From: Segatella maculosa DSM 19339 = JCM 15638
GTDB taxonomy: Bacteria; Bacteroidota; Bacteroidia; Bacteroidales; Bacteroidaceae
Direction of reading: 5' to 3'
DNA: 64,000 nt
Assembly (NCBI RefSeq): GCF_000382385.1
Contig: NZ_KB908321.1
Coordinates: 216,278-280,277 of the forward strand
The first letter of the stretch is position 1. The number at the start of each line of letters is the position of its first letter. The position numbers and the translations under genes are program-made. Positions 1 to 64,000 of this stretch are shown here, one piece after another. The notes below the pieces were generated by a model. That model worked only from the letters and a program-made list of their open reading frames with translations, was not told the origin of the DNA and did no database searches.

Positions 1-284
1 ATCAGAAATCGCTGTATTCTGTTCAGAAACGCATGTTTCTGAATAGAAAACAGAGAGCCTCCCCCAGCCCCTCCAAAGGAGGGGTGCACGAATTGCACGT
101 AAGCTAATCTGCTCCCGTTTCCGCTCCTCTCCTTTGGAGGGGCCGAGAGAGGCTCTCGTTTCTACTCCCCTCCTTTGGAGGGGCTGGGGGAGGTTCCGAT
201 TTTTTTGCAAAATACAGCGATTTCCGCCAAGAAATTGCGATTTATTGGCAGAAGAAGTTTGAGCGTATTGTTTTTTCGATTTAT
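1..284. repeat. Intergenic GC-rich dyad repeats, about 41-nt unit
   Basis: The left edge of the window has no gene. From about 60 to 214 it holds copies of a dyad of the form CCTCC-TTTGG-AGGGG, at least two of them 41 nt apart and one inverted, followed by an AT-rich stretch with TTTTTTTGCAAAATACAGCG. The same two elements, GC-rich dyad units and the CAGCGATTT-type AT-rich units, recur at 40585-41230. This looks like one dispersed repeat family in two places of the genome. Function unknown. Confidence 0.7.
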
Positions 285-2138
285 TTATTTGTCCGCGCAG
301 AATTTCTGGAATTCGCTTTGGTATCCGTTGAAGACATTGATGTCGACGGGTCCGTGAATTCCTTTTACTCGGCCGTCGGGCGAGAGCTGCCAGAAAACGA
401 GGCGGACGTCGGGCTTGTATTCGCCGTAGCGCGCTATCCAGATGCGGTAGCGGAGCTTAAGGTCGGGCGCTTGCGGCAGGTAGCGGTTGACGAAAGGCTG
501 GTTGACGTAGAGAATTGGCTTTCGGCCGGTGGCGCGCTCCACAATATGCAGCCATGCCCTTACGGCATGGAACAGCGCGGCGGGACCGCCCATTCGTTTG
601 ATTTGCGCGTGGTGTGGTTCGACGTCCAACACGGGTGGGAAGTCGGCAGAGGCGACCGAAGCGTTGCGCAGGAAGTTGCGGGCCTGAAGGGCTGCGGGGG
701 CTGTCGTGAAAAAGTGGTAGCTGCCCACTTTGAAGCCTGCGGCCTTGGCGGCGCGATAGTCTTTTTGATAATAAGGATTGAGCAGCCGTTTGCCCTCGGT
801 GCATTTCAGGTAGATGAAGCTGACGGGATAGTCGACGTGACCCGTGACGCGCTTTTTGCTGATGGTTCCGAGGCTGGTGATGCGGAGTTTGCTCCAATCG
901 ATGGCGTAGTATTTGCGGCCTTTGACGTGTTGGTGCTTTGAAACGTCGATGCCGTAGATGCGGTCGCTGGTGTGCGTGATTCGCTCGCCGCGGAAGCGGT
1001 CGCTCTTCCATTCGCCGGCTTTCAGACGGTTGTCGGCGGTTATTCCCATGCCGAATCCGTCGCGCCGTCCGGCTGTCCAGTGGCCTTCGTAGTAGATGCC
1101 GTCTGATTGGTAGACGCCGTAGCCCTGCGGACGGTCGTTGCGGTCGAAAAATCCCGTGTATCGTCCGCCGAGGCTGTCGGTGCGGGTGCCGCTGACGAGC
1201 GTGTCGCAGTTCCACGTTCCGTTGTAAAGATTTCCTGCGGCGTCGCGCATGATTCCTTTTCCGTTCCGCTTTCCGTTCCGGATTTCTCCTCGGTAGAGGG
1301 TGGAGTTCCGCCTGATGACGCCGTGCGTGAGGCTGCCGCGGGCTGTTTTCTTGATTTTTTCCGTCATGGCTGATAGCGCGCCGGGCGTGTCTGTTGTCCA
1401 GGGCATGATGCTTATCGCTTCCACGCCGTCGGGCGTTTTTCCGTCGTTGGTGCGGAGGAGCAGTTTGTGGTGGGCGCCTCGCGCGACGATGCGACAGGCA
1501 GTTTGGGCTGTCTTTCCGTCGGGCGTATGATAAGTGGCCACGTATCGGTCTGCGCGTCTTATCGTGATGTTTGGGTTTTTGACCATTCGCTCGAGGAGGG
1601 CGATGTTCTTGGCCAACGTATCTTTGCGCAGAAAGGCGTTTGTGGTGTATTTTGCGACGATATCGTAGCCCTCGTCCTGCACGCCGTGCACGCGCAGGTA
1701 GTATTTCAGCTCGGTCAGCAGGTGGCGCAGTTTCGCGAGCTTCAGTTTTTCAGCTCGCAGCTGATTTGTGATTAAAATCGAGGGTGGAATGTCGGCAGCG
1801 GTCGGTGTGTGCTCGTCGGGCATGATGGCGATGATGCGGCCGCCGCACGAGGGGTAAATCCAGCTTCGGTTTACCCAGAAGCCGTCGGCGTGGCTGTCGC
1901 GCGAACGTATTTTCTGCGCATTCCATGTGAGTTCTTGCAGCAGGGAGTCTTTTCCGATGGCCGCGAAATAGAGTTGGTTTCCTCGCTCGTCGCCGATTTG
2001 GTAGTAACGGCAGAGGGTGATTTGCGTGTGTGCCCGAAGCGCGCGCTCGCCATCGTCGGGCCATATCCGATAGGTCAGCCACGCGGCCGCAAGCAGCGCG
2101 AGAATGGCTGCGGCCGCTATTGCTCTTCTTCGTTTCAT
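285..2138 (-). CDS. MORN-repeat GH25 muramidase (lysozyme), membrane-anchored or secreted
   Basis: This 617-residue protein begins with an Arg-rich, Ala/Leu-rich signal anchor (residues 1-25). A region of about 250 residues follows that I do not recognise. From about residue 280 to 390 there are MORN-type repeats (Y-x-G-x-W/F-x-N-G-x-R-x-G-x-G), and from about residue 394 to the end a glycoside hydrolase family 25 domain. The GH25 part shows the opening GIDVSKHQ, a YLKCTEG strand, GSYHFF and the acidic catalytic pair in VLDVEPH, so hydrolysis of peptidoglycan in the envelope is expected. It lies 22 nt downstream of the LolA-like gene on the same strand and may be co-transcribed with it. The GH25 fold assignment is secure. 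The role of the MORN part, perhaps membrane or wall contact, is inference. Confidence 0.85.
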   Translation of the reverse strand: MKRRRAIAAAAILALLAAAWLTYRIWPDDGERALRAHTQITLCRYYQIGDERGNQLYFAAIGKDSLLQELTWNAQKIRSRDSHADGFWVNRSWIYPSCGGRIIAIMPDEHTPTAADIPPSILITNQLRAEKLKLAKLRHLLTELKYYLRVHGVQDEGYDIVAKYTTNAFLRKDTLAKNIALLERMVKNPNITIRRADRYVATYHTPDGKTAQTACRIVARGAHHKLLLRTNDGKTPDGVEAISIMPWTTDTPGALSAMTEKIKKTARGSLTHGVIRRNSTLYRGEIRNGKRNGKGIMRDAAGNLYNGTWNCDTLVSGTRTDSLGGRYTGFFDRNDRPQGYGVYQSDGIYYEGHWTAGRRDGFGMGITADNRLKAGEWKSDRFRGERITHTSDRIYGIDVSKHQHVKGRKYYAIDWSKLRITSLGTISKKRVTGHVDYPVSFIYLKCTEGKRLLNPYYQKDYRAAKAAGFKVGSYHFFTTAPAALQARNFLRNASVASADFPPVLDVEPHHAQIKRMGGPAALFHAVRAWLHIVERATGRKPILYVNQPFVNRYLPQAPDLKLRYRIWIARYGEYKPDVRLVFWQLSPDGRVKGIHGPVDINVFNGYQSEFQKFCADK

Positions 2139-2160
2139 GGTTGCAATTCGCTCGCCTCGG

Positions 2161-2772
2161 CTATCTTAAATCCACGATTTCGGCCTTCGGGAAGTCCTTG
2201 GCTCTGAAGCTGAAGATGGCGTCGCTCAGTCGCTCGGTTTTGAAGTGCGAAATGCTGATGGTGGTCCAGTTCTGCCCTTGTCGGATTTTTACTTTCGAGG
2301 GTGTGTGGTCCTTTCCGATGGTGACGAAAAGCTCCTGCAGACTGCGTTGCTTGTTTTGCGCCTGCATGTGGATCAGGTAGGCATTTCCTGCCCTTTTCAT
2401 TCCCAGCGTATAGCCGGATTTGTATAGAGTTATGAACTTGTAGGGGTTCAGCTGCGCCAGTTTCGCTTCGTTCGGGGTGGTCACGCTGACTTCATTTGTG
2501 GATTTCATGTAGGTCCATTGCGTCTTCCCGTTGAACCATACCGTCGCTTGCGGCGTGCGCGCATAAAATTTGTTTCCCTTGATGGCGACGTATCCGTGCG
2601 TTGTTCCGATGCTTCCGCCGCCGCCACTGATGGTGAAGCTGGCGCTCGCTCCTTCGCGATGGCCAACGACAGCTGCGGTTTTGTCAAGAATTTCCTTTGC
2701 TTCTTTTGCATGTTGTGCCATGCCTTGGAGAGAAGCCAATACCATGAGTGAAAGGATGATGATTTTTCTCAT
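2161..2772 (-). CDS. LolA-like outer membrane lipoprotein carrier family protein
   Basis: A 203-residue protein with a clear signal peptide (MRKIIILSLMVLASLQGMAQ) followed by one LolA/LppX-like beta domain. The pattern includes an early helix with KEILDKTA, short beta strands and KVKIRQGQNWTTISIS near the C terminus. In the known family, LolA ferries lipoproteins across the periplasm from LolCDE to the outer membrane. Here the match is by overall pattern, and the gene is not beside ftsK as lolA often is in this phylum, so a paralogue with another hydrophobic ligand is possible. The start at 2772 is the only one that keeps the signal peptide. Confidence 0.7.
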   Translation of the reverse strand: MRKIIILSLMVLASLQGMAQHAKEAKEILDKTAAVVGHREGASASFTISGGGGSIGTTHGYVAIKGNKFYARTPQATVWFNGKTQWTYMKSTNEVSVTTPNEAKLAQLNPYKFITLYKSGYTLGMKRAGNAYLIHMQAQNKQRSLQELFVTIGKDHTPSKVKIRQGQNWTTISISHFKTERLSDAIFSFRAKDFPKAEIVDLR

Positions 2773-2805
2773 TTTTCTTCGTTTTTTGTCAGCCAGTATC
2801 TCCTT

Positions 2806-2955
2806 CCGGAGAAAAGTTCATGCAGAAAGTCGCATGTATTTCGTTTCTGAAAAAAAGTTCATGCAGCCGGTCGTGTGTATTTCTTTCCTGAAGAAAAGTT
2901 CATGCAGAAAGCTGTATATATTTCTTTCCTGAAGAAAAGTCCATGCAGAAAGTCG
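2806..2955. repeat. Tandem array, four 41-nt units
   Basis: The word GTTCATGCAG recurs at 2816, 2857 and 2898, with a one-base variant at 2939: exactly 41 nt between starts. Units end in TTTC-TGA-GAAA-type imperfect dyads. The array fills most of the gap between the LolA-like gene start and the 3' end of rny. Open frames across it are by-products of the repeat. See the arrays at 40850 and 49757 for the same unit length with different sequence. Confidence 0.85.
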
Positions 2956-3045
2956 GCCAATGAAAAGACATGGCGCGAAACTTCAAAATAAGCATGAAAT
3001 CCATCGCCATGTCGTTGTCTGCACAAGTTTCTGTTCAGCCACGCT

Positions 3046-4584
3046 CTATTTGGCGTAAGCAATAGAGCGCGTCTCTCGGATTACGGTTATTTTTACCTGT
3101 CCGGGATAGGTCATTTCGTTTTGTATCTTCGTTGCGATCTCGTCGCTCAGCTTGATACTCTCGTCGTCGTTCATTTTGTCGGCGCCGACAATGACGCGAA
3201 GCTCGCGACCGGCCTGGATGGCGTAGGTCTTCGTCACGCCCGGATAACTCATGGCGATGGCCTCAAGATCGTTCAAACGTTTGATGTAAGCCTCGACGAT
3301 TTCGCGGCGCGCTCCGGGACGAGCACCGGAAATGGCATCACATACCTGCACAATCGGAGCGAGCAACGTAGTCATCTCCTCTTCGTCGTGGTGCGCTGCA
3401 ATCGCATTGCAGATATCAGGTTTCTCCTTATATTTCTCAGCAATCTTCGCGCCATACAAAGCGTGCGGCAGTTCATTTTCCTCATCCGGCACCTTGCCTA
3501 TGTCATGGAGCAAGCCCGCGCGCTTGGCTTTCTTTGGGTTCAAGCCCAGTTCGCTGGCCATCACGGCACAAAGATTAGCGGTCTCGCGTGCATGCTGCAA
3601 CAAATTCTGCCCGTAGCTTGAACGATATTTCATCTTGCCGATAATGCGTATGAGTTCCGGGTGTAGGCCATGAATTCCCAAGTCTATGGCCGTTCGCTTG
3701 CCGGTTTCAATCACTTCGTTGTCGATTTGTTTCTTCACTTTCGCAACGACCTCTTCTATTCGGGCCGGATGAATACGTCCATCGGCAACCAACTGATGGA
3801 GCGCCAAGCGACATATTTCCCGACGCACAGGATCAAAGGCACTGATGACAATTGCTTCGGGTGTATCATCAACGACAATCTCAACGCCGGTAGCTGCTTC
3901 TAAAGCACGGATGTTGCGACCTTCACGCCCAATGATTCGTCCTTTGACCTCATCGTTGTCAATATGGAACACACTCACTGAATTTTCGATGGCGGTCTCT
4001 GTTGCTACGCGCTGAATGGTCTGAATGACAATTTTCTTGGCCTGTTGATTGGCATTCAGTTTTGCGTCATCTATAATCTCATTTATATAGCTTGCGGCAT
4101 CTAATTTTGCCTGATCCTTCAAGCTTTCTACCAGCCTGTTCTTTGCTTCTTCTGCACTTAAGCCAGAGAGTTCCTCGAGTTTGGTTTGTTCTTGCTTCTG
4201 CATCTTCTCCAATTCTTGCTGCTTGACGGAGAGCAGCTTTTTCTCATTCTCGATTCGTTGCAGACTTTGGTCTATTTCCATCTTGCGACGTCCCAAATCT
4301 TCCTGGCGTTGATTCAGTGAAATCTCACGTTGCTTAAGCCTATTCTCACTCTGATGAATCTTCAAATTGCACTGTTGGACTTCTTTCTCAAGTTCGCTTT
4401 TCTTATTCAGGAACTTTTCCTTGACTTCCAAAAGCTTCTTTTCCTTAATGACTTCGGCTTCTTTAGCTGCGGCCTCAACCATTTCTTTATATTTTCCTTT
4501 CGCTACATAGCGGAAGATAGCATATCCAATGGTAAATCCAACCACAAGTGCAACACATACTATTACAATTGTTATTACGTTCAT
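3046..4584 (-). CDS. rny: Ribonuclease Y
   Basis: A 512-residue protein with the full RNase Y layout: an N-terminal membrane segment (residues 2-27), a long charged coiled coil to about residue 150, a KH RNA-binding domain with [15 protein letters not shown] near residue 210, and an HD phosphohydrolase domain with LLHDIGK near residue 358. RNase Y is a membrane-bound endoribonuclease that starts mRNA decay, and the length is normal for the family. Its ATG shares one base with the zapA stop (TAATG at 4586-4582), so it should be translationally coupled to zapA and transcribed from the promoter at 5240-5271. Confidence 0.97.
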
Positions 4585-4931
4585 TATATTGTATTTTTAA
4601 TCATATTCTCGGTTTCCTGTTTCCCAAACGCTTCTTCTATTTCAGAAGTCAACTTACCGAGAATATTCTTATAAGGTTCGGTATCATTGCGAAAAGCCTC
4701 ACGCTCGTATCGCAAGGCAATATCCATGAGTGCCATATACAGCAAATCCTTGCCGGTTTTGAGTCCTTTGAACTTATCGGCATACTTGTTCACTGTCATG
4801 GTTATAAGTTTTGCAGCGTCACGATACAATTTTTCTTCTTCACGAAATATTCTTAATTGAATATCTGTATCATATACCTGCAATCTTATTTTCAGCTTAT
4901 TTTTATTCTCTTCAGTTATCGCTTCTGTCAT
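4584..4931 (-). CDS. zapA: Cell division protein ZapA
   Basis: A 115-residue protein with the ZapA pattern: a short N-terminal domain ([17 protein letters not shown]), then helices with [12 protein letters not shown] and [14 protein letters not shown] that form the dimer or tetramer coiled coil. ZapA binds and bundles FtsZ at the division ring. The gene overlaps the upstream coiled-coil gene by 4 nt (ATGA) and rny by 1 nt, giving a three-gene unit. The length fits bacterial ZapA, and the tail after the helix is a little longer than in enterobacteria. Confidence 0.9.
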
Positions 4932-5221
4932 TTTTCACTCAGCAGCGTTATACATTTATTGACGTCTCTGATTAAGCTCTGCAAACTCTTTTGTGCCTTC
5001 TCCACGTCGCCGTCGGTCACTTCAAGCATTCGGGCCATCTTGAGACTGTTGTAATCATTCTGCATCTGAGTCTGCTGGGCATTAAGCCTTTCTATTTGCG
5101 CCTCCCGTTCATTTACCATTGCGTAAAGTTCAGCGTTCCTTTTCACCAAGTCTTTGTATTGAAGGATCATTTGTCTTACGCGAGTGGAAAACAAGGTTAG
5201 AGCATCCTCAGTTGCATTCAT
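4928..5221 (-). CDS. Small coiled-coil protein upstream of zapA (ZapB-like candidate)
   Basis: A 97-residue protein, almost wholly predicted coiled coil, with heptad-like spacing in residues 15-65 (LVKRNAELYAMVNEREAQIE). I do not recognise a named family. It is the first gene of the coiled-coil/zapA/rny operon and its stop overlaps the zapA start by 4 nt. In gammaproteobacteria ZapA works with the coiled-coil protein ZapB, so position and shape suggest a functional analogue. That is inference from context only. Confidence 0.75.
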   Translation of the reverse strand: MNATEDALTLFSTRVRQMILQYKDLVKRNAELYAMVNEREAQIERLNAQQTQMQNDYNSLKMARMLEVTDGDVEKAQKSLQSLIRDVNKCITLLSEK

Positions 5222-5239
5222 AAATTAACAATTTGGCTA

Positions 5240-5271
5240 CAAATTTAGCTTAATTAATCGGAATATCCAAA
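5240..5271 (-). promoter_or_regulatory. Promoter of the coiled-coil/zapA/rny operon
   Basis: On the minus strand TTTG (5271-5268) is followed after 20 nt by TAAATTTG (5247-5240), a full match to the Bacteroidetes -33/-7 pattern, 18 nt before the first ATG of the operon. Confidence 0.75.
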
Positions 5272-5350
5272 TTTTACTTTAATATTTTCCTTCATCGGCA
5301 TCAAGCCTCCAAACCAAGATAGTCAAGAAAAGTCAATCCGGCTTTTATCT

Positions 5351-5983
5351 TTACTTCTTGACGTCTTCGGTGCTCGCCGAACGAGGTTCTTTCTTGGCTA
5401 ACATCACCACTTGATAGACGAAGTCTGTCATCCATTTCTGGCTGAAGCCCAAACGCTTGCTATACTGTCTGACGTTCATTACCGACTTGATTACGCTCGG
5501 ATCGCTATAGTCGTTCTTCACAAATAAATTAGCAACTGTCTTCTCCGTCATCGAATAGAGTGCTTTTTTCATAAAGGAAGGAAGACGCAACTTGAACTTC
5601 ATCAAGTTTCCCATGAGCATCATCAAGTCCTGAGAAAAGCCTTGAAACTGAACCATATAGGGCTGTACGTCTTGTATCTTTCGGCAATTCTTGCGGATAC
5701 TTTGGTCTATTTCTTTGAAGAAATCATCGTTTATAGCATAGATTTCCTTCATGATTTTCCTGCAATGGTTCTTCTCTCCCAAGCCTAATTTGTTGTTCAA
5801 TGTCGGCACATGCAGTGTTGCTTTGAACGTGCGCAGGTCGGGTAGCATGCCTAAATTATTGATTCCCAAATTAGCTGCAAGCGAAGCTTCAAAATAAACG
5901 CGTATCAATGTCATGAAATCTTCCATTCCACCGACTTTCACTTCTGTTGCTTTCTTTCCAAAAAGGTTTGAAAAAAATCCCAT
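5351..5983 (-). CDS. Conserved hypothetical protein, Bacteroidales type
   Basis: A 210-residue soluble protein beginning MGFFSNLFGKK, with no signal peptide or membrane segment. It is helix-rich, with many Lys and Met residues, and contains stretches such as EKNHCRKIMKEIYAINDDFF and VKSVMNVRQYSKRLG. I do not recognise a domain. The N-terminal MGFFSNLFGKK form (short amphipathic start, then a charged body) is seen in many small envelope-associated or stress proteins, but that is weak. It stands alone between the zapA operon and proS, with its own -7 element (TATCTTTG at 6035-6028). Confidence 0.7.
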   Translation of the reverse strand: MGFFSNLFGKKATEVKVGGMEDFMTLIRVYFEASLAANLGINNLGMLPDLRTFKATLHVPTLNNKLGLGEKNHCRKIMKEIYAINDDFFKEIDQSIRKNCRKIQDVQPYMVQFQGFSQDLMMLMGNLMKFKLRLPSFMKKALYSMTEKTVANLFVKNDYSDPSVIKSVMNVRQYSKRLGFSQKWMTDFVYQVVMLAKKEPRSASTEDVKK

Positions 5984-6027
5984 AAATATTGTTTACTAAA
6001 TGTGTTAGTTCTTATTTTAAGTCTTTG

Positions 6028-6035
6028 CAAAGATA
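6028..6035 (-). promoter_or_regulatory. -7 element of the 210-residue unknown
   Basis: TATCTTTG on the minus strand, 44 nt before the ATG at 5983. The -33 region is weak. Confidence 0.5.
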
Positions 6036-6094
6036 CGACTTTCTGCCCAATAAACCTAATGAAGATGAATTTTTACAGTGGTCGCAAATTTATT

Positions 6095-6194
6095 TCAGCC
6101 ATATTGCGTTTCAATCTCAGCCATTTTGCCGCGTAATATAGCTGAGATTGCGCGCTAATATGGCTGAGATTGCATTGCAAAACGGTTGAGATAA
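6095..6194. repeat. TCAGCCAT array, 22-nt unit, copy 1
   Basis: Units begin at 6095, 6117, 6139, 6161 and 6183, exactly 22 nt apart. The first two read TCAGCCAT and the next read TAGCTGAG, TGGCTGAG and CGGTTGAG, the reverse complement of the first form. The array therefore switches orientation in the middle and forms a large imperfect dyad. It lies just downstream of proS. The same family occurs at 22715, 44572 and 63794. Confidence 0.9.
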
Positions 6195-6213
6195 GAACAC
6201 AGAATGACTGTTC

Positions 6214-7695
6214 CTAATAACTCCTTGCAATGATGACCCGATGCTTGGCCGGCTTTCCGGAAACCATGTCCACGCCTTCTGTCTGTTCATAGGCGAAAGG
6301 AACGCAACGTATGGTCGCCTGCGTGTCTTCTTTAATTCGGGCCTCTGTCTCTTCGGTTCCGTCCCAATGGCAGAGGAAGAAGCCGCCATCTTTCACGCGT
6401 TCCTTGAATTCTTCGTAGTCATCGCATTCGTAAATGTGAGCATCGCGATAGGTACGGGCCTTCTCAAAGAGATTGTTCTGAATGTCTTCCAGCAGGTTTT
6501 GCACGCGTTCCACGATGCCGTCGAAGCTGATGTTCTCCTTTTCCAAGGTGTCACGCCGCATGATTTCTATCGTATTGTTCTCCAAGTCGCGACCGCCCAT
6601 CACGAGACGCACCGGTATGCCTTTCAGTTCGTAGTCGGCGAACTTGAAACCGGGGCGCTTGTTGTCCGAGTCGTCGTATTTAACGCTGATACCTAAGTCC
6701 TGAAGCTTATCGATGATGGGCTGCAACTTGTTGCTGATGGCCTTGAGTTGTTCTTCACCTTTATATATAGGAACAATGACTACCTGTATCGGGGCGAGCT
6801 TCGGTGGAAGCACAAGACCGTTGTCGTCGCTGTGAACCATGATGAGGGCACCCATCAATCGCGTGCTTACGCCCCATGAGGTTGCCCATACATATTCGGG
6901 TTTGTTCTCTTTATTGAGGAACGTCACGTCGAAACTCTTGGCAAAGTTCTGGCCAAGGAAGTGGCTTGTTCCGCTCTGCAAGGCCTTTCCGTCTTGCATC
7001 ATGGCCTCGATAGTGTAGGTGTCGAGTGCGCCGGCAAAGCGTTCAGTCTCGCTCTTCACGCCTTGTAACACGGGCACGGCCATCCATTTCTCGGCAAAGT
7101 TGGCATAAACCTTGAGCATCTTCTTGGCTTCTTGCTCCGCCTCTTCACGCGTGGCATGGGCGGTGTGGCCCTCTTGCCAGAGGAACTCCGATGTGCGCAG
7201 GAACGGACGTGTGCGCATTTCCCAGCGCATTACGTTGCACCACTGGTTACACATAATAGGGAGGTCTCGCCATGAATGTATCCATCCCTTGTAAGTATTC
7301 CAAATAATAGTTTCGGATGTGGGGCGGATGATGAGCTCTTCGTCGAGTTTTGCAGCCGGATCTACAACAACATTGTTCCCGTCTTCGCCCGATTTAAGAC
7401 GATAGTGGGTCACAACGGCGCATTCCTTGGCAAAGCCTTTCACGTGTTCGGCCTCTCGGCTGAGGAAGCTCTTGGGTATCAATAGTGGAAAATAGGCGTT
7501 TTGCGCACCGGTTTTCTTGAATTCCTTGTCAAGTTGTTGCTGCATCTTCTCCCAAATGGCATAGCCGTATGGCTTGATAACCATGCAGCCTCGCACGGGA
7601 GATTGCTCTGCTAAGTCGGTTTTCACGACCAAATCATTATACCATTGGCTGTAATTGTCAGCCCGTTTGGTAAGTTCTTTCAGTTCTTTTGCCAT
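6214..7695 (-). CDS. proS: Prolyl-tRNA synthetase
   Basis: The 493-residue product charges tRNA-Pro. It shows the class II core with RPTSET (motif 2 region), [39 protein letters not shown] and the C-terminal anticodon-binding domain ([26 protein letters not shown]). It belongs to the shorter archaeal/eukaryotic-like ProRS form with the extra C-terminal zinc-type module and lacks the bacterial INS editing insertion. I place the start at 7695 ([12 protein letters not shown]). Upstream in-frame ATGs would run through the promoter element at 7730-7737. Confidence 0.97.
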
Positions 7696-7729
7696 TGCCT
7701 TGTATGTAAATATAGTGTAAATTTGCATG

Positions 7730-7737
7730 CAAAAGTA
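7730..7737 (-). promoter_or_regulatory. -7 element of proS
   Basis: TACTTTTG on the minus strand, 34 nt before the chosen proS ATG. It rules out the longer reading of proS. Confidence 0.6.
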
Positions 7738-7753
7738 CAAAAAATAGTTGGTA

Positions 7754-7788
7754 TTTGGCATATATTGTTGGAAAAACAATTATCTTTG
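7754..7788 (+). promoter_or_regulatory. Promoter of the OmpA-family lipoprotein gene
   Basis: TATCTTTG at 7781-7788, with TTTG at 7754-7757. The spacing of 23 nt is slightly long. The ATG follows at 7821. It is divergent from proS. Confidence 0.6.
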
Positions 7789-7820
7789 CACGACATAATA
7801 ATTAAAAAAAAGAGAGTATT

Positions 7821-8498
7821 ATGAAGAATTTGAAAATGGTAACCGTGGGACTTTGCTTCCTTTCGGTATGTGGTTGTGCAACAAAACAGGGTACAGGAGC
7901 TTTGATCGGTGCCGGTGGCGGTAGCGTTTTGGGAGCCATCGTTGGAAAGATTGCTGGTAATGCTGCCGTCGGTGCAGCCATAGGCGGTGCCGTTGGTGCT
8001 GGAACTGGAGCCATCATCGGCCGTCATATGGACAAGGTGGCTGCTGAGGCTGCCCGGGTAAAGAATGCCAAAGTTGAAGAGGTGACAGACGCCAACGGTT
8101 TGAAGGCCGTGAAAGTGACGTTCGATAGTGGCATTTTGTTTGCAACCAATCAGTCGACGCTGACGGCATCATCTAAGAGCGATCTCGCTAAGTTTTCTAC
8201 CGTATTGAAGAACAACGCTGACTGCCATGTCGATATTTATGGTCATACCGACTCAACGGGTAACGATGGAATTAACTTGCCTTTGAGTAATAGTCGCGCA
8301 CAGAGTGTGGTTAACTATCTGAAGAATTGTGGTGTTTCCAATGCACAGTTCCAAAACGTTGTAGGAAAGGGAAGCTCGCAACCTGTTGCCGATAATTCAA
8401 CGGCCGCAGGTCGTAAGCAGAACCGTCGTGTGGAGGTTTACTTGTATGCTTCTCAAGCGATGGTGAATGCAGCCAAGAACGGAACGCTTTCCGAATAA
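7821..8498 (+). CDS. OmpA-family peptidoglycan-binding lipoprotein with glycine zipper
   Basis: A 225-residue outer membrane protein. A signal peptide ends in VCGC, a lipobox-like site with Cys19 as the probable lipid anchor. Residues 24-70 form a glycine-zipper region (GALIGAGGGSVLGAIVG, GGAVGAGTGAIIG), and residues 105-215 an OmpA C-terminal domain (DIYGHTDSTG, LSNSRAQSVVNYL, NRRVEVYL) that binds the diaminopimelate of peptidoglycan. Such YiaD-like proteins tie the outer membrane to the wall. The gene is followed by a good terminator at 8525-8561, so it is probably monocistronic. Confidence 0.93.
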   Translation: MKNLKMVTVGLCFLSVCGCATKQGTGALIGAGGGSVLGAIVGKIAGNAAVGAAIGGAVGAGTGAIIGRHMDKVAAEAARVKNAKVEEVTDANGLKAVKVTFDSGILFATNQSTLTASSKSDLAKFSTVLKNNADCHVDIYGHTDSTGNDGINLPLSNSRAQSVVNYLKNCGVSNAQFQNVVGKGSSQPVADNSTAAGRKQNRRVEVYLYASQAMVNAAKNGTLSE

Positions 8499-8524
8499 TT
8501 AAGATTACTAACGACTAAATTGAT

Positions 8525-8561
8525 GGGAGCACACTACAACAAATGGTGTGCCCCCTTTTTT
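8525..8561 (+). terminator. Rho-independent terminator of the OmpA-lipoprotein gene
   Basis: GGGAGCACAC (8525-8534) pairs with GTGTGCCCCC (8546-8555), with one mismatch, and a T run follows. It overlaps the apparent 5' extension of mtgA and so decides the mtgA start. Confidence 0.85.
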
Positions 8562-8567
8562 GCATCA

Positions 8568-9302
8568 ATGAAAACCTTTGTCTGGAAAGCTGTAAGGTGG
8601 GGTTTTGCCTTGTTCTTTGCGTCTTCAGTGTTTGCGGTTGTCGTGCTTCGCTTCGTCCCGGTGTATTTCACGCCACTTATGTTCATTCGTTGTTTCCAGC
8701 AAGTAGGCGAGGGGGAGGGCATGACATTGCACCATCATTGGACACCCTTGGACGAAATCTCTCCGCATCTTCCCGTTGCTGTGATGGCGAGTGAGGACCA
8801 GCGTTTCCTTTTGCATCATGGGTTTGATTATGATGCGATTGAAAAAGCGGCCAGACGGAACATGAAAGGTGGTAAGCGCAAGTTTGGTGCAAGTACTATC
8901 AGCCAACAGACGGCAAAGAATGTTTTCCTATGGCCCGGACGCTCATGGCTAAGAAAGGGGTTCGAGGTCTATTTTACGGCCTTGATAGAACTTCTATGGA
9001 GCAAACAACGCATCATGGAAGTGTATTTGAATTCGATAGAGATGGGCGACGGCATATACGGAGCGGATGCAGTTGCTGAATACAATTTCGGGAAGAAGGC
9101 GATAGACTTGTCTCGGTCTGACTGTGCAACGATTGCAGCAACCTTGCCTAATCCCCGCGAGTTCAGCAGTAAGCGGCCGGGACCTTATGTTAGAAAACGA
9201 AGGGAACAGATACTTTCTAATATGCGTTTTATGCCAAGTTTCCCGAAAGAAGGAGAGGATTATAATCCCCATACAGCTTCCGGTGGTGTTTATGCGCGTT
9301 AA
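8568..9302 (+). CDS. mtgA: Monofunctional peptidoglycan glycosyltransferase
   Basis: A GT51 transglycosylase that polymerises lipid II at the inner membrane. I take the ATG at 8568 (MKTFVWKAV), which gives 244 residues and puts the single membrane segment at residues 7-29. The earlier in-frame TTG/ATG at 8520-8523 lies inside the terminator of the preceding gene. Catalytic motifs are present: [14 protein letters not shown] with the catalytic Glu, then [15 protein letters not shown] and [15 protein letters not shown]. There is no transpeptidase domain, as expected for MtgA. Eight bases separate its stop from the helicase gene. Confidence 0.93.
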
Positions 9303-9310
9303 TTATAGTG

Positions 9311-11587
9311 ATGGATTTTGAATTAAACGAAGGACAGAGGGCCGCCGTCGAATATTGTGACGGCCCGCAGTTGGTTATTGCCGGCGCAGGATCGGGCAAG
9401 ACGCGCGTGCTGACCTACAAGATTGCTTATCTGATTGATGAAAAGCAATACGAACCATGGAGCATCTTGGCGTTGACCTTTACCAATAAGGCGGCAACCG
9501 AGATGCGCACACGCATTGCCAAGGTCGTGGGGCAGGACCGCACTCGCTATCTGTATATGGGAACCTTTCATAGCATTTTCTCTCGTATCCTGCGTGTCGA
9601 AGCAGAAAAAATCGGCTATACTTCCAAGTTTACGATTTATGATGAGGCCGACAGCCGTTCCCTATTGAAGAGTATCATCAAGGAGATGGGGCTGGACGAC
9701 AAGGTTTACAAGCCGGCCGGCGTGCATGCCAAAATCAGTATGGCCAAGAACCATCTGATTTTTCCGGAGATGTATGCCAACGACCATGAAGCCTTGCAGC
9801 GAGATGCAAGGAGCAGGCAGCCGGAAATCCACAAGATATATCAGGTCTATCAGCAGCGTTGCCAAAAAGCCAATGCCATGGATTTTGACGATTTGCTGGT
9901 GCTTACATGGCGATTGTTTAAGGAGAACGATGATATCCGAAAGAAATATGCCGAGCGTTTCAGGTATATCTTGGTCGATGAGTATCAGGACACGAACTAC
10001 GTGCAGCAATGCATCGTGCTCCAATTGACGATGGAACAACGGCATGTCTGTGTCGTTGGCGATGATGCCCAAAGCATCTATGGCTTCCGCGGGGCGAACA
10101 TTGATAACATTCTTGAGTTTCAAAAGATTTATCCAGAGAGCAGACTCTTCAAGCTGGAGCAGAACTACCGTTCGACGCAGCGCATTGTTCAGGCGGCCAA
10201 CAGTCTGATACGGCACAACGCGCGTCAGATACCCAAAGATGTCTTCAGCCACAACGACGAGGGAGACAAGCTGATTTACAAACCGGTGTACAGCGACAAG
10301 GAAGAAGCCGTCGTGGTTTGCCGGCAAATCAAGCATCTACGGCAAAAGGAGAATGGCGGATACAGCGACTTTGCCATATTATACCGCACCAATTCTCAGA
10401 GTCGGAGCTTTGAGGAAGAGATGCTCAGGCAGAACATTCCATATCGTATTTTCGGCGGAATGAGCTTCTATCAGCGCAAGGAAATCAAAGACATCTTGGC
10501 TTACTTCCGCATGGTGGCCAATCCCGACGACGAAGAGGCCGTCAAGCGCATCATCAACTATCCTGCACGGGGCATTGGCAACACCACCATAGCCAAAATA
10601 GCCGCATGCGCACAGCTGCAAGGCGTGAGTTTTTGGAGCGTCATCAATTCTCCCGTGAAATATGGGCTGGACGTGAATAACGGCGTCATCGGCAAGTTGC
10701 GTTCGTTCGCGGAGCTCATCTCGTCGTTCATCGGCAGAATGCCAACGACAGACGCCTATGAATTGGGCAAGGCCATCATCAAAGAAAGCAAAATCAGTGC
10801 AGACATTTTCACTTCTACAGACCCCGACGCACTGTCACGGCAAGAAAACATTGAAGAACTGCTGAGCAGTTTGCAGGCATTTGTCGAGGAAAGAAGAGAA
10901 ACGGGGCGAGATGAATTTACGGGCTTGCCGGATTTCCTGCAAGAAGTTTCCCTGCTCACCGACGTGGAGAGCGGCGACAGCAACGACGGCAACAAGGTCA
11001 GCCTGATGACCATTCATGCGGCAAAAGGTTTGGAATTCCCGACGGTCTTCATCGTCGGAATGGAAGAAAACATTTTCCCCAACGCCATGTGCTTGGACAA
11101 TCCGCGCGAGCTGGAAGAGGAACGCCGGCTCTTTTACGTTGCCATCACGCGTGCCGAAAGGCATTGCATCCTGACAAGTGCGAAGAACAGATGGCGCTTT
11201 GGAAAGCTGGAATTCGGAAATCCAAGTCGTTTCCTTTATGAAATCGACCCGCGCTTCATGCAAATGGATGGCGACAGCCCCGCGACAGAAAGGCCGTTCG
11301 TGCGTTCTGCATTCAAACTGGAAGAACAATCTCCCGCCATTCAAACCGCTCATTTGCGACCGATAAAGGTAAGGCAAATTTCTTCGCCCGTTAGCCCTGC
11401 GGCCCCCGTGACATCTGCTCCCGACGGACTTCGCGTGGGCAGCGTCATCGAGCATCAACGTTTCGGCATCGGAACCGTCGCCAATCTTGAGGGAACCGGC
11501 GAGAACATGAAAGCCACCGTGTCGTTCAAGAACACCGGTCAGAAGATATTGCTGCTGAAGTTTGCCCGATACACAATCATAGGGTAG
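9311..11587 (+). CDS. uvrD: UvrD/PcrA-type ATP-dependent DNA helicase
   Basis: A superfamily 1A helicase of 758 residues from the ATG at 9311 (a GTG sits just before it). Motifs in order: Walker A AGAGSGKTRVLTYK (residues 24-37), TFTNKAATEM, Walker B VDEYQDTN, GDDAQSIYGFRGA, ATP-site Arg in LEQNYRST, the C-terminal MTIHAAKGLEFPTVF and VAITRAE. The last 60 residues (GSVIEHQRFGIGTVANLEG) are the PcrA-type C-terminal Tudor-like domain, which binds RNA polymerase in known homologues. The expected role is mismatch and excision repair and removal of transcription blocks. It probably shares a transcript with mtgA. Confidence 0.95.
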   Translation: MDFELNEGQRAAVEYCDGPQLVIAGAGSGKTRVLTYKIAYLIDEKQYEPWSILALTFTNKAATEMRTRIAKVVGQDRTRYLYMGTFHSIFSRILRVEAEKIGYTSKFTIYDEADSRSLLKSIIKEMGLDDKVYKPAGVHAKISMAKNHLIFPEMYANDHEALQRDARSRQPEIHKIYQVYQQRCQKANAMDFDDLLVLTWRLFKENDDIRKKYAERFRYILVDEYQDTNYVQQCIVLQLTMEQRHVCVVGDDAQSIYGFRGANIDNILEFQKIYPESRLFKLEQNYRSTQRIVQAANSLIRHNARQIPKDVFSHNDEGDKLIYKPVYSDKEEAVVVCRQIKHLRQKENGGYSDFAILYRTNSQSRSFEEEMLRQNIPYRIFGGMSFYQRKEIKDILAYFRMVANPDDEEAVKRIINYPARGIGNTTIAKIAACAQLQGVSFWSVINSPVKYGLDVNNGVIGKLRSFAELISSFIGRMPTTDAYELGKAIIKESKISADIFTSTDPDALSRQENIEELLSSLQAFVEERRETGRDEFTGLPDFLQEVSLLTDVESGDSNDGNKVSLMTIHAAKGLEFPTVFIVGMEENIFPNAMCLDNPRELEEERRLFYVAITRAERHCILTSAKNRWRFGKLEFGNPSRFLYEIDPRFMQMDGDSPATERPFVRSAFKLEEQSPAIQTAHLRPIKVRQISSPVSPAAPVTSAPDGLRVGSVIEHQRFGIGTVANLEGTGENMKATVSFKNTGQKILLLKFARYTIIG

Positions 11588-11644
11588 GGCTTTCTTTTCC
11601 ATCCCTTTTCGCCTTGCGGTTTTTCCGCTTCTGCATGCTGAAAA

Positions 11645-11985
11645 ATTTTCTCCCGCATGCCGTGAAATTTCTTCCCGTATATAAATTTATTTTCTCCCGC
11701 AAAGAAATTTATTTTCATACGGGAGAAAATTTATTTCTTCCCGCAAGAAAATTTTCTTCCTCCCGCATGCTGAAAAACTTCCTACCGTATGCCATAAAAT
11801 TTTCATACGCATGAAACTCCATTTTCATCCGTATGAAACTACAGTTCCAACCGTATGAAACTTTATTTTCATCCGTATGAAAATATTTTTTCTCCCGCAT
11901 GCCGTGAAATTTTCTACCGCAAAGAAATTTATTTCCATACGGGAGAAAATTTATTTCTTCCCGCAAGGAAATTCAGGGCCGTGCG
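11645..11985. repeat. Tandem array, fifteen 22-nt units
   Basis: A CCG(C/T)A(T/A) or ACGGGA/ACGCAT word recurs at 11653, 11675, 11697, 11719, 11741, 11763, 11785, 11807, 11829, 11851, 11873, 11895, 11917, 11939 and 11961: fifteen units with no slip in the 22-nt spacing despite strong sequence drift. Many units pair with a neighbour in inverted form, for instance TTTTCATCCGTATGAAA. The array sits between two convergent genes. The remaining bases to the terminator at 12047 show nothing I recognise. Confidence 0.9.
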
Positions 11986-12042
11986 GAAGTCCGAAAATAG
12001 GGGAGCTTTAACCGTTTCAGATTGACTTGGTCGATTATAAAC

Positions 12043-12073
12043 AAAAAAAGTATGCCCGTGCAAGGCATACTTT
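12043..12073 (-). terminator. Terminator of the acidic-tailed unknown gene
   Basis: AAAGTATGCC (12047-12056) pairs with GGCATACTTT (12064-12073). On the minus strand a T run follows, so it ends transcription of the gene at 12099-12932. Confidence 0.8.
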
Positions 12074-12098
12074 ATAGTGTCATTTCAAACATGTAAAT

Positions 12099-12932
12099 TT
12101 AATATTCCTCTTCGTCGCCCATCTCCGAGGCCTCCAATTCGAGCGTCTCTGGGTCTTCATCATAGGTGGTGCGATAGCTTTCTTCTGTCAGTTTGTCCTC
12201 GTCGAAGGTGTCGTCGTCGTCATCTTCGTCGGGCTCATTGTAATGGTCCTCCACGACAACGTCTTCTTCCTCTTCTTCCTCCGTGCTGTCTTGGGGCGTC
12301 TCTTCCTTTTCAGGCACTTCTTTGGGTTCGAACTTCGCCTTCGGACTCTCTTCTGTCTTGGGCTTTTCTTTTGCAAAGATGGCCTCGACCCACGTTCCTT
12401 TGGCTATTTCGAGCACCTCGTAGCCGTCGTGCACTTTCTTCTCGTACATGCCGCCCGGCTTGTGAAGACGGTCTTTCGGCAGGGTGGTGGTGCTGATGTC
12501 GAAACCCCGCTCGATGATGTCTTGTACGCTTTGCGACAGACTCTCCCAGCCGCCGCCGAAGTTCCGCTCGATGACCTCAAGCAGTTTGGCCGCCGAAATG
12601 TGGCGTATGTTCTCGTAGGTGAGGTCGGTGACGCGCAGAATGGGCCGCTTCTTGATGGCCCATTTGACTTTTGCGTTGTCGTCTATCTTGACAAGCCCTA
12701 CTTTGAAGCCGCGTGCTTCATATTTGGAGACGACTTCGGGACGGTCGACTTTGATTTCCTCGATATCGAACGCGCTTCTGATAATGTCGGCATAATGGCG
12801 CACATTATCTTTCAAATCGGATTCCTTCTCGGCAGCCTCCCATATCCGAAAGACATCGTTTTCTTGAATGTCCCAGACATTGCTCTTGTTGAGCGTCTTC
12901 AGCGTTAATGCTTTTTGTTGTCTCATATCCAT
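12099..12932 (-). CDS. Conserved hypothetical protein with strongly acidic C-terminal tail
   Basis: A 277-residue protein of unknown function. Residues 1-185 look globular and soluble (DVFRIWEAAEKESD, YEARGFKVGLVKIDDNAK, RVTDLTYENIRHISAAKLLE). From about residue 190 the chain is low complexity and very rich in Glu and Asp, with long acidic runs, ending EMGDEEEY. Such tails are common in nucleic-acid or basic-protein binding partners and in DNA mimics, but nothing here proves that. It has its own full promoter (12947-12978), back to back with that of rarA, and its own terminator. A second Met two codons in (12926) is an equally good start. Confidence 0.75.
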   Translation of the reverse strand: MDMRQQKALTLKTLNKSNVWDIQENDVFRIWEAAEKESDLKDNVRHYADIIRSAFDIEEIKVDRPEVVSKYEARGFKVGLVKIDDNAKVKWAIKKRPILRVTDLTYENIRHISAAKLLEVIERNFGGGWESLSQSVQDIIERGFDISTTTLPKDRLHKPGGMYEKKVHDGYEVLEIAKGTWVEAIFAKEKPKTEESPKAKFEPKEVPEKEETPQDSTEEEEEEDVVVEDHYNEPDEDDDDDTFDEDKLTEESYRTTYDEDPETLELEASEMGDEEEY

Positions 12933-12946
12933 TGTTTTCTTTGCTG

Positions 12947-12978
12947 CAAAAGTATATACTTTGCATCATATCCACAAA
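12947..12978 (-). promoter_or_regulatory. Promoter of the acidic-tailed unknown gene
   Basis: TTTG (12978-12975) and TACTTTTG (12954-12947) on the minus strand, 20 nt apart. The ATG at 12932 follows 14 nt later. Confidence 0.75.
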
Positions 12979-12995
12979 CTTTTAGCATAGATTTT

Positions 12996-13026
12996 TTTGC
13001 CATATCATGCGAAATCTTTATTTTTG
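12996..13026 (+). promoter_or_regulatory. Promoter of rarA, very close to the start codon
   Basis: TTTG (12996-12999) and TATTTTTG (13019-13026), 19 nt apart. Only 10 nt separate the -7 element from the ATG at 13037, so the mRNA leader can be only a few bases long. Confidence 0.75.
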
Positions 13027-13036
13027 CATGTAAGTT

Positions 13037-14308
13037 ATGAGCGAACCTTTAGCTGAAAGAATGCGTCCTCGCACGCTCGATGAATATGTTGGTCAGCAAC
13101 ATCTTGTCGGAGCGGGTGGAGTCCTGCGTAAGATGATAGACGCAGGGCGCATTTCTTCCTTTATCCTGTGGGGACCACCGGGAGTGGGGAAAACGACTCT
13201 GGCACAAATTATCGCCAACAAACTGCAGACACCTTTCTATACGTTGAGTGCAGTGACAAGCGGTGTGAAAGACGTGCGCGAAGTGATTGAAAAGGCAAAG
13301 GGCAATCGTTTCTTCAATAGTGCTTCTCCGATACTTTTCATAGATGAGATTCATCGTTTCAGCAAGTCGCAACAGGACTCTCTGTTGGGAGCCGTTGAGC
13401 GTGGCATCGTCACGTTGATAGGAGCAACGACCGAAAATCCTTCCTTTGAGGTTATTCGGCCATTGCTTTCCCGTTGCCAGCTTTATGTATTGAAATCCCT
13501 TGAAAAGGAGGATTTGCTTCGGCTCGTCAACAGGGCAATCTCTACAGATGTGGAACTGAAGAAAAAGCATATCGAACTGAAAGAGAGTGGGGCGCTTTTG
13601 CGATATAGCGGGGGCGATGCCCGAAAGCTGCTGAACATTCTTGATTTGGTGGTCGAAGCAGCCGGCGACGACGTCGTTATCACAGACGAACTTGTCGAAA
13701 GCCGCTTGCAAACCAATCCTTTAGCCTATGATAAAGACGGAGAGATGCACTATGACATCATTTCGGCCTTCATCAAAAGCATTCGCGGCAGCGACCCCGA
13801 CGCCGCACTCTATTGGCTGGCAAGGATGATAGCGGGAGGAGAAGACCCGCAGTTCATCGCCCGGCGTCTTGTCATCAGTGCCGCCGAAGACGTGGGCTTG
13901 GCCAATCCGAATGCGCTGTTGCTGGCCAATGCAGCCTTTGATGCCGTGATGAAGGTAGGGTGGCCTGAGGGAAGGATACCCTTGGCGGAAGCCACGGTTT
14001 ATTTAGCAACCTGCCCCAAAAGCAACTCGGCTTATCTGGGCGTAGATGCCGCGTTGGCTAAGGTGCGCGAGACGGGCAACCTATCTGTTCCGCTTCCATT
14101 GCGGAATGCGCCAACCAAGCTGATGGCCGAGCTGGGCTATCACGACGGCTACAAATATCCTCACGACTATCCCGGTCATTTCACGGCGCAGCAATACCTG
14201 CCCGACGAGTTGAAAGACGCTCGCTTCTGGTTCGGTCAGCACAGCGCTGCCGAGGAGAAGCTGAACAAGCAGATGAAAGACTGCTGGGGAGACAGATTCA
14301 AGGAATAA
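13037..14308 (+). CDS. rarA: Replication-associated recombination protein RarA (MgsA)
   Basis: A clamp-loader-like AAA+ ATPase of 423 residues that acts at stalled replication forks. It opens with [20 protein letters not shown]. Walker A is [11 protein letters not shown] (about residues 45-55), Walker B FIDEIHRF, sensor 1 region GATTENPSF, and the tetramerisation C-terminal domain has [20 protein letters not shown] and [12 protein letters not shown]. Length and order are normal for the family. It is the first gene of a run with the dehydrogenase 20 nt downstream. Confidence 0.97.
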
Positions 14309-14328
14309 ACCTTTGACGTATCGAAAAT

Positions 14329-15285
14329 ATGAAGATCGTAGAATTAGACGGATATGCAGCAAATCCCGGCGATTTAAGTTGGGACGCATTGAGAGAACTG
14401 GGGGATTTCGAACTTTATGACCGTTCGGCCCCGGAAGAAGTGGTTGAAAGGGCCAAAGACGCAGACATTATTCTCGTCAACAAGGTGAATATCACGAAAG
14501 AAGTGATGGACCGGCTACCGAAGTTGAAATACATCGGCATCTTGGCTACGGGATACAATGTCGTCGACATTGTTGCTGCCAAGGCGCACGGCATCGTTGT
14601 CTCGAATGTTCCGGCATACAGTACCGACAGTGTGGCGCAGACGACCTTTGCCCACATACTGAACATGACGAACCGCATCGCGCACTATGCCCGGCTCAAT
14701 CGCGAGGGAAAGTGGAGTAGGAGCGCCGATTTCTGTTATTGGGACACGCCGCTTCCTGAACTCAGCGGAAAGACACTGGGCATCGTGGGCTTGGGAAACA
14801 TCGGCTGCAAGGTGGCGCGCATCGCACTTGACTTCGGCATGGACGTCTTTGCCTACACCAGCAAGAACGCCGCCGATTTGCAGGAAGGGATACAAAAGAC
14901 GACACTTGACGGACTGTTTGCCATCAGCGACGTGCTTACCCTGCATTGCCCACTGACGCCCGACACGCGAGAACTGATCAACAAAGCATCGCTGAAGAAG
15001 ATGAAACGGGGGGCCTTGCTGGTCAACACCGGGCGCGGCCCTTTGGTGAACGAAGCTGACGTTGCCGAGGCATTGAAGTCGGGCAAGCTGGGCGGCTACG
15101 GTGCAGACGTCATGTGCAGCGAACCGCCAAGTGCCGACAATCCGCTCTTCAAGCAGCCGAACGCTTTCATCACCCCGCATATTGCATGGGCGACGAAAGA
15201 AGCGCGCGCTCGCTTGCTTGCCACTTGCATAGAAAACATCAAGGCATTCATCGACGGTCACCCGCAGAATGTCGTGAACGCATAA
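14329..15285 (+). CDS. D-2-hydroxyacid dehydrogenase (glycerate dehydrogenase / hydroxypyruvate reductase type)
   Basis: A 318-residue NAD-dependent dehydrogenase. The Rossmann motif is GIVGLGNIGCKVARIA near residue 147. Substrate and catalytic residues fit the family: Arg in NTGRGPLVNE, a Glu in the following helix, and His in TPHIAWATKEAR. Members reduce 2-oxo acids such as hydroxypyruvate to the D-hydroxyacid. Closest in style to glycerate dehydrogenase (HprA), but substrate cannot be read from sequence. It lies 20 nt after rarA and 10 nt before the TRIC gene. Confidence 0.9.
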   Translation: MKIVELDGYAANPGDLSWDALRELGDFELYDRSAPEEVVERAKDADIILVNKVNITKEVMDRLPKLKYIGILATGYNVVDIVAAKAHGIVVSNVPAYSTDSVAQTTFAHILNMTNRIAHYARLNREGKWSRSADFCYWDTPLPELSGKTLGIVGLGNIGCKVARIALDFGMDVFAYTSKNAADLQEGIQKTTLDGLFAISDVLTLHCPLTPDTRELINKASLKKMKRGALLVNTGRGPLVNEADVAEALKSGKLGGYGADVMCSEPPSADNPLFKQPNAFITPHIAWATKEARARLLATCIENIKAFIDGHPQNVVNA

Positions 15286-15295
15286 AAGGAAGACG

Positions 15296-15936
15296 ATGAT
15301 TAATTCCAATCCAGAAGTTGCCCACACCGTCCAGCAGTTGATCGAATTCATCGGTACCTTTGCTTTTGCTATATCCGGCATACGCATGGCCGCAGCCAAG
15401 CATTTTGACTGGTTCGGCGGCTTTGTCTGTGGTTTCGCGGTTGCAATAGGTGGCGGAACGATTCGCGACGTGATGCTCGGCGCCACTCCTTTTTGGATGA
15501 CCTCAAGCATCTATGTCGTCTGCACAGTCTTCGCCCTGCTGGTTGTCATTCTGTTTGCAAAGTCGCTCAACCGCATGGAGAACGCATGGCTTGTGTTCGA
15601 TACCTTCGGACTGGCCCTCTTCACGATAGCCGGCCTGCAGAAGACATTGTTGTATGAACATTCCTTTTGGGTGGCTATCATCATGGGGTGCATCCGGGAG
15701 CGGCCGGTGGCATTATCCGCGATGTACTCCTGAACCAAGAGCCTGTCATCTTCCGGAAAGACATCTATGCCATGGCCAGCGTGGCAGGCGGGCTGGTTTA
15801 TTGGCTTCTCACGCTGGCGGGGCTGAACGTCGGTCTGTCGTCCATCACCACATTCCTTGTCATTTGCCTCATTCGCTTCCTTGCCGTGAGGTATCATATC
15901 TCTCTCCCCATTCTCAGAGACGAAAAGAGGAACTAA
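15296..15936 (+). pseudogene. TRIC-type cation channel (UPF0126/YicG family), broken by a 1-nt frameshift
   Basis: The two parts together encode a membrane protein of about 213 residues with two copies of a three-helix unit, each carrying GGG-T-I-RD or GG-I-RD (AVAIGGGTIRDVML in the first half, AAGGIIRDVLLNQEP in the second). The first frame runs from 15296 to a stop at 15733. The second is a different frame that ends at 15936. They join at 15694/15695: inserting one base between ATC and CGGGAG restores CITGAAGGIIRD, the expected family sequence. A real single-base deletion or a sequencing error would look the same. If real, the second repeat is lost. Known bacterial TRIC homologues conduct K+. 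Confidence 0.88.
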
Positions 15937-15942
15937 ACCGTA

Positions 15943-16085
15943 CTTCCTATTGGGAATACAATCGTCTTCCCATTGGGAATACAATCGTACCTCCATTGGA
16001 AGTACAATCGTACCTCCATTGGAAGTACAACCCGACCTCCATTGGGAGTGCAATCGTACTTCCACTGGAGGTACAATCACGATGC
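15943..16085. repeat. TCCATTGG array, 23-nt unit, copy 1 (six units)
   Basis: ATTGG or CTGG recurs at 15949, 15972, 15995, 16018, 16041 and 16064, each 23 nt apart. The unit core TCCATTGGA is a near-palindrome followed by AGTACAATCGTA-like sequence. The same family with ten units is found at 36333-36550. It lies upstream of the ilvD promoter, and open frames read through it have no support as genes. Confidence 0.9.
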
Positions 16086-16186
16086 ACAGATTATAATATG
16101 ACATTATATAGCCTGTTTATGTGATAGTTTTAACGAGATTATGAAACATTTCGTAATAAAATGTTCGGAGATTGCGCTTTTTTCAT

Positions 16187-16228
16187 TACCTTTGCATCAT
16201 TGTAGGGCGACAAGGCGTTCTTTGTCGC
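16187..16228 (+). promoter_or_regulatory. ilvD promoter -7 element and leader hairpin
   Basis: TACCTTTG at 16187-16194, with a weak -33. The leader of about 65 nt holds a stem GCGACAA (16207-16213) / TTGTCGC (16222-16228). The promoter position excludes the longer in-frame ATG at 16172 as ilvD start. Confidence 0.6.
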
Positions 16229-16267
16229 TCCGTTGAGTTGAAGAGAAGAAGTAAACAGAAGAAATTT

Positions 16268-18070
16268 ATGAAGCATCAGTTAAGAAGTTCTGTTTGCACG
16301 GAAGGCCGAAGAATGGCAGGTGCAAGGGCACTTTGGGTGGCAGCAGGCATGAAACGCGAGCAGTTTGGCAAACCCATCATCGCTATCGTGAACAGCTTTA
16401 CGCAGTTTGTGCCCGGGCATACGCACCTACATGAAATCGGACAGATCGTAAAGCAAGAGATAGAGCAAGCAGGCTGCTATGCCGCAGAGTTCAATACGAT
16501 AGCCGTCGACGACGGCATTGCGATGGGACACGACGGCATGCTCTATTCGCTTCCCTCGCGCGATATCATTGCCGACTCGGTAGAATACATGGTGAATGCC
16601 CACAAGGCCGACGCGATGATTTGCATATCCAACTGCGACAAGGTGACGCCGGGCATGCTCATGGCTTCGATGCGCTTGAACATTCCGACCGTGTTCTGCT
16701 CGGGAGGACCGATGGAGGCGGGAAGATGGCGCGGCGAGAATGCCGACCTTGTCACGGCCATGGTCAAAGGTGCCGATGCTTCTGTCAGCGACGAGGAGAT
16801 GGCAGAGATTGAAAGCCGTGCCTGTCCGGGCTGCGGTAGCTGTTCGGGCATGTTCACGGCCAACTCGATGAACTCGCTCGCCGAAGCCATCGGCCTTGCA
16901 CTGCCGGGCAACGGAACGATATTGGCTACCCATAAGAACCGCATTCAGCTGTTCAAAGATGCGGCCCGACAAATCGTCAGGAATGCCCGTGCCTATTATG
17001 AAGACGGAGACGAGAGCGTGCTCCCACGAAGCATTGCCACGCGCGAGGCCTTCCTCAATGCCATGACCTTGGACATTGCCATGGGCGGAAGCACGAACAC
17101 GGTGCTCCACTTGTTGGCCATAGCACAGGAAGCAGGGGTTGATTTCAAGATGAGCGACATCGACCGATTGAGTCGGCGTGTGCCGTGCCTCTGTATGCTT
17201 GCGCCCAATACGCAGAAATATAGCGTGCAGGAATGCAACCGTGCGGGTGGGATACTCGGCATCATGGACGAGCTGGACAAAGGCGGATTGATTGAAGGCA
17301 AGACGAAACGTGTGGACGGGCTGACGCTTGCCGAAGCGATGGAGAAATACAGGATAACGGTTGACCATCCCGATGCCGAGGCCGACCGTATTTATCACAG
17401 TGCGCCCGGCCGCCGCTTCTCCACGCAGATGGGGAGCCAAGACGCGCAGTGGGAGCAGCTCGACACCGACCGCGAGAAAGGTTGCATCAGAAGCCTTGAA
17501 CATGCTTATACAAAAGACGGCGGGCTTGGTGTGCTCTTCGGAAACATCGCACAAGACGGCTGCGTGGTCAAGACGGCCGGCGTAGATCCGTCGTTGTGGA
17601 AGTTTTGCGGTCCGGCCGTGGTGTTCGACAGTCAGGAAGCGGCCTGCGAGGGCATCTTGAACGGCAGCGTAAAAAAGGGCGATTGCGTCGTCATTACACA
17701 CGAAGGTCCGAAAGGTGGGCCGGGCATGCAGGAGATGCTTTATCCCACGTCGTATATAAAAAGCATGCACATGGGCAAGGAGTGCGCTCTGATTACCGAC
17801 GGACGCTTTTCGGGCGGAACGTCGGGGCTGAGCATCGGGCACATCTCTCCCGAAGCTGCCGCGGGCGGCAATATCGGGAAGATAAAAGACGGTGACATCA
17901 TCGAGATAGACATTCCGAACCGCAGCATCAACGTGAGGCTCTCTGACGAGGAACTTGCCGCCCGAACGCCGCGGCCTTTGGAGCGCAAGCGTGTGGTGAG
18001 CAAGGCCCTGCGTGCCTATGCACAGCATGTCAGTTCGGCAGACAAGGGGGGCGTGAGACTGATAGATTGA
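16268..18070 (+). CDS. ilvD: Dihydroxy-acid dehydratase
   Basis: A 600-residue enzyme that dehydrates 2,3-dihydroxy-isovalerate and -methylvalerate to the 2-oxo acids of valine and isoleucine synthesis. Fe-S cluster Cys motifs are [12 protein letters not shown] and [11 protein letters not shown]. Other family marks are [38 protein letters not shown] and [14 protein letters not shown]. The start is [15 protein letters not shown] at 16268, after the promoter. It is the first gene of the branched-chain cluster, and ilvB follows after 208 nt that hold a 23-nt array. Confidence 0.97.
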
Positions 18071-18072
18071 TG

Positions 18073-18225
18073 CCCTGCTGCAGGGTGCAATCCTACCCAG
18101 CGGTGAAGTGCGACCGTACCCAGCTGCTGGGTATGACGCTACCCAGCAGCTGGGTGCAACCCGACCCAGCAGTAGGGTACACCGCTATCCAGCAGTTGGG
18201 TATGGCGGCACCCTGCGAATAGGTA
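18073..18225 (+). repeat. CCCAGC-GCTGGG array, 23-nt unit (seven units) between ilvD and ilvB
   Basis: CCCTGC, CCCAGC or TCCAGC recurs at 18073, 18096, 18119, 18142, 18165, 18188 and 18211, 23 nt apart. Several units are good dyads (CCCAGCAGCTGGG, CCCTGCTGCAGGG). If ilvD and ilvB share one transcript, the array is transcribed and would fold into a row of short hairpins, which could affect mRNA stability or relative expression. That effect is inference. I see no clear promoter in 18226-18278. Confidence 0.9.
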
Positions 18226-18278
18226 TAAAATAAGGTGTAACAGGGGTAAGACTCTATATATTTAATGTACGCGAAAGA

Positions 18279-19994
18279 ATGAGCAAAGAAGTTATTACAG
18301 GTTCAGAAGCATTGATGCGCGCACTGCATAACGAGGGGGTGAAGACCATCTTCGGTTATCCGGGCGGTGCCATCATGCCGGTGTTTGATGCACTCTACGA
18401 CTACACAAGGGGAGAGACGAAATGGTTCGACCACGTTCTGGTGCGCCATGAGCAGGCGGCAGCCCATGCGGCCGAGGGCTATGCACGAGTCAGTGGCGAA
18501 GTCGGTGTGTGTCTTGTAACCAGCGGCCCCGGTGCCACGAACACATTGACGGGCGTGGCAGATGCCATGATGGACTCAACGCCCATCGTTGTGATTGCCG
18601 GGCAGGTGAGCATCGGTGCACTGGGCTCTGATGCCTTTCAGGAAGTAGACCTTGTGGGTGTGGCACAGCCCATCACCAAGTGGGCCTATCAGATACGTCG
18701 CCCGGAGGATATAGCGTGGGCCGTCAGTCAGGCCTTCTATATTGCACGCTCGGGACGTCCCGGCCCCGTGGTGCTCGACCTTCCGAAGAATTCGCAGACG
18801 CATACGTGCGAATGGGAAGAGGCGAAGGTCAGCTATGTGAGGTCTTATAATCCTTATCCGAAGTTGGATGATAAGGCGATAGAACAGGCTGCCAAACTCA
18901 TCAACGAGGCCGAGCGACCGTTTGCACTGGTGGGGCAGGGCGTAGAGCTGGGCAATGCACACAGCGAATTGCTCGAGTTCCTTGAGAAGGCCGATATCCC
19001 TGCCGGACGCACGTTGCTCGGTTTGTCTGCCCTTGTCTCAGACCATCCCTTGAACATGGGTATGCTCGGCATGCACGGAAGCTATGCCGCGAACATGAAG
19101 ACGCAGGAGTGCGACGTGCTCATCGCTATCGGCATGCGTTTCAGCGACCGCGTGACCGGGCTTCCTTCTACGTATGCCAAGCAGGCCAAGATTGTTCATT
19201 TGGACATCGATGCCTCTGAGATAGACAAGAACATCAAGACGGATGTGGCCGTGTTGGGCGACTGCAAACAGAGCCTGCCCGCCATTACAAGGCTGTTGCG
19301 GAAGAATAATCATAAGTCTTGGATTGCTTCTTTCAAGCAATATGCCGATATGGAAGACGAGCGGGTCATTCAAAAAGATATCCATCCTGCAGACGGACCG
19401 TTGTTGATGGGCGAAGTGACGAATGTTGTTGCCGAAGTGACAAAAGGAAATGCCGTGTTGGTGAACGATGTAGGGCAGAACCAGATGATATCGAGTCGCT
19501 ATTTCAAGTTCAATAAGAAGCGTTCTATTGTCACCAGTGGTGGCTTCGGGACGATGGGGTTCGGTTTGCCTGCCGCTATCGGTTCATGCTTCGGTGCACC
19601 CGACCGCACGGTCTGTTGCTTCTTCGGTGATGGCGGCTTCCAGATGAGTATTCAGGAGCTGGGAACGATAATGGAGCAGCAGACTCCCGTAAAAATGATA
19701 TTGCTGAATAACAATTATCTCGGCAACGTGCGTCAGTGGCAGGACTTGATGTTCAAAGGTCGCCATTCTTTCACGGACATGCTGAACCCCTGTTATGGGG
19801 ATATTGCCAAGGGGTATGGCATTCCTTACGATAGGGTCACCGACCGGAACGACTTGCGGGCAAAGATAGAAAAGATGATTTCAACCGAAGGACCTTATCT
19901 TTTGGAGTGCGCCATCAAGCCGGATGAGGATATCGTACCGATGACCATGCCGGGCAAGAGCGTTGATGAAATGCTGTTGGAGCTGGACTATTGA
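18279..19994 (+). CDS. ilvB: Acetolactate synthase large (catalytic) subunit
   Basis: A 571-residue thiamine-diphosphate enzyme that condenses pyruvate with pyruvate or 2-oxobutyrate, the first common step to valine, leucine and isoleucine. The catalytic Glu lies in VLVRHEQAAAHAAEGYAR near residue 55. The ThDP/Mg motif is GDGGFQMSIQELGTI, ending in NNNYLG, near residue 448. FGYPGGAIMPVFDALY at the start and TSGPGATNTLTG are standard. It is followed 43 nt downstream by its regulatory subunit. Confidence 0.97.
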   Translation: MSKEVITGSEALMRALHNEGVKTIFGYPGGAIMPVFDALYDYTRGETKWFDHVLVRHEQAAAHAAEGYARVSGEVGVCLVTSGPGATNTLTGVADAMMDSTPIVVIAGQVSIGALGSDAFQEVDLVGVAQPITKWAYQIRRPEDIAWAVSQAFYIARSGRPGPVVLDLPKNSQTHTCEWEEAKVSYVRSYNPYPKLDDKAIEQAAKLINEAERPFALVGQGVELGNAHSELLEFLEKADIPAGRTLLGLSALVSDHPLNMGMLGMHGSYAANMKTQECDVLIAIGMRFSDRVTGLPSTYAKQAKIVHLDIDASEIDKNIKTDVAVLGDCKQSLPAITRLLRKNNHKSWIASFKQYADMEDERVIQKDIHPADGPLLMGEVTNVVAEVTKGNAVLVNDVGQNQMISSRYFKFNKKRSIVTSGGFGTMGFGLPAAIGSCFGAPDRTVCCFFGDGGFQMSIQELGTIMEQQTPVKMILLNNNYLGNVRQWQDLMFKGRHSFTDMLNPCYGDIAKGYGIPYDRVTDRNDLRAKIEKMISTEGPYLLECAIKPDEDIVPMTMPGKSVDEMLLELDY

Positions 19995-20037
19995 GAGAGC
20001 GGTTCCCCGATTTATGAAATCTTATTGGTAAATAGAA

Positions 20038-20595
20038 ATGAATCAAGAAAAGAAATTATATACGTTGCTGGTCTATTCAGAGAATATCGCCGGAATACTT
20101 AATCAGATTTCAGCCGTGTTTACGCGTCGTCAGGTCAACATTGAAAGCATGAACGTTTCGGCCAGTAACATCAATAACATCCATAAGTATACGATTACGG
20201 CTTGGAGCAATGAAGAGCAAATCGTTAAGATTACAAAGGCCATAGAAAAGAAGATAGACGTGGTCAAAGCAGATTATTATACCGACGAACAGCTTTTCAT
20301 TCACGAGGTCGCATTGTTCAAGATTTCCACTCCGATATTATTGGAGACGCCGGAAGTGTCGCGTACTATACGTAAACACGATGCACGAATGATGGAGGTG
20401 AATCCCACTTATAGTACAGTTCTTTTGGCCGGACTGACAGAGGACATTGTTGATTTGTTCAATTGCTTGAATGAATTCGATTGCATCTTACAGTACACGC
20501 GCAGTGGACGCATCGCCGTGACACGTAGTCTTGAGGAACCAATATCCGACATTTTGCACCAACAAGAGGAAGAAGGAAATGGAGATGCTGAGTAA
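20038..20595 (+). CDS. ilvN: Acetolactate synthase small (regulatory) subunit
   Basis: A 185-residue partner of IlvB, with an N-terminal ACT domain (residues 8-80: LLVYSENIAGILNQISAVFTRR, NIESMNVS) that senses branched-chain amino acids and a C-terminal domain that activates the large subunit. The length matches IlvH/IlvN of other bacteria. The stop overlaps the start of the thioesterase gene, so the two are co-translated. Confidence 0.95.
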   Translation: MNQEKKLYTLLVYSENIAGILNQISAVFTRRQVNIESMNVSASNINNIHKYTITAWSNEEQIVKITKAIEKKIDVVKADYYTDEQLFIHEVALFKISTPILLETPEVSRTIRKHDARMMEVNPTYSTVLLAGLTEDIVDLFNCLNEFDCILQYTRSGRIAVTRSLEEPISDILHQQEEEGNGDAE

Positions 20596-21346
20596 GGTAG
20601 GAAGCTATGCGTTCTTGGCCGAGCCGTTTCATTGCGACTTCTCACATCGTCTTTTTCTTGGTCATTTAGGGAATCACATGCTGAATGCAGCTGATTTCCA
20701 TTCGAATGACCGTGGCTATGGCATGAGCTATCTCAATCCGCTTCATAAAACATGGGTGTTGTCACGTTTGGCCATAGAGATGAACGAGATGCCGCAGGCC
20801 TATGAGCGATTTACGATTGACACATGGGTGGACAGTGTGATGCGTTTCTTCACCAGTCGAAACTTCCGTGTGTCGGTAGGAGACACGGTTTGTGGATATG
20901 GCAAAAGTATTTGGGCAATGATTGATACCGATTCTCGGCAGCCCGTGGATATCCTTGCCGTGCGTGACGGGCTTATCAAGCAATATATAGAGACTGAAGC
21001 AGCATGCCCGATAGACAAGAGCTCTCGGGTGAAGATGGGAGAAGCAGCACGGCAAATAGGTTCAATCGCCACGAACTATAGCGATGTTGATATGAACGGT
21101 CACGTCAACAGCGTGAAATATATTGAGCATGTGCTTGATTTGTGGCCGCTCGACTGGTATCGCAGGCACCGTGTGAAGCGTTTCGAAATAGCCTATGTGG
21201 CCGAAAGCCATTGCGGTGATGTCTTGAACTTCTATCGTGAAGAGATTGCCGAGAATGAGTATGGCATCAAAATAACCAAATCGAATGGAGATGCGCCCGA
21301 AGAGATAGAAGTTGTTAGATGCAAGGTTGATTTTGAAGAATATTGA
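20579..21346 (+). CDS. Acyl-ACP thioesterase (FatA/B-like) within the ilv operon
   Basis: A 255-residue double hot-dog protein. The first half has MLSKVGSYAFLAEPFHCDFSH and HKTWVLSRLAIEMNEMP; the second half has the catalytic NGHVNSVKYIEHVLD (Asn and His). It hydrolyses acyl-ACP to free fatty acid and ACP, which could feed branched-chain or straight-chain fatty acid release. Its placement between ilvN and ilvC fits a link between branched-chain 2-oxo acids and branched fatty acids. I chose the ATG at 20579, preceded by AGGAAGAAGGA, giving a 17-nt overlap with ilvN. An ATG two codons later (20585) is also possible. Confidence 0.9.
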   Translation: MEMLSKVGSYAFLAEPFHCDFSHRLFLGHLGNHMLNAADFHSNDRGYGMSYLNPLHKTWVLSRLAIEMNEMPQAYERFTIDTWVDSVMRFFTSRNFRVSVGDTVCGYGKSIWAMIDTDSRQPVDILAVRDGLIKQYIETEAACPIDKSSRVKMGEAARQIGSIATNYSDVDMNGHVNSVKYIEHVLDLWPLDWYRRHRVKRFEIAYVAESHCGDVLNFYREEIAENEYGIKITKSNGDAPEEIEVVRCKVDFEEY

Positions 21347-21353
21347 AATTTAA

Positions 21354-21385
21354 TTTGGTTTATTCGTGTTAATATGTTACCTTTG
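21354..21385 (+). promoter_or_regulatory. Separate promoter of ilvC
   Basis: TTTG (21354-21357) and TACCTTTG (21378-21385), 20 nt apart, directly after the thioesterase stop. This gives ilvC its own transcript with a leader of about 145 nt (about 21391-21535). I do not recognise a known riboswitch in the leader, and see a GC-rich CCCCGGCCGAGG near its 5' end. Confidence 0.75.
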
Positions 21386-21535
21386 CATCGAATAAAATAA
21401 TAAATCCCCGGCCGAGGCTTTGGAGAAGTCTTGGAATGGATCTGCCAAACACGTTCTTTGAATAAGACAAGCATGGTTCATAGGGATAACATTAACCCGC
21501 GTTTCCTCAAAGCAGGACGCACATTCTGATTTTTT

Positions 21536-22579
21536 ATGGCAGAACTGAATTTTGGTGGCGTTGTAGAAACTGTTGTCACCAGTAAGGAATTCTCTTTGGA
21601 GAAAGCCCTTGAAGTGTTGAAAAACGAAACGATTGCCGTCATCGGCTATGGTATCCAAGGCCCCGGACAGGCTTGCAACCTGCGTGATAATGGCTTTAAC
21701 GTCATTGTAGGGCAGCGTGAAGGCCGAACCTACGACAAGGCGAAAGAAGACGGTTGGGTTCCGGGTAAGACGTTATTCTCCATAGAGGAGGCCGTTCAAA
21801 AGGGAACAATCATCTGTATGTTGCTCTCAGATGCAGGGCAAATTGCTGTATGGCCGAAGATAAAGCAATACCTCACGTCGGGCAAAACCTTATATTATTC
21901 GCACGGATTTGCCATCAATTGGCAGGACCGTACGGGCGTTGTGCCTCCGAAAGACATTGATGTAATCATGGTTGCGCCAAAAGGTTCCGGCACATCATTG
22001 CGTACGATGTTCTGCGAGGGCCGTGGATTGAACTGCTCTTATGCCGTTTATCAAGATGCTTCGGGCAAAGCTGAGGAGAAGACGATAGCCTTCGGCATCG
22101 GCATCGGTGCGGGTTATCTGTTCAAGACCACTTTCCAACGCGAGGCCACATCTGACCTTACGGGCGAACGCGGCTCATTGATGGGCGCCATCGAGGGTCT
22201 GTTCGAAGCACAATACGATGTGCTCCGTGAGCACGGCCATTCTCCTTCCGAGGCATTCAATGAGACGGTCGAGGAACTCACGCAGAGCCTGATGCCTTTG
22301 TTCGGCGAAAAAGGAATGGATTGGATGTATGCCAACTGCTCGACTACGGCACAACGTGGTGCACTTGACTGGGCACCGCGTTTCCGCGAGGCCATCAAGC
22401 CCGTCATGGAGTGGCTTTACCTAAGTGTGAAGACCGGTAATGAGGCGCAAATTGCTATTGACAGGAACTCACAGCCCGATTATCGTGAGAAGTTGAACGC
22501 AGAACTCGAGGCAATGCGCAATAAGGAAATGTGGAAGGCCGGCGTTACGGTGCGTACGCTCCGGCCGGAAAACAACTGA
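21536..22579 (+). CDS. ilvC: Ketol-acid reductoisomerase
   Basis: A 347-residue enzyme of valine/isoleucine synthesis that isomerises and reduces acetolactate. The nucleotide-binding loop is IAVIGYGIQGPGQACNLRDNG near residue 33, followed by GQREGRTYDKAKEDG. The acidic Mg2+ ligands lie in the C-terminal helical domain (DLTGERGSLMGAIEG, EAFNETVEELTQSLMPL). The length and single helical domain make it the short, class I form. An excellent terminator follows. Confidence 0.97.
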   Translation: MAELNFGGVVETVVTSKEFSLEKALEVLKNETIAVIGYGIQGPGQACNLRDNGFNVIVGQREGRTYDKAKEDGWVPGKTLFSIEEAVQKGTIICMLLSDAGQIAVWPKIKQYLTSGKTLYYSHGFAINWQDRTGVVPPKDIDVIMVAPKGSGTSLRTMFCEGRGLNCSYAVYQDASGKAEEKTIAFGIGIGAGYLFKTTFQREATSDLTGERGSLMGAIEGLFEAQYDVLREHGHSPSEAFNETVEELTQSLMPLFGEKGMDWMYANCSTTAQRGALDWAPRFREAIKPVMEWLYLSVKTGNEAQIAIDRNSQPDYREKLNAELEAMRNKEMWKAGVTVRTLRPENN

Positions 22580-22611
22580 TTATTCTCGCATACATAATTG
22601 TATATATAGGG

Positions 22612-22660
22612 AGAGGACACATCACATTCACTTTGATGATGTGTCCTCTTTTCTTTTTTA
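22612..22660 (+). terminator. Terminator of ilvC
   Basis: A perfect 13-bp stem: AGAGGACACATCA (22612-22624) with TGATGTGTCCTCT (22637-22649), then T-rich sequence. Confidence 0.92.
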
Positions 22661-22714
22661 AACGTTTACTCTTTTCCTATCGGATTACCATAAAAATCAT
22701 TCCGTATTTTAATT

Positions 22715-22795
22715 TCAGCCATATTGTGGGCTAAAATCAGCCACTTTACCACGCAATATGGCTGAGATTGCACGGTAATATGGCTGAGATGACAA
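22715..22795. repeat. TCAGCCAT array, 22-nt unit, copy 2
   Basis: Units at 22715 and 22737 (TCAGCCA) and, in the reverse orientation, at 22759 and 22781 (TGGCTGAG), exactly 22 nt apart, like the array at 6095. It lies between the convergent ilvC and AddB-like genes. Confidence 0.9.
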
Positions 22796-22828
22796 AGTGA
22801 CCGGAAGGACAGAAGAATTTATCACCTG

Positions 22829-25603
22829 CTAACCACAGATGTTCCGATAAGGACAATATTGGCATTGCTTTGTATTTCGCGTCGGGGAGAACGGAACGTC
22901 GGGATTGAAAATCTCTTCTATGAGTTGCTTCAGATGGTCGGTGAATTCTTCCCGATAGTCGGCAACGTCCATGATGGGCTGCTTGTCGAGTAGCAATGTC
23001 GGGTTGTAATCATTCCCAGCAGTGTGCTGGATAAAGAGCAAGGCCGGACTGACGGGGAGAGAAGACGGATTGAGCGAGTGGCTGTCGCGCAGTATGAGCG
23101 CATAGAGAATGGCTTGCAGGTAATAATCGGTGTGGTTTTCGATTTTCTCCGGATTAAAAATGTCGTCTATGCTTTTTACTTTCATGTCGGCGTTGCTGCC
23201 GGTTTTGTAATCGACGACACGGATGCGCGCGCGGCCTTCAGTCTCTACCTTGTCGATACGGTCGATGTTCCCAAACAGATATATTTGCTTTGCCCCGCAG
23301 GAAGTATCGATGTGAAAGGCTTTTTCTACGGGCTCTTCCAATCCGAGTATGGCAAACGGGGTGAGTTTGCAGTCTATCCGTAACAGTTTTCTAAGATAAT
23401 CGATGATGACTTGCCGGTTGATGAGCTGCAATCCGTTGTATGTGACGTTCTTGTCGGCCTCGACCTCGAAAAGTTTCTCTTTGAATGCCTTGTCGACGAG
23501 CCTTTCCAACAAGGATTTGTCTTTCAATGCGGCTTCAATGTCGTCTGCATGAATGATTCCGCCGTGGTTTTTATCGGTATAAAACAGTTCCGCGGCCCGG
23601 TGAAAGATGTTGCCGAATATGCGGTTGTCGATTTCTTCGCTTTCGTTATCGGGCTCTTTTATCCCGGCAATGTAGCGATAGTAGAATCTCAACCGGCAGC
23701 GCAGATAGGCACTTAAGGCTGTCGGCGAAATCCGATGAAGGGCGTTGACGACGTTCATCACTTCCTCGTTCTTTGCAACGGCCAGTTTCCGACTGCGCAT
23801 CGGCGTTTGTTGGGCATTAAGGTTCTTGAAATGAATCTCCTGCGGGCCCTCGACCATCAGCTGGAGCATGAAACGACTCATCTCGCCCGTGCTGGTTCGG
23901 CTGGTAGCCTTGTTGTATGACAAAGTAATGTCGGTTGCCCGTTGCAGCAGGCTGTGGAAATAATATGCGTATATGGCGACCTTGTTGTCAATGGTCGTCA
24001 GTCCGAAAGCCTTTCTGATGGCATAAGGAATGAAGGAAGTGTCGTTGACTCCCTTGGGCATGTTTCCTTCGTTGCACGAGAGGACAAGTATGTGGTCGAA
24101 ATCGAGGTTTCGGGTCTCCAATACGCCCATGATTTGCAGCCCAGCGACAGGTTCTCCGTGGAAAGGGACCGAAGTCGACGCGATGAGCTGGTTGATGAGC
24201 TTGTTGTAGATGTTGAGATCGGCTTCGAGATCTCCCGACACAATCAGCGTTTCTAAACGATTGAAGAGGGTATACATTCGAAAGATGGCTTCCTGCACGA
24301 ACGGGTCTTCTCCCGATGCAGACGCATAACCGTGGCCGATTTCCTGCAGCAGGCCGACAAGCCATGTGTTCATTGATGCTACATCCCCGTATGCTTTTCC
24401 AAACACCATATTGGTATCTTGAACGTATTGCATGTAGGGATGGCGCAAGAGCATTGTCTTCCACTTTTTGCTGAATGTGTTTCTGCTTGTGTTGAACCCT
24501 ATTGTCTGGAGGTTGATGAGCATTTTGACAAACGATGTGACAGGAGAATACTGCAGTGGGTAGCCCGTGGTGATATTCACATGCTTAACCTCGGAAGGAA
24601 TACAATGGACGACGGTTGGCAGTAGACGCTCGTCGGCCATGATGATGGCTGTGCGTCGTCCGTCCTCGATACGTTTCTTGTCTTTCAGCCATGTACTGAT
24701 AAACCGGGTCTGAATGTTTTCCGTCATGGCACTCAAATAAGTAATGTCTTTGGGCTTATCGAAATTATGATATATATCCTTGTCAGAAGCATCGAGTTCG
24801 TTGGGGAATTGTTGCAGGTATTGCCGGATATAGGTTCCGGCCTCATGGTTTATACCGTTATGTTCACGCATGTAATAATCATCGAAGTCCCAATAGAAGT
24901 GTGCCTTCCCCAATGCTTTAAGTCGTTCACAGAGCTTCTGTTCCACGGCCTGCATCATGTTGAAACCTACGAAAATATAGTCGTCGTATCTGAAGTCTAT
25001 CTGCTTCTTCTCAACGACTTCTCTGTAAAGGGCACCTTCGTAGGTAAGTCCCTGTCGATATAAGCATTCTTTGAATTGTGTATATATCTCTTCGAAATTA
25101 CTCCAAAGGTTGATAAATCTCTCTTTGAGCTTGGATTCCATGTCATCAGAGAAATTATCAAAGAACTTCTTCAGCAATTCTTTTTGTTCATCTGTCAGAT
25201 AGGATACATCATCAAGCTCGTGCATGTTCTTCAGATTGACAAAAATCTGATGCGCATCTCCCATGTTTTTGTCAATATCATCAAAGTCTGTCAGTAACAC
25301 CTGTCCCCAACCATAGAATCTATCAAGCGTTTCATCACTTCCGGTACATGAATTGAAGACTTTATGTAGGTCGCAAATGAGTTTGATTGGGTCGGCAACC
25401 ATTCTTTCGGAGTATTCACGAAACAGGTCGCTGATAGTTATATAGGCAGGACTCCATAGCGGTTGGCCAGCATGACGTGCCAACTCTTCGTTTAAGAATA
25501 ACGAGGCACGCTTGTTGGGGAAGACGACTGCGGTGCGTGAAAGGTTCGTGTCATGTTTCCTTAGTATGTCCTCTGCCACATATTGTAGAAACGTCTTGTT
25601 CAT
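22829..25603 (-). CDS. AddB-like PD-(D/E)XK nuclease subunit
   Basis: A 924-residue partner of the AddA-like protein in double-strand break processing. The N-terminal part has a degenerate nucleotide-binding start (TAVVFPNKRASLFLNEELAR) typical of this Bacteroidetes AddB type. A conserved ALSAYLRCRLRFYYRY lies near residue 630, the RecB-type nuclease motif RVVDYKTGS near 796, and CQYCPYRNIC at the very end. The Cys near 632 with the three C-terminal Cys (C-x2-C-x5-C) make a 4Fe-4S staple, as in AddB. The start ATG overlaps the AddA-like stop by 4 nt. Confidence 0.92.
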   Translation of the reverse strand: MNKTFLQYVAEDILRKHDTNLSRTAVVFPNKRASLFLNEELARHAGQPLWSPAYITISDLFREYSERMVADPIKLICDLHKVFNSCTGSDETLDRFYGWGQVLLTDFDDIDKNMGDAHQIFVNLKNMHELDDVSYLTDEQKELLKKFFDNFSDDMESKLKERFINLWSNFEEIYTQFKECLYRQGLTYEGALYREVVEKKQIDFRYDDYIFVGFNMMQAVEQKLCERLKALGKAHFYWDFDDYYMREHNGINHEAGTYIRQYLQQFPNELDASDKDIYHNFDKPKDITYLSAMTENIQTRFISTWLKDKKRIEDGRRTAIIMADERLLPTVVHCIPSEVKHVNITTGYPLQYSPVTSFVKMLINLQTIGFNTSRNTFSKKWKTMLLRHPYMQYVQDTNMVFGKAYGDVASMNTWLVGLLQEIGHGYASASGEDPFVQEAIFRMYTLFNRLETLIVSGDLEADLNIYNKLINQLIASTSVPFHGEPVAGLQIMGVLETRNLDFDHILVLSCNEGNMPKGVNDTSFIPYAIRKAFGLTTIDNKVAIYAYYFHSLLQRATDITLSYNKATSRTSTGEMSRFMLQLMVEGPQEIHFKNLNAQQTPMRSRKLAVAKNEEVMNVVNALHRISPTALSAYLRCRLRFYYRYIAGIKEPDNESEEIDNRIFGNIFHRAAELFYTDKNHGGIIHADDIEAALKDKSLLERLVDKAFKEKLFEVEADKNVTYNGLQLINRQVIIDYLRKLLRIDCKLTPFAILGLEEPVEKAFHIDTSCGAKQIYLFGNIDRIDKVETEGRARIRVVDYKTGSNADMKVKSIDDIFNPEKIENHTDYYLQAILYALILRDSHSLNPSSLPVSPALLFIQHTAGNDYNPTLLLDKQPIMDVADYREEFTDHLKQLIEEIFNPDVPFSPTRNTKQCQYCPYRNICG

Positions 25604-28600
25604 AGTTTAATGATTTTATTGGGAAACAGATACCAAATATAGCCGGAGATATTGCTATATCCTATGTCTTTTAACAGTGCCATGTATTCTGCAACCTGGA
25701 TTTTATGTTCCGCTTGTGGTTTCCCAAATTTATAGTCGACCACAATCATTTCATTACCATCGGTCATGACACGGTCTGGGCGTCGTACTTCAACCTTGTC
25801 GGTAAGTGGGTTGAGTTTCAAAATACTGCATTCGTTGAATAATGTCCAATGATTAGAGAACCAAGTGGACACTCTGGGATCATTAAGACGGTCGGTGATG
25901 GTTTTTCTTAACTTTTCTTGTGTGATGACTTTATTGTATAAAACACCCTCCTCTTCAAGTTCTTTTAATGCAATATCCATATCATCAGTAGTCTTGATGG
26001 TCGAGAAAATCTTATGCATGATATTGCCTAATTGAATATAGCTTTTCTCTTTCAATTCGTCTTCGGCTTCCTCACCGATACGAATGAAGTCTTTACTTTT
26101 ATTACTCTGCCTGAATTGCAGCTTACTTTCATAGTTTTCAATAATGATATCTATGTCTGTTGCAGACCGATTGAATATATTTTCTGAAGCATTATTTTGT
26201 TTTTTTGGTGAAGCCGACACGCCGCTTCCATATGAGAAACATATAGGTTCTTCGTTATTGTTTGGAGCAAAGAACTGTGCTTGCAAGGTTGTGGCGATAT
26301 CTTGCAGGCAGTTTTCTATGATCCAAGAACGTCCGCTACCATTGTCTCCCTTCTTTCCATATATATAAAGCCCCTTTCCTGCCCGCGTAAAAGCAACATA
26401 AAGCAAGTTAAGATTGTCGACCACGTTTTGGAAATGTTCGTAGATATAATCCTGTTCGTAGATGGAGTTCGTCATTTTTTTCTTGCTGAAATCTATAGGG
26501 ACTATCGGCAAAGCATTGAATGGAGCCTCCTGAGGCTTGCACCATATTATATTATTCTTCTCAAGTTGCCAATCACAAAAAGGTATGATGACATGGTCGA
26601 ATTCAAGTCCCTTGCTCTTGTGGATTGTAACAAGGTTGATGCCCTCATTGTTGCTGCTTTGAATGGAACAACTGTGAAGACTATCGGCCCATTGTTCCAA
26701 GAAGCTATGTAAATCGGGTATGCCATCCTGCATGAATTCATTGAGTTTATCATAGAATGTGCAGATATAAGCAGTCTGCCCGGAGAGAGACTGTAGATTG
26801 AAAATTTTATAAAGTGCTTCCGCCATGTCAATGAGAGATAAACTCAACAGATATGTTCTTTTATTGAGGAAATCCTTGGGGAGAGCGTCTTCCATGGCTT
26901 TTCCTTTTAACAGGATTTCGCTGTCTGTCACTTGGACATCGGCATTGGACTTAGCATATAGTTTGACAAGAGTTGCTGTTGTTATAGTATCATTCGGATT
27001 ATCCAGTATCATCATACCGCAGATAATCATATTTACGGCTTGAGACGCATCAAGGTGGAATGCTTCTTCGGACACAAGATGTATATTTGGTTTGTATTGC
27101 AGGAAGTAGTCGCCCACTTCTTGGATTATAGAATTTGTTCTGACAAGTATGGCTATATCTCTTTCTTTGACACCGGCATCAATAAGTTCTTGAACTTTGT
27201 CTGTCATGAGACGCAGCGTTTCTTGATTATATTCTTTGTTATTTGTGAGTAGCTTGATCTCAACAGTTCCCACATCATCTTTTCCTTGTGGAATATCCTG
27301 TGTAACATCTTGGTAAGCCTTTTTTAATTGTTCTGCATTTTCTTCCGTCAATTCCTTTAGTTGTAGGTATTCCTGATGTGAAGCTTTCTCAAAAAAAACA
27401 TTGTTAAAGGTGATGATTCTTTTCTCAGATCTGCGATTGGTTTTCAGAGGTATAATGTGTATTTCCTGTGTATTGAACTCGTGTTCAATATCGTTGAGCA
27501 GTCTCCAATCTCCCGATCGCCAACGATAAATGCTTTGTTTCACATCACCAACTATAAGGTTGCTGTTGTCATGGCTCATGGTCTCACGCAATAACACTCT
27601 AAAATTCTCCCACTGTATGGTACTTGTGTCTTGAAACTCATCAACCATGATATTCTTCAACTGAGTTCCGATCTTCTCAAAGATAAAAGGAGAATCATCT
27701 TCAGCAATCATCGAACGCAACAGCGTTTGGGTATCACTTAGCATAAAGCGGTTTAACTCGCGGTTTAGTTCTTCCACCTTATCTCCGATACTATCAAGTA
27801 ATCTTAATTGATTGAGATGTCGGAGAGTTAGTTCTGCACTTTTGTAAAGCCGAGTCTGTTGTTTCCTTTTCTTTTCTGCTTTTACAAGCATTGGCATCAA
27901 TTGACTGCAGACAAGATCATAGATGGGATCGCCCGCATAAGCTCTCTTTTTGATAACCCACTTTGTCGGGTCTGAGGAAGCAACTTCTGCAGTTTTATTA
28001 TAAACCTTTTCATCATCAATGAAATCTCCAGACTGTAACTTTAGAAAATAACCACAAACGCCACGACTTCCATTTGAGAAATCGCTGATAGAGAAGCCGT
28101 TCAGTTCTATCATGGTGAAGAAATCAGTCCCACATTTCCTAATTTGCTTGTCAGCTTCTGCTCGAATTGTTCTTAAACGACTTGTATAGTGCTTAAAAAA
28201 ATCCTTTTCTTCAAACACTTCCTTTATTTTCTGTCGGTTCCTCTTATAGTATTCTTTGAATATATTCATGCCAAAATGCTTGATCTGTGCAATGACATTC
28301 CATGATTTGTCATCGTCCATATTCTCATGAATGTACTCAAGAATCCATGAGAGTAGGAGAGAGGAATCATTCAAATCTTCAATGAGCTGATCAACAGCCT
28401 GCTGTTCTACTTGTGTATCATTAAGTTCTATACGCAGGTTGGCTGTTAGTTCAAGTTCACGTGCTAAGTTTCTTAAAACCGTCTGGAAGAAAGCATCAAT
28501 AGTCTCTACACGAAAATAGCTATAGTTGTGGACGAGTTCACTGAGCGCATATTTTGCATTATTGATGATGACATTCTTATCTAAAGATGTAAGCAACCTT

Positions 28601-28824
28601 ATGTTATCCAAATAAGGTTTACTTTCTTTCAGGCCTCTTGATATTCCATATAATTGGGTTAGTATGCGCATCTTCATCTCTTCTGTAGCCTTGTTTGTAA
28701 AGGTTACAGCCAATGTGTTCCGATAAGCATGCGGATTTTCAATCAGAAGCCGGATATATTGTACTGCAAGTGTAAAGGTCTTTCCAGAACCTGCACTTGC
28801 CCTGTATACAGTCAAATTATGCAT
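25600..28824 (-). CDS. AddA-like helicase-nuclease subunit (UvrD-family helicase)
   Basis: A 1074-residue protein. Walker A is RASAGSGKTFTL (residues 8-19), followed by TFTNKATEEMK, Walker B NIMVDEFQDTSTIQW near residue 393, GDVKQSIYRWRSGDW, LVTIHKSKGLEFDHVI and VAFTRAG. The C-terminal nuclease motif is IVVDYKFGKPQ near residue 1028. Together with the AddB-like subunit it should resect DNA ends for RecA. I take the ATG at 28824, which shares one base with the stop of the DUF5686 gene (TAATG). A TTG two codons earlier is less likely. The gene is visibly richer in A+T than the housekeeping genes near it. Confidence 0.93.
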   Translation of the reverse strand: MHNLTVYRASAGSGKTFTLAVQYIRLLIENPHAYRNTLAVTFTNKATEEMKMRILTQLYGISRGLKESKPYLDNIRLLTSLDKNVIINNAKYALSELVHNYSYFRVETIDAFFQTVLRNLARELELTANLRIELNDTQVEQQAVDQLIEDLNDSSLLLSWILEYIHENMDDDKSWNVIAQIKHFGMNIFKEYYKRNRQKIKEVFEEKDFFKHYTSRLRTIRAEADKQIRKCGTDFFTMIELNGFSISDFSNGSRGVCGYFLKLQSGDFIDDEKVYNKTAEVASSDPTKWVIKKRAYAGDPIYDLVCSQLMPMLVKAEKKRKQQTRLYKSAELTLRHLNQLRLLDSIGDKVEELNRELNRFMLSDTQTLLRSMIAEDDSPFIFEKIGTQLKNIMVDEFQDTSTIQWENFRVLLRETMSHDNSNLIVGDVKQSIYRWRSGDWRLLNDIEHEFNTQEIHIIPLKTNRRSEKRIITFNNVFFEKASHQEYLQLKELTEENAEQLKKAYQDVTQDIPQGKDDVGTVEIKLLTNNKEYNQETLRLMTDKVQELIDAGVKERDIAILVRTNSIIQEVGDYFLQYKPNIHLVSEEAFHLDASQAVNMIICGMMILDNPNDTITTATLVKLYAKSNADVQVTDSEILLKGKAMEDALPKDFLNKRTYLLSLSLIDMAEALYKIFNLQSLSGQTAYICTFYDKLNEFMQDGIPDLHSFLEQWADSLHSCSIQSSNNEGINLVTIHKSKGLEFDHVIIPFCDWQLEKNNIIWCKPQEAPFNALPIVPIDFSKKKMTNSIYEQDYIYEHFQNVVDNLNLLYVAFTRAGKGLYIYGKKGDNGSGRSWIIENCLQDIATTLQAQFFAPNNNEEPICFSYGSGVSASPKKQNNASENIFNRSATDIDIIIENYESKLQFRQSNKSKDFIRIGEEAEDELKEKSYIQLGNIMHKIFSTIKTTDDMDIALKELEEEGVLYNKVITQEKLRKTITDRLNDPRVSTWFSNHWTLFNECSILKLNPLTDKVEVRRPDRVMTDGNEMIVVDYKFGKPQAEHKIQVAEYMALLKDIGYSNISGYIWYLFPNKIIKL

Positions 28825-30884
28825 TACCAATGTCTAAAAAGTTCAAAACCGAATTTACAACCGAATTCCTTGATTTCTCCACTGTCATTGCTTAGAAACA
28901 ACCCCATTGAAAACAAACGTGTGGTAAATCCATAGCCTAATTCTATATATGGGTGACAGTTTTTTGAGGCAAGAATACTAGCATATAGTCTTTCCATTTC
29001 GATAAAGTGTCCCGCCCATGGCAGATGTGAGACTGCCAACAAAGGGCTTTCGTATGTTATATTTCCCCGCATGTACCAGCGTGATTCATTATATTTATCT
29101 GAATTCAGTAATTCGAATTCTCCACTCCAATCATCGTTCCAACCTCCGGGGACATGGTTCTCGCGAAAGTTACTGTAGTCTAAGAAGAAAGTGTGTCCGT
29201 CTTGTAAGGTGTAACAACCCACTCCCATACGCATCTGTAGAGTTTTAAGTTGTTGCAACTTGAGTTTCCACTGTGCATCAAGTTCCCAACGTTCATAGTC
29301 AATGTCTCCTTTCAAAAAATGTTTAATGCCTCGTTCGTAATCTAATACAACATAAGGTCCATACCATCCCGTGGGTCTCCATTGTAATTCAAAAAGAGGA
29401 GCCACAGAAATATATTGAAGAGGCATTCTTGCTTTCTTATACACTTCCGGTTCTACAGCTTTTCTCCGGTGAAAAATTAATCCGGCTTGAATTCCCCAAT
29501 GGGCATTTATGTCATAGTTGTTTAATATTTTGGCATAACTGTCTTTGAAATAATAAATGCGTGGATATTGGTTGATAACAGAATCACCGACTTCCTTTCG
29601 GGCATAATTTGCAGCATTACCGTTTGAAATCCAATTCCCATTACCTATCTCCAATTGTATATAACCATTACGATTCTTATTGTACCAAAACATTGTAGGC
29701 ACAGAAATATGAGGTTGCTTTTGTTTGAAAGAATAACCCGCCTTCAGTCGTGTCGTAAGTATAATGTTCGGGCTGAACATATAATTGAGACGGACATCAA
29801 ACTTATAGGTGAAGCCTCGTTTATAGTCATAGCCCATGTATAGAGGATTCAAAATAGGATTGATGCGTAAATAGCCTTCATTATTCTTTCCGAAATCACT
29901 TTTAATTCTGTTGACGACATTATTTCCCACAATGTCCCATAGGATATGTTTCCAGAGATGCTTCTTTTCAGATAGAGTTCGGCCAACAGAATCCTTATGC
30001 TCCTTGCTCCTTTGTTCTGTGGCATATAGTTCTTTTTCCCGATTCGTCAATGGAATAGGACGGACAAGTTCCATATAGTTACTGTTATTCTTGAGCACAC
30101 TATCCGGTATCACTTCCGGTAGATTATATATTGAGCGATAACTCCCCTCTGTGATATTTCCCAGAAAATTGAATTTGCAATTGAGCTTTATGTCTGAAGG
30201 CAATAAAGACTTCGTACCGGTAGTTCCCATAAGTAATCCTAAGGAAAACGTTACCATGTCATATTCACCATCTAAGGTCATACTGATAATTCGACCATCG
30301 CTATAATTGACCAAAGCTTGCCCACGTACTAATTGTGTGTTATCGACTTTTGGACGAAAATTGATACGTGCAGTACCGTTGAGAAGGAATGTCACTTGAT
30401 AATGATAGTATTGCTGATTGGCAACATGAAAAGGGGAAAGTATATTATCTTTGAAGATAGTCGGGGCATAGATGTCCGGGGTTAGGTACTTCGACACCGT
30501 AGTGAGACTTTCTCTATGTGAAGGAATTGTAGAAAGTCCGATAAGGCGTTGTACTTCAGATTGGTTTTTATTTGATATTTTGATTTGTTCATAGTTCTCA
30601 CCTAAGTAATGACGCTTTCCTCCATGCGCAACAGCCCACATGGTGGGCACGGCTAAAAGAGTTATATTGCGCTTACGGATATACAGGGAGTATTTGGTAT
30701 AGGAATAAGTAGTTTCACACTTTATATCTCCACTATCAACTTTCGTGGAATAGGAGAAAACCCGCTGTAATAGTTCTTTGTCTGGCCTCGGAATATCTAA
30801 AGCCTCCGACTCGAAAGGAGTGTGCAGTAATAGAAAGGTTACTGCAAAACTTATCTGCAAAATATGAGATAAACGCGCATTCAT
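28824..30884 (-). CDS. DUF5686-like outer membrane protein
   Basis: A 686-residue exported protein: signal peptide (residues 1-29, ending near SEALD), a periplasmic part with LSPFHVANQQYYHYQVTFL and a C-terminal region of alternating aromatic strands (about residues 340-686, for example GFTYKFDVRLNYMFSP and YELGYGFTTRLFSMGLFL-type strands) ending in a terminal Trp after FELFRHW. This fits the Bacteroidetes DUF5686 family, though the usual N-terminal carboxypeptidase-like domain is missing. Function is unknown in the family. Its stop overlaps the AddA-like start by one base, an unexpected partner for an outer membrane protein. Confidence 0.8.
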   Translation of the reverse strand: MNARLSHILQISFAVTFLLLHTPFESEALDIPRPDKELLQRVFSYSTKVDSGDIKCETTYSYTKYSLYIRKRNITLLAVPTMWAVAHGGKRHYLGENYEQIKISNKNQSEVQRLIGLSTIPSHRESLTTVSKYLTPDIYAPTIFKDNILSPFHVANQQYYHYQVTFLLNGTARINFRPKVDNTQLVRGQALVNYSDGRIISMTLDGEYDMVTFSLGLLMGTTGTKSLLPSDIKLNCKFNFLGNITEGSYRSIYNLPEVIPDSVLKNNSNYMELVRPIPLTNREKELYATEQRSKEHKDSVGRTLSEKKHLWKHILWDIVGNNVVNRIKSDFGKNNEGYLRINPILNPLYMGYDYKRGFTYKFDVRLNYMFSPNIILTTRLKAGYSFKQKQPHISVPTMFWYNKNRNGYIQLEIGNGNWISNGNAANYARKEVGDSVINQYPRIYYFKDSYAKILNNYDINAHWGIQAGLIFHRRKAVEPEVYKKARMPLQYISVAPLFELQWRPTGWYGPYVVLDYERGIKHFLKGDIDYERWELDAQWKLKLQQLKTLQMRMGVGCYTLQDGHTFFLDYSNFRENHVPGGWNDDWSGEFELLNSDKYNESRWYMRGNITYESPLLAVSHLPWAGHFIEMERLYASILASKNCHPYIELGYGFTTRLFSMGLFLSNDSGEIKEFGCKFGFELFRHW

Positions 30885-30902
30885 CTTTTATTATATCAAC
30901 CA

Positions 30903-30934
30903 CAAAATTACAAAAAAGGTGCTAATTCGCCAAA
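30903..30934 (-). promoter_or_regulatory. Promoter of the DUF5686/AddA/AddB operon
   Basis: On the minus strand TTTG (30934-30931) and TAATTTTG (30910-30903), 20 nt apart, 18 nt before the ATG at 30884. A full consensus match. Confidence 0.8.
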
Positions 30935-31055
30935 TTAATCCATCTTTTTAAGGAATTGAGGACAGACTCTTTATGATAAAAAGGTATATACCTTTTTCCG
31001 GAAAGATAGAATGATTGCTAAAAAGAGGAGTAAAAGTTTGCCAGCCCTTAAGCCT

Positions 31056-32486
31056 TTATGGATATGCAAAAGCACCTAAATCTGTGGCTCCGCTTCGCCT
31101 TTTTCCGTCGCGGTCGACGAGCGGCATACGGGCCGCGTTGCCCTTATTCCTTGCCGCCGACGGCTTGCTCAGGTGGAAATCATAATCCTGCCTGTCGCCA
31201 TCCACCTTGACAAAGAGCTTCGTGCCCATGGAGACGGTGTCCGAAGGCTGCTCATACGTCACGTTCGTATAGTTCAGACTGTCGGCCGACTGCACCTTCG
31301 GCGTGCGCAACAGGCAATGGTCGAAATGATAGGCCAACGTGTTCTTTTCATCTTTAACGAACTCGATTTGCTCGCTTGCGTAACCGGTTACAAGGCTGTT
31401 CTCCACCTTTAATGACCGCAAAGGCTGGTTCGAAGCGATGCACAAGGCCGCACCCCGATTGCCGTCGAAAGGATAAAACTGCGCTATCGTACAGGCATTC
31501 ACCGCCACAGCCCCGCCATCGACCGAGAGGCAGTTGCCCAGACTGTTCGTCAATTGGCAGTTGACGAGCGTGGCCTTACTGTTGACCAGCCGCACGCCGT
31601 CGCCCTGACAGTTGTGCACCGTGACCTGCTCGAGCCTCAGCTTTTCAACGTTCACGTCGCTGCTGTCGCACACGATACCGTCTTGACAGCCATGAACGTC
31701 GGCATACGCCAGCCTGTTCTGAAGGGAAGAACCATAGAAATGCAGGCCCTGCCACTGCCCGCTGACACGGTCGTAGGGCAGATAATCGAACATTCTGTCC
31801 AAGCGACTGCCACGCAACACCACTTCCTTGCCCGGTGCTCCGCCTATGACCAGCCGCCCGTGGACGTCTATTCCGGCAGCATGGTCGAAATAAAGCGTCG
31901 TACCGGCTTCGATGGTCAGCGTGGCCCCTTCGTGCACTTTGATTCCCCGCGAAACGACAATGGGGCGCAAAGGACTGTCGAGCGTCGTGTCGCGCTTGAT
32001 GTCCATGAAGTCGTAACGCGTCGCATTCCAACTCCATGCCCGCAGCTTTACACGTTGCTCCACGCCGCTCTCCAACGTGAAGACAAGGTCGTCGGTAAAC
32101 TCCTGCGGGCCGTCTCCGACGTTTCGTCGGGCCGTAGCCTCTACAAACACGCGCAGGCTGTCGCCACGATAAAGCATCATATTGCTTGCTTGAAACCCGT
32201 TGTTCCCATTCAAAGGCCAGCCGTTCACATTGACCCTGAAGCCCGTCTGATTGCCACGTGCCAGTCGTATATTGGCGAAACGCAGCCCCGAACGGTTCGG
32301 GTTATACACCCAGAACTGATGCGTGGCCGAAGAAGTGTTTGAGAAAAGCGTATCAAGGCTGACCGTCTCCGCCGAGAACGCCAGTCGGTCTGCCCGCGAT
32401 GTCGAGAAAGTCTCATCGTCATTGCAGGACGACAGGGAAAGCAATGCGGCCCACAGAATGCCGCTCCATATAAATCGTTTCATCAT
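31056..32486 (-). CDS. Right-handed parallel beta-helix lipoprotein, probably surface exposed
   Basis: A 476-residue lipoprotein. The lipobox SLSSC gives Cys21 as the lipid site and the next residues are NDDE, an acidic stretch like the lipoprotein export signal of Bacteroidetes that sends lipoproteins to the cell surface. Residues 25-150 look like a beta-sandwich. From about 190 to 400 there are pectate-lyase-like beta-helix turns (GAGTTLYFDHAAGIDVHG, VTVHNCQGDGVRLVNS, ATLVNCQLTNSLGNCLSV). The end has DRDGKRRSGATDLGAF, common in such proteins. Ligand or substrate unknown; binding or cleavage of a polysaccharide is a guess. A second Met follows at once (32483). Confidence 0.85.
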   Translation of the reverse strand: MMKRFIWSGILWAALLSLSSCNDDETFSTSRADRLAFSAETVSLDTLFSNTSSATHQFWVYNPNRSGLRFANIRLARGNQTGFRVNVNGWPLNGNNGFQASNMMLYRGDSLRVFVEATARRNVGDGPQEFTDDLVFTLESGVEQRVKLRAWSWNATRYDFMDIKRDTTLDSPLRPIVVSRGIKVHEGATLTIEAGTTLYFDHAAGIDVHGRLVIGGAPGKEVVLRGSRLDRMFDYLPYDRVSGQWQGLHFYGSSLQNRLAYADVHGCQDGIVCDSSDVNVEKLRLEQVTVHNCQGDGVRLVNSKATLVNCQLTNSLGNCLSVDGGAVAVNACTIAQFYPFDGNRGAALCIASNQPLRSLKVENSLVTGYASEQIEFVKDEKNTLAYHFDHCLLRTPKVQSADSLNYTNVTYEQPSDTVSMGTKLFVKVDGDRQDYDFHLSKPSAARNKGNAARMPLVDRDGKRRSGATDLGAFAYP

Positions 32487-32540
32487 TGCTATAACGCAAT
32501 TCGTCTGTTTTTATTTCCCACAAACCCCGACTTGGTTTTT

Positions 32541-32672
32541 GACGGAAGTATGAGTCGTGGACTACGGAAGTATAAGTCGTGCCCCACGGAAGTATGAGTC
32601 GTAGTTGACGAAAGTATATATTGTGCCCCACAATAGTATATATTGTACCCCACGAAAGTATATATTGTCAAA
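32541..32672. repeat. Tandem array, six 22-nt units
   Basis: GGAAGTAT, GAAAGTAT or AATAGTAT recurs at 32544, 32566, 32588, 32610, 32632 and 32654, 22 nt apart. The units fall into two subtypes, AGTATGAGTCGT in the first three and AGTATATATTGT in the last three. It fills the gap between the 3' end of panB and the 5' end of the lipoprotein gene. Confidence 0.9.
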
Positions 32673-32701
32673 TCGTGCTGTCGGCAGGCATGTCCCGTCC
32701 G

Positions 32702-33520
32702 TCAGTAACTTTCGTCCACGCTTGGGAAAGAACAGTCTTTCACGGTGCGGATATATTCCTGAACGCCGTCGGTCATGCACCGGTTCACGTCGGCAAAATG
32801 GCGCAGGAACTTCGGCTTGAAGTCCCGTGTCATGCCCAAGGCGTCGGCATAGACAAGGATTTGCCCGTCGGTCTCGTGGCCGGCGCCGATGCCGATAGTG
32901 GCACAGCTCACCGCCTTCGTCACCTCGGCAGCCACCTTGGCAGGCACCTTCTCCAGCGTGATGGCGAAGCAGCCGGCTTCATCAAGTGCGCGTGCGTCGG
33001 CCAAGAGTCTCTCGGCCTCGGCTGCTTCCTTGGCGCGAAGGCCGTAGCCCCCGAACTTATGCACGCTCTGCGGCGTAAGTCCTAAGTGGCCCATCACGGG
33101 AATGCCTGCTTCGATGATGCCTCGCACGGTATCCATGATTTCGATGCCGCCTTCCATTTTCAAGGCATCGACACCCGTCTCTTTCATTATCCGGATGGCA
33201 TTCCTGACGCCTTCCGAACGGCTCACCTGATAGCTGCCGAACGGCATGTCGCACACCACAAGACAATGCTCGCAGGCACGGGCTACGGCTGCGGCGTGAT
33301 AAATCATCTGGTCTATACTGATGGGCAGGGTGTCTTTGTTGCCGGCCATCACATTGGAGGCCGAGTCGCCGACCAAGATGCCGTCAATGCCGGCGGCATC
33401 GATAATCCCAGCCGTCGTGTAGTCATAGGCCGTGAGCATCGTGATCTTCTCACCCGCCTGCTTCATCTCCGTGAATGTTCTTGATGTGATTTTCTTCTTG
33501 TCAGTAGCTAAATATCCCAT
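32702..33520 (-). CDS. panB: 3-methyl-2-oxobutanoate hydroxymethyltransferase
   Basis: A 272-residue enzyme that transfers a hydroxymethyl group from methylene-tetrahydrofolate to 2-oxoisovalerate, the first committed step to pantothenate. It is a TIM-barrel protein with ITMLTAYDYTTAGIID, the Mg2+-binding DGILVGDSASNVMAG, ALKMEGG and PVMGHLGLTPQSVHKFGG, and the catalytic Glu in FAITLEKVP. Length is normal. It is the last gene of the rsmG-MBL-ruvC-HAD-panB run and uses the valine precursor made by the ilv cluster in this window. Confidence 0.97.
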   Translation of the reverse strand: MGYLATDKKKITSRTFTEMKQAGEKITMLTAYDYTTAGIIDAAGIDGILVGDSASNVMAGNKDTLPISIDQMIYHAAAVARACEHCLVVCDMPFGSYQVSRSEGVRNAIRIMKETGVDALKMEGGIEIMDTVRGIIEAGIPVMGHLGLTPQSVHKFGGYGLRAKEAAEAERLLADARALDEAGCFAITLEKVPAKVAAEVTKAVSCATIGIGAGHETDGQILVYADALGMTRDFKPKFLRHFADVNRCMTDGVQEYIRTVKDCSFPSVDESY

Positions 33521-33544
33521 GTTGTTTCGTCTTTCAGCGTTATG

Positions 33545-34213
33545 TTATCGGGCAAACTCGGCTGCCAGCCAATCGTAGCCCTTGCCGATGTAGTCGGGAA
33601 TAACCACGTCGGCGTAGGGTCTGATGGCTTCGGCAGGATTGGTCGTAGCCAGCCCCACGGTGAATTCTCCGGCACTGCGGACCGACTTCAAGCCGTTGAA
33701 ACTGTCTTCAAAGCCTACGCACAGCGACGGGGAAAGGTTGAAGCACTCGGCGCCCTTCAGGTAGGGAGCCGGGGCGGGTTTGCTTGCCGTGAAGTCTTCG
33801 CTGGTCAACACACGGTCAAACATATGCTTGAATTCCGGGCGTTTGGCGTAGACCCGCTCCATCTTGACAACATTGCTGCTCGTCACGACGGCCGTCTTGA
33901 CGCCGTGGAGGCGTAAATCAGCAACGAAGTCCACGAGGCCGTCCACATAGTCAAAGCGCATGTCGGCCTCGAATTGATTGAGTCTCTCGGTAATCTTTAC
34001 CTGCTCTTCTTTCACGTCGGCAAAGTATTTCTCATAGATTTCAACGAGTGTCTGCCCCTTGATTTCGTTCTCCAATCCCGGCATATCGGGGTGATACAGC
34101 CGGCATTGTGTTCGCCAGAACTCCGTATATTGCGGTTCGGTGTTGAACACCACGCCGTCTAAGTCAAACAGTGCTGCTTTTACTTCTTTTCTCATTTGTA
34201 CAATCTTCTCCAT
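33545..34213 (-). CDS. HAD-superfamily phosphatase (beta-phosphoglucomutase-like)
   Basis: A 222-residue HAD hydrolase with motif I FDLDGVVFNTE, motif II VVTSS, the Lys in SKPAPAPY and motif IV GFEDSFNGLKS. The helical cap of this subfamily acts on small sugar phosphates or related metabolites; the substrate is not readable. The ATG at 34213 follows the ruvC stop by one base (TAATATG), which suggests coupling. An ATG at 34195 is the alternative start. Confidence 0.88.
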   Translation of the reverse strand: MEKIVQMRKEVKAALFDLDGVVFNTEPQYTEFWRTQCRLYHPDMPGLENEIKGQTLVEIYEKYFADVKEEQVKITERLNQFEADMRFDYVDGLVDFVADLRLHGVKTAVVTSSNVVKMERVYAKRPEFKHMFDRVLTSEDFTASKPAPAPYLKGAECFNLSPSLCVGFEDSFNGLKSVRSAGEFTVGLATTNPAEAIRPYADVVIPDYIGKGYDWLAAEFAR

Positions 34214-34214
34214 A

Positions 34215-34832
34215 TTATGGGATTTTGTGCGTCCTCGTGGTCTTCACCATGGGTTGTGAAGCCTTGGAAACGACCTGTTTGTTCTTCACGACAAAATCTT
34301 TCCAACCGTTATAATGTCGGGCACCGGTTTCCGGTCGGCCCATCTGCAGGAAGTGGCAATAAGCTGCTGCCAAGGCGTCTGTGGCATCCATGAAATCGGG
34401 CATATCCTTTTCATCTAAATGCAGCATGCGTTGCAACATGCCTGCCACTTGCTCCTTGGAGGCCTGTCCCTGACCGGTGATGGCCATCTTGATTTTCAGC
34501 GGCGCATACTCATGGATAGGCACGTCGTGGCGAATGGCCGCTGCAATGGCTACTCCTTGCGCACGCCCCAGCTTCAGCATGGATTGCACGTTCTTACCGA
34601 AGAACGGTGCCTCGATGGCCATTTCGTCGGGCAGATAAGACTCAATGATGCTCGTCACCCGCTCGGAGATATAGCCCAGCCGCAGATACGGGTCGGTCAT
34701 CTTGCGCAGGTCGATGACACCCATGGCCTCCATCTTCGCCTTGTTTCCCACCACTCGAAGCAGGCCGTAGCCCATGACGTTCGTTCCCGGGTCGATGCCC
34801 AATATGATTTTCTCGGCTTTGTTCGTCGGCAT
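34215..34832 (-). CDS. ruvC: Crossover junction endodeoxyribonuclease RuvC
   Basis: A 205-residue Holliday junction resolvase. The catalytic acidic residues are seen in [25 protein letters not shown] and the C-terminal [12 protein letters not shown]. RuvC cuts junctions moved by RuvAB. The core ends near residue 165, and there is a tail of about 30 residues beyond the usual 173 or so that is rich in Lys and Thr, typical of Bacteroidales forms. It sits between the MBL hydrolase and the HAD gene with gaps of 1-3 nt. Confidence 0.96.
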
Positions 34833-34835
34833 GGC

Positions 34836-35480
34836 TTAGCGGTCAAGATAGGGATTGCCGGCAAGCTCGGCACCGATGGTGGTCTCGGGGCCGTGTCCGG
34901 GATAGATTCTCGTGGTGTCGGGCAGCTGGCAGACGATGCGAAGACTCTGTATCATCTGGAACATCGAACCGCCCGGCAAGTCGGTTCTTCCGATGGAACA
35001 CCGGAAAAGCGTATCGCCCGAAAAGGCCACGTGCTCCTCTTCGTCATAAAAGAAAACACTGCCGGGCGAATGTCCCGGCGTCTCGATGATAGAGAACACA
35101 TGCGAGCCGAAGGCTATCTTGTCCTTTCCCGTGAGATACTTCCCCACGGGCGGCATCTCGCGCCCCAGTTCCACGCCTGCTATCTGCTGCGCCTGCGCCT
35201 TGAGGTTCTGCATCAACGACGCATCGCTGCCATGCACTTCCACTTTCAAGCCATACGCATCGAACACCATGCCGTTGCCGAAGTTGTGGTCGATGTGCCC
35301 GTGCGTGGCCAAAAGATGCACGGGCTTCAAGCCCTCGGCACGTATATAATCCTTGATGGCCGCGTGCTCGGCTTCGAAGAACGCACCGCAGTCGATGATG
35401 ACGCACTCACCGGTCTCGTCGCTGACAACATAGCAGTTCTCCTGCAGCATGTTGCACATAAAACGTTTGATATTCAACAT
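34836..35480 (-). CDS. MBL-fold hydrolase (glyoxalase II-like)
   Basis: A 214-residue metallo-beta-lactamase-fold protein with the zinc motif THGHIDH (ATHGHIDHNFG), a second His in ETPGHSPGSVFF, the bridging Asp in FSGDTLF and a final His in YPGHGPET. This layout fits glyoxalase II and related thioester or sulfur-carrier hydrolases. The ATG at 35480 (MLNIKRF) lies just past the rsmG stop; a TTG two codons earlier is not needed. Confidence 0.88.
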   Translation of the reverse strand: MLNIKRFMCNMLQENCYVVSDETGECVIIDCGAFFEAEHAAIKDYIRAEGLKPVHLLATHGHIDHNFGNGMVFDAYGLKVEVHGSDASLMQNLKAQAQQIAGVELGREMPPVGKYLTGKDKIAFGSHVFSIIETPGHSPGSVFFYDEEEHVAFSGDTLFRCSIGRTDLPGGSMFQMIQSLRIVCQLPDTTRIYPGHGPETTIGAELAGNPYLDR

Positions 35481-35482
35481 AG

Positions 35483-36112
35483 TCAACCTATCGGGATATA
35501 AATCAGTTTCTTGTTTTCACGGAACCACGGCTCGTCGAAGAACATATCGAGCGGCATCTCCTCGGCGATGTTCCTGAACGGTTTGAGCTCTGCCTGCAAA
35601 TCGCCGCCTTTGAGGCAGAGCAATCCGTTGGGCAGAGCGTTGCGCTGTTCCTTGCGGATGTTCTTGCGCACAATCTTCATCAAGTCGGGCATCGGCATCA
35701 CGGCGCGACTCACCACGAAGTCGAACCTTCCCCGCTCTTCCTCGCCCCGACACTGCACGGCCTCCACGTTCTGCAGTCCTAAGGCCTCGGCCACAGCGTT
35801 CGTCACCCGGATCTTCTTGCCCGTGCCGTCAATCAACCGGAACTTGCACTGCGGGAACATAATAGCCAGCGGAATACCGGGAAAGCCGCCGCCCGTGCCG
35901 AAGTCGAGTATCTCCGTGCCGTCTTTGAAGCGAATTGCCTTTGCGATGGCAAGCGAATGCAGCACATGCCGCTCATAGAGGTTATCGATGTCTTTGCGCG
36001 AGATGACATTGATTTTGCTGTTCCAATCCCGATAGAGCGCGTCGAGCATTGCGAACTGTCCGCACTGCGAGGCCGTGAGCTCCGGAAAATATTTCGTGAT
36101 GAGGTCCATCAT
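35483..36112 (-). CDS. rsmG: 16S rRNA (guanine(527)-N7)-methyltransferase
   Basis: A 209-residue SAM-dependent methyltransferase that modifies G527 of 16S rRNA. It shows INVISRKDIDNLYERHVLHSLA, the SAM loop LDFGTGGGFPGIPLAI and FDFVVSRAVMPM. I start it at MMDLITKYFPELT (36112), since the -7 element at 36144-36137 lies within the longer in-frame reading. It is the first gene of the run down to panB. Confidence 0.95.
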   Translation of the reverse strand: MMDLITKYFPELTASQCGQFAMLDALYRDWNSKINVISRKDIDNLYERHVLHSLAIAKAIRFKDGTEILDFGTGGGFPGIPLAIMFPQCKFRLIDGTGKKIRVTNAVAEALGLQNVEAVQCRGEEERGRFDFVVSRAVMPMPDLMKIVRKNIRKEQRNALPNGLLCLKGGDLQAELKPFRNIAEEMPLDMFFDEPWFRENKKLIYIPIG

Positions 36113-36136
36113 TGTCTTTGTTTTGATTGTGCGTTG

Positions 36137-36144
36137 CAAAATTA
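36137..36144 (-). promoter_or_regulatory. -7 element of the rsmG-panB run
   Basis: TAATTTTG on the minus strand, 24 nt before the rsmG ATG. The -33 is not clear. Confidence 0.6.
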
Positions 36145-36220
36145 CGAATTTTCTGCGTAACTCCGTCTGCATGGCCGATAAATCTTCGAGCCGCCTCTCT
36201 CTTCAACAGTCCTCTGCCTT

Positions 36221-36325
36221 GATATAAGGAAGCCTTTCCACTTCCTATAAGGAATCCTCGACCTTTCCTTATAGGAATCCTCGACCTTTCCTTATATGAA
36301 TACTCGAGGCTTCCTTATATCAAGG
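36221..36325. repeat. TTCCTTATAGGAA array, 23-nt unit
   Basis: A CCTATAAGG or CCTTATA word recurs at 36244, 36267, 36290 and 36313, 23 nt apart, with a related unit before it (GATATAAGGAAG). The cores are dyads such as TTCCTTATAGGAA. It directly precedes the TCCATTGG array, so two different sequences with the same period sit side by side. Confidence 0.85.
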
Positions 36326-36332
36326 CAATGGT

Positions 36333-36550
36333 CTTCCTATTGGGAACACGATTGCCTTCCAAGTGAGAATACGATTGTCTTCCCAGTGGGAACACGATTG
36401 CCTTCCCAATGGGAATACGATTGTACTTCCATTGGGAGTACGATTGCACTTCCATTGGGAGTACGATTGCACCTCCATTGGGAGTACGATTGTACTTCCA
36501 TTGGAGGTATGATTGTACTTCCATTGGAGGTATGATTGTACCTCCATTGA
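36333..36550. repeat. TCCATTGG array, 23-nt unit, copy 2 (ten units)
   Basis: The core recurs at 36339, 36362, 36385, 36408, 36431, 36454, 36477, 36500, 36523 and 36546. It is the same family as 15943-16085. Because 23 is not a multiple of 3 and the unit has no stop codon, several frames on both strands stay open through it; these are not genes. The remaining bases up to the tRNA hold nothing I recognise. Confidence 0.92.
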
Positions 36551-36631
36551 AACAACAAATAAAAGAAAAATGGATATACTTATAAAAACATATTGAGCGA
36601 GCGTTTCATGACAAACCGCTCGCTCAACCTG

Positions 36632-36719
36632 CGGAAAGGATAGGATTCGAACCTACGAACCGCTTTAGGCGGTTACACGCTTTCCAGGCGTGCCTCTTCA
36701 ACCACTCGAGCACCTTTCC
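36632..36719 (-). tRNA. tRNA-Ser (GGA anticodon)
   Basis: A complete class II tRNA on the minus strand: acceptor stem GGAAAGG/CCTTTCC, D-arm GCTCGAGTGGTTGAAGAGGC, anticodon stem CACGC/GCGTG with loop CTGGAAA (anticodon GGA, reads UCC/UCU), a long variable arm ACCGCCTAAAGCGGT and T-arm GGTTCGAATCC. Discriminator G at 36632. CCA is not encoded. Confidence 0.97.
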
Positions 36720-36734
36720 ATTGCTTTTGCGGTG

Positions 36735-36742
36735 CAAAACTA
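36735..36742 (-). promoter_or_regulatory. -7 element of the tRNA-Ser gene
   Basis: TAGTTTTG on the minus strand, 15 nt upstream of the mature tRNA 5' end. Confidence 0.55.
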
Positions 36743-36838
36743 ATACTTTTATTTGGAAAAACGGCAACGAAAAGGCAAAAAAATACGACGCTGGGCATTT
36801 TAGCCCGCAAGAATAACCGTGATGTCATGGAAAATAAG

Positions 36839-36846
36839 TAACTTTG
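36839..36846 (+). promoter_or_regulatory. -7 element of uvrA
   Basis: TAACTTTG, 25 nt before the uvrA ATG. No clear -33 sequence. Confidence 0.55.
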
Positions 36847-36871
36847 TGCGTCAACATCGCAAAAGTTTATC

Positions 36872-39691
36872 ATGGACGGATATATAGAAGTCAAGGGAGC
36901 GCGTGTCAACAACCTCAAGAACATTTCGCTCAAAATACCCCGCAATCAATTCATCACCGTGACGGGCGTCTCGGGCTCGGGCAAGTCGTCGCTTGCCTTC
37001 GACACGCTCTACGCCGAGGGGCAACGCCGCTATGTGGAGAGTCTTTCGGCATATGCCCGCCAGTTCTTGGGGCGCATGAGTAAGCCCGAATGCGATTTCA
37101 TCAACGGACTCCCACCGGCCATCGCCATCGAACAGAAGGTCATCGCACGCAATCCACGCTCAACCGTGGGCACCACCACTGAGATTTACGAATACATGCG
37201 TCTGCTCTATGCACGCATCGGGCGGACGTTCTCGCCCGTGAGCGGCGAGGAAGTGAAGCGCCACACGCCCGAAGATGTCGTCCGCTGCATCTGCGGCTAT
37301 TCCAAAGGAACGAAATTCATGATTCTCTCTCCGCTCCATGTCATTGAAGGCAGAACGCTGGGAAAGCAGTTGGAGATGTACATGCAAGAAGGGTATTCGC
37401 GCTTCTACAGCCGAGGAGAGGTCATGCGCATCGAAGACCTGCTGAACAGAGAAGACATCGATACGCAAGACCCGTCGGAGCTTTATCTGATTATCGCCCG
37501 CATGAGTGTAGATGACACGAAAGACGCCATATCACGCATGACCGACTCGGCCGAAACCGCCTTCTATGAGGGTGATGGGCTGTTGAAACTGGTGTTCCTT
37601 CCCGGCAATATCAGCTACGAGTTCTCAACACGCTTCGAAGCCGACGGTATCAAGTTCACAGAACCCAACGACAACATGTTCTCATTCAACTCTCCGTTGG
37701 GAGCCTGTCCTACCTGCGAGGGCTTCGGGAATATAATCGGGATCGACGAGAAGCTGGTCATTCCCAACTCGACGCTTAGTGTCTACGAAGGCTGCGTACA
37801 GTGCTGGCACGGAGACAAGATGGGCGGCTGGCAGACCGAATTCATCCGGCGTGCAGCCGCTGACGACTTTCCTATCTTTGAACCTTATTACAAGCTTGAA
37901 CGCAAGTATAAGGACATGCTTTGGCACGGCTTGCCTTGCGAAAAAGACCGCGATATACACGAAAAGGTCTGTATCGACGCTTTCTTTCAAATGGTGAAGG
38001 AAAACCAATACAAGATACAATATCGTGTGATGATGAGCCGCTACAGAGGAAAGACCGTGTGCCCCGACTGTCACGGAACGAAACTCAAGCAGGAGGCCAC
38101 GTGGGTGAAAGTGGGCGGAAGAAGCATCACCGAACTTGTGGAGATGCCAATCGGTAAGTTGAAGACGTGGTTCGACGAACTTCGGCTCGACGAACACGAA
38201 GCAGAGATTGCCAAGCGGCTGCTCACGGAAATCAAGAACCGATTGAATTTCCTTGTCGAGGTCGGGCTGAGTTATCTGACACTCAACCGACAGTCCAGCA
38301 CGCTCAGCGGCGGCGAAAGTCAGCGTATCAACCTCACTACGTCTTTGGGCTCGTCGCTTGTCGGTTCGTTATACATACTCGACGAGCCGAGCATCGGACT
38401 TCACAGCCGAGACACCGACCGGTTGATACGCGTGCTGAAAAACCTTCAGAAACTGGGCAACACCGTTATGGTCGTAGAACATGATGAAGAAATCATGCGA
38501 GCGTCTGATTATTTAATTGATATTGGTCCCGACGCAGGCGACCACGGAGGCGAGGTCGTCTTTCAGGGAAGTACAGACGTGCTGGAGCGCAGTGGCCGAG
38601 CATTGCTTGAGGAATATCCGCGCTCGCACACCATCAAATATCTGGCGCATCAAGAAACAATTGCCACACCAAAGTCGAGGCGCAAGTGGAACCGCGCGAT
38701 CGAGCTACGAGGAGCGCGTATGAACAATCTTCGCGGTATCGATGTCAAAATCCCACTCAATGCGTTCACTTGCGTGACGGGCGTCTCAGGATCGGGCAAG
38801 TCGAGCCTCGTCAAAGGCATTCTCTATCCAGCCATCAAACGCCGCTTAGACGAAGTGGCCGACGCACCGGGCGAATACACTGCGCTCGAAGGAGATTGGC
38901 AGGAAATCAAGCACGCGGAGTTCGTAGACCAGAATCCCATCGGGAAGAGCACGCGCTCCAACCCGGCTACTTACGTGAAAGCCTATGAAAGCATCAGGCA
39001 ACTCTTCGCCGAACAGCCTCTCGCCAAGCAGATGGGCTTCACGGCACAGTATTTTTCGTTCAACACCGAGGGCGGACGATGCGAGGAATGCAAGGGGGCC
39101 GGCGTCATCAACGTCGAGATGCAGTTCATGGCCGATTTGGTATTGGAGTGCGAGAGTTGCCATGGCCAGCGCTTCAAGCGCGATGTTCTGGAGGTGAGAT
39201 TCCACGGAAAGAACATCAACGACGTGCTTTGCATGACGGTTTCGGAGGCCATAACATTCTTCGCCGCGCATCAACAGAAAACGATCGTCGCCCGACTCAA
39301 GCCGCTGGAAGACGTCGGCCTCGGCTACATCAAACTCGGGCAGAATTCGAGCACACTTTCCGGTGGCGAGAACCAACGCGTGAAGCTGGCCTTCTTCATC
39401 GGGCAAGAAAAGCAGGAACCGACGCTGTTTATCTTCGACGAGCCTACCACCGGGCTGCACTTCCACGATATCCAACGTTTGCTCGGAGCTTTCAATGCCC
39501 TCATTGAGCGCGGCCACACAATATTGGTCGTCGAACACAACACGGACGTCATTAAATGCGCCGACTATGTGATTGACCTTGGGCCCGACGGCGGCGACAA
39601 AGGCGGAAGCGTCGTTTTCGAGGGCACACCCGAAGCGCTCGCACAATGTAAGGAAAGTATCACGGCCCGCTTTCTGGCGGCGAAACTCTAA
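36872..39691 (+). CDS. uvrA: Excinuclease ABC subunit A
   Basis: A 939-residue damage-recognition ATPase of nucleotide excision repair. The first Walker A is VTGVSGSGKSSLAFDTL (residues 30-46), the second at about 636-644 (VTGVSGSGKSSL). ABC signatures are LSGGESQR and LSGGENQRVKLA, and Walker B motifs LDEPSIGLH and FDEPTTGLHF. Zinc-type Cys pairs are visible in CPTCEGFG, CPDCHGTK, CEECKGAG and CESCHGQRF. Length is normal, and all motifs are intact. It starts 25 nt after TAACTTTG. Confidence 0.98.
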   Translation: MDGYIEVKGARVNNLKNISLKIPRNQFITVTGVSGSGKSSLAFDTLYAEGQRRYVESLSAYARQFLGRMSKPECDFINGLPPAIAIEQKVIARNPRSTVGTTTEIYEYMRLLYARIGRTFSPVSGEEVKRHTPEDVVRCICGYSKGTKFMILSPLHVIEGRTLGKQLEMYMQEGYSRFYSRGEVMRIEDLLNREDIDTQDPSELYLIIARMSVDDTKDAISRMTDSAETAFYEGDGLLKLVFLPGNISYEFSTRFEADGIKFTEPNDNMFSFNSPLGACPTCEGFGNIIGIDEKLVIPNSTLSVYEGCVQCWHGDKMGGWQTEFIRRAAADDFPIFEPYYKLERKYKDMLWHGLPCEKDRDIHEKVCIDAFFQMVKENQYKIQYRVMMSRYRGKTVCPDCHGTKLKQEATWVKVGGRSITELVEMPIGKLKTWFDELRLDEHEAEIAKRLLTEIKNRLNFLVEVGLSYLTLNRQSSTLSGGESQRINLTTSLGSSLVGSLYILDEPSIGLHSRDTDRLIRVLKNLQKLGNTVMVVEHDEEIMRASDYLIDIGPDAGDHGGEVVFQGSTDVLERSGRALLEEYPRSHTIKYLAHQETIATPKSRRKWNRAIELRGARMNNLRGIDVKIPLNAFTCVTGVSGSGKSSLVKGILYPAIKRRLDEVADAPGEYTALEGDWQEIKHAEFVDQNPIGKSTRSNPATYVKAYESIRQLFAEQPLAKQMGFTAQYFSFNTEGGRCEECKGAGVINVEMQFMADLVLECESCHGQRFKRDVLEVRFHGKNINDVLCMTVSEAITFFAAHQQKTIVARLKPLEDVGLGYIKLGQNSSTLSGGENQRVKLAFFIGQEKQEPTLFIFDEPTTGLHFHDIQRLLGAFNALIERGHTILVVEHNTDVIKCADYVIDLGPDGGDKGGSVVFEGTPEALAQCKESITARFLAAKL

Positions 39692-39697
39692 GCCAAC

Positions 39698-40582
39698 ATC
39701 AAAACAGAACTGAGCATACTCGTCCCCTGCTACAACTGCCGATGTGTAGCACTCGTCAAGGCGCTGGCCATGCAATGCGAAAACATTGAGGGCCTGCGCT
39801 ACGAAATCATCGTCGCCGACGACGGAAGCACAGACACACACGCGCGCCTCACCAACAAAGAGATGCTCGAGCTCGCGAACGTCGTCTACCTGCAACGCCG
39901 TGAAAACGTCGGGCGCGCACGCATCAGGAACGTCCTTGCGCGCCGGGCGACGAGCGCGTGGCTGCTGTTTGTCGACAGCGACATGACCGTCTGCCGAGAC
40001 GACTTCGTCCTGCGCTACGCCGAACTCGACGACGCCTATGAAGTGGCCTGCGGCGGCTATCTGCTCGGCGACGCGAAGGGCAACAACCTGCGATTCCTCT
40101 ATGAAAAACAAGCCGCCGACAGCAACACGCTCGCCCGCCGCAATTTTCACCCCTATCACAACCTCCACACGGCCAATCTCCTGATGCGACGTGAAACGGC
40201 GTTCGCCCACCCCTTCGACGAGCGTTTCCGCCGTTACGGCTATGAGGACGTGCTCCTCGGGAAGCAACTCATGCAGGCCGGCACACGCATCATTCACATA
40301 GACAACCCCTTGCTCTTCGCAGATTTCGAGAGCAACACGCATTTCATGCAAAAAACCGAAGAGGCCCTGCAGACGCTCCATACATTCCGCGAAGAACTCC
40401 GGGGATTTTCGCGGCTGCTCGACGTGGCCGACAAAATCAGGCGCCTGCATCTGCAGCCACTCGTTGATTTCTATTGGAAACGAAGAAAGAAATCATGGCG
40501 CGCATGCCTGTGCGGCAATCAGCCGAAGCTGAAATGCTACAAATACTATAGATTGGGCTATTTCCTCTCACTTTTTTCATAA
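39698..40582 (+). CDS. Family 2 glycosyltransferase with a non-standard start codon
   Basis: A GT-A fold transferase. The family opening (LSILVPCYNC), the ADDGSTD sugar-nucleotide site and the VDSDMTV DXD motif are all in one frame, but the first ATG of that frame (39770) comes after VPCYN. Upstream only ATC (39698), CTG (39710) and no ATG, GTG or TTG exist before the uvrA stop, which is in the same frame 6 nt earlier. Translation probably begins at ATC 39698 (IKTELSILVPCYN, 294 residues), perhaps helped by coupling to uvrA, or the gene lost its ATG. C-terminal motifs such as GYEDVLLGKQL fit. Acceptor and sugar unknown. Confidence 0.8.
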   Translation: MKTELSILVPCYNCRCVALVKALAMQCENIEGLRYEIIVADDGSTDTHARLTNKEMLELANVVYLQRRENVGRARIRNVLARRATSAWLLFVDSDMTVCRDDFVLRYAELDDAYEVACGGYLLGDAKGNNLRFLYEKQAADSNTLARRNFHPYHNLHTANLLMRRETAFAHPFDERFRRYGYEDVLLGKQLMQAGTRIIHIDNPLLFADFESNTHFMQKTEEALQTLHTFREELRGFSRLLDVADKIRRLHLQPLVDFYWKRRKKSWRACLCGNQPKLKCYKYYRLGYFLSLFS

Positions 40583-40584
40583 GA

Positions 40585-40820
40585 GAGGGAGAGCCTCCCC
40601 CGGCCCCTCCGAAGGAGGGGGGCGCGAACGAGCGGGAACCCACCCCGGCCCTCCCAAAGGGAGGGAGCCATAGCTTGCGGACAAATTTTCTCAAGTTTCT
40701 GCTCCCTCCCTTCGGGAGGGTTGGGGTGGGTTGTCAGTTTCTGCTCCCCTCCTTTGGAGGGGCCGGGGGAGGCTCCCAATTTCTGCTCCCTCCCTTTGGG
40801 AGGGCTTGGGTAAGTTTAAT
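40585..40820. repeat. GC-rich dyad repeats, 42-nt unit
   Basis: CTGCTCCC recurs at 40699, 40741 and 40783, 42 nt apart, each followed by a CCTCC(C)TTTGG(G)AGGG dyad. Inverted copies lie at 40590-40670. It is the same family as the left edge of the window. Repeats of this GC-rich kind are widespread in Bacteroidetes genomes. Confidence 0.85.
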
Positions 40821-40849
40821 TTTTTTTGCAGCCAACAATAATTTCCGCG

Positions 40850-41235
40850 CGGAAATTGGAATTTCTAATCAGGAAACGGTAATTTCTACTCGGAAACTCG
40901 AGTTTCTGGACAACCAACGACAATTTTTGTAAAGAATTCTTGGTTTCTAAGCAGAAAACGCTGTATTGTGTCAAGAATTTTGGAATTCTAAGCAAAAAAC
41001 AGAAAATTTTGTAAAGAATTCGCGAATTTTTTGCAGAAAATGGAAAATTTCGCTCAGAATTCCAAAATTCTTGACAAAAATTCTCATTTTCTGCTCAGAA
41101 TTCCAAAATTCTTGGCAAAATACAGCGATTTCTGCTCGGAATTCACAAATTCTTGATAAAAATCGGAAAATTCTGCTCAGAATTTGCAAATTTTTGATGC
41201 CTTACAGCGATTTTTGATGAAAAACATGCGTTTCT
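40850..41235. repeat. AT-rich tandem array, about ten 41-nt units
   Basis: AGAATTC- or GGAAATT-like words recur at 40850, 40891, 40932, 40973, 41014, 41055, 41096, 41137 and 41178, exactly 41 nt apart. Units have the dyad AGAATT-CCA-AAATTCT and a second half like TACAGCGATTTCTGCT. It directly follows the GC-rich array, as at the left edge of the window, and ends about 100 nt before the YycJ promoter. Confidence 0.9.
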
Positions 41236-41328
41236 GAACAGAAAATAGCTTCGTTCTGTCCTTCGAAAGGAGCGGAAAGTGAGCCGCACCTATAAAACTG
41301 TTAATTCGCGAGAAAGACGGACAAAACC

Positions 41329-41360
41329 TTTGGCTATTTCGCCTTTTCTTGATAATTTTG
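41329..41360 (+). promoter_or_regulatory. Promoter of the YycJ-like gene
   Basis: TTTG (41329-41332) and TAATTTTG (41353-41360), 20 nt apart, 18 nt before the ATG at 41379. Confidence 0.8.
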
Positions 41361-41378
41361 CAGGAAAACATCAAATAC

Positions 41379-42182
41379 ATGCTGAAATTTATTTCGTTCG
41401 GCAGTGGCAGTAGCGGTAATTGCTATTGTCTGTTCACCGAGACAGACGGAATCCTCATAGACGCCGGCTTGGGGCTCCGCACGCTGAAGAAACATTTCAA
41501 GGATTACGGCCTTCGGCTGGCCGATATCAACAGTTTACTGGTTACGCACGACCATGCCGACCATATTAAGTCGGCGGGAAGCCTGAGCCACGACTTCGAC
41601 ATCGACGTCTATGCAACGCGGAAGGTGCATGCGGGCATCGAACAGAATTACAGTGTAAAAACAAAGGTCGAGCCCCGGCACGTCAAGGTGATTGAGCAGG
41701 GAACGCCCTTTTTGCTCGGTTCGTTCGCCATCACACCCTTCAACGTGCCTCACGACAGCTCGGACAACGTGGGATATAAGGTGGTGTGCGGCGAGGTCGT
41801 CTTCGTACTCATGACGGACATCGGCCACGTCACGCAGGAGATAAGAAACTTCGTCGGCGAGGCAAATTATCTCGTGATTGAGGCCAACCACGACGAAGAA
41901 ATGCTGGCCGGAGGTGCTTATCCGCAACATCTGAAGGAGCGAATACTCGGCCCCAACGGTCATCTGGCCAACGCGGCCTGCGGAAGGGTCATCGCCGAGT
42001 GTGCGACCCCTTCCTTGCGGAAAGTTTGGCTGTGCCACCTGAGCGAGGAGAATAATCATCCGGTTTTGGCCCAGAAAACAGTGGAGAATGTCCTTCGCGC
42101 GCATGGGATTGTCGCGGGCGTCGATTTTACGGTCGAAGTGCTCAAGCGAAAAGTGCCGACGGGCGTCTACGAGCTCGTCTGA
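41379..42182 (+). CDS. MBL-fold metallohydrolase, YycJ/WalJ family
   Basis: A 267-residue metallo-beta-lactamase-fold protein. It opens with MLKFISFGSGSSGNCYC, has ILIDAGLGLRTLKKH and the zinc motif VTHDHADHIKSAG, and later HDSSDNVGYKV, MTDIGHV and VIEANHDEEML. This fits YycJ/WalJ, a predicted 5' exonuclease linked to mismatch or wall-regulon functions in Firmicutes. The start at 41379 is set by the promoter; an in-frame ATG at 41349 lies upstream of the -7 element. Confidence 0.9.
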   Translation: MLKFISFGSGSSGNCYCLFTETDGILIDAGLGLRTLKKHFKDYGLRLADINSLLVTHDHADHIKSAGSLSHDFDIDVYATRKVHAGIEQNYSVKTKVEPRHVKVIEQGTPFLLGSFAITPFNVPHDSSDNVGYKVVCGEVVFVLMTDIGHVTQEIRNFVGEANYLVIEANHDEEMLAGGAYPQHLKERILGPNGHLANAACGRVIAECATPSLRKVWLCHLSEENNHPVLAQKTVENVLRAHGIVAGVDFTVEVLKRKVPTGVYELV

Positions 42183-42186
42183 TGCG

Positions 42187-44397
42187 TCAGAAAGGCATTC
42201 CGACGGCAAAGTGGAAGGTGAAATCGCGCCCGAAGGCCGGATGAAGCAGCGCGTAGTGTTCATTCTGCGTGCGATAGGCAGGATTGATGGCCTTCATGCC
42301 CATGTCGAAGCGTAGAACGAAGTAATCGAAGTTCAGGCGCAGTCCGACGCCGTAAGCCACGGCAATCTGCTTGTAGAACGAGCCGAGTTTGAACTGTCCG
42401 CCCGGCTGCTCGGCATAGCTGCGCAGCGTCCAGATATTCCCGGCATCAACGAAGGCCGCTCCGTTCAACTTCCAGAAAAGATAAGTGCGATACTCGAGAT
42501 TCAGGTCGAGCTTCATGTCTCCCGTTTGGTTAATGAAGTCGATGCGCCCGTTCGAGCCTCTGAAACTTCCGGGGCCGAGGCTGCGCACGCTCCAACCGCG
42601 CACGCTGTTGGCACCACCCGAGAAATATCGTTTTTCGAAGGGCAAGACGGTGCTGTTTCCGTAGGGCCACGCTATTCCGAGGCCTACGTGCATGGCCAGC
42701 GTGTTGCGGCTGTCGAAATTCAGCAAGCGCGTATAGTCGGCGTCGAACTTTGCGTATTGCGCATAGGCAATATTGAACAGCGTGTGCTGTCCGCTGGCGT
42801 TCTGCTTGAAACGAAAGGCGGCCGACAGCCCGTCCAGCAAATTTCCTGCAGTTTCGATGTTGGCCCGGAGTGCGTTCTGCCCGTCGTTGTAGGTCAATCC
42901 GGCCCCAACCTTCATGATGAATAAATCTTCGTAGTTGTAACGCAGAATGGCGTTGCGGTTGTTCGGGCTGTCGAGGTAATCGTGCTTAAACGTCGGGCTT
43001 ATCCACGGCATATAGACATAATTCAGGTCCAGCAGGTCTACCCTGTAATTAATATGATGGCGAGGCTCAGCCCAACGATAGCGCCAGCCCGCCGAGAACA
43101 CGCGACGATGGAACTCCGGGCGGTTCTGCGAATTATAGCCTAACGAAAGCTCGGACGTAGCCAAGCTGCGACGTTTGAACGTAGGCGAAAGGAAGGGAGC
43201 CAGAAAGCGCGGGAATTGTAACCGACCATCAATGCCGTACTCCACGTAGTTCTGGTTCTGATAACCCTCAAGTCCGGTGATTGCTTCAAAGGCGCTGCGT
43301 AGCCGCACGGTCAGAAGCTCAGAACCATGGAAGAAGTTGCGGTTCTCCCACGTCAGACTGGCAGCCGCTCCCAAATCGCCCGCGGTGTTCGTGCCTTCCG
43401 GCTGGAACGAGAGCGTGTTGGGCTTGTTGGTGCTGATTTGAATGCTGCAGTCGAGCACGGTCGTGTCGGGACGCTCGTTGAAACGGATATTGGTGTATTT
43501 CACGGCCTGCAGCCTGGAGAATTTGTTGTAAGTTTCTTGTAGGGCCTCGCTGCTGTAGAGACTTTTCTCATCGAACATGGTTGCGTTGCGCAGCACCTGC
43601 TCGCGCAGATGCAATCGGCCGTCGTCGTCGCCGCTCGCATACGAAATACTGTCAACCACATAACGTGGGTGCGGCTCGGGCGAGGCGTCGGACCGGAACG
43701 GCATCAGGTGGAGCGTGAGATTGATGTCGCGGCTGTCGCGCGCCGAGTCGGCACTGAATCGAATGAAATCCTTGTGAAACTTATAATATCCGTGGTTTTG
43801 CAGGAAGCTCGTCAGGTTACGCCGCTCCGCATTGAGCGCATCCACCGTGAACCGGCTTCCCGATGTCAGCGTGGGCTTAAAGCAGTCGCGCCCGCTACGC
43901 ACCTCCATCAAGTGGGCGATGGCACTGTCCTGAATATCATAGCGCAGTGATGCGATGCGATAAGGCTCGCCGGGATAAAGCCGGTAGACGACTTCGACCT
44001 TCTTCCTCCCCCGTATTCGGGTCAGCAATTCCGTGCGTGCGTGCATATACCCCATGTTCCGCATGGCCGTCGTCAGGTCGTCCATGGAGCGGCGGGCCTG
44101 CAATGTGTCGAAAACCACGGGTGCCTCGCCGACATGCTTCAGCATGCGATTGAGCCATTTCGTGGAGTCTCTGCCCGCCAGACTGTAAGTTCCCAGCGGA
44201 ATTCTGAAGAGCGAGAACCAGCGAGAGTTGCCCTGCTGGCGCACGTAAGTCTGAAGCGTCGAAGCATCGAGCGACTTGTCGGCGGTCTCCACTCTGACTT
44301 TGTCGAGCAGGTAACTACCCTCCGGGACGAACTTCGACGCATTGCAACCCATCAGCAACAAGGGAGTCGTCAATATGTAAACCCATCTGAATTTCAT
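42187..44397 (-). CDS. tamL: TamL-like BamA/TamA-family outer membrane lipoprotein
   Basis: A 736-residue outer membrane assembly protein of the Omp85 superfamily. The start at 44397 gives a lipoprotein signal (LLLMGC, Cys18). POTRA-like domains follow up to about residue 370 (ASKFVPEGSYLLDKVRVE, YRLYPGEPYRI). The C-terminal barrel carries the Omp85 marks RYFSGGANSVRGW and KLDLNLEYRTYLFWKLNGAAFVDAGNIW, with a terminal Phe. The lipid anchor is typical of Bacteroidetes TamL, which works with a TamB-like protein; no tamB is in this window. The promoter overlaps the leader. Confidence 0.88.
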   Translation of the reverse strand: MKFRWVYILTTPLLLMGCNASKFVPEGSYLLDKVRVETADKSLDASTLQTYVRQQGNSRWFSLFRIPLGTYSLAGRDSTKWLNRMLKHVGEAPVVFDTLQARRSMDDLTTAMRNMGYMHARTELLTRIRGRKKVEVVYRLYPGEPYRIASLRYDIQDSAIAHLMEVRSGRDCFKPTLTSGSRFTVDALNAERRNLTSFLQNHGYYKFHKDFIRFSADSARDSRDINLTLHLMPFRSDASPEPHPRYVVDSISYASGDDDGRLHLREQVLRNATMFDEKSLYSSEALQETYNKFSRLQAVKYTNIRFNERPDTTVLDCSIQISTNKPNTLSFQPEGTNTAGDLGAAASLTWENRNFFHGSELLTVRLRSAFEAITGLEGYQNQNYVEYGIDGRLQFPRFLAPFLSPTFKRRSLATSELSLGYNSQNRPEFHRRVFSAGWRYRWAEPRHHINYRVDLLDLNYVYMPWISPTFKHDYLDSPNNRNAILRYNYEDLFIMKVGAGLTYNDGQNALRANIETAGNLLDGLSAAFRFKQNASGQHTLFNIAYAQYAKFDADYTRLLNFDSRNTLAMHVGLGIAWPYGNSTVLPFEKRYFSGGANSVRGWSVRSLGPGSFRGSNGRIDFINQTGDMKLDLNLEYRTYLFWKLNGAAFVDAGNIWTLRSYAEQPGGQFKLGSFYKQIAVAYGVGLRLNFDYFVLRFDMGMKAINPAYRTQNEHYALLHPAFGRDFTFHFAVGMPF

Positions 44398-44404
44398 AGG
44401 CTTG

Positions 44405-44436
44405 CAAAGATAAGCTTTTTTTCCGGAATATGCAAA
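44405..44436 (-). promoter_or_regulatory. Promoter of tamL, nearly touching the ATG
   Basis: On the minus strand TTTG (44436-44433) and TATCTTTG (44412-44405), 20 nt apart. Seven bases lie between the -7 element and the ATG at 44397. Confidence 0.8.
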
Positions 44437-44571
44437 TCCACCAAGTGGGCCTACGGGGCCGAACACGTGCTATGCCCCCTCCCCGTTTGCTCTGTCCAGT
44501 AGTTGAAACCATCGCAAGACGAGCCCGCTTTGCACCGTGGTTTTCGGCCTCGCCCGACCGGGTTTCCCATC

Positions 44572-44668
44572 TCAGCCATCTTGCTTTGCAATATCAGCCA
44601 TTTCGCCTCGTAATATCAGCTATATTGCGGCCTGATTTCAGCCATTTCACACGGCACAATGGCTGACC
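44572..44668. repeat. TCAGCCAT array, 22-nt unit, copy 3
   Basis: Units at 44572, 44594, 44616 and 44638 (TCAGCCAT/TCAGCTAT) and an inverted one at 44660 (TGGCTGAC), all 22 nt apart. It lies between the divergent tamL and ABC-F promoters. Bases 44437-44571 hold nothing I recognise. Confidence 0.9.
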
Positions 44669-44702
44669 TTCCCCTCTCATTTCAATTACATCCCATTCTC
44701 GC

Positions 44703-44757
44703 GTTCGTGAGACCCGGGTCTCGCGCTCATGAGACCCGGGTCTCACGCTCGTGACAT
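44703..44757. repeat. GAGACCCGGGTCTC array, 22-nt unit
   Basis: G(T/C)TC(G/A)TGA recurs at 44703, 44725 and 44747, 22 nt apart, enclosing two perfect 14-bp palindromes GAGACCCGGGTCTC. It follows the TCAGCCAT array by about 35 nt. Confidence 0.88.
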
Positions 44758-44866
44758 CCCCCTCTCACTTCAATATCCCGCGAGGCAAGGATAAACCGAC
44801 TATGTTAAAAAGAACTAATGGAACGGGGTGCAAGATGGATAAATCGGAAATATAAAGTTTTTTGTT

Positions 44867-44874
44867 TACCTTTG
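44867..44874 (+). promoter_or_regulatory. -7 element of the ABC-F gene
   Basis: TACCTTTG, 38 nt before the ATG at 44913. The -33 is weak. Confidence 0.6.
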
Positions 44875-44909
44875 CACGCGAATTTCAATGAACAAGGTAA
44901 TAAGACTAA

Positions 44910-46532
<1,623 letters not shown>

Positions 46533-46539
46533 ACAAAAG

Positions 46540-46605
46540 AATGCCTGAAACCTATGTCTCATTTTCTTTCGGGAGATGTCTGAATTGGCTTCAGGCATTG
46601 TTTTG
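46540..46605 (+). terminator. Terminator of the ABC-F gene
   Basis: AATGCCTGAA (46540-46549) pairs perfectly with TTCAGGCATT (46590-46599) across a long loop, with GTTTT after it. Confidence 0.65.
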
Positions 46606-46645
46606 GCATGCATTTTGCCCTATTCCACAATAAAAACATATAATA

Positions 46646-47224
46646 ATGAAAAAAGAAGAAGACATAAAGCTAAACGAGAACACGTCGGCTGAAGAGATGG
46701 AAAACCTCGAAGACCGTCAGACTGTGGATAATGAAGACGCCGTCAATGAGGTTGAGCCCGAAGAAATGGGAGAAAGCAAAGACTCGGTTGAGGCTTTGAA
46801 AGAAGAGAACAGTAAGCTGAAGGATCAATTGCTGCGCACAATTGCAGAGTTCGACAACTTCCGTAAACGTACAAATAAAGAAAAGGCAGAACTCATTTTG
46901 AATGGCGGCAAGAAGACGATAACAGATATCCTGCCCGTACTTGACGACTTTGAGCGTGCACTTGAAGACAAGAGCGACGATCCGGTTGCTATCAAAGAAG
47001 GCATGCAGATGATTTTCAACAAATTCGTGAAGACACTTGAAGGAATGGGAGTAAAGAAGATTGAAACCAATGAGGCTGACTTCAATACCGACTATCACGA
47101 AGCTATTGCCATGGTTCCGGGAGTGGGCGAAGACAAGAAAGGTAAGGTTATCGACTGTGTTCAGACGGGCTATACCATGAACAATCAGGTAATCAGACAT
47201 GCAAAGGTAGCCGTAGGACAATAA
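46646..47224 (+). CDS. grpE: Nucleotide exchange factor GrpE
   Basis: A 192-residue cochaperone that releases ADP from DnaK. It has an acidic N terminus (residues 1-55), a long dimer helix ([30 protein letters not shown]) and the C-terminal beta wing with [20 protein letters not shown] and the hallmark [17 protein letters not shown]. dnaJ follows 19 nt downstream; dnaK is not in the window. Confidence 0.97.
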
Positions 47225-47243
47225 TAAAAGGTATAGAACAGAC

Positions 47244-48389
47244 ATGGCTCAAAAAAGAGATTACTACGACGTGCTTGGTGTGCAGAAGACCGCCACAGAC
47301 GAAGAAATTAAAATAGCTTACCGAAAGATTGCTATCAAATATCATCCCGATAGAAACCCCGGTGATAAAGAGGCCGAAGAGAGATTCAAGGAAGCGGCAG
47401 AGGCTTACGAGGTGTTGCACGATTCGCAGAAGCGCCAACAATATGACCAATTTGGCTTCGACGGTTTGCAAGGAGCGGGAGGCGGTTTCGGCGGTGGTAT
47501 GGATATGGACGATATTTTCTCCATGTTTGGAGATATCTTTGGTGGTCACAGTGGCTTCGGTGGTTTTGGCGGAAGGCAAAGACAAACCCAATATCGTGGT
47601 GCGGATTTGAGATTGAAAGTAAGTCTGACCCTTGAAGAAGTAGCCACTGGCGTTACCAAAAAATTCAAAGTAAGAAAAGATATAGAATGCAAACACTGCC
47701 ATGGTAGCGGTGCAGAGGGCGGAAGTGGAAGCGAAACCTGTCCAAACTGCGGGGGACGCGGCGTTGTTATGAAGACAGTTCGCACCATGTTGGGTATGAT
47801 GCAGACGCAAACGGAATGTCCCCAATGTCACGGTGAAGGTACTATTATAAAGAACAAGTGTAAGGAATGCGGTGGAACAGGTGTTGTCAAAGGAGAAGAA
47901 GTCGTTGAGATACAAATACCGGCCGGCGTTGCACAAGGCATGGTTGTCAATGTTCCGGGAAAAGGGAACGCAGGAATGCATAATGGTATCACAGGCAATA
48001 TTCAAGTACTAATAGAAGAACTACCTCATGAGACTTTCGTCAGAGATGGGCAAGACATCATCTATAACCTGCTACTCGACTTCCCAACAGCTGCTCTCGG
48101 CGGCGAGGTTGAAATCCCAACAATTCAAGGTACAAAGGTTAAAATCAAGATTGATGCGGGTACACAGCCCGGAAAGACGCTCCGACTACGTGGAAAAGGA
48201 CTTCCGGCTATTCAAGGATATGGGAGTGGCATGGGCGATCTCGTCATCAATATCAGTGTTTACATTCCGAAGACGCTTGACAAAGATGAGAAGAAAGCCA
48301 TAGAGGCATTCAAGGACAGTGATAACTTCAAAGGAGACGCGACCACCAAGCAGACCATCTTCCAAAAGTTCAGAAACTATTTCAACTAA
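47244..48389 (+). CDS. dnaJ: Chaperone protein DnaJ
   Basis: A 381-residue Hsp40. The J domain (residues 1-70) has [17 protein letters not shown] with the HPD triplet, a Gly/Phe region follows (residues 75-110), then the zinc domain with four C-x-x-C-x-G-x-G motifs ([32 protein letters not shown]) and the substrate-binding C-terminal domain. It stimulates DnaK ATPase and hands over clients. It overlaps no gene, and folC starts 4 nt after its stop. Confidence 0.98.
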
Positions 48390-48393
48390 GAAG

Positions 48394-49716
48394 ATGAATT
48401 ACGCCGAGACTGTAGAATATCTATTCAATAGCACCCCTGTCTTTGAACATGTGGGTGCTTCTGCATATAAAGAAGGACTGTATAACAGTTTAGCTTTAGA
48501 CGAGCATTTCGGACATCCACATCGTTCATATAAGACAATCCACGTAGCAGGTACCAACGGCAAAGGTTCCTGTTCACATTCCTTGGCTGCCATGCTCCAA
48601 CAAAAAGGCTATAAGGTAGGGCTTTACACTTCTCCTCATATTATTGATTTTCGTGAGCGAATCAGAGTTGATGGGCAGTGTATCTGTGAAGACTCCGTTA
48701 TTGACTTCGTGGAGAAAGAACGTAGTTTCTTTGAGCCTCTCCATCCAAGTTTCTTTGAATTGACAACAGCACTGGCCTTTAAGTATTTTGCAGAACAGCG
48801 AGTTGATATTGCAATAATTGAGGTGGGACTTGGGGGAAGACTCGATTGTACCAACATCATCACCCCCATTCTATCCCTCATCACAAATATCAGTCTGGAT
48901 CATGTTCAATTCTTAGGTGACACGCTTGCCAAAATAGCTTACGAAAAGGCCGGTATTATCAAGGAAGGTGTCCCTGTTATTATAGGAGAATATACCATGG
49001 AAACACGTCCCGTATTTCATAAAAAAGCCACAGAAATGCATAGTCCCATCTTTTTTGCCCAAGACAATATGGAAGTCATCAGTAGCAAAATAGATAAAAA
49101 TGGCATGCGAAGCTATAACACAAAGCACTTTGGCCGCTTTCATGCGGAACTTGCCGGTAACTATCAAGTGAAAAACATGAATACAGTTTTAACTGCCGTC
49201 AATGTATTAAAAGAGCAAGGAATCGATCTTAGCGATACCATCAGCGCTTTGGGGCATGTGAGCGAGCTAACCCACCTGATGGGGCGATGGATGAAGATAA
49301 ACAACACACCGAGAACCATATGCGATACCGGACACAATGTCGGTGCTTGGCAATATTTGGCACCACAGATAAACTCACAGCCATGTAAAACGCTTAGGAT
49401 TGTGTTCGGTATGGTTGATGATAAGGATGTTAACGCTGTGATGAGCATGCTTCCTAAAACTGCCGTTTATTACTGGACACAATCTACTTCAAAGCGTTCT
49501 ATACCGGCAGAAAAGATTTCCATGATAGCACAAAAATATAGATTAACGGGCAGAATATATAATCATGTAATTGATGCCTACTATCAAGCACTTTCAGAAG
49601 CTGACCGAGAAGATTTTGTTTTCATCGGAGGTTCAAGTTATATTGTAGCAGATTTACTTTCGACTATTAGCTTGATTGTCGACAAAAGGACGGCAATGCC
49701 ACCCTCACGATGGTAG
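48394..49716 (+). CDS. folC: Bifunctional folylpolyglutamate / dihydrofolate synthase
   Basis: A 440-residue Mur-ligase-like enzyme that adds glutamate to dihydropteroate and folates. The P-loop is HVAGTNGKGSCSHSLA near residue 50, followed by YTSPHIIDFRERIRV, EVGLGGRLDCTN and HVQFLGDTLAKIAYEKAGI, and the C-terminal CDTGHNVGAW. The start is MNYAETVEYLFNSTPVF at 48394, just after dnaJ; an earlier in-frame ATG would overlap dnaJ by 71 nt. It may share the grpE-dnaJ transcript. Confidence 0.95.
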   Translation: MNYAETVEYLFNSTPVFEHVGASAYKEGLYNSLALDEHFGHPHRSYKTIHVAGTNGKGSCSHSLAAMLQQKGYKVGLYTSPHIIDFRERIRVDGQCICEDSVIDFVEKERSFFEPLHPSFFELTTALAFKYFAEQRVDIAIIEVGLGGRLDCTNIITPILSLITNISLDHVQFLGDTLAKIAYEKAGIIKEGVPVIIGEYTMETRPVFHKKATEMHSPIFFAQDNMEVISSKIDKNGMRSYNTKHFGRFHAELAGNYQVKNMNTVLTAVNVLKEQGIDLSDTISALGHVSELTHLMGRWMKINNTPRTICDTGHNVGAWQYLAPQINSQPCKTLRIVFGMVDDKDVNAVMSMLPKTAVYYWTQSTSKRSIPAEKISMIAQKYRLTGRIYNHVIDAYYQALSEADREDFVFIGGSSYIVADLLSTISLIVDKRTAMPPSRW

Positions 49717-49756
49717 AGCATAGCTCGGGGTAAAAGAATCCACCCGATGGTTCTAC

Positions 49757-50145
49757 GGCGTCGGACAACAGTTCCTTTTTATATTTTTTATCGTCCGAGC
49801 CCTCGGAAAACAGTTTAAGCTTTCTTTTTCTTCCATCCGAGGCCTCGGATAGCGTTTTCTGTTAATTAATTTTACATCCGAGGTCTCGGATAGTGTTTTC
49901 CGTTAATTAATTTCGCATCTGGGGCCTCAGATAACGCTTTCTGTTAATTAATTTCACATCCGAGACCTCGGATAGCATTTTCCGTTAATTAATTTCACAT
50001 CTGAGGCCTCGGATAACAGTTCTTTTTCTATTTAGCTCCCATCTGAGCCGTCGGACAAGCGTTCCTTTTTTGTTTTACTATCTTCCGAGCCGTTGGACGA
50101 GTGTTCCTTTTTTGCTTTCCGTTAATCCGATGCTTCAGAGACGCA
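49757..50145. repeat. CCGAGGCCTCGG / TTAATTAA tandem array, 41-nt unit
   Basis: CATCCGAGG or CATCTGGGG recurs at 49834, 49875, 49916, 49957 and 49998, exactly 41 nt apart, with looser units at 42-nt steps on both sides (49792, 50040 and beyond), about nine units in all. The central units pair a 12-bp palindrome CCGAGGCCTCGG with GTTAATTAATTT. It fills the gap between folC and galM. Bases 50146-50280 hold nothing I recognise, and the galM promoter region (TTTACTTTG near 50300) follows. Confidence 0.92.
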
Positions 50146-50343
50146 GTTTTTCCTGTTTTTTTCTCCATGGGGTTCATATCGAACTCGCATAGGATAGAGC
50201 GCTGCACGAACTTCCCCATCATGATCTTTAAAATATTAGAAAATAAGTAAATAGGTGAAAGTTTTTGTTATTTCATTTGTGGAATTCGTAACTTTTTATT
50301 TACTTTGCAATAAGATATGACTAACTAAAAACTTAAAGATATT

Positions 50344-51432
50344 ATGAGCACAATTCCAAATGAAAACATCTGTGGCCTGAAACGTGAGGACTTTCAGACC
50401 ACAATTAACGGGAAGAGAACCGATTTGTATGTCCTCCGCAATGCATTGGGTAATGAAGTTGCAATCACGAATTATGGAGGAGCGATAGTTGCAATCATGG
50501 TACCCGACAGAGATGGTAAATATGCTAATATCATTCAAGGACATGATAATATCAATGATGTAATAAACTCTCCAGAACCTTATTTAAGCCGTTTAATCGG
50601 ACGCTTTGGAAATCGCATAGCCAATGGAAAATTTCAATTACATGGTAAAGAATACTGCCTACCTATCAACAATGGCCCCAACTCATTACATGGTGGCATA
50701 AAAGGCTTTAACATTAAAGTTTGGGATGCCGAATTGATGAATGACCGTTCACTGGTGCTTCATTATGTTTCTGCATACGGTGAAGAGGGCTTCTCCGGAG
50801 AATTAAAAACAACAGTCATCTATACATTCAATGACGATAATGAGTTGGTGATAGATTATTTGGCTTGCACTAACAAAAAAACGATTATCAACCTAACACA
50901 CCACGCATTCTTTTCTTTAGCCGGTATTGCTAACCCTACTCCCACTGTTGACAATTTAGAATGTGAAATCAATGCCGACTTCTACCTACCTATTGATAAA
51001 ACGAGTATTCCGACAGGGGAAATACTGAAAGTTGAAGATACTCCTTTCGATTTCCGAACACCGATGTCCATAGGGAAGCGTATCAACGAAGACAACGAGC
51101 AGTTAAAAAACGGTTCAGGCTACGACCACTGTTACGTGCTCAACAAGAAAGAAGAAGGCGAGTTGAGCTTTGCCGCAAGAATAACAGAGCCGAAGAGCGG
51201 CCGCACTATGGAAATGTATACCACGGAACCCGGTGTACAACTTTATACAGGCAACTTTGAGAATGGCATCAAGGGAACTCATGGTGCGACTTATCCTTAT
51301 CGATCTGGTATCTGCTTCGAAGCACAGCACTTCCCCGACAGCCCAAATCGTCCTTATTTCCCGTCAGTCGTATTGAACCCGGGTGAGCAATATAAACAAA
51401 AAACCATTTATAAGTTTGGAATAAACAAATAA
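50344..51432 (+). CDS. galM: Aldose 1-epimerase (galactose mutarotase)
   Basis: A 362-residue beta-sandwich enzyme that interconverts the alpha and beta anomers of galactose. It shows NYGGAIVAIMVPDRDGK, RLIGRFGNRIANGKF, the catalytic-site GPNSLHGG and LTHHAFFSLAG, YDHCYVL, and the catalytic Glu in GICFEAQHFPDSPN. Length is normal. It is the first gene of the galM-permease-galK operon, and its A+T content is visibly higher than that of galK. Confidence 0.95.
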   Translation: MSTIPNENICGLKREDFQTTINGKRTDLYVLRNALGNEVAITNYGGAIVAIMVPDRDGKYANIIQGHDNINDVINSPEPYLSRLIGRFGNRIANGKFQLHGKEYCLPINNGPNSLHGGIKGFNIKVWDAELMNDRSLVLHYVSAYGEEGFSGELKTTVIYTFNDDNELVIDYLACTNKKTIINLTHHAFFSLAGIANPTPTVDNLECEINADFYLPIDKTSIPTGEILKVEDTPFDFRTPMSIGKRINEDNEQLKNGSGYDHCYVLNKKEEGELSFAARITEPKSGRTMEMYTTEPGVQLYTGNFENGIKGTHGATYPYRSGICFEAQHFPDSPNRPYFPSVVLNPGEQYKQKTIYKFGINK

Positions 51433-51445
51433 TTTATATAAATCA

Positions 51446-52759
51446 ATGGAAAATAACACAAAACAACAAGGAAACATCATTGCCATCATCACAATGATGT
51501 TTCTCTTTGCGATGATTTCGTTCGTAACCAATCTGGCAGCCCCTATCGGTGTAATCTGGAAAAACGTGTTCCAAGGAACAGGAAGTGAAAACATGATTGG
51601 TATGCTGGGAAATGCAATGAACTTCCTTGCTTACCTCTTCATGGGTATCCCTGCCGGTAAGTTGCTCACCAAGATTGGCTACAAGAACACGGCTCTCACC
51701 GGTATTGCCACCGGCTTTGTCGGTGTGCTTATCCAGTTCATCTCTGGTAAGTTTGGTGCCGACGTAAGCGGCTTTGCCGTCTATCTGTTTGGAGCATTCA
51801 TCAGCGGCTTCGCAGTCTGCATTCTCAACACGGTTGTAAACCCGATGCTCAACCTACTTGGTGGCGGAGGAAACCGTGGTAATCAGCTGAACCTCATCGG
51901 TGGAACGCTTAACTCATTGGCAGGAACCTTGACGCCCATGCTCGTGGGCGCACTTATCGGAACCGTTACAGCCACTACGAAGATGGCCAATGTCAACATG
52001 GTCCTCTTCATTGCGCTGGGTGTATTTGCAACCGCTTTCGTAGTCTTGTTCTTTATCCCGATTGCCGACCCTGAAATGGGAAAGACAACGAGCGATACCG
52101 TTTTCGAACATAGTCCATGGGCATTCCGCCATTTCGTATTAGGCACCATAGCCATCTTCGTCTATGTGGGTGTTGAGATTGGTATTCCCGGAACTTTGAA
52201 CTTCTACATCAGCGATACTTCTGCTAATGGTGCAGGCCTAATGGAGAATGCAGCCGCTATCGGAGGCTTTGTTGCCGGAACTTATTGGTTCCTCATGCTT
52301 GTCGGCCGGTTTATCGCCAGTTTCATAGGAGGCAGGGTATCGAGCCGTTCGATGATGATTGTCACAACCGTTGCCGGCATGGCATTCATCATTTTAGCGA
52401 TGCTCCTCGGTAAGTCCTCTACCGTTTCCATGCCAGTTTTCACGGGTACGACATTCAAGATGGTCGTAGTGCCTATCGCTGCACTGTTATTGGTGCTCTG
52501 CGGACTTTGCACATCTGTCATGTGGAGCTGCATCTTCAATCTTGCCACAGAAGGCTTGGGTAAATATTCAGCAGCAGCCTCAGGTATCTTCATGATGATG
52601 GTTGTAGGCGGAGGCCTTCTGCCTTTGGCACAGAACTTCATCGCCGACCATTCAAGCTATCTGTTCTCCTACATCGTTCCTCTCGTTGCGTTGGCTTTCA
52701 TGTGCTACTATGCATTAATCGGAAGCAAGAACGTCAATAAGGATATCCCCGTAGACTAA
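51446..52759 (+). CDS. MFS sugar permease, FHS type (probable galactose/glucose importer)
   Basis: A 437-residue inner membrane protein with about 12 membrane segments. It opens with IIAIITMMFLFAMISFVTNLAAPIG, has FMGIPAGKLLTKIGYKNT between helices 2 and 3 and GRFIASFIGGRVSSRS in the second half, fitting the fucose-galactose-glucose H+ symporter group. The context between galM (13 nt upstream) and galK gives galactose as the likely substrate; specificity cannot be read from sequence. A hairpin follows at 52773. Confidence 0.88.
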   Translation: MENNTKQQGNIIAIITMMFLFAMISFVTNLAAPIGVIWKNVFQGTGSENMIGMLGNAMNFLAYLFMGIPAGKLLTKIGYKNTALTGIATGFVGVLIQFISGKFGADVSGFAVYLFGAFISGFAVCILNTVVNPMLNLLGGGGNRGNQLNLIGGTLNSLAGTLTPMLVGALIGTVTATTKMANVNMVLFIALGVFATAFVVLFFIPIADPEMGKTTSDTVFEHSPWAFRHFVLGTIAIFVYVGVEIGIPGTLNFYISDTSANGAGLMENAAAIGGFVAGTYWFLMLVGRFIASFIGGRVSSRSMMIVTTVAGMAFIILAMLLGKSSTVSMPVFTGTTFKMVVVPIAALLLVLCGLCTSVMWSCIFNLATEGLGKYSAAASGIFMMMVVGGGLLPLAQNFIADHSSYLFSYIVPLVALAFMCYYALIGSKNVNKDIPVD

Positions 52760-52772
52760 ACATTCACATTGA

Positions 52773-52806
52773 AAAGCCCCTCACCTGTACAACAGGTCGG
52801 GGCTTT
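52773..52806 (+). terminator. Hairpin between the permease and galK
   Basis: AAAGCCCC (52773-52780) pairs with GGGGCTTT (52799-52806), with an inner ACCTG/CAGGT stem. The T run is short (TTTATACTTT), so it may be a partial terminator that lowers galK relative to the permease. It excludes the longer in-frame galK start at 52769. Confidence 0.7.
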
Positions 52807-52846
52807 ATACTTTCAAACCAGAAACACAACCAAAACCTATCAACTT

Positions 52847-54016
52847 ATGGATATTGAAAAAGTAAGAAGTCGCTTCATCAAGCATTTCGACGGTAAGACC
52901 GGAAACATCTACATGTCTCCCGGCAGAATTAATCTCATTGGCGAACACACCGACTACAACGGCGGTTTCGTCTTCCCCGGTGCAGTAGACAAAGGCATCA
53001 TGGCCGAAGTCCGCCCCAACGGCACAAACACCATCATGCTCTACTCCATCGACCTTAAAGACCGCGTAGAGTTCAAGGTCGACGACCCGCAAGGCCCACG
53101 TGCAAGCTGGGCACGTTATATCTATGGCATCGTGCAAGAGATGAAGAGCCTCGGCGTAGATGTCAAGGGCTTCAACGCAGCATTCTATGGCGACGTGCCG
53201 CTCGGTGCAGGCATGTCTTCGAGCGCAGCCCTCGAGAGTTGCTTTGCTTTTGCATTGAACGACCTCTTCGGCAACAACAAAGTGTCGAAATGGGACATGG
53301 TGCTTGCCGGACAGGCCACCGAACACAAGTATGTCGGCGTAATGTGTGGCATCATGGACCAATTTGCCAGCGTCTTCGGACAAGAAGGAAAGCTGATGCG
53401 CTTAGACTGCCGCAGCCGCGAATTCGAATACTTCCCCTTCAATCCGCAAGGCTACAAGCTCGTGCTGATTAACTCGAAGGTGAAGCACGAACTGGCAGGA
53501 AGCCCCTATAACGACCGCCGGAACAGCTGCGAGAACGTTGTCAAGCACATTGCGGCAAAGCATCCGGAAGCAAAGTTCGAGACATTGCGCGACTGCACAT
53601 GGGAACAGTTGGAAGAAGTGAGGGCCGAAGTTGGCGAAGAAGACTACAAGCGTGCCCACTTCGTTCTGGGAGAGAAAGACCGCGTGCTCGCCGTCTGCGA
53701 TGCACTCGAACGAGGCGACTACGAGACCGTAGGCCAGAAGATGTATGAAACCCACGAGGGTTTGAGCAAGGAATACGAAGTGTCGTGCGAAGAACTCGAT
53801 TTCCTCAACGACCTTGCCCGCGAGAACGGCGTGACAGGAAGCCGTATCATGGGCGGCGGCTTCGGAGGTTGCACCATCAACCTCGTGAAAGACGAGCTCT
53901 ACGACAAGTTCATCGCCGATGCAAAGACCAAGTTCGCAGCCAAATACGGCCACGCACCCGAAGTCTACCCCGTCGTCATCAGCGAAGGCTCGCACAAAGT
54001 GAACGGCATCGACTAA
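52847..54016 (+). CDS. galK: Galactokinase
   Basis: A 389-residue GHMP kinase that phosphorylates galactose at C1. The signature GRINLIGEHTDYNGGFV lies near residue 25, the ATP loop PLGAGMSSSAALE near 120, and GSRIMGGGFGGCTINL near 335. The start MDIEKVRSRF at 52847 is just after the hairpin and matches the usual N-terminal length. It works with GalM and the permease. A terminator follows. Confidence 0.96.
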   Translation: MDIEKVRSRFIKHFDGKTGNIYMSPGRINLIGEHTDYNGGFVFPGAVDKGIMAEVRPNGTNTIMLYSIDLKDRVEFKVDDPQGPRASWARYIYGIVQEMKSLGVDVKGFNAAFYGDVPLGAGMSSSAALESCFAFALNDLFGNNKVSKWDMVLAGQATEHKYVGVMCGIMDQFASVFGQEGKLMRLDCRSREFEYFPFNPQGYKLVLINSKVKHELAGSPYNDRRNSCENVVKHIAAKHPEAKFETLRDCTWEQLEEVRAEVGEEDYKRAHFVLGEKDRVLAVCDALERGDYETVGQKMYETHEGLSKEYEVSCEELDFLNDLARENGVTGSRIMGGGFGGCTINLVKDELYDKFIADAKTKFAAKYGHAPEVYPVVISEGSHKVNGID

Positions 54017-54039
54017 GTTCCGCAGTTCACATCAAACCT

Positions 54040-54085
54040 CATGCAGGCAACATGAATTCAAATCATGCGGCCTGCATGTGTTTTT
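54040..54085 (+). terminator. Terminator of galK
   Basis: CATGCAGGC (54040-54048) pairs with GCCTGCATG (54070-54078), then TGTTTTT. Confidence 0.85.
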
Positions 54086-54141
54086 ATATAGGCCATGACA
54101 CCGGCGATAAATTATATCTATCGCCGAATAGATTTTATCTG

Positions 54142-54172
54142 TTGGACATGACGAATGTAATTCATAACTTTG
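54142..54172 (+). promoter_or_regulatory. Promoter of ahpC
   Basis: TTG (54142-54144) and TAACTTTG (54165-54172), 20 nt apart, 41 nt before the ATG. I did not find a clear OxyR site. Confidence 0.7.
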
Positions 54173-54213
54173 CAGCATCAAACAAAAGATTCAACACATA
54201 AAACAATTAAGAC

Positions 54214-54780
54214 ATGGAACCAATTATCAATGCACACGCACCAGAGTTCACCGTCCAAGCTTTTCAAGACGGACAGTTCAAAACAGTTTCTAATCACGAT
54301 ATCGAAGGCAAATGGGCACTCTTCTTCTTCTATCCCGCCGACTTCACCTTTGTTTGTCCTACCGAGTTGGAGGATTTGGCAGAGAAGTATGAGCAGCTGA
54401 AGAGCATGGGTGTTGAGGTGTTCTCGGTAAGCACCGACACGCATTTCGTACACAAGGCATGGCACGACGCCTCTGACACCATCAAGAAAATCCACTACAC
54501 CATGCTGGCCGACCCAACGGGTGCACTCAGCCGCGGCTTCGGCGTCTACAAAGAAGACGAAGGACTGGCCTATCGCGGCACATTCCTCGTCAATCCCGAA
54601 GGACTCATCAAAGTTGCGGAGATACAAGACAACAGCATCGGCCGCAATGCCGACGAGCTGGTACGCAAGGTCGAGGCCGCACAATTCGTGGCAACCCACG
54701 ACGGCGAAGTTTGCCCCGCGAAGTGGAAGAAAGGCGGCGAGACCTTGAAGCCGAGTATCGACCTCGTAGGCAAAATCTAA
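54214..54780 (+). CDS. ahpC: Alkyl hydroperoxide reductase subunit C (2-Cys peroxiredoxin)
   Basis: A 188-residue typical 2-Cys peroxiredoxin. The peroxidatic Cys48 is in DFTFVCPTELEDL and the resolving Cys167 in GEVCPAKWKKG. It reduces hydrogen peroxide and organic peroxides and is recycled by AhpF, encoded next. Length is normal. The hairpin before ahpF suggests more AhpC than AhpF is made. Confidence 0.98.
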   Translation: MEPIINAHAPEFTVQAFQDGQFKTVSNHDIEGKWALFFFYPADFTFVCPTELEDLAEKYEQLKSMGVEVFSVSTDTHFVHKAWHDASDTIKKIHYTMLADPTGALSRGFGVYKEDEGLAYRGTFLVNPEGLIKVAEIQDNSIGRNADELVRKVEAAQFVATHDGEVCPAKWKKGGETLKPSIDLVGKI

Positions 54781-54820
54781 GAAGGCCGAAAGCAATCATT
54801 CGTAGTCATAAAACATCGGT

Positions 54821-54873
54821 GGAGAGACCTGCAGATCAACGCTCGCGAAGCATATCTGCCCGTCTCTCCATCT
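54821..54873 (+). terminator. Attenuating hairpin between ahpC and ahpF
   Basis: GGAGAGAC (54821-54828) pairs with GTCTCTCC (54862-54869), with an inner GCAGAT/ATCTGC stem, then ATCTTTC. The T tract is weak, so partial readthrough to ahpF is likely. Confidence 0.7.
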
Positions 54874-54892
54874 TTCATAACACCCGACAATC

Positions 54893-56446
54893 ATGTTAGA
54901 CAAAGACATTCTCCGGCAAGTGAGCGGCGTATTCGGCTCACTCACTTCCGAAATCACGCTCCATGTGGTGCGCAACAGCAATGACGCACAATCGGCCGAG
55001 TTCTCATCGTTCGTAGAGGACATCGCCTCGACTTCCGACAAGCTGAACGTAGCTTATGAAGAGGGCGACCGCTTCGGTTTCAGCATCCTGCGCAACGGCG
55101 AGCCCACCGGCATCAGCTTCCGCGGCATTCCCAACGGACATGAATTCACCTCGCTGCTCCTTGCCGTGCTCAACACCGACGGACAGGGGAAGAATCTGCC
55201 CGACGAGGCCATTGCCACACGCATCAAGGCGCTCAAGGGCGAGATACGCCTGCAGACCTACGTGTCGCTGACCTGTACCAACTGCCCCGACGTGGTGCAG
55301 GCGCTCAACGTCATGGCGCTCATCAACCCCCGCATCAGCAACGAAATGATAGACGGCGGGCTCTGCCAAGACGAAATCGAGCGACTGAACATACAGGGCG
55401 TGCCGTCGGTCTACGTCAACGGCCAGCCGCTCCACACGGGCCGGGGTGACATCGGCATGCTTTTGCAGGAATTGGAAGACAAGGTCGGCACCGACCACGA
55501 CGAGACGGCCGTGCAAAGCGTCCGCCCGTATGACGTCGTCGTGCTCGGCGGCGGACCGGCAGGCGCATCGGCCGCCATCTATTCGGCCCGCAAGGGACTG
55601 CGTGTGGCCATCGTGGCCGAGCGCATCGGCGGACAGGTGAACGACACCACGGGCATCGAGAACATCATCTCCGTCCCCAAGACCACGGGCACGCAGCTCT
55701 CGGCCAACCTGCGCACGCACCTCGGCGCGTATCCCATCGACATCTTCGACAACCGAAAGGTGACCGCCGTGAGCCTGAAAGACAAGGAGAAGCGCATCAC
55801 GGTGCGCGGCGGCGAAGTGTTCACGGCCCCCGCGGTCATCATTGCCACGGGTGCCGGCTGGCGACGCTTGGGCCTGCCCGACGAAGCCACGTACATCGGC
55901 CATGGCGAGCACTTCTGCCCCCATTGCGACGGACCGTTCTACAAGGGTAAGGACGTGGCCGTCATCGGCGGAGGCAACTCCGGCGTGGAGGCCGCCATCG
56001 ACTTGGCCGGCATCTGTCGCCACGTGACCCTGCTGGAGTTTGCCGACACGATGCGCGCCGACGAGGTGCTGCAACAGAAAGTGGCCTCGCTCGCGAACGT
56101 CGAGCTGCATACGTCTACGCAGACCACCGCACTGCTCGGCGAGGACGGCAGACTGACGGGCATCACCGTCAAGGACCGCACGACCGACGAGGAGCGCACC
56201 CTGCAGCTCGACGGCGTGTTTGTGCAAATCGGGCTGTCGCCCAACAGCGACACGTTCAAGGACGAACTCGAACTGACACCGCGCCGCGAGATACCCGTCG
56301 ATGCCACGAACCGCACGTCCGTGCCGGGCGTATATGCCGCCGGCGACGTGACCACCGTGCCCTACAAACAGATAACCATTGCCATGGGCGAGGGCGCGAA
56401 GGCAGCCCTGTCGGCCTTTGAAGACCGAATACGGGGCCTCATCTGA
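54893..56446 (+). CDS. ahpF: Alkyl hydroperoxide reductase subunit F
   Basis: A 517-residue flavoprotein that passes electrons from NAD(P)H to AhpC. The N-terminal double-thioredoxin-like domain has the active C128-T-N-C131. The thioredoxin-reductase-like body has the FAD motif VVVLGGGPAGASAAIYSAR near residue 215, the redox C342-P-H-C345, the NAD motif VAVIGGGNSGVEAAIDL and the final GVYAAGDVTTVPYKQI. Length is normal. A strong terminator follows. Confidence 0.98.
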   Translation: MLDKDILRQVSGVFGSLTSEITLHVVRNSNDAQSAEFSSFVEDIASTSDKLNVAYEEGDRFGFSILRNGEPTGISFRGIPNGHEFTSLLLAVLNTDGQGKNLPDEAIATRIKALKGEIRLQTYVSLTCTNCPDVVQALNVMALINPRISNEMIDGGLCQDEIERLNIQGVPSVYVNGQPLHTGRGDIGMLLQELEDKVGTDHDETAVQSVRPYDVVVLGGGPAGASAAIYSARKGLRVAIVAERIGGQVNDTTGIENIISVPKTTGTQLSANLRTHLGAYPIDIFDNRKVTAVSLKDKEKRITVRGGEVFTAPAVIIATGAGWRRLGLPDEATYIGHGEHFCPHCDGPFYKGKDVAVIGGGNSGVEAAIDLAGICRHVTLLEFADTMRADEVLQQKVASLANVELHTSTQTTALLGEDGRLTGITVKDRTTDEERTLQLDGVFVQIGLSPNSDTFKDELELTPRREIPVDATNRTSVPGVYAAGDVTTVPYKQITIAMGEGAKAALSAFEDRIRGLI

Positions 56447-56452
56447 CCCACG

Positions 56453-56480
56453 AAAGGAAGGCAGCAGCCTTCCTTTTTTT
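56453..56480 (+). terminator. Terminator of ahpF
   Basis: AAAGGAAGGC (56453-56462) pairs with GCCTTCCTTT (56467-56476) around a 4-nt loop, then a T run. Confidence 0.9.
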
Positions 56481-56556
56481 ATGCCCTTCGCCCTCCTTTT
56501 TTATATCTGGCGCTTTCCTTTTCAAGGTCTGTCGCCCCCCTTTTTTATGTCCGCCA
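56474..56556. repeat. T-tract array, 22-23-nt unit
   Basis: TTTTTTAT or TTTTCAAGG tracts, each preceded by CC, recur four times at 22-23-nt steps, with GCCCTTCGCC/CTGGCGCTTTCC/CTGTCGCCCCCC between. It begins in the T run of the ahpF terminator, as if that run had been amplified. Confidence 0.6.
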
Positions 56557-56577
56557 AGAAGATAATTGGGAAATTGC

Positions 56578-56608
56578 TTGCACGATACCGTAAGTTTCAT
56601 TACCTTTG
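56578..56608 (+). promoter_or_regulatory. Promoter of the HU-like gene
   Basis: TTG (56578-56580) and TACCTTTG (56601-56608), 20 nt apart. The ATG lies 311 nt further on, so the leader would contain the two arrays at 56625-56712 and 56747-56860. Confidence 0.65.
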
Positions 56609-56624
56609 TATAAGGAAAGGTAAA

Positions 56625-56712
56625 TTCCCACTAAGTTGGGAAATTCTTCCCTCTAAGTTGGGAAATATTTCCCACTAAGTTGAAAAATATTTCCCACTAA
56701 GTTGGGAATTCG
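56625..56712 (+). repeat. CTAAGTTGGGAAA array, 22-nt unit (four units)
   Basis: CTAAGTTG recurs at 56631, 56653, 56675 and 56697, exactly 22 nt apart. The junctions form the palindrome TGGGAAATATTTCCCA. It lies in the likely leader of the HU-like gene. Confidence 0.9.
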
Positions 56713-56746
56713 CCTTTCCTATAAGGAGTCGGGTAGGAGTCCTATC

Positions 56747-56860
56747 GTGCAGGGTGTCGCATCCTAACGTTCAGGGCTTTGTCAACCTAATGTGCAGGCC
56801 ATTGCCATCCCAATGTGCATTGGCATTGCATGCCAATGTGCAGGGCGTCTCCATCGATAA
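56747..56860 (+). repeat. GTGCAGG array, 22-23-nt unit (five units)
   Basis: GTGCAGG, GTTCAGG or GTGCATT recurs at 56747, 56769, 56792, 56815 and 56838 (steps 22, 23, 23, 23). One unit forms ATTGGCAT-TGC-ATGCCAAT. It lies in the likely leader of the HU-like gene, 35 nt after the previous array and unrelated to it in sequence. Confidence 0.88.
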
Positions 56861-56919
56861 GCATGTGCGTGGCACGTATAACGGAAATGTCATCCAATAT
56901 AAACTTAAAATAAAAGATT

Positions 56920-57525
56920 ATGGCTGTACCTTACAAATTGGTGAAATCGAATGGCAATGTGCCTAATGACGCGAAGATGCGCGTGGTGGTCGACCTGTAT
57001 CCCACGGTGGACATGGAGTTGATGGGGCGCCACATCGAAAAGGCGACGGCGCTGACCGTGGCCGACCTTATCGGGGCGTTCGAGGCGGTGAAAGTGGAAC
57101 TGGCCGACCAGCTGATGCTGGGCAACCGCGTGCATCTGCCGGGGTTGGGCTACTTCTGGCCCGCCGTGAAGGGTGAACTCTACGAAGACCCGAAGACGCA
57201 TCGCTTCCGCCTGCGCAACCCCTATGTGCGGACGGTGAACTTCCGGCCCGAGAAGGCACTGATGCAACTGCTGGAAAGCACCGAGTTCGAGAACCGCACG
57301 TATCTGGAGAAAGCCTACGACCGTCCGTCGGCCGAAGACATCGAAGCCGCGCTCAAACGCCTCTTCGCCGACGCGGACTATATCTTCATCGGCGACCTGC
57401 AATCGGAACTCGGCCTCTCCAAGTCGGCTGCCTACCGCTTGGCCCGCCGGCTCGAAGCCGAGGGACGGCTCTACAATGCGGGGTCGACCTATCGGAAAAT
57501 GTACAGGAAAGGGGAGACGAAATGA
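56920..57525 (+). CDS. HU-family (HU-HIG type) DNA-binding protein with C-terminal helix-turn-helix
   Basis: A 201-residue protein. Residues 1-125 resemble the Bacteroidetes HU-HIG form of the HU/IHF fold (MAVPYKLVKSNGNV, TVADLIGAFEAVKVELADQLMLGN, VHLPGLGYFWP). Residues 130-200 are a predicted winged helix-turn-helix (EDIEAALKRLF, IGDLQSELGLSKSAAYRLARR). Chromosome organisation or a regulatory role is likely; no target can be read. The leader holds two tandem arrays. The nicotinamidase gene follows after 16 nt. Confidence 0.85.
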   Translation: MAVPYKLVKSNGNVPNDAKMRVVVDLYPTVDMELMGRHIEKATALTVADLIGAFEAVKVELADQLMLGNRVHLPGLGYFWPAVKGELYEDPKTHRFRLRNPYVRTVNFRPEKALMQLLESTEFENRTYLEKAYDRPSAEDIEAALKRLFADADYIFIGDLQSELGLSKSAAYRLARRLEAEGRLYNAGSTYRKMYRKGETK

Positions 57526-57541
57526 AACTGAAATAAAACAA

Positions 57542-58129
57542 ATGAAAGAAGAAATAACTTTAGTGGTTGTGGATTGTCAATACGACTTCTGCAATCCCAC
57601 AGGCGCACTCTATGTGAAGGGCGCAGAAACGGCAGTGGAACATATCCTGCAGCTTATCAACACGTATGAGGGGCTGGCAGAGGTGATATTCACCGTTGAC
57701 TGGCATCAGGCGAGAGATGCTTCGTTTATTCCGCAGGGCGGACCGTGGCCGCCGCATTGTATTGCATTTGCGAAAGGGTCGCAGATTGACGAGCGACTTG
57801 TTCAGGCGTGCTTGGATAGAGAGATTCCCTTTCGGGTGATTCGCAAAGGCGAGGTGATAGAAACGGAAGAGTATGGGGCTTTCCAACACGTCGAGAAGCT
57901 GGCAGACGGGGATTATCGGCTTTCGACAATGACGGACGAAGTGACGTGTGCAAGCCACCGAATGGTGATTTGTGGCGTGGCAGGCGATTATTGTGTGCTG
58001 GAGACACTGCGAAATCTGCTCAACGGGGGACTTACGGTAGATGTGTTCGCCCGTGGCATCGCTTCAATAGATGGCGGCAGGAGGCTCAACGACTTCGTTC
58101 GCGAGCAGAAACTTTGCTTTTTTACCTAA
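57542..58129 (+). CDS. Nicotinamidase-like cysteine hydrolase
   Basis: A 195-residue isochorismatase-fold amidase. The catalytic triad is visible: Asp in LVVVDCQYDFC, Lys in VIRKGEVIE and Cys in VAGDYCVLETL. The metal-site residues of nicotinamidase are present in FTVDWHQARDASF and GGPWPPHC. It should convert nicotinamide to nicotinate for NAD salvage. The start MKEEITLVVVD at 57542 is chosen because the longer reading overlaps the HU-like gene without any domain. Confidence 0.88.
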   Translation: MKEEITLVVVDCQYDFCNPTGALYVKGAETAVEHILQLINTYEGLAEVIFTVDWHQARDASFIPQGGPWPPHCIAFAKGSQIDERLVQACLDREIPFRVIRKGEVIETEEYGAFQHVEKLADGDYRLSTMTDEVTCASHRMVICGVAGDYCVLETLRNLLNGGLTVDVFARGIASIDGGRRLNDFVREQKLCFFT

Positions 58130-58158
58130 TTCTCTTCTCGACTTCCTACTTTTTTTAC

Positions 58159-58166
58159 TATCTTTG
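58159..58166 (+). promoter_or_regulatory. -7 element of the carboxyltransferase operon
   Basis: TATCTTTG, 40 nt before the ATG at 58207. Confidence 0.6.
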
Positions 58167-58206
58167 CAGCCACAACTGCATCTTAATGAATTAATTTATA
58201 AAACTT

Positions 58207-59772
58207 ATGAGTAAGCAAGTAGAAAAAATCAAGCAGCTGATTGCAAAACGCGAAGAGGCTCGCCTTGGCGGTGGCGAAAAAGCCATAGACAAGCAGCATG
58301 AACGCGGGAAATACACAGCTCGCGAACGTATCGACATGTTGGTGGACGAAGGTAGCTTCGAGGAATATGATATGTTCAAACTACACCGTTGCCACAACTT
58401 TGGTATGGAGAAGAAGCAATACTTGGGCGATGGTGTCGTAGCCGGTTCTGCTACCATTGACGGTCGCTTGGTTTATCTTTATGCACAGGATTTCACTGTA
58501 AACGGAGGTTCACTGTCGGAAACAATGGCCCAGAAAATCTGCAAGGTCATGGACATGGCGATGAAGATGGGCGCTCCGGTTATCGGAATGAACGATTCGG
58601 GCGGTGCACGTATTCAAGAAGGTATTTCTGCACTTGCAGGCTTCGGAGAAATCTTTGAACGCAATATTCTTGCCAGCGGCGTGATACCACAGATTAGTTC
58701 TATCATGGGTCCGTGTGCCGGTGGTGCGGTGTATTCGCCTGCATTGACCGATTTCACGATTATGACCGAAGGTACGTCTTACATGTTCCTGACTGGTCCG
58801 AAGGTGGTAAAGACCGTGACAGGAGAAGAAATTGATGCCGAACATTTGGGTGGTGCAAGCGTTCATGCCAGCAAGAGTGGTGTTACACATTTTACGGCGA
58901 AGACCGAGGAAGAGTGCATGGAACTCATCAAGACGCTGCTTTCCTATATTCCGTCGAACAACACGGAGACTGCGCCGCGCGTAGCGTGCGACGACCCCAT
59001 TGACCGCAAGGAAGATTTGCTTAACGAGATACTGCCGGACGACCCCAATAAGGCCTACGACATGTATAAGGTCATCGGTGCCGTCGTTGACAATGGCGAG
59101 TTCTTCGAGGTTCAGCCCAAGTTTGCCAAGAACATTATCACGGGTTTTGCCCGCTTCAATGGGCAGAGTGTGGGCATCGTGGCCAACCAGCCTGCAGCTT
59201 ATGCCGGTGTGCTCGACGTGAATGCCAGTCGAAAGGGCGCCCGCTTCGTGCGTTTCTGCGATGCGTTCAACATTCCTATCGTCAGCCTTGTGGACGTTCC
59301 GGGCTTCCTCCCCGGCACGGGCCAGGAGTATAACGCCGTCATTCTGCATGGTGCACAGTTGCTTTATGCCTATGGCGAGGCTACCGTGCCAAAGATTACC
59401 ATCAATCTTCGCAAGAGCTACGGTGGTTCGCATATCGTGATGGGTTGCAAGCAGCTTCGTTCTGACTTGAACTTTGCATGGCCTACAGCCGAGATTGCCG
59501 TCATGGGTGCCGGCGGTGCCGTGGCCATTCTGTGTGGCAAAGAGGCAAAGAAGGTTAAGGAAGAAGGTGGCGACGTGAAGGCTTTCCTTGCCGAAAAGGA
59601 AGACGACTACACGGAGACGTTCGCCAATCCGTATCAGGCCGCACAATTCGGTTACATCGACGATGTCATCGAACCACGCAACACGCGCTTCCGCATCTGC
59701 CGCGGTCTGGCGCAGCTTGCCACTAAGCGCGAGGGACTTCCGGCCAAGAAACATGGCTGCATGCCGATGTAA
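58207..59772 (+). CDS. mmdA: Acyl-CoA carboxyltransferase (methylmalonyl-CoA decarboxylase alpha / propionyl-CoA carboxylase beta)
   Basis: A 521-residue carboxyltransferase of the crotonase fold. It shows ARERIDMLVDEGSFEEYD, the biotin/CoA-site GGSLSETMAQKICK, MNDSGGARIQEGI, the oxyanion-hole GPCAGGAVYSPALTDF and VDVPGFLPGTGQEYNAVI, and the C-terminal YGGSHIVMGC and the final HGCMPM. It moves a carboxyl group between biotin and propionyl-/methylmalonyl-CoA, a step of propionate formation in these anaerobes. The MmdE-like gene follows 16 nt downstream. Confidence 0.95.
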   Translation: MSKQVEKIKQLIAKREEARLGGGEKAIDKQHERGKYTARERIDMLVDEGSFEEYDMFKLHRCHNFGMEKKQYLGDGVVAGSATIDGRLVYLYAQDFTVNGGSLSETMAQKICKVMDMAMKMGAPVIGMNDSGGARIQEGISALAGFGEIFERNILASGVIPQISSIMGPCAGGAVYSPALTDFTIMTEGTSYMFLTGPKVVKTVTGEEIDAEHLGGASVHASKSGVTHFTAKTEEECMELIKTLLSYIPSNNTETAPRVACDDPIDRKEDLLNEILPDDPNKAYDMYKVIGAVVDNGEFFEVQPKFAKNIITGFARFNGQSVGIVANQPAAYAGVLDVNASRKGARFVRFCDAFNIPIVSLVDVPGFLPGTGQEYNAVILHGAQLLYAYGEATVPKITINLRKSYGGSHIVMGCKQLRSDLNFAWPTAEIAVMGAGGAVAILCGKEAKKVKEEGGDVKAFLAEKEDDYTETFANPYQAAQFGYIDDVIEPRNTRFRICRGLAQLATKREGLPAKKHGCMPM

Positions 59773-59788
59773 CATCTAAAAACGTAAG

Positions 59789-59941
59789 ATGATGGATAAG
59801 AATATTTATGCAGCCATTGCCATGGCACTCTATGAGTTCGAAGGCAATAACGTTCACGACAACGAACCGGGCAAAATAACAATTGCTCCACGTCATACAA
59901 TGTGGAACGCCAAGTTCTTGTCATTCACAAAGAAACCATAA
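59789..59941 (+). CDS. MmdE-like small subunit (50 residues)
   Basis: A short open frame with two start ATGs in a row (59789, 59792), preceded by AACGTAAG. The product, 50 residues, reads NIYAAIAMALYEFEGNNVHD and then ITIAP-TMWNAK-KP. This resembles the C-terminal segment of the OadG/MmdD delta subunit (AAIAMAL, VHD, a hydrophobic strand, then a W-S/N-x-K motif) and the short epsilon subunit MmdE of Veillonella-type methylmalonyl-CoA decarboxylase, which stabilises the complex. It has no membrane helix. Spacing of 16 and 9 nt to its neighbours supports a three-gene operon. Confidence 0.85.
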   Translation: MMDKNIYAAIAMALYEFEGNNVHDNEPGKITIAPRHTMWNAKFLSFTKKP

Positions 59942-59950
59942 ACATAGAAT

Positions 59951-60376
59951 ATGAAAGCGTTTAAATATACCATTGAAGGTAAAGATTATACCGTAACCAT
60001 CGGCGAGATCGATGAGAACAATGTTGCCAGCGTAAACGTGAATGGTGACGATTTCAAGGTTCAGATGGAGAAAGAAGCCGAACCGGAAAAGAAGAAGGTC
60101 GTATTGGGAAAAGCTGCTGAGACCGAGGAAACGGAAGCCGCTCCCACGGCCAATGTCAACACCAACAATGCCGTCAAGGCACCGTTGCCCGGCACTATCA
60201 CAGCCATCAACGTTGAAGTTGGACAGGAAGTGAAGGCAGGCGATGCCGTCGTCGTACTCGAAGCGATGAAGATGGCCAACAACATCGAAGCAGAGAAGGA
60301 CGGAAAGATTACGGCCATCTGTGTGAAAGTGGGTCAGAGCGTGCTCGAAGAAGACCCGCTTGTGGTGATTGAATAG
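59951..60376 (+). CDS. mmdC: Biotin carrier protein of the decarboxylase/carboxylase complex
   Basis: A 141-residue biotinyl-domain protein. The N-terminal part (residues 1-40) is a small globular segment, then a linker rich in Glu, Lys, Ala and Thr (about 41-68) and a biotinyl domain with the attachment motif EAMKM (Lys near residue 107) inside [21 protein letters not shown]. It carries CO2 between the carboxyltransferase and its partner. A terminator follows and no oadB/mmdB-type sodium pump gene is next to it. Confidence 0.94.
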
Positions 60377-60382
60377 GTTGAT

Positions 60383-60460
60383 AGAACCACTACTTATAAA
60401 CAAGAGAGCCGCGTCTATTTTAATTTAGAGACGGCTCTCTTTTGATTTAGACGTGGTTCT
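60383..60460. terminator. Bidirectional terminator between mmdC and the radical SAM gene
   Basis: AAGAGAGCC/GGCTCTCTT (60402-60410 with 60434-60442) and GTCT/AGAC form the inner hairpin with T runs on both strands. An outer AGAACCAC (60383-60390) / GTGGTTCT (60453-60460) stem encloses it. Confidence 0.88.
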
Positions 60461-61373
60461 AATTCTTCAACATGGCACCTTGCCGGATATTCTCTTCTTT
60501 CAGATAGCGGTGAAGCAGGTTGGTGAACTCATAATTCTTCAGCCCCCACTTGGGCGCAATGAGCAAATCGGCAGGCGACTGACTGACAAATCGCTCCAAT
60601 ACCAGCGTAGGGCGCAGTCGAGAAAGATAAGCGGCAACGAGTCTGATATACTCCTCTACGGAATAGACATGGAAAGGCTGGCGAAGATATTCAAAGGCCA
60701 GTTGGGTTCCGCGAATGATTTGCATCTGATGAATCTTCAGTATATCGAGCGGCAAAGACGATATAATCGGTGCCTGACGAATGTTCTCTGCTGCATCTTC
60801 GCCGGGGAGTCCGAGAATAACGTGTCCACCACATAAGATGCCGCGTGCGTGCGTCTTCTCAACGGCCTCACGGCAGCAAGCGAAATCGTGTCCGCGGTTT
60901 ATCCGTGCCAATGTTTGGTCGTTTACGCTCTCTATCCCATACTCTATGAGCACGAAAGTACGCTTGTTCAGTTCGGCAAGACGGTCTAATAGCGCATCAC
61001 TGATGCAATCCGGGCGCGTTCCGATGACGATCCCGACGACATCTTCCACCCGAAGCGCTTCCTCATACATAGTCATCAGCTCGTTCAGAGGCGCATAAGT
61101 GTTCGTGAAAGCCTGAAAATAGGCGAGGTATTTCATGTCGGGATATTTGCGGGCAAAGAAGGCTTTCCCTTCTTCCAACTGTGCGGAAACAGACTTCTGT
61201 CGGTCACAATAGGCGGGATTAAAAGTACGGTTGTCGCAATAGATGCACCCTCCTGAACCGATTCTCCCATCGCGGTTAGGACAAGAAAACCCTGCATCGA
61301 TGCTGATCTTCTGCACTCTGAAAGGGAATTTGGTCCTTATCCATGAAGAGAAATCATTGTAAAAGCTGTTCAT
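60459..61373 (-). CDS. Radical SAM protein, TIGR01212/YhcC family
   Basis: A 304-residue radical SAM enzyme. The cluster Cys are in GFSCPNRDGRIGSGGCIYC (C-x12-C-x2-C spacing of this family), and VIGTRPDCISDALLDRL, LIEYGIESVND and GHVILGLPGE are family marks. Members are widespread; the reaction is not firmly known to me. The start MNSFYNDFSSW at 61373 is set by the promoter at 61380-61411, which lies inside the longer reading. Confidence 0.92.
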   Translation of the reverse strand: MNSFYNDFSSWIRTKFPFRVQKISIDAGFSCPNRDGRIGSGGCIYCDNRTFNPAYCDRQKSVSAQLEEGKAFFARKYPDMKYLAYFQAFTNTYAPLNELMTMYEEALRVEDVVGIVIGTRPDCISDALLDRLAELNKRTFVLIEYGIESVNDQTLARINRGHDFACCREAVEKTHARGILCGGHVILGLPGEDAAENIRQAPIISSLPLDILKIHQMQIIRGTQLAFEYLRQPFHVYSVEEYIRLVAAYLSRLRPTLVLERFVSQSPADLLIAPKWGLKNYEFTNLLHRYLKEENIRQGAMLKN

Positions 61374-61379
61374 AGCATG

Positions 61380-61411
61380 CAAAGTTATGAAAAAAGCAGG
61401 CAATAAGCAAG
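61380..61411 (-). promoter_or_regulatory. Promoter of the radical SAM gene, nearly touching the ATG
   Basis: On the minus strand CTTG (61411-61408) and TAACTTTG (61387-61380), 20 nt apart, with 6 nt between the -7 element and the ATG. Confidence 0.7.
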
Positions 61412-61431
61412 CTGTTCTCATCGCTTTTTAG

Positions 61432-61439
61432 TAACTTTG
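61432..61439 (+). promoter_or_regulatory. -7 element of the DPP IV gene
   Basis: TAACTTTG, 25 nt before the ATG at 61465, divergent from the radical SAM promoter. The -33 is weak. Confidence 0.6.
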
Positions 61440-61464
61440 TCAACAGAACAACAATTCAACAGCT

Positions 61465-63669
61465 ATGAACAAACTATTCATCATGTGCGTAACGATGCTT
61501 TTAGCCTCATCTCAGCTGATGGCCAACGATAAGATTACACTGAAAGACATCACCGGACAGACCTTCACTGCACAGTCTGTCACGAAAATAGAACCTGTCA
61601 ATGGCACTGATTTATATGTCGGCATGAGCGATGACGGCAAGCAAATCATCGAATATTCATTCAAGACCGGCAAACAGACACGTACGCTTTTCGATGTGTC
61701 TCACACGCAAGGCGAACAAATCAAACAGCTTGAAGGCTTCGTGCTTTCGCCCGATGGAAGGAAACTGTTGATACAAACCAACACAAAGAAGATTTACCGA
61801 CGCTCATTCACGGCTGACTATTACATTTATACCCTGCAAAGCAGAAAACTCGAAAGGCTTTCTGCGGGTGGCCCGCAACAAGTACCCACATGGTCACCCG
61901 ACGGTAATCAGGTTGCTTTCGTCAGAGACAACAACATCTTCCTCGTGAAACTCCTCTACGACAATGCTGAAAGTCAGGTCACAAAAGACGGCAAGCAGCG
62001 TGAAATCATCAACGGTATCCCCGATTGGGTCTACGAAGAAGAGTTCTCCACCAGCCGTTCCCTCTGTTTCACGGCCGACAGTCGCATGCTTTGCTGGCTT
62101 AAATACGATGAGAGAAAGGTTAAGGAATATTCCTTGCAGATGTTTATGGGTAGTCACCCCACGCTGAAAGCCAATGAAGTATACCCCGGGACCTACACTT
62201 ATAAGTATCCCAAAGCCGGCGAAGATAACGCCATCGTTTCAGCGTGGAGCTTCGATATTCAAAGCCGAAAGACTAACAAGCTGCAAATCCCCGTTGAATC
62301 CGACGGCTATATGCCGGGAATCAGACCTACTGCTTCGCCCGATCGCATCATTATCTTCACGATGAACCGTCATCAGAACGTCTTGAACCTCTATGCCGTC
62401 AACCCTCGTACCACTCTCTCTCAACTACTTATCAAGGAGAATTCGGAGAAATATATAAAGGAAGAGGTGCTCGGAGGCATCATTATCGGCCAAAACAACA
62501 TCTTACTTCCAAGCGACCGCGACGGCTATATGCACCTTTATATATATAGCATGAACGGAAGTCTTACCCGGAAAGTCGGCAACGAGAATGATGATATCAC
62601 CCGCGTATATGGTTATGATGAACCAACCGGCGACGTTTATTATCAGGCAGCAGCCGTCAGCCCACACGACCGGCAGGTGTTTGTCAGCCACAAGAACGGC
62701 AAGGTCGAACGATTGACCAACGAAAATGGCTGGAACACGGCAGTCTTCTCGGGCGACTATAAGTACTTCCTCAACACATGGAGTAACTATAACACGCCTT
62801 ATGTATGCACAATCCGCAACAATGACGGGAAGATTCTCTCAACACTTGTAGACAATAAAACGCTGAAAGAAAAGCTACAGGCCTATGGTTTCAACGGGCG
62901 CGAACCGTTTTCGTTCACCACCGCTGAAGGTATCAAACTTGACGGCTGGATGGTCAAGCCCGAAAACTTTGATGCCCGCAAGAAATATCCTGTCATCCTC
63001 TTTCAATATGGCGGCCCGGGAAGCCAGCAAGTCATCGACGCATGGAATGCAGGCTCTATGGGAAATGGCGGTGCTTTCGACTATTATCTTGCACAGCAAG
63101 GGTTCATCGTCGTCTGTGTTGACGGACGTGGCACGGGAGGACGCGGAGCCTCGTTTGAGAAATGCACTTATCTGAAACTCGGTGTGCTTGAAGCGCGCGA
63201 CCAAGTTGAGACGGCTTTATGGCTGGGCCAGCAAAGTTATGTCGATAAAGACAGGATAGGCATTTGGGGGTGGAGCTTCGGAGGCTTCAACACGCTGATG
63301 AGCATGAGCGAAGGACGCGCGGTCTTCAAGGCTGGAGTAGCCATTGCACCACCGACCGACTGGAGATACTATGACACCGTCTACACGGAACGCTATATGC
63401 GCACGCCAAAAGAAAACGGAACCGGCTATGATGCCAACCCCATTCAGCGTGCAGACAAACTCCATGGTGCCCTGCTCATTTGTCACGGACTGGCCGACGA
63501 TAACGTCCACCCGCAAAACACGATGGAATATACAGAGGCTTTGGTGCAAGCCGACAAGGATTTCAAGGAGAATCTTTATACCAACCGAAACCATGGTATA
63601 TATGGAGGAAACACAAGAACGCATCTGCTTCGACAGATTTCAGCTTGGTTCATGGAACATCTCAAGTGA
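61465..63669 (+). CDS. Dipeptidyl peptidase IV (S9 family)
   Basis: A 734-residue exported serine peptidase that removes X-Pro dipeptides from peptides. A signal peptide (residues 1-20) leads into a beta-propeller (YYIYTLQSRKLERLS, WSPDGNQVAFVRDNNIFLV, and the double-Glu site in WVYEEEF). The alpha/beta-hydrolase domain has the catalytic Ser604 in WGWSFGGF, Asp678 in LADDNVHPQ and His710 in NRNHGIYGG. A periplasmic or surface role in peptide use is expected. It has its own -7 element. Confidence 0.96.
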   Translation: MNKLFIMCVTMLLASSQLMANDKITLKDITGQTFTAQSVTKIEPVNGTDLYVGMSDDGKQIIEYSFKTGKQTRTLFDVSHTQGEQIKQLEGFVLSPDGRKLLIQTNTKKIYRRSFTADYYIYTLQSRKLERLSAGGPQQVPTWSPDGNQVAFVRDNNIFLVKLLYDNAESQVTKDGKQREIINGIPDWVYEEEFSTSRSLCFTADSRMLCWLKYDERKVKEYSLQMFMGSHPTLKANEVYPGTYTYKYPKAGEDNAIVSAWSFDIQSRKTNKLQIPVESDGYMPGIRPTASPDRIIIFTMNRHQNVLNLYAVNPRTTLSQLLIKENSEKYIKEEVLGGIIIGQNNILLPSDRDGYMHLYIYSMNGSLTRKVGNENDDITRVYGYDEPTGDVYYQAAAVSPHDRQVFVSHKNGKVERLTNENGWNTAVFSGDYKYFLNTWSNYNTPYVCTIRNNDGKILSTLVDNKTLKEKLQAYGFNGREPFSFTTAEGIKLDGWMVKPENFDARKKYPVILFQYGGPGSQQVIDAWNAGSMGNGGAFDYYLAQQGFIVVCVDGRGTGGRGASFEKCTYLKLGVLEARDQVETALWLGQQSYVDKDRIGIWGWSFGGFNTLMSMSEGRAVFKAGVAIAPPTDWRYYDTVYTERYMRTPKENGTGYDANPIQRADKLHGALLICHGLADDNVHPQNTMEYTEALVQADKDFKENLYTNRNHGIYGGNTRTHLLRQISAWFMEHLK

Positions 63670-63793
63670 CCTATCTGCATCAAATCCGTCTTTGAGGCAG
63701 TAGATATTCCGTAAAGAAAAAGACATCGCGCCCACTATGCCGGCCATGTGTTTTCACATTAGATTCTCATTACATTCATTCTGAGATTTTATT

Positions 63794-63875
63794 TCAGCCA
63801 TTTTACCGTCTCATCTCAATCATTTTACCGCACAATATGGCTGAGGTTAGGCGATAAAATGGCTGAGATTGCCAA
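63794..63875. repeat. TCAGCCAT array, 22-nt unit, copy 4
   Basis: Units at 63794 (TCAGCCAT), 63816 (TCAATCAT), and in reverse orientation at 63838 and 63860 (TGGCTGAG), 22 nt apart, as in the arrays at 6095 and 22715. The gap between DPP IV and the next gene holds nothing else I recognise. Confidence 0.9.
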
Positions 63876-63938
63876 CCAATGCGACCAAGGCCGCAAAACA
63901 GGCAATAAGTTTTGAGCTTGTGCGTTAATCAAAAAGAT

Positions 63939-64000
63939 ATGAGAATAAGAATTTGTTTGATAGCGCTGCTCTTTGCTTCTGTGTTTCAACTTCAGGCACA
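63939..64000 (+). CDS. Start of a secreted protein, cut by the window edge
   Basis: The ATG at 63939 opens a frame whose first 20 residues (MRIRICLIALLFASVFQLQA) are a clear signal peptide. The window ends at codon 21, so no function can be given. Confidence 0.65.
   Translation, partial: MRIRICLIALLFASVFQLQA

Follow-up and report, generated by a model that had tools for sequence, protein, structure and literature searches.

Recurrent spacing and dyad symmetry in a drifting 22-nt array of Segatella maculosa and in other intergenic arrays

Between two convergent genes of Segatella maculosa lies an array of short tandem units that differ from one another at many letters and follow each other at a single distance. 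How can the sequence drift so far while the spacing stays? Two possible scenarios may be considered. The spacing may be kept because something reads the units at fixed distances along the DNA. Alternatively, repeats that gain and lose whole units may stay in frame without having any function. To weigh these scenarios, we analysed the array in the window (the whole stretch of 64,000 nucleotides that was examined), its family in the S. maculosa genome (3.31 Mb, 60 contigs), and arrays of similar period in related genomes.

An array of 22-nt units between convergent genes

The array and its surroundings contain the following features.

9308..11587, + strand: PcrA/UvrD-type DNA helicase gene, with the array on its 3' side (Pfam UvrD-helicase, 2e-87)
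11631..11982 (approximate), no strand: array of 16 near-palindromic units with exact 22-nt steps
11653..11762, no strand: five-unit block, whose variant words come back at 11895-11982 with one unit fewer (by eye, from the unit list)
11895..11982, no strand: the block again, now with four units; the final one fades into unique DNA past about 11974
12047..12073, - strand: intrinsic-terminator-like hairpin, 3' of the convergent gene and outside the array (1 found against 0.6 expected from shuffles)
12099..12932, - strand: hypothetical protein gene, convergent to pcrA, with no match in Pfam or NCBIfam

The consensus unit is approximately CCG(T/C)A(T/A)GAAAATTTATTTTCTC, and the G+C content of the array is 0.37 versus 0.49 for the window. 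From 11653 to 11961, a core word (CCG, ACG or the like) is met at each 22nd base. The preliminary description had counted fifteen units in phase over this interval; the phase holds, and the count rises to 16 with a further unit at 11631, ahead of the original start. Identity at lag 22 is 0.64 versus 0.27 (z 13.4, 1000 first-order Markov shuffles), and self-identity is also raised at lags 44, 66, 88, 110, and 132. When a unit profile was scored at all positions without a spacing penalty, 15 of 15 steps were 22, the profile itself being derived from units located with such a penalty. There is no frame-shifting indel in the array: Tandem Repeats Finder reports 7-8% indels in two of its rows over it, where the unit profile finds none. 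Heavy drift without slip, as first described, is thus what the array displays. Change by whole units does occur within it, as the blocks at 11653-11762 and 11895-11982 illustrate.

Some units had also been described as inverted relative to their neighbours. This is better explained by near-palindromic units, since 19 of the top 20 palindrome centres fall on a single phase modulo 11 bp. The units look inverted because each nearly equals its own reverse complement, so no cut-and-invert event is required. The dyad axes, spaced 11 bp apart, alternate between the CG core and the AT-rich middle of the unit, and the dyad score of the array against column permutations gives P 0.003 for arms 1-10 and P 0.079 for arms 3-8. 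Covariation in the 22-nt family is weak: z exceeds 3 in two of seven pairs across the CG axis and in one of nine pairs within the unit, and single pairs of the two sets reach -4.0 and -7.0, respectively. For the inner pair next to CG, z is -3.5.

Gene calls in this analysis are simple longest-ORF calls. The helicase gene matches the NCBIfam pcrA model at 6.2e-241 and 801.7 bits, under the curated cut-off of 911.2, and nine of its 12 relatives in named genomes are from Prevotellaceae, the remaining three being distant. We met no iteron-type replication initiator among the three neighbours examined, namely the PcrA/UvrD helicase, the orphan without a match, and an AAA ATPase. For this last protein, the best 25 of 76 NCBIfam matches all fall under their cut-offs, with AAA-family ATPase and RarA-type models at the top.

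Several familiar classes of sequence were rejected for this array. Protein coding does not fit a unit of 22, which is not divisible by 3, and the two ORFs over the array have no Pfam match. A promoter array is not indicated by the single promoter-like site in 11560-12120, which lies outside the array and compares with 1.2 expected. The units abut with no unique spacers between them, unlike CRISPR, and at gathering scores Rfam gives only a tRNA elsewhere in the window, which leaves no known structured RNA. Carriage by known plasmids or phages was rejected, with no match in either; viral contigs, searched for one exact 20-nt word from the array, do not contain it.

Spacing and substitution in the 22-nt family

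The array belongs to a family that we grouped from 35 matches into 14 loci of the S. maculosa genome. A profile with a mild spacing penalty located 143 units, and all of the 129 steps between them were 22. Some edge units score low, and the membership of one locus (L042), which has two weak units, is doubtful; hence, the search was rerun without the penalty at a threshold of 10 bits. Steps were then obtained at 13 of the 14 loci: 115 of the 117 were 22 and two were 44, none of them out of frame. Each step of 44 spans a weak unit. The 90 distinct units above 10 bits differ at a mean of 8.8 of 22 places, and a minimum spanning tree linking them takes no fewer than 208 substitutions, although blocks of units have been copied between loci, so these substitutions are partly non-independent. 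Within the family, unit length is fixed, whole units are gained and lost, blocks are common to several loci, and the frame does not slip.

The control came from intergenic DNA of S. maculosa that is neither array nor periodic: 31 sequences that resemble one another, compared in 93 best alignments, among which decayed arrays and other dispersed elements may persist. The alignments gave 204 gap openings per 1792 mismatches, about 0.114, or 0.095 before periodic sequences were dropped. At the control ratios approximately 20-24 slips would be expected, against 0 frame shifts in 117 steps. BLAST within the family does show gaps, 99 per 1654 mismatches over the 78 best pairs. Among the 32 gapped pairs, 23 have equal length on both sides, three differ by 22, four by 1, and two by 4; the differences of 1 adjoin alignment ends, and both differences of 4 lie at the fading end of one locus (L040). 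Given these lengths and the unit profile, in which no net shift appears, the gaps can in our judgement be set aside; the claim is accordingly one of no net frame shift, not of an absence of indels. An earlier count over all HSPs had put the gap-to-mismatch ratio at 0.106 in non-array DNA; its values of 0.038 for all arrays and 0.049 for the family were both raised by out-of-register alignments.

The preliminary description had proposed that spacing is kept beyond the neutral expectation. The comparison bears this out: no step in 117 is out of frame against at least 208 substitutions, while the control carries its 204 gaps. It does not prove selection, because adding, losing or copying whole units preserves the frame by itself.

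Outside S. maculosa the sequence is scarce. The array was matched in only two of 99 other genomes of the genus, with at most six candidates scored in each. In one of these, a second species (G076), the family at two loci (L021 and L024) has steps of 22 or multiples; the match in the other (G026) was too weak for scoring. The nearest relative among 398 genomes, one per species, has a pcrA gene 75% identical, and the 600 bases 3' of that gene yielded no array. The orthologous site does not keep the array more generally, since only eight rows (six genomes) carry any array of such periods among 38 stretches downstream of pcrA, which represent apparently 36 genomes, two of them fetched twice. Just 3' of pcrA, 42-nt arrays of unrelated sequence occur in Prevotella sp. 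HJM029 (L009/L050) and Prevotella oulorum (L013/L051), with 8.8 and at least 2.7 copies.

At five loci (L035, L037, L043, L044, and L047), a CCCG-type array is flanked by a second 22-nt family (TCAGCC...GGCTGA). Judged by eye, the two families have a common frame in four of these loci and are 2 bp off in L035.

Period classes and dyad symmetry across arrays

In 464 kb of the S. maculosa genome, Tandem Repeats Finder identified 84 arrays of period 10-100 in non-coding DNA. Fifty have a period of 21-23, eight of 41-42, 16 of 44-46, and six of 69-92, with four others, so that classes 21-23 and 41-46 and their multiples hold 80 of the 84. A count of repeated 8-mers, which is independent of that program, peaks at 23, 41, 22, 46, 82, and 44. 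The arrays fall into 41 groups unrelated in sequence (BLAST, E 1e-4), an upper figure given that short arrays may go unlinked. By period, 23 groups are of 21-23, 13 of 41-46, three of 82-83, and two of other lengths; the common classes therefore cover 39 of the 41 groups, and 21-23 with 41-46 alone cover 36. Arrays make up 11% of non-coding DNA in a 400-kb sample of the genome and 25% in the window. Not all of them are as exact as the 22-nt family: 19 of the 50 arrays of period 21-23 have non-zero indels according to Tandem Repeats Finder, and a 41/42-nt family mixes both steps, with indels up to 9%. In the window, the array after the 41-nt one at 49834-50015 has a period of 42.

The window has more arrays in these classes, unrelated in sequence and with periods of 21-23, 41-42 or 44. 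They lie at 2796-2955, 15939-16078, 18117-18202, 32542-32668, 36242-36549, 40850-41197, 44572-44754, 49834-50130, and 56625-56846. By the longest-ORF calls, all nine except 15939-16078 are in non-coding DNA.

Ten related genomes, nine from the genus and one from the family, contain 91 arrays: 41 of period 21-23, 17 of 40-46, 10 of 66-88 (multiples or near), and 23 others. The period rule is thus looser in these ten related genomes, where 68 of 91 arrays fit. Outside the family, 360 kb yielded 11 arrays, four of period 21-22 and none of 41-46. Different genomes rarely have an array sequence in common (eight links) while the periods recur, which indicates that sequence turns over and period mostly stays. 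In samples from several members of the genus (G122, G045, G016, G117, G345, and G350), non-coding DNA also holds arrays with periods of 14-18 and, in some, of 24-25 or 31-32, which sets them apart from the S. maculosa genome.

Dyad symmetry was scored in 85 arrays of period 22/23. In 41 of them the arms are significant (P<=0.05 against column permutations), when about four would be expected, and in the other 44 a significant dyad is absent. Dyads are clearer with the actual units than with consensus units, of which 20 in 77 S. maculosa arrays are palindromic as whole units at P<0.05; local stems occur in the consensus units of 17 of 50 arrays of period 21-23 and 13 of 24 of period 41-46. Whether the axis centre looks like a loop or gap or like a full dyad flips with the arms used for picking the axis. 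Namely, axes chosen on arms 5-8 (32 of 85 arrays) leave the centre near chance, at 0.22-0.46, and axes chosen on arms 1-4 (33 of 85) leave the outer arms weaker, at 0.39-0.83.

Unlike arrays that adjoin each other mostly share one dyad lattice. At 14 junctions, with block boundaries set by eye in seven of the 11 regions displayed, 12 agree in dyad phase modulo half a period: eight exactly, and four with an offset of half a period, which is the same lattice. Two break the lattice. Four displayed regions were left unscored, one of which has a step change. In one locus (L096:17533-18061), 23 consecutive 23-nt rows pass through five palindromes in register; of its junctions, the first scored half a base off and the other three agree. 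A 41-nt family (L179-L186 and L085, from G076 and one locus of S. maculosa) has a nearly constant 20-nt spacer and a palindrome specific to each locus. Both arms differ together (TCA/TGA, AAC/GTT, CCN/GGG). Their Watson-Crick fraction, in a count that takes in three spurious units, is 0.85. Shuffling of the 3' letters lowers it to 0.60 (sd 0.025), and sliding by 1-3 to 0.31 or less. Within these arrays 29 of 30 steps are 41 and one is 40.

In raw counts, arrays are rarer in gaps between divergent genes than in the other gaps. They occupy 5 of 27 divergent, 11 of 24 convergent, and 30 of 74 co-directional gaps in S. maculosa, and 8 of 54, 13 of 49, and 26 of 133 in other genomes, where the divergent and co-directional gaps differ little.

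Possible readings of the arrays

How do these arrays compare with known systems? The REP/BIME elements of enterobacteria are likewise palindromic intergenic units in arrays, mostly 3' of genes. They have one or few conserved sequences and are tied to a Y1 (RAYT) transposase, whereas S. maculosa has many unrelated sequences at few spacings. Dispersal by REP/RAYT was rejected for S. maculosa: Y1_Tnp (PF01797) has 0 matches in its genome, and the same search was positive in five of 14 control genomes. The iterons of plasmid origins are direct repeats about two helical turns apart, as here, and are bound by protein. Iterons adjoin a rep gene and have one common sequence, unlike the present arrays, which are dispersed over the genome and have many.

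Repeats described in the same phylum come closer. BrickBuilt of Porphyromonas gingivalis is an intergenic tandem 23-nt repeat without spacers, present in 19 dispersed imperfect copies in ATCC 33277 (PMC4596501). Part of the copies have a leader, a tail, and terminal inverted repeats, and indels within an element range from 0 to 6%; that paper treats BrickBuilt and PgRS as transposable elements and reports BrickBuilt, by nucleotide search, solely from Porphyromonas (PMC4596501). The present arrays resemble it in their short 22-23 nt tandem unit, intergenic position, and dispersed copies, and differ from it as described there in having no common ends (the 25 bases next to each match lay outside the search) and, in the family, no net frame shift. 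Tandem repeats of 22, 23, and 41 nt are also on record for P. gingivalis W83, at places not given exactly, and MITE464/PgRS carries a 41-nt repeat, with 23- and 41-nt units not homologous (both as cited in PMC4596501). These fall into the same period classes, although the part of the source consulted describes them only as repeats and mentions no dyad lattices. PINSR of Prevotella intermedia (PMC4755523), a repeat of the same genus, has in common with the arrays that it is intergenic, highly amplified, and without terminal inverted repeats. It is a single dispersed unit of 188 bp rather than a short-period array. A literature search, with most subscription journals beyond its reach, found no account of such arrays in Prevotella.

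The reading that we tentatively favour, while giving it less than an even chance, is that intergenic DNA of this genus has many lattices of dyad-symmetric sites, probably read by a putative protein, and that the array is one of them. The constraint would act on double-stranded DNA, because symmetric half-sites would be read along one helix face. One helical turn, about 11 bp, would separate half-sites, and about two turns, 20.5-23 bp, would separate dyads. The likeliest candidate for a reader would be a dimeric, cooperatively binding protein, architectural or nucleoid-associated, that tolerates much change of sequence and none of phase. A unit that acquired a frame-shifting indel would then disrupt the lattice and disappear; substitutions, single or matched between the two arms, would be tolerated. 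What the data show is the kept frame, a dyad in about half of the arrays, and a lattice that mostly continues across junctions; protein, selection, and function are what we infer. Against this reading stand the arrays that lack a significant dyad, the weak covariation in the 22-nt family, the two broken junctions, the less exact arrays, the scarcity of arrays at the orthologous site, and the 23 arrays of other period in related genomes. Further, no single helical pitch fits 22, 23, and 41 exactly, and no binding protein was found. A broader version of the lattice reading appears rather doubtful to us. It would extend a "spacing code" across the Prevotella genus, with hundreds of lattices per genome (an extrapolation from 84 arrays in 464 kb) and nearly any palindrome admitted if dyads repeat every 22, 23 or 20.5 bp. 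One architectural protein would read these lattices, or one ruler enzyme would make them; palindromes would be swapped as matched arm pairs with the lattice kept, so that spacing, not sequence, would be conserved.

Quasipalindrome correction is a process in which template switching corrects the arms of a palindrome against each other. The nearest rival to the lattice reading, and a close one, is frame-preserving neutral turnover, which we regard as possible though not probable. Here the arrays would be functionless old minisatellites in which slippage or recombination of whole units, together with template-switch correction of the arms, keeps both frame and dyad, and the periods would be inherited from a few ancestral arrays diverged beyond recognition. 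Whole-unit differences fit this account, both between the two blocks of the present array and in the 3 of 32 gapped pairs that differ by 22. Paired arm changes that are homogeneous within an array are an outcome to be expected from arm-to-arm correction and unit spreading; at L084 and at L096, neighbouring families with a common frame and common spacer words look like one array diverging in place; and position is not conserved. Yet ordinary small indels would be expected under neutrality, and 117 steps show no net frame shift; with 36 of 41 unrelated groups in classes 21-23 and 41-46, inheritance would have had to preserve the same few periods while the sequence turned over completely; and the scarcity in divergent gaps is not predicted. 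Hairpins in the 3' UTR of RNA that protect or terminate transcripts are an improbable alternative, although folding of the array as single-stranded DNA is much stronger than that of shuffled sequences (z -8.0), and 41 of the 46 array-bearing gaps of S. maculosa are convergent or co-directional, i.e., follow the 3' end of a gene. On the sense strand of 19 co-directional arrays, mismatched arm pairs comprise 14 G-T against 17 A-C; this lack of G-T excess (G-U in RNA) leaves nothing pointing to RNA. Moreover, the terminator-like hairpin that belongs to the convergent gene lies outside the array, hairpin function needs no 22-nt spacing, and no Rfam family reaches its gathering score.

Two further explanations concern how arrays are spread or seeded. 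It seems quite unlikely that the array is the inner minisatellite of a BrickBuilt-like non-autonomous transposable element (MITE), even though copies are dispersed at 14 loci, several of them adjoined by a second common repeat family, and BrickBuilt of P. gingivalis has its 23-nt repeat inside IS5-type ends (PMC4596501). No leader, tail or terminal inverted repeat is common to the loci: only 18 of 378 pairs among 28 flanks of the 14 loci share any similarity, partly via the neighbouring repeat family, in flanks of about 300 bases that start 25 bases outside the matches, so that ends inside those 25 bases would be missed. A search confined to the Y1 (RAYT) type found no transposase match in the genome, and plasmids and phages gave none for the array. 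Least likely of all, and very improbable, is an enzyme with a fixed ruler that duplicates about two helical turns of any sequence, by staggered nicks about 22 bp apart and fill-in, and so seeds arrays of constant period. The period is independent of sequence, as such an enzyme would have it, even in most arrays of roughly two copies (exceptions 28 and 30). However, period 41 would require a second setting and the dyads would be left unexplained. No such enzyme was found in this analysis, and we know of none of this kind.

Bacterial intergenic repeats are usually classed by sequence; in these arrays sequence turns over, and the spacing stays together with, in about half of them, the dyad. If no protein reads the lattices, they would be a clean natural case of frame-preserving repeat evolution. 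If a protein does, a group of common human-associated bacteria would prove to have a chromosome-organising element of a new type, and an explanation would be at hand for the 22-, 23-, and 41-nt repeats of P. gingivalis.
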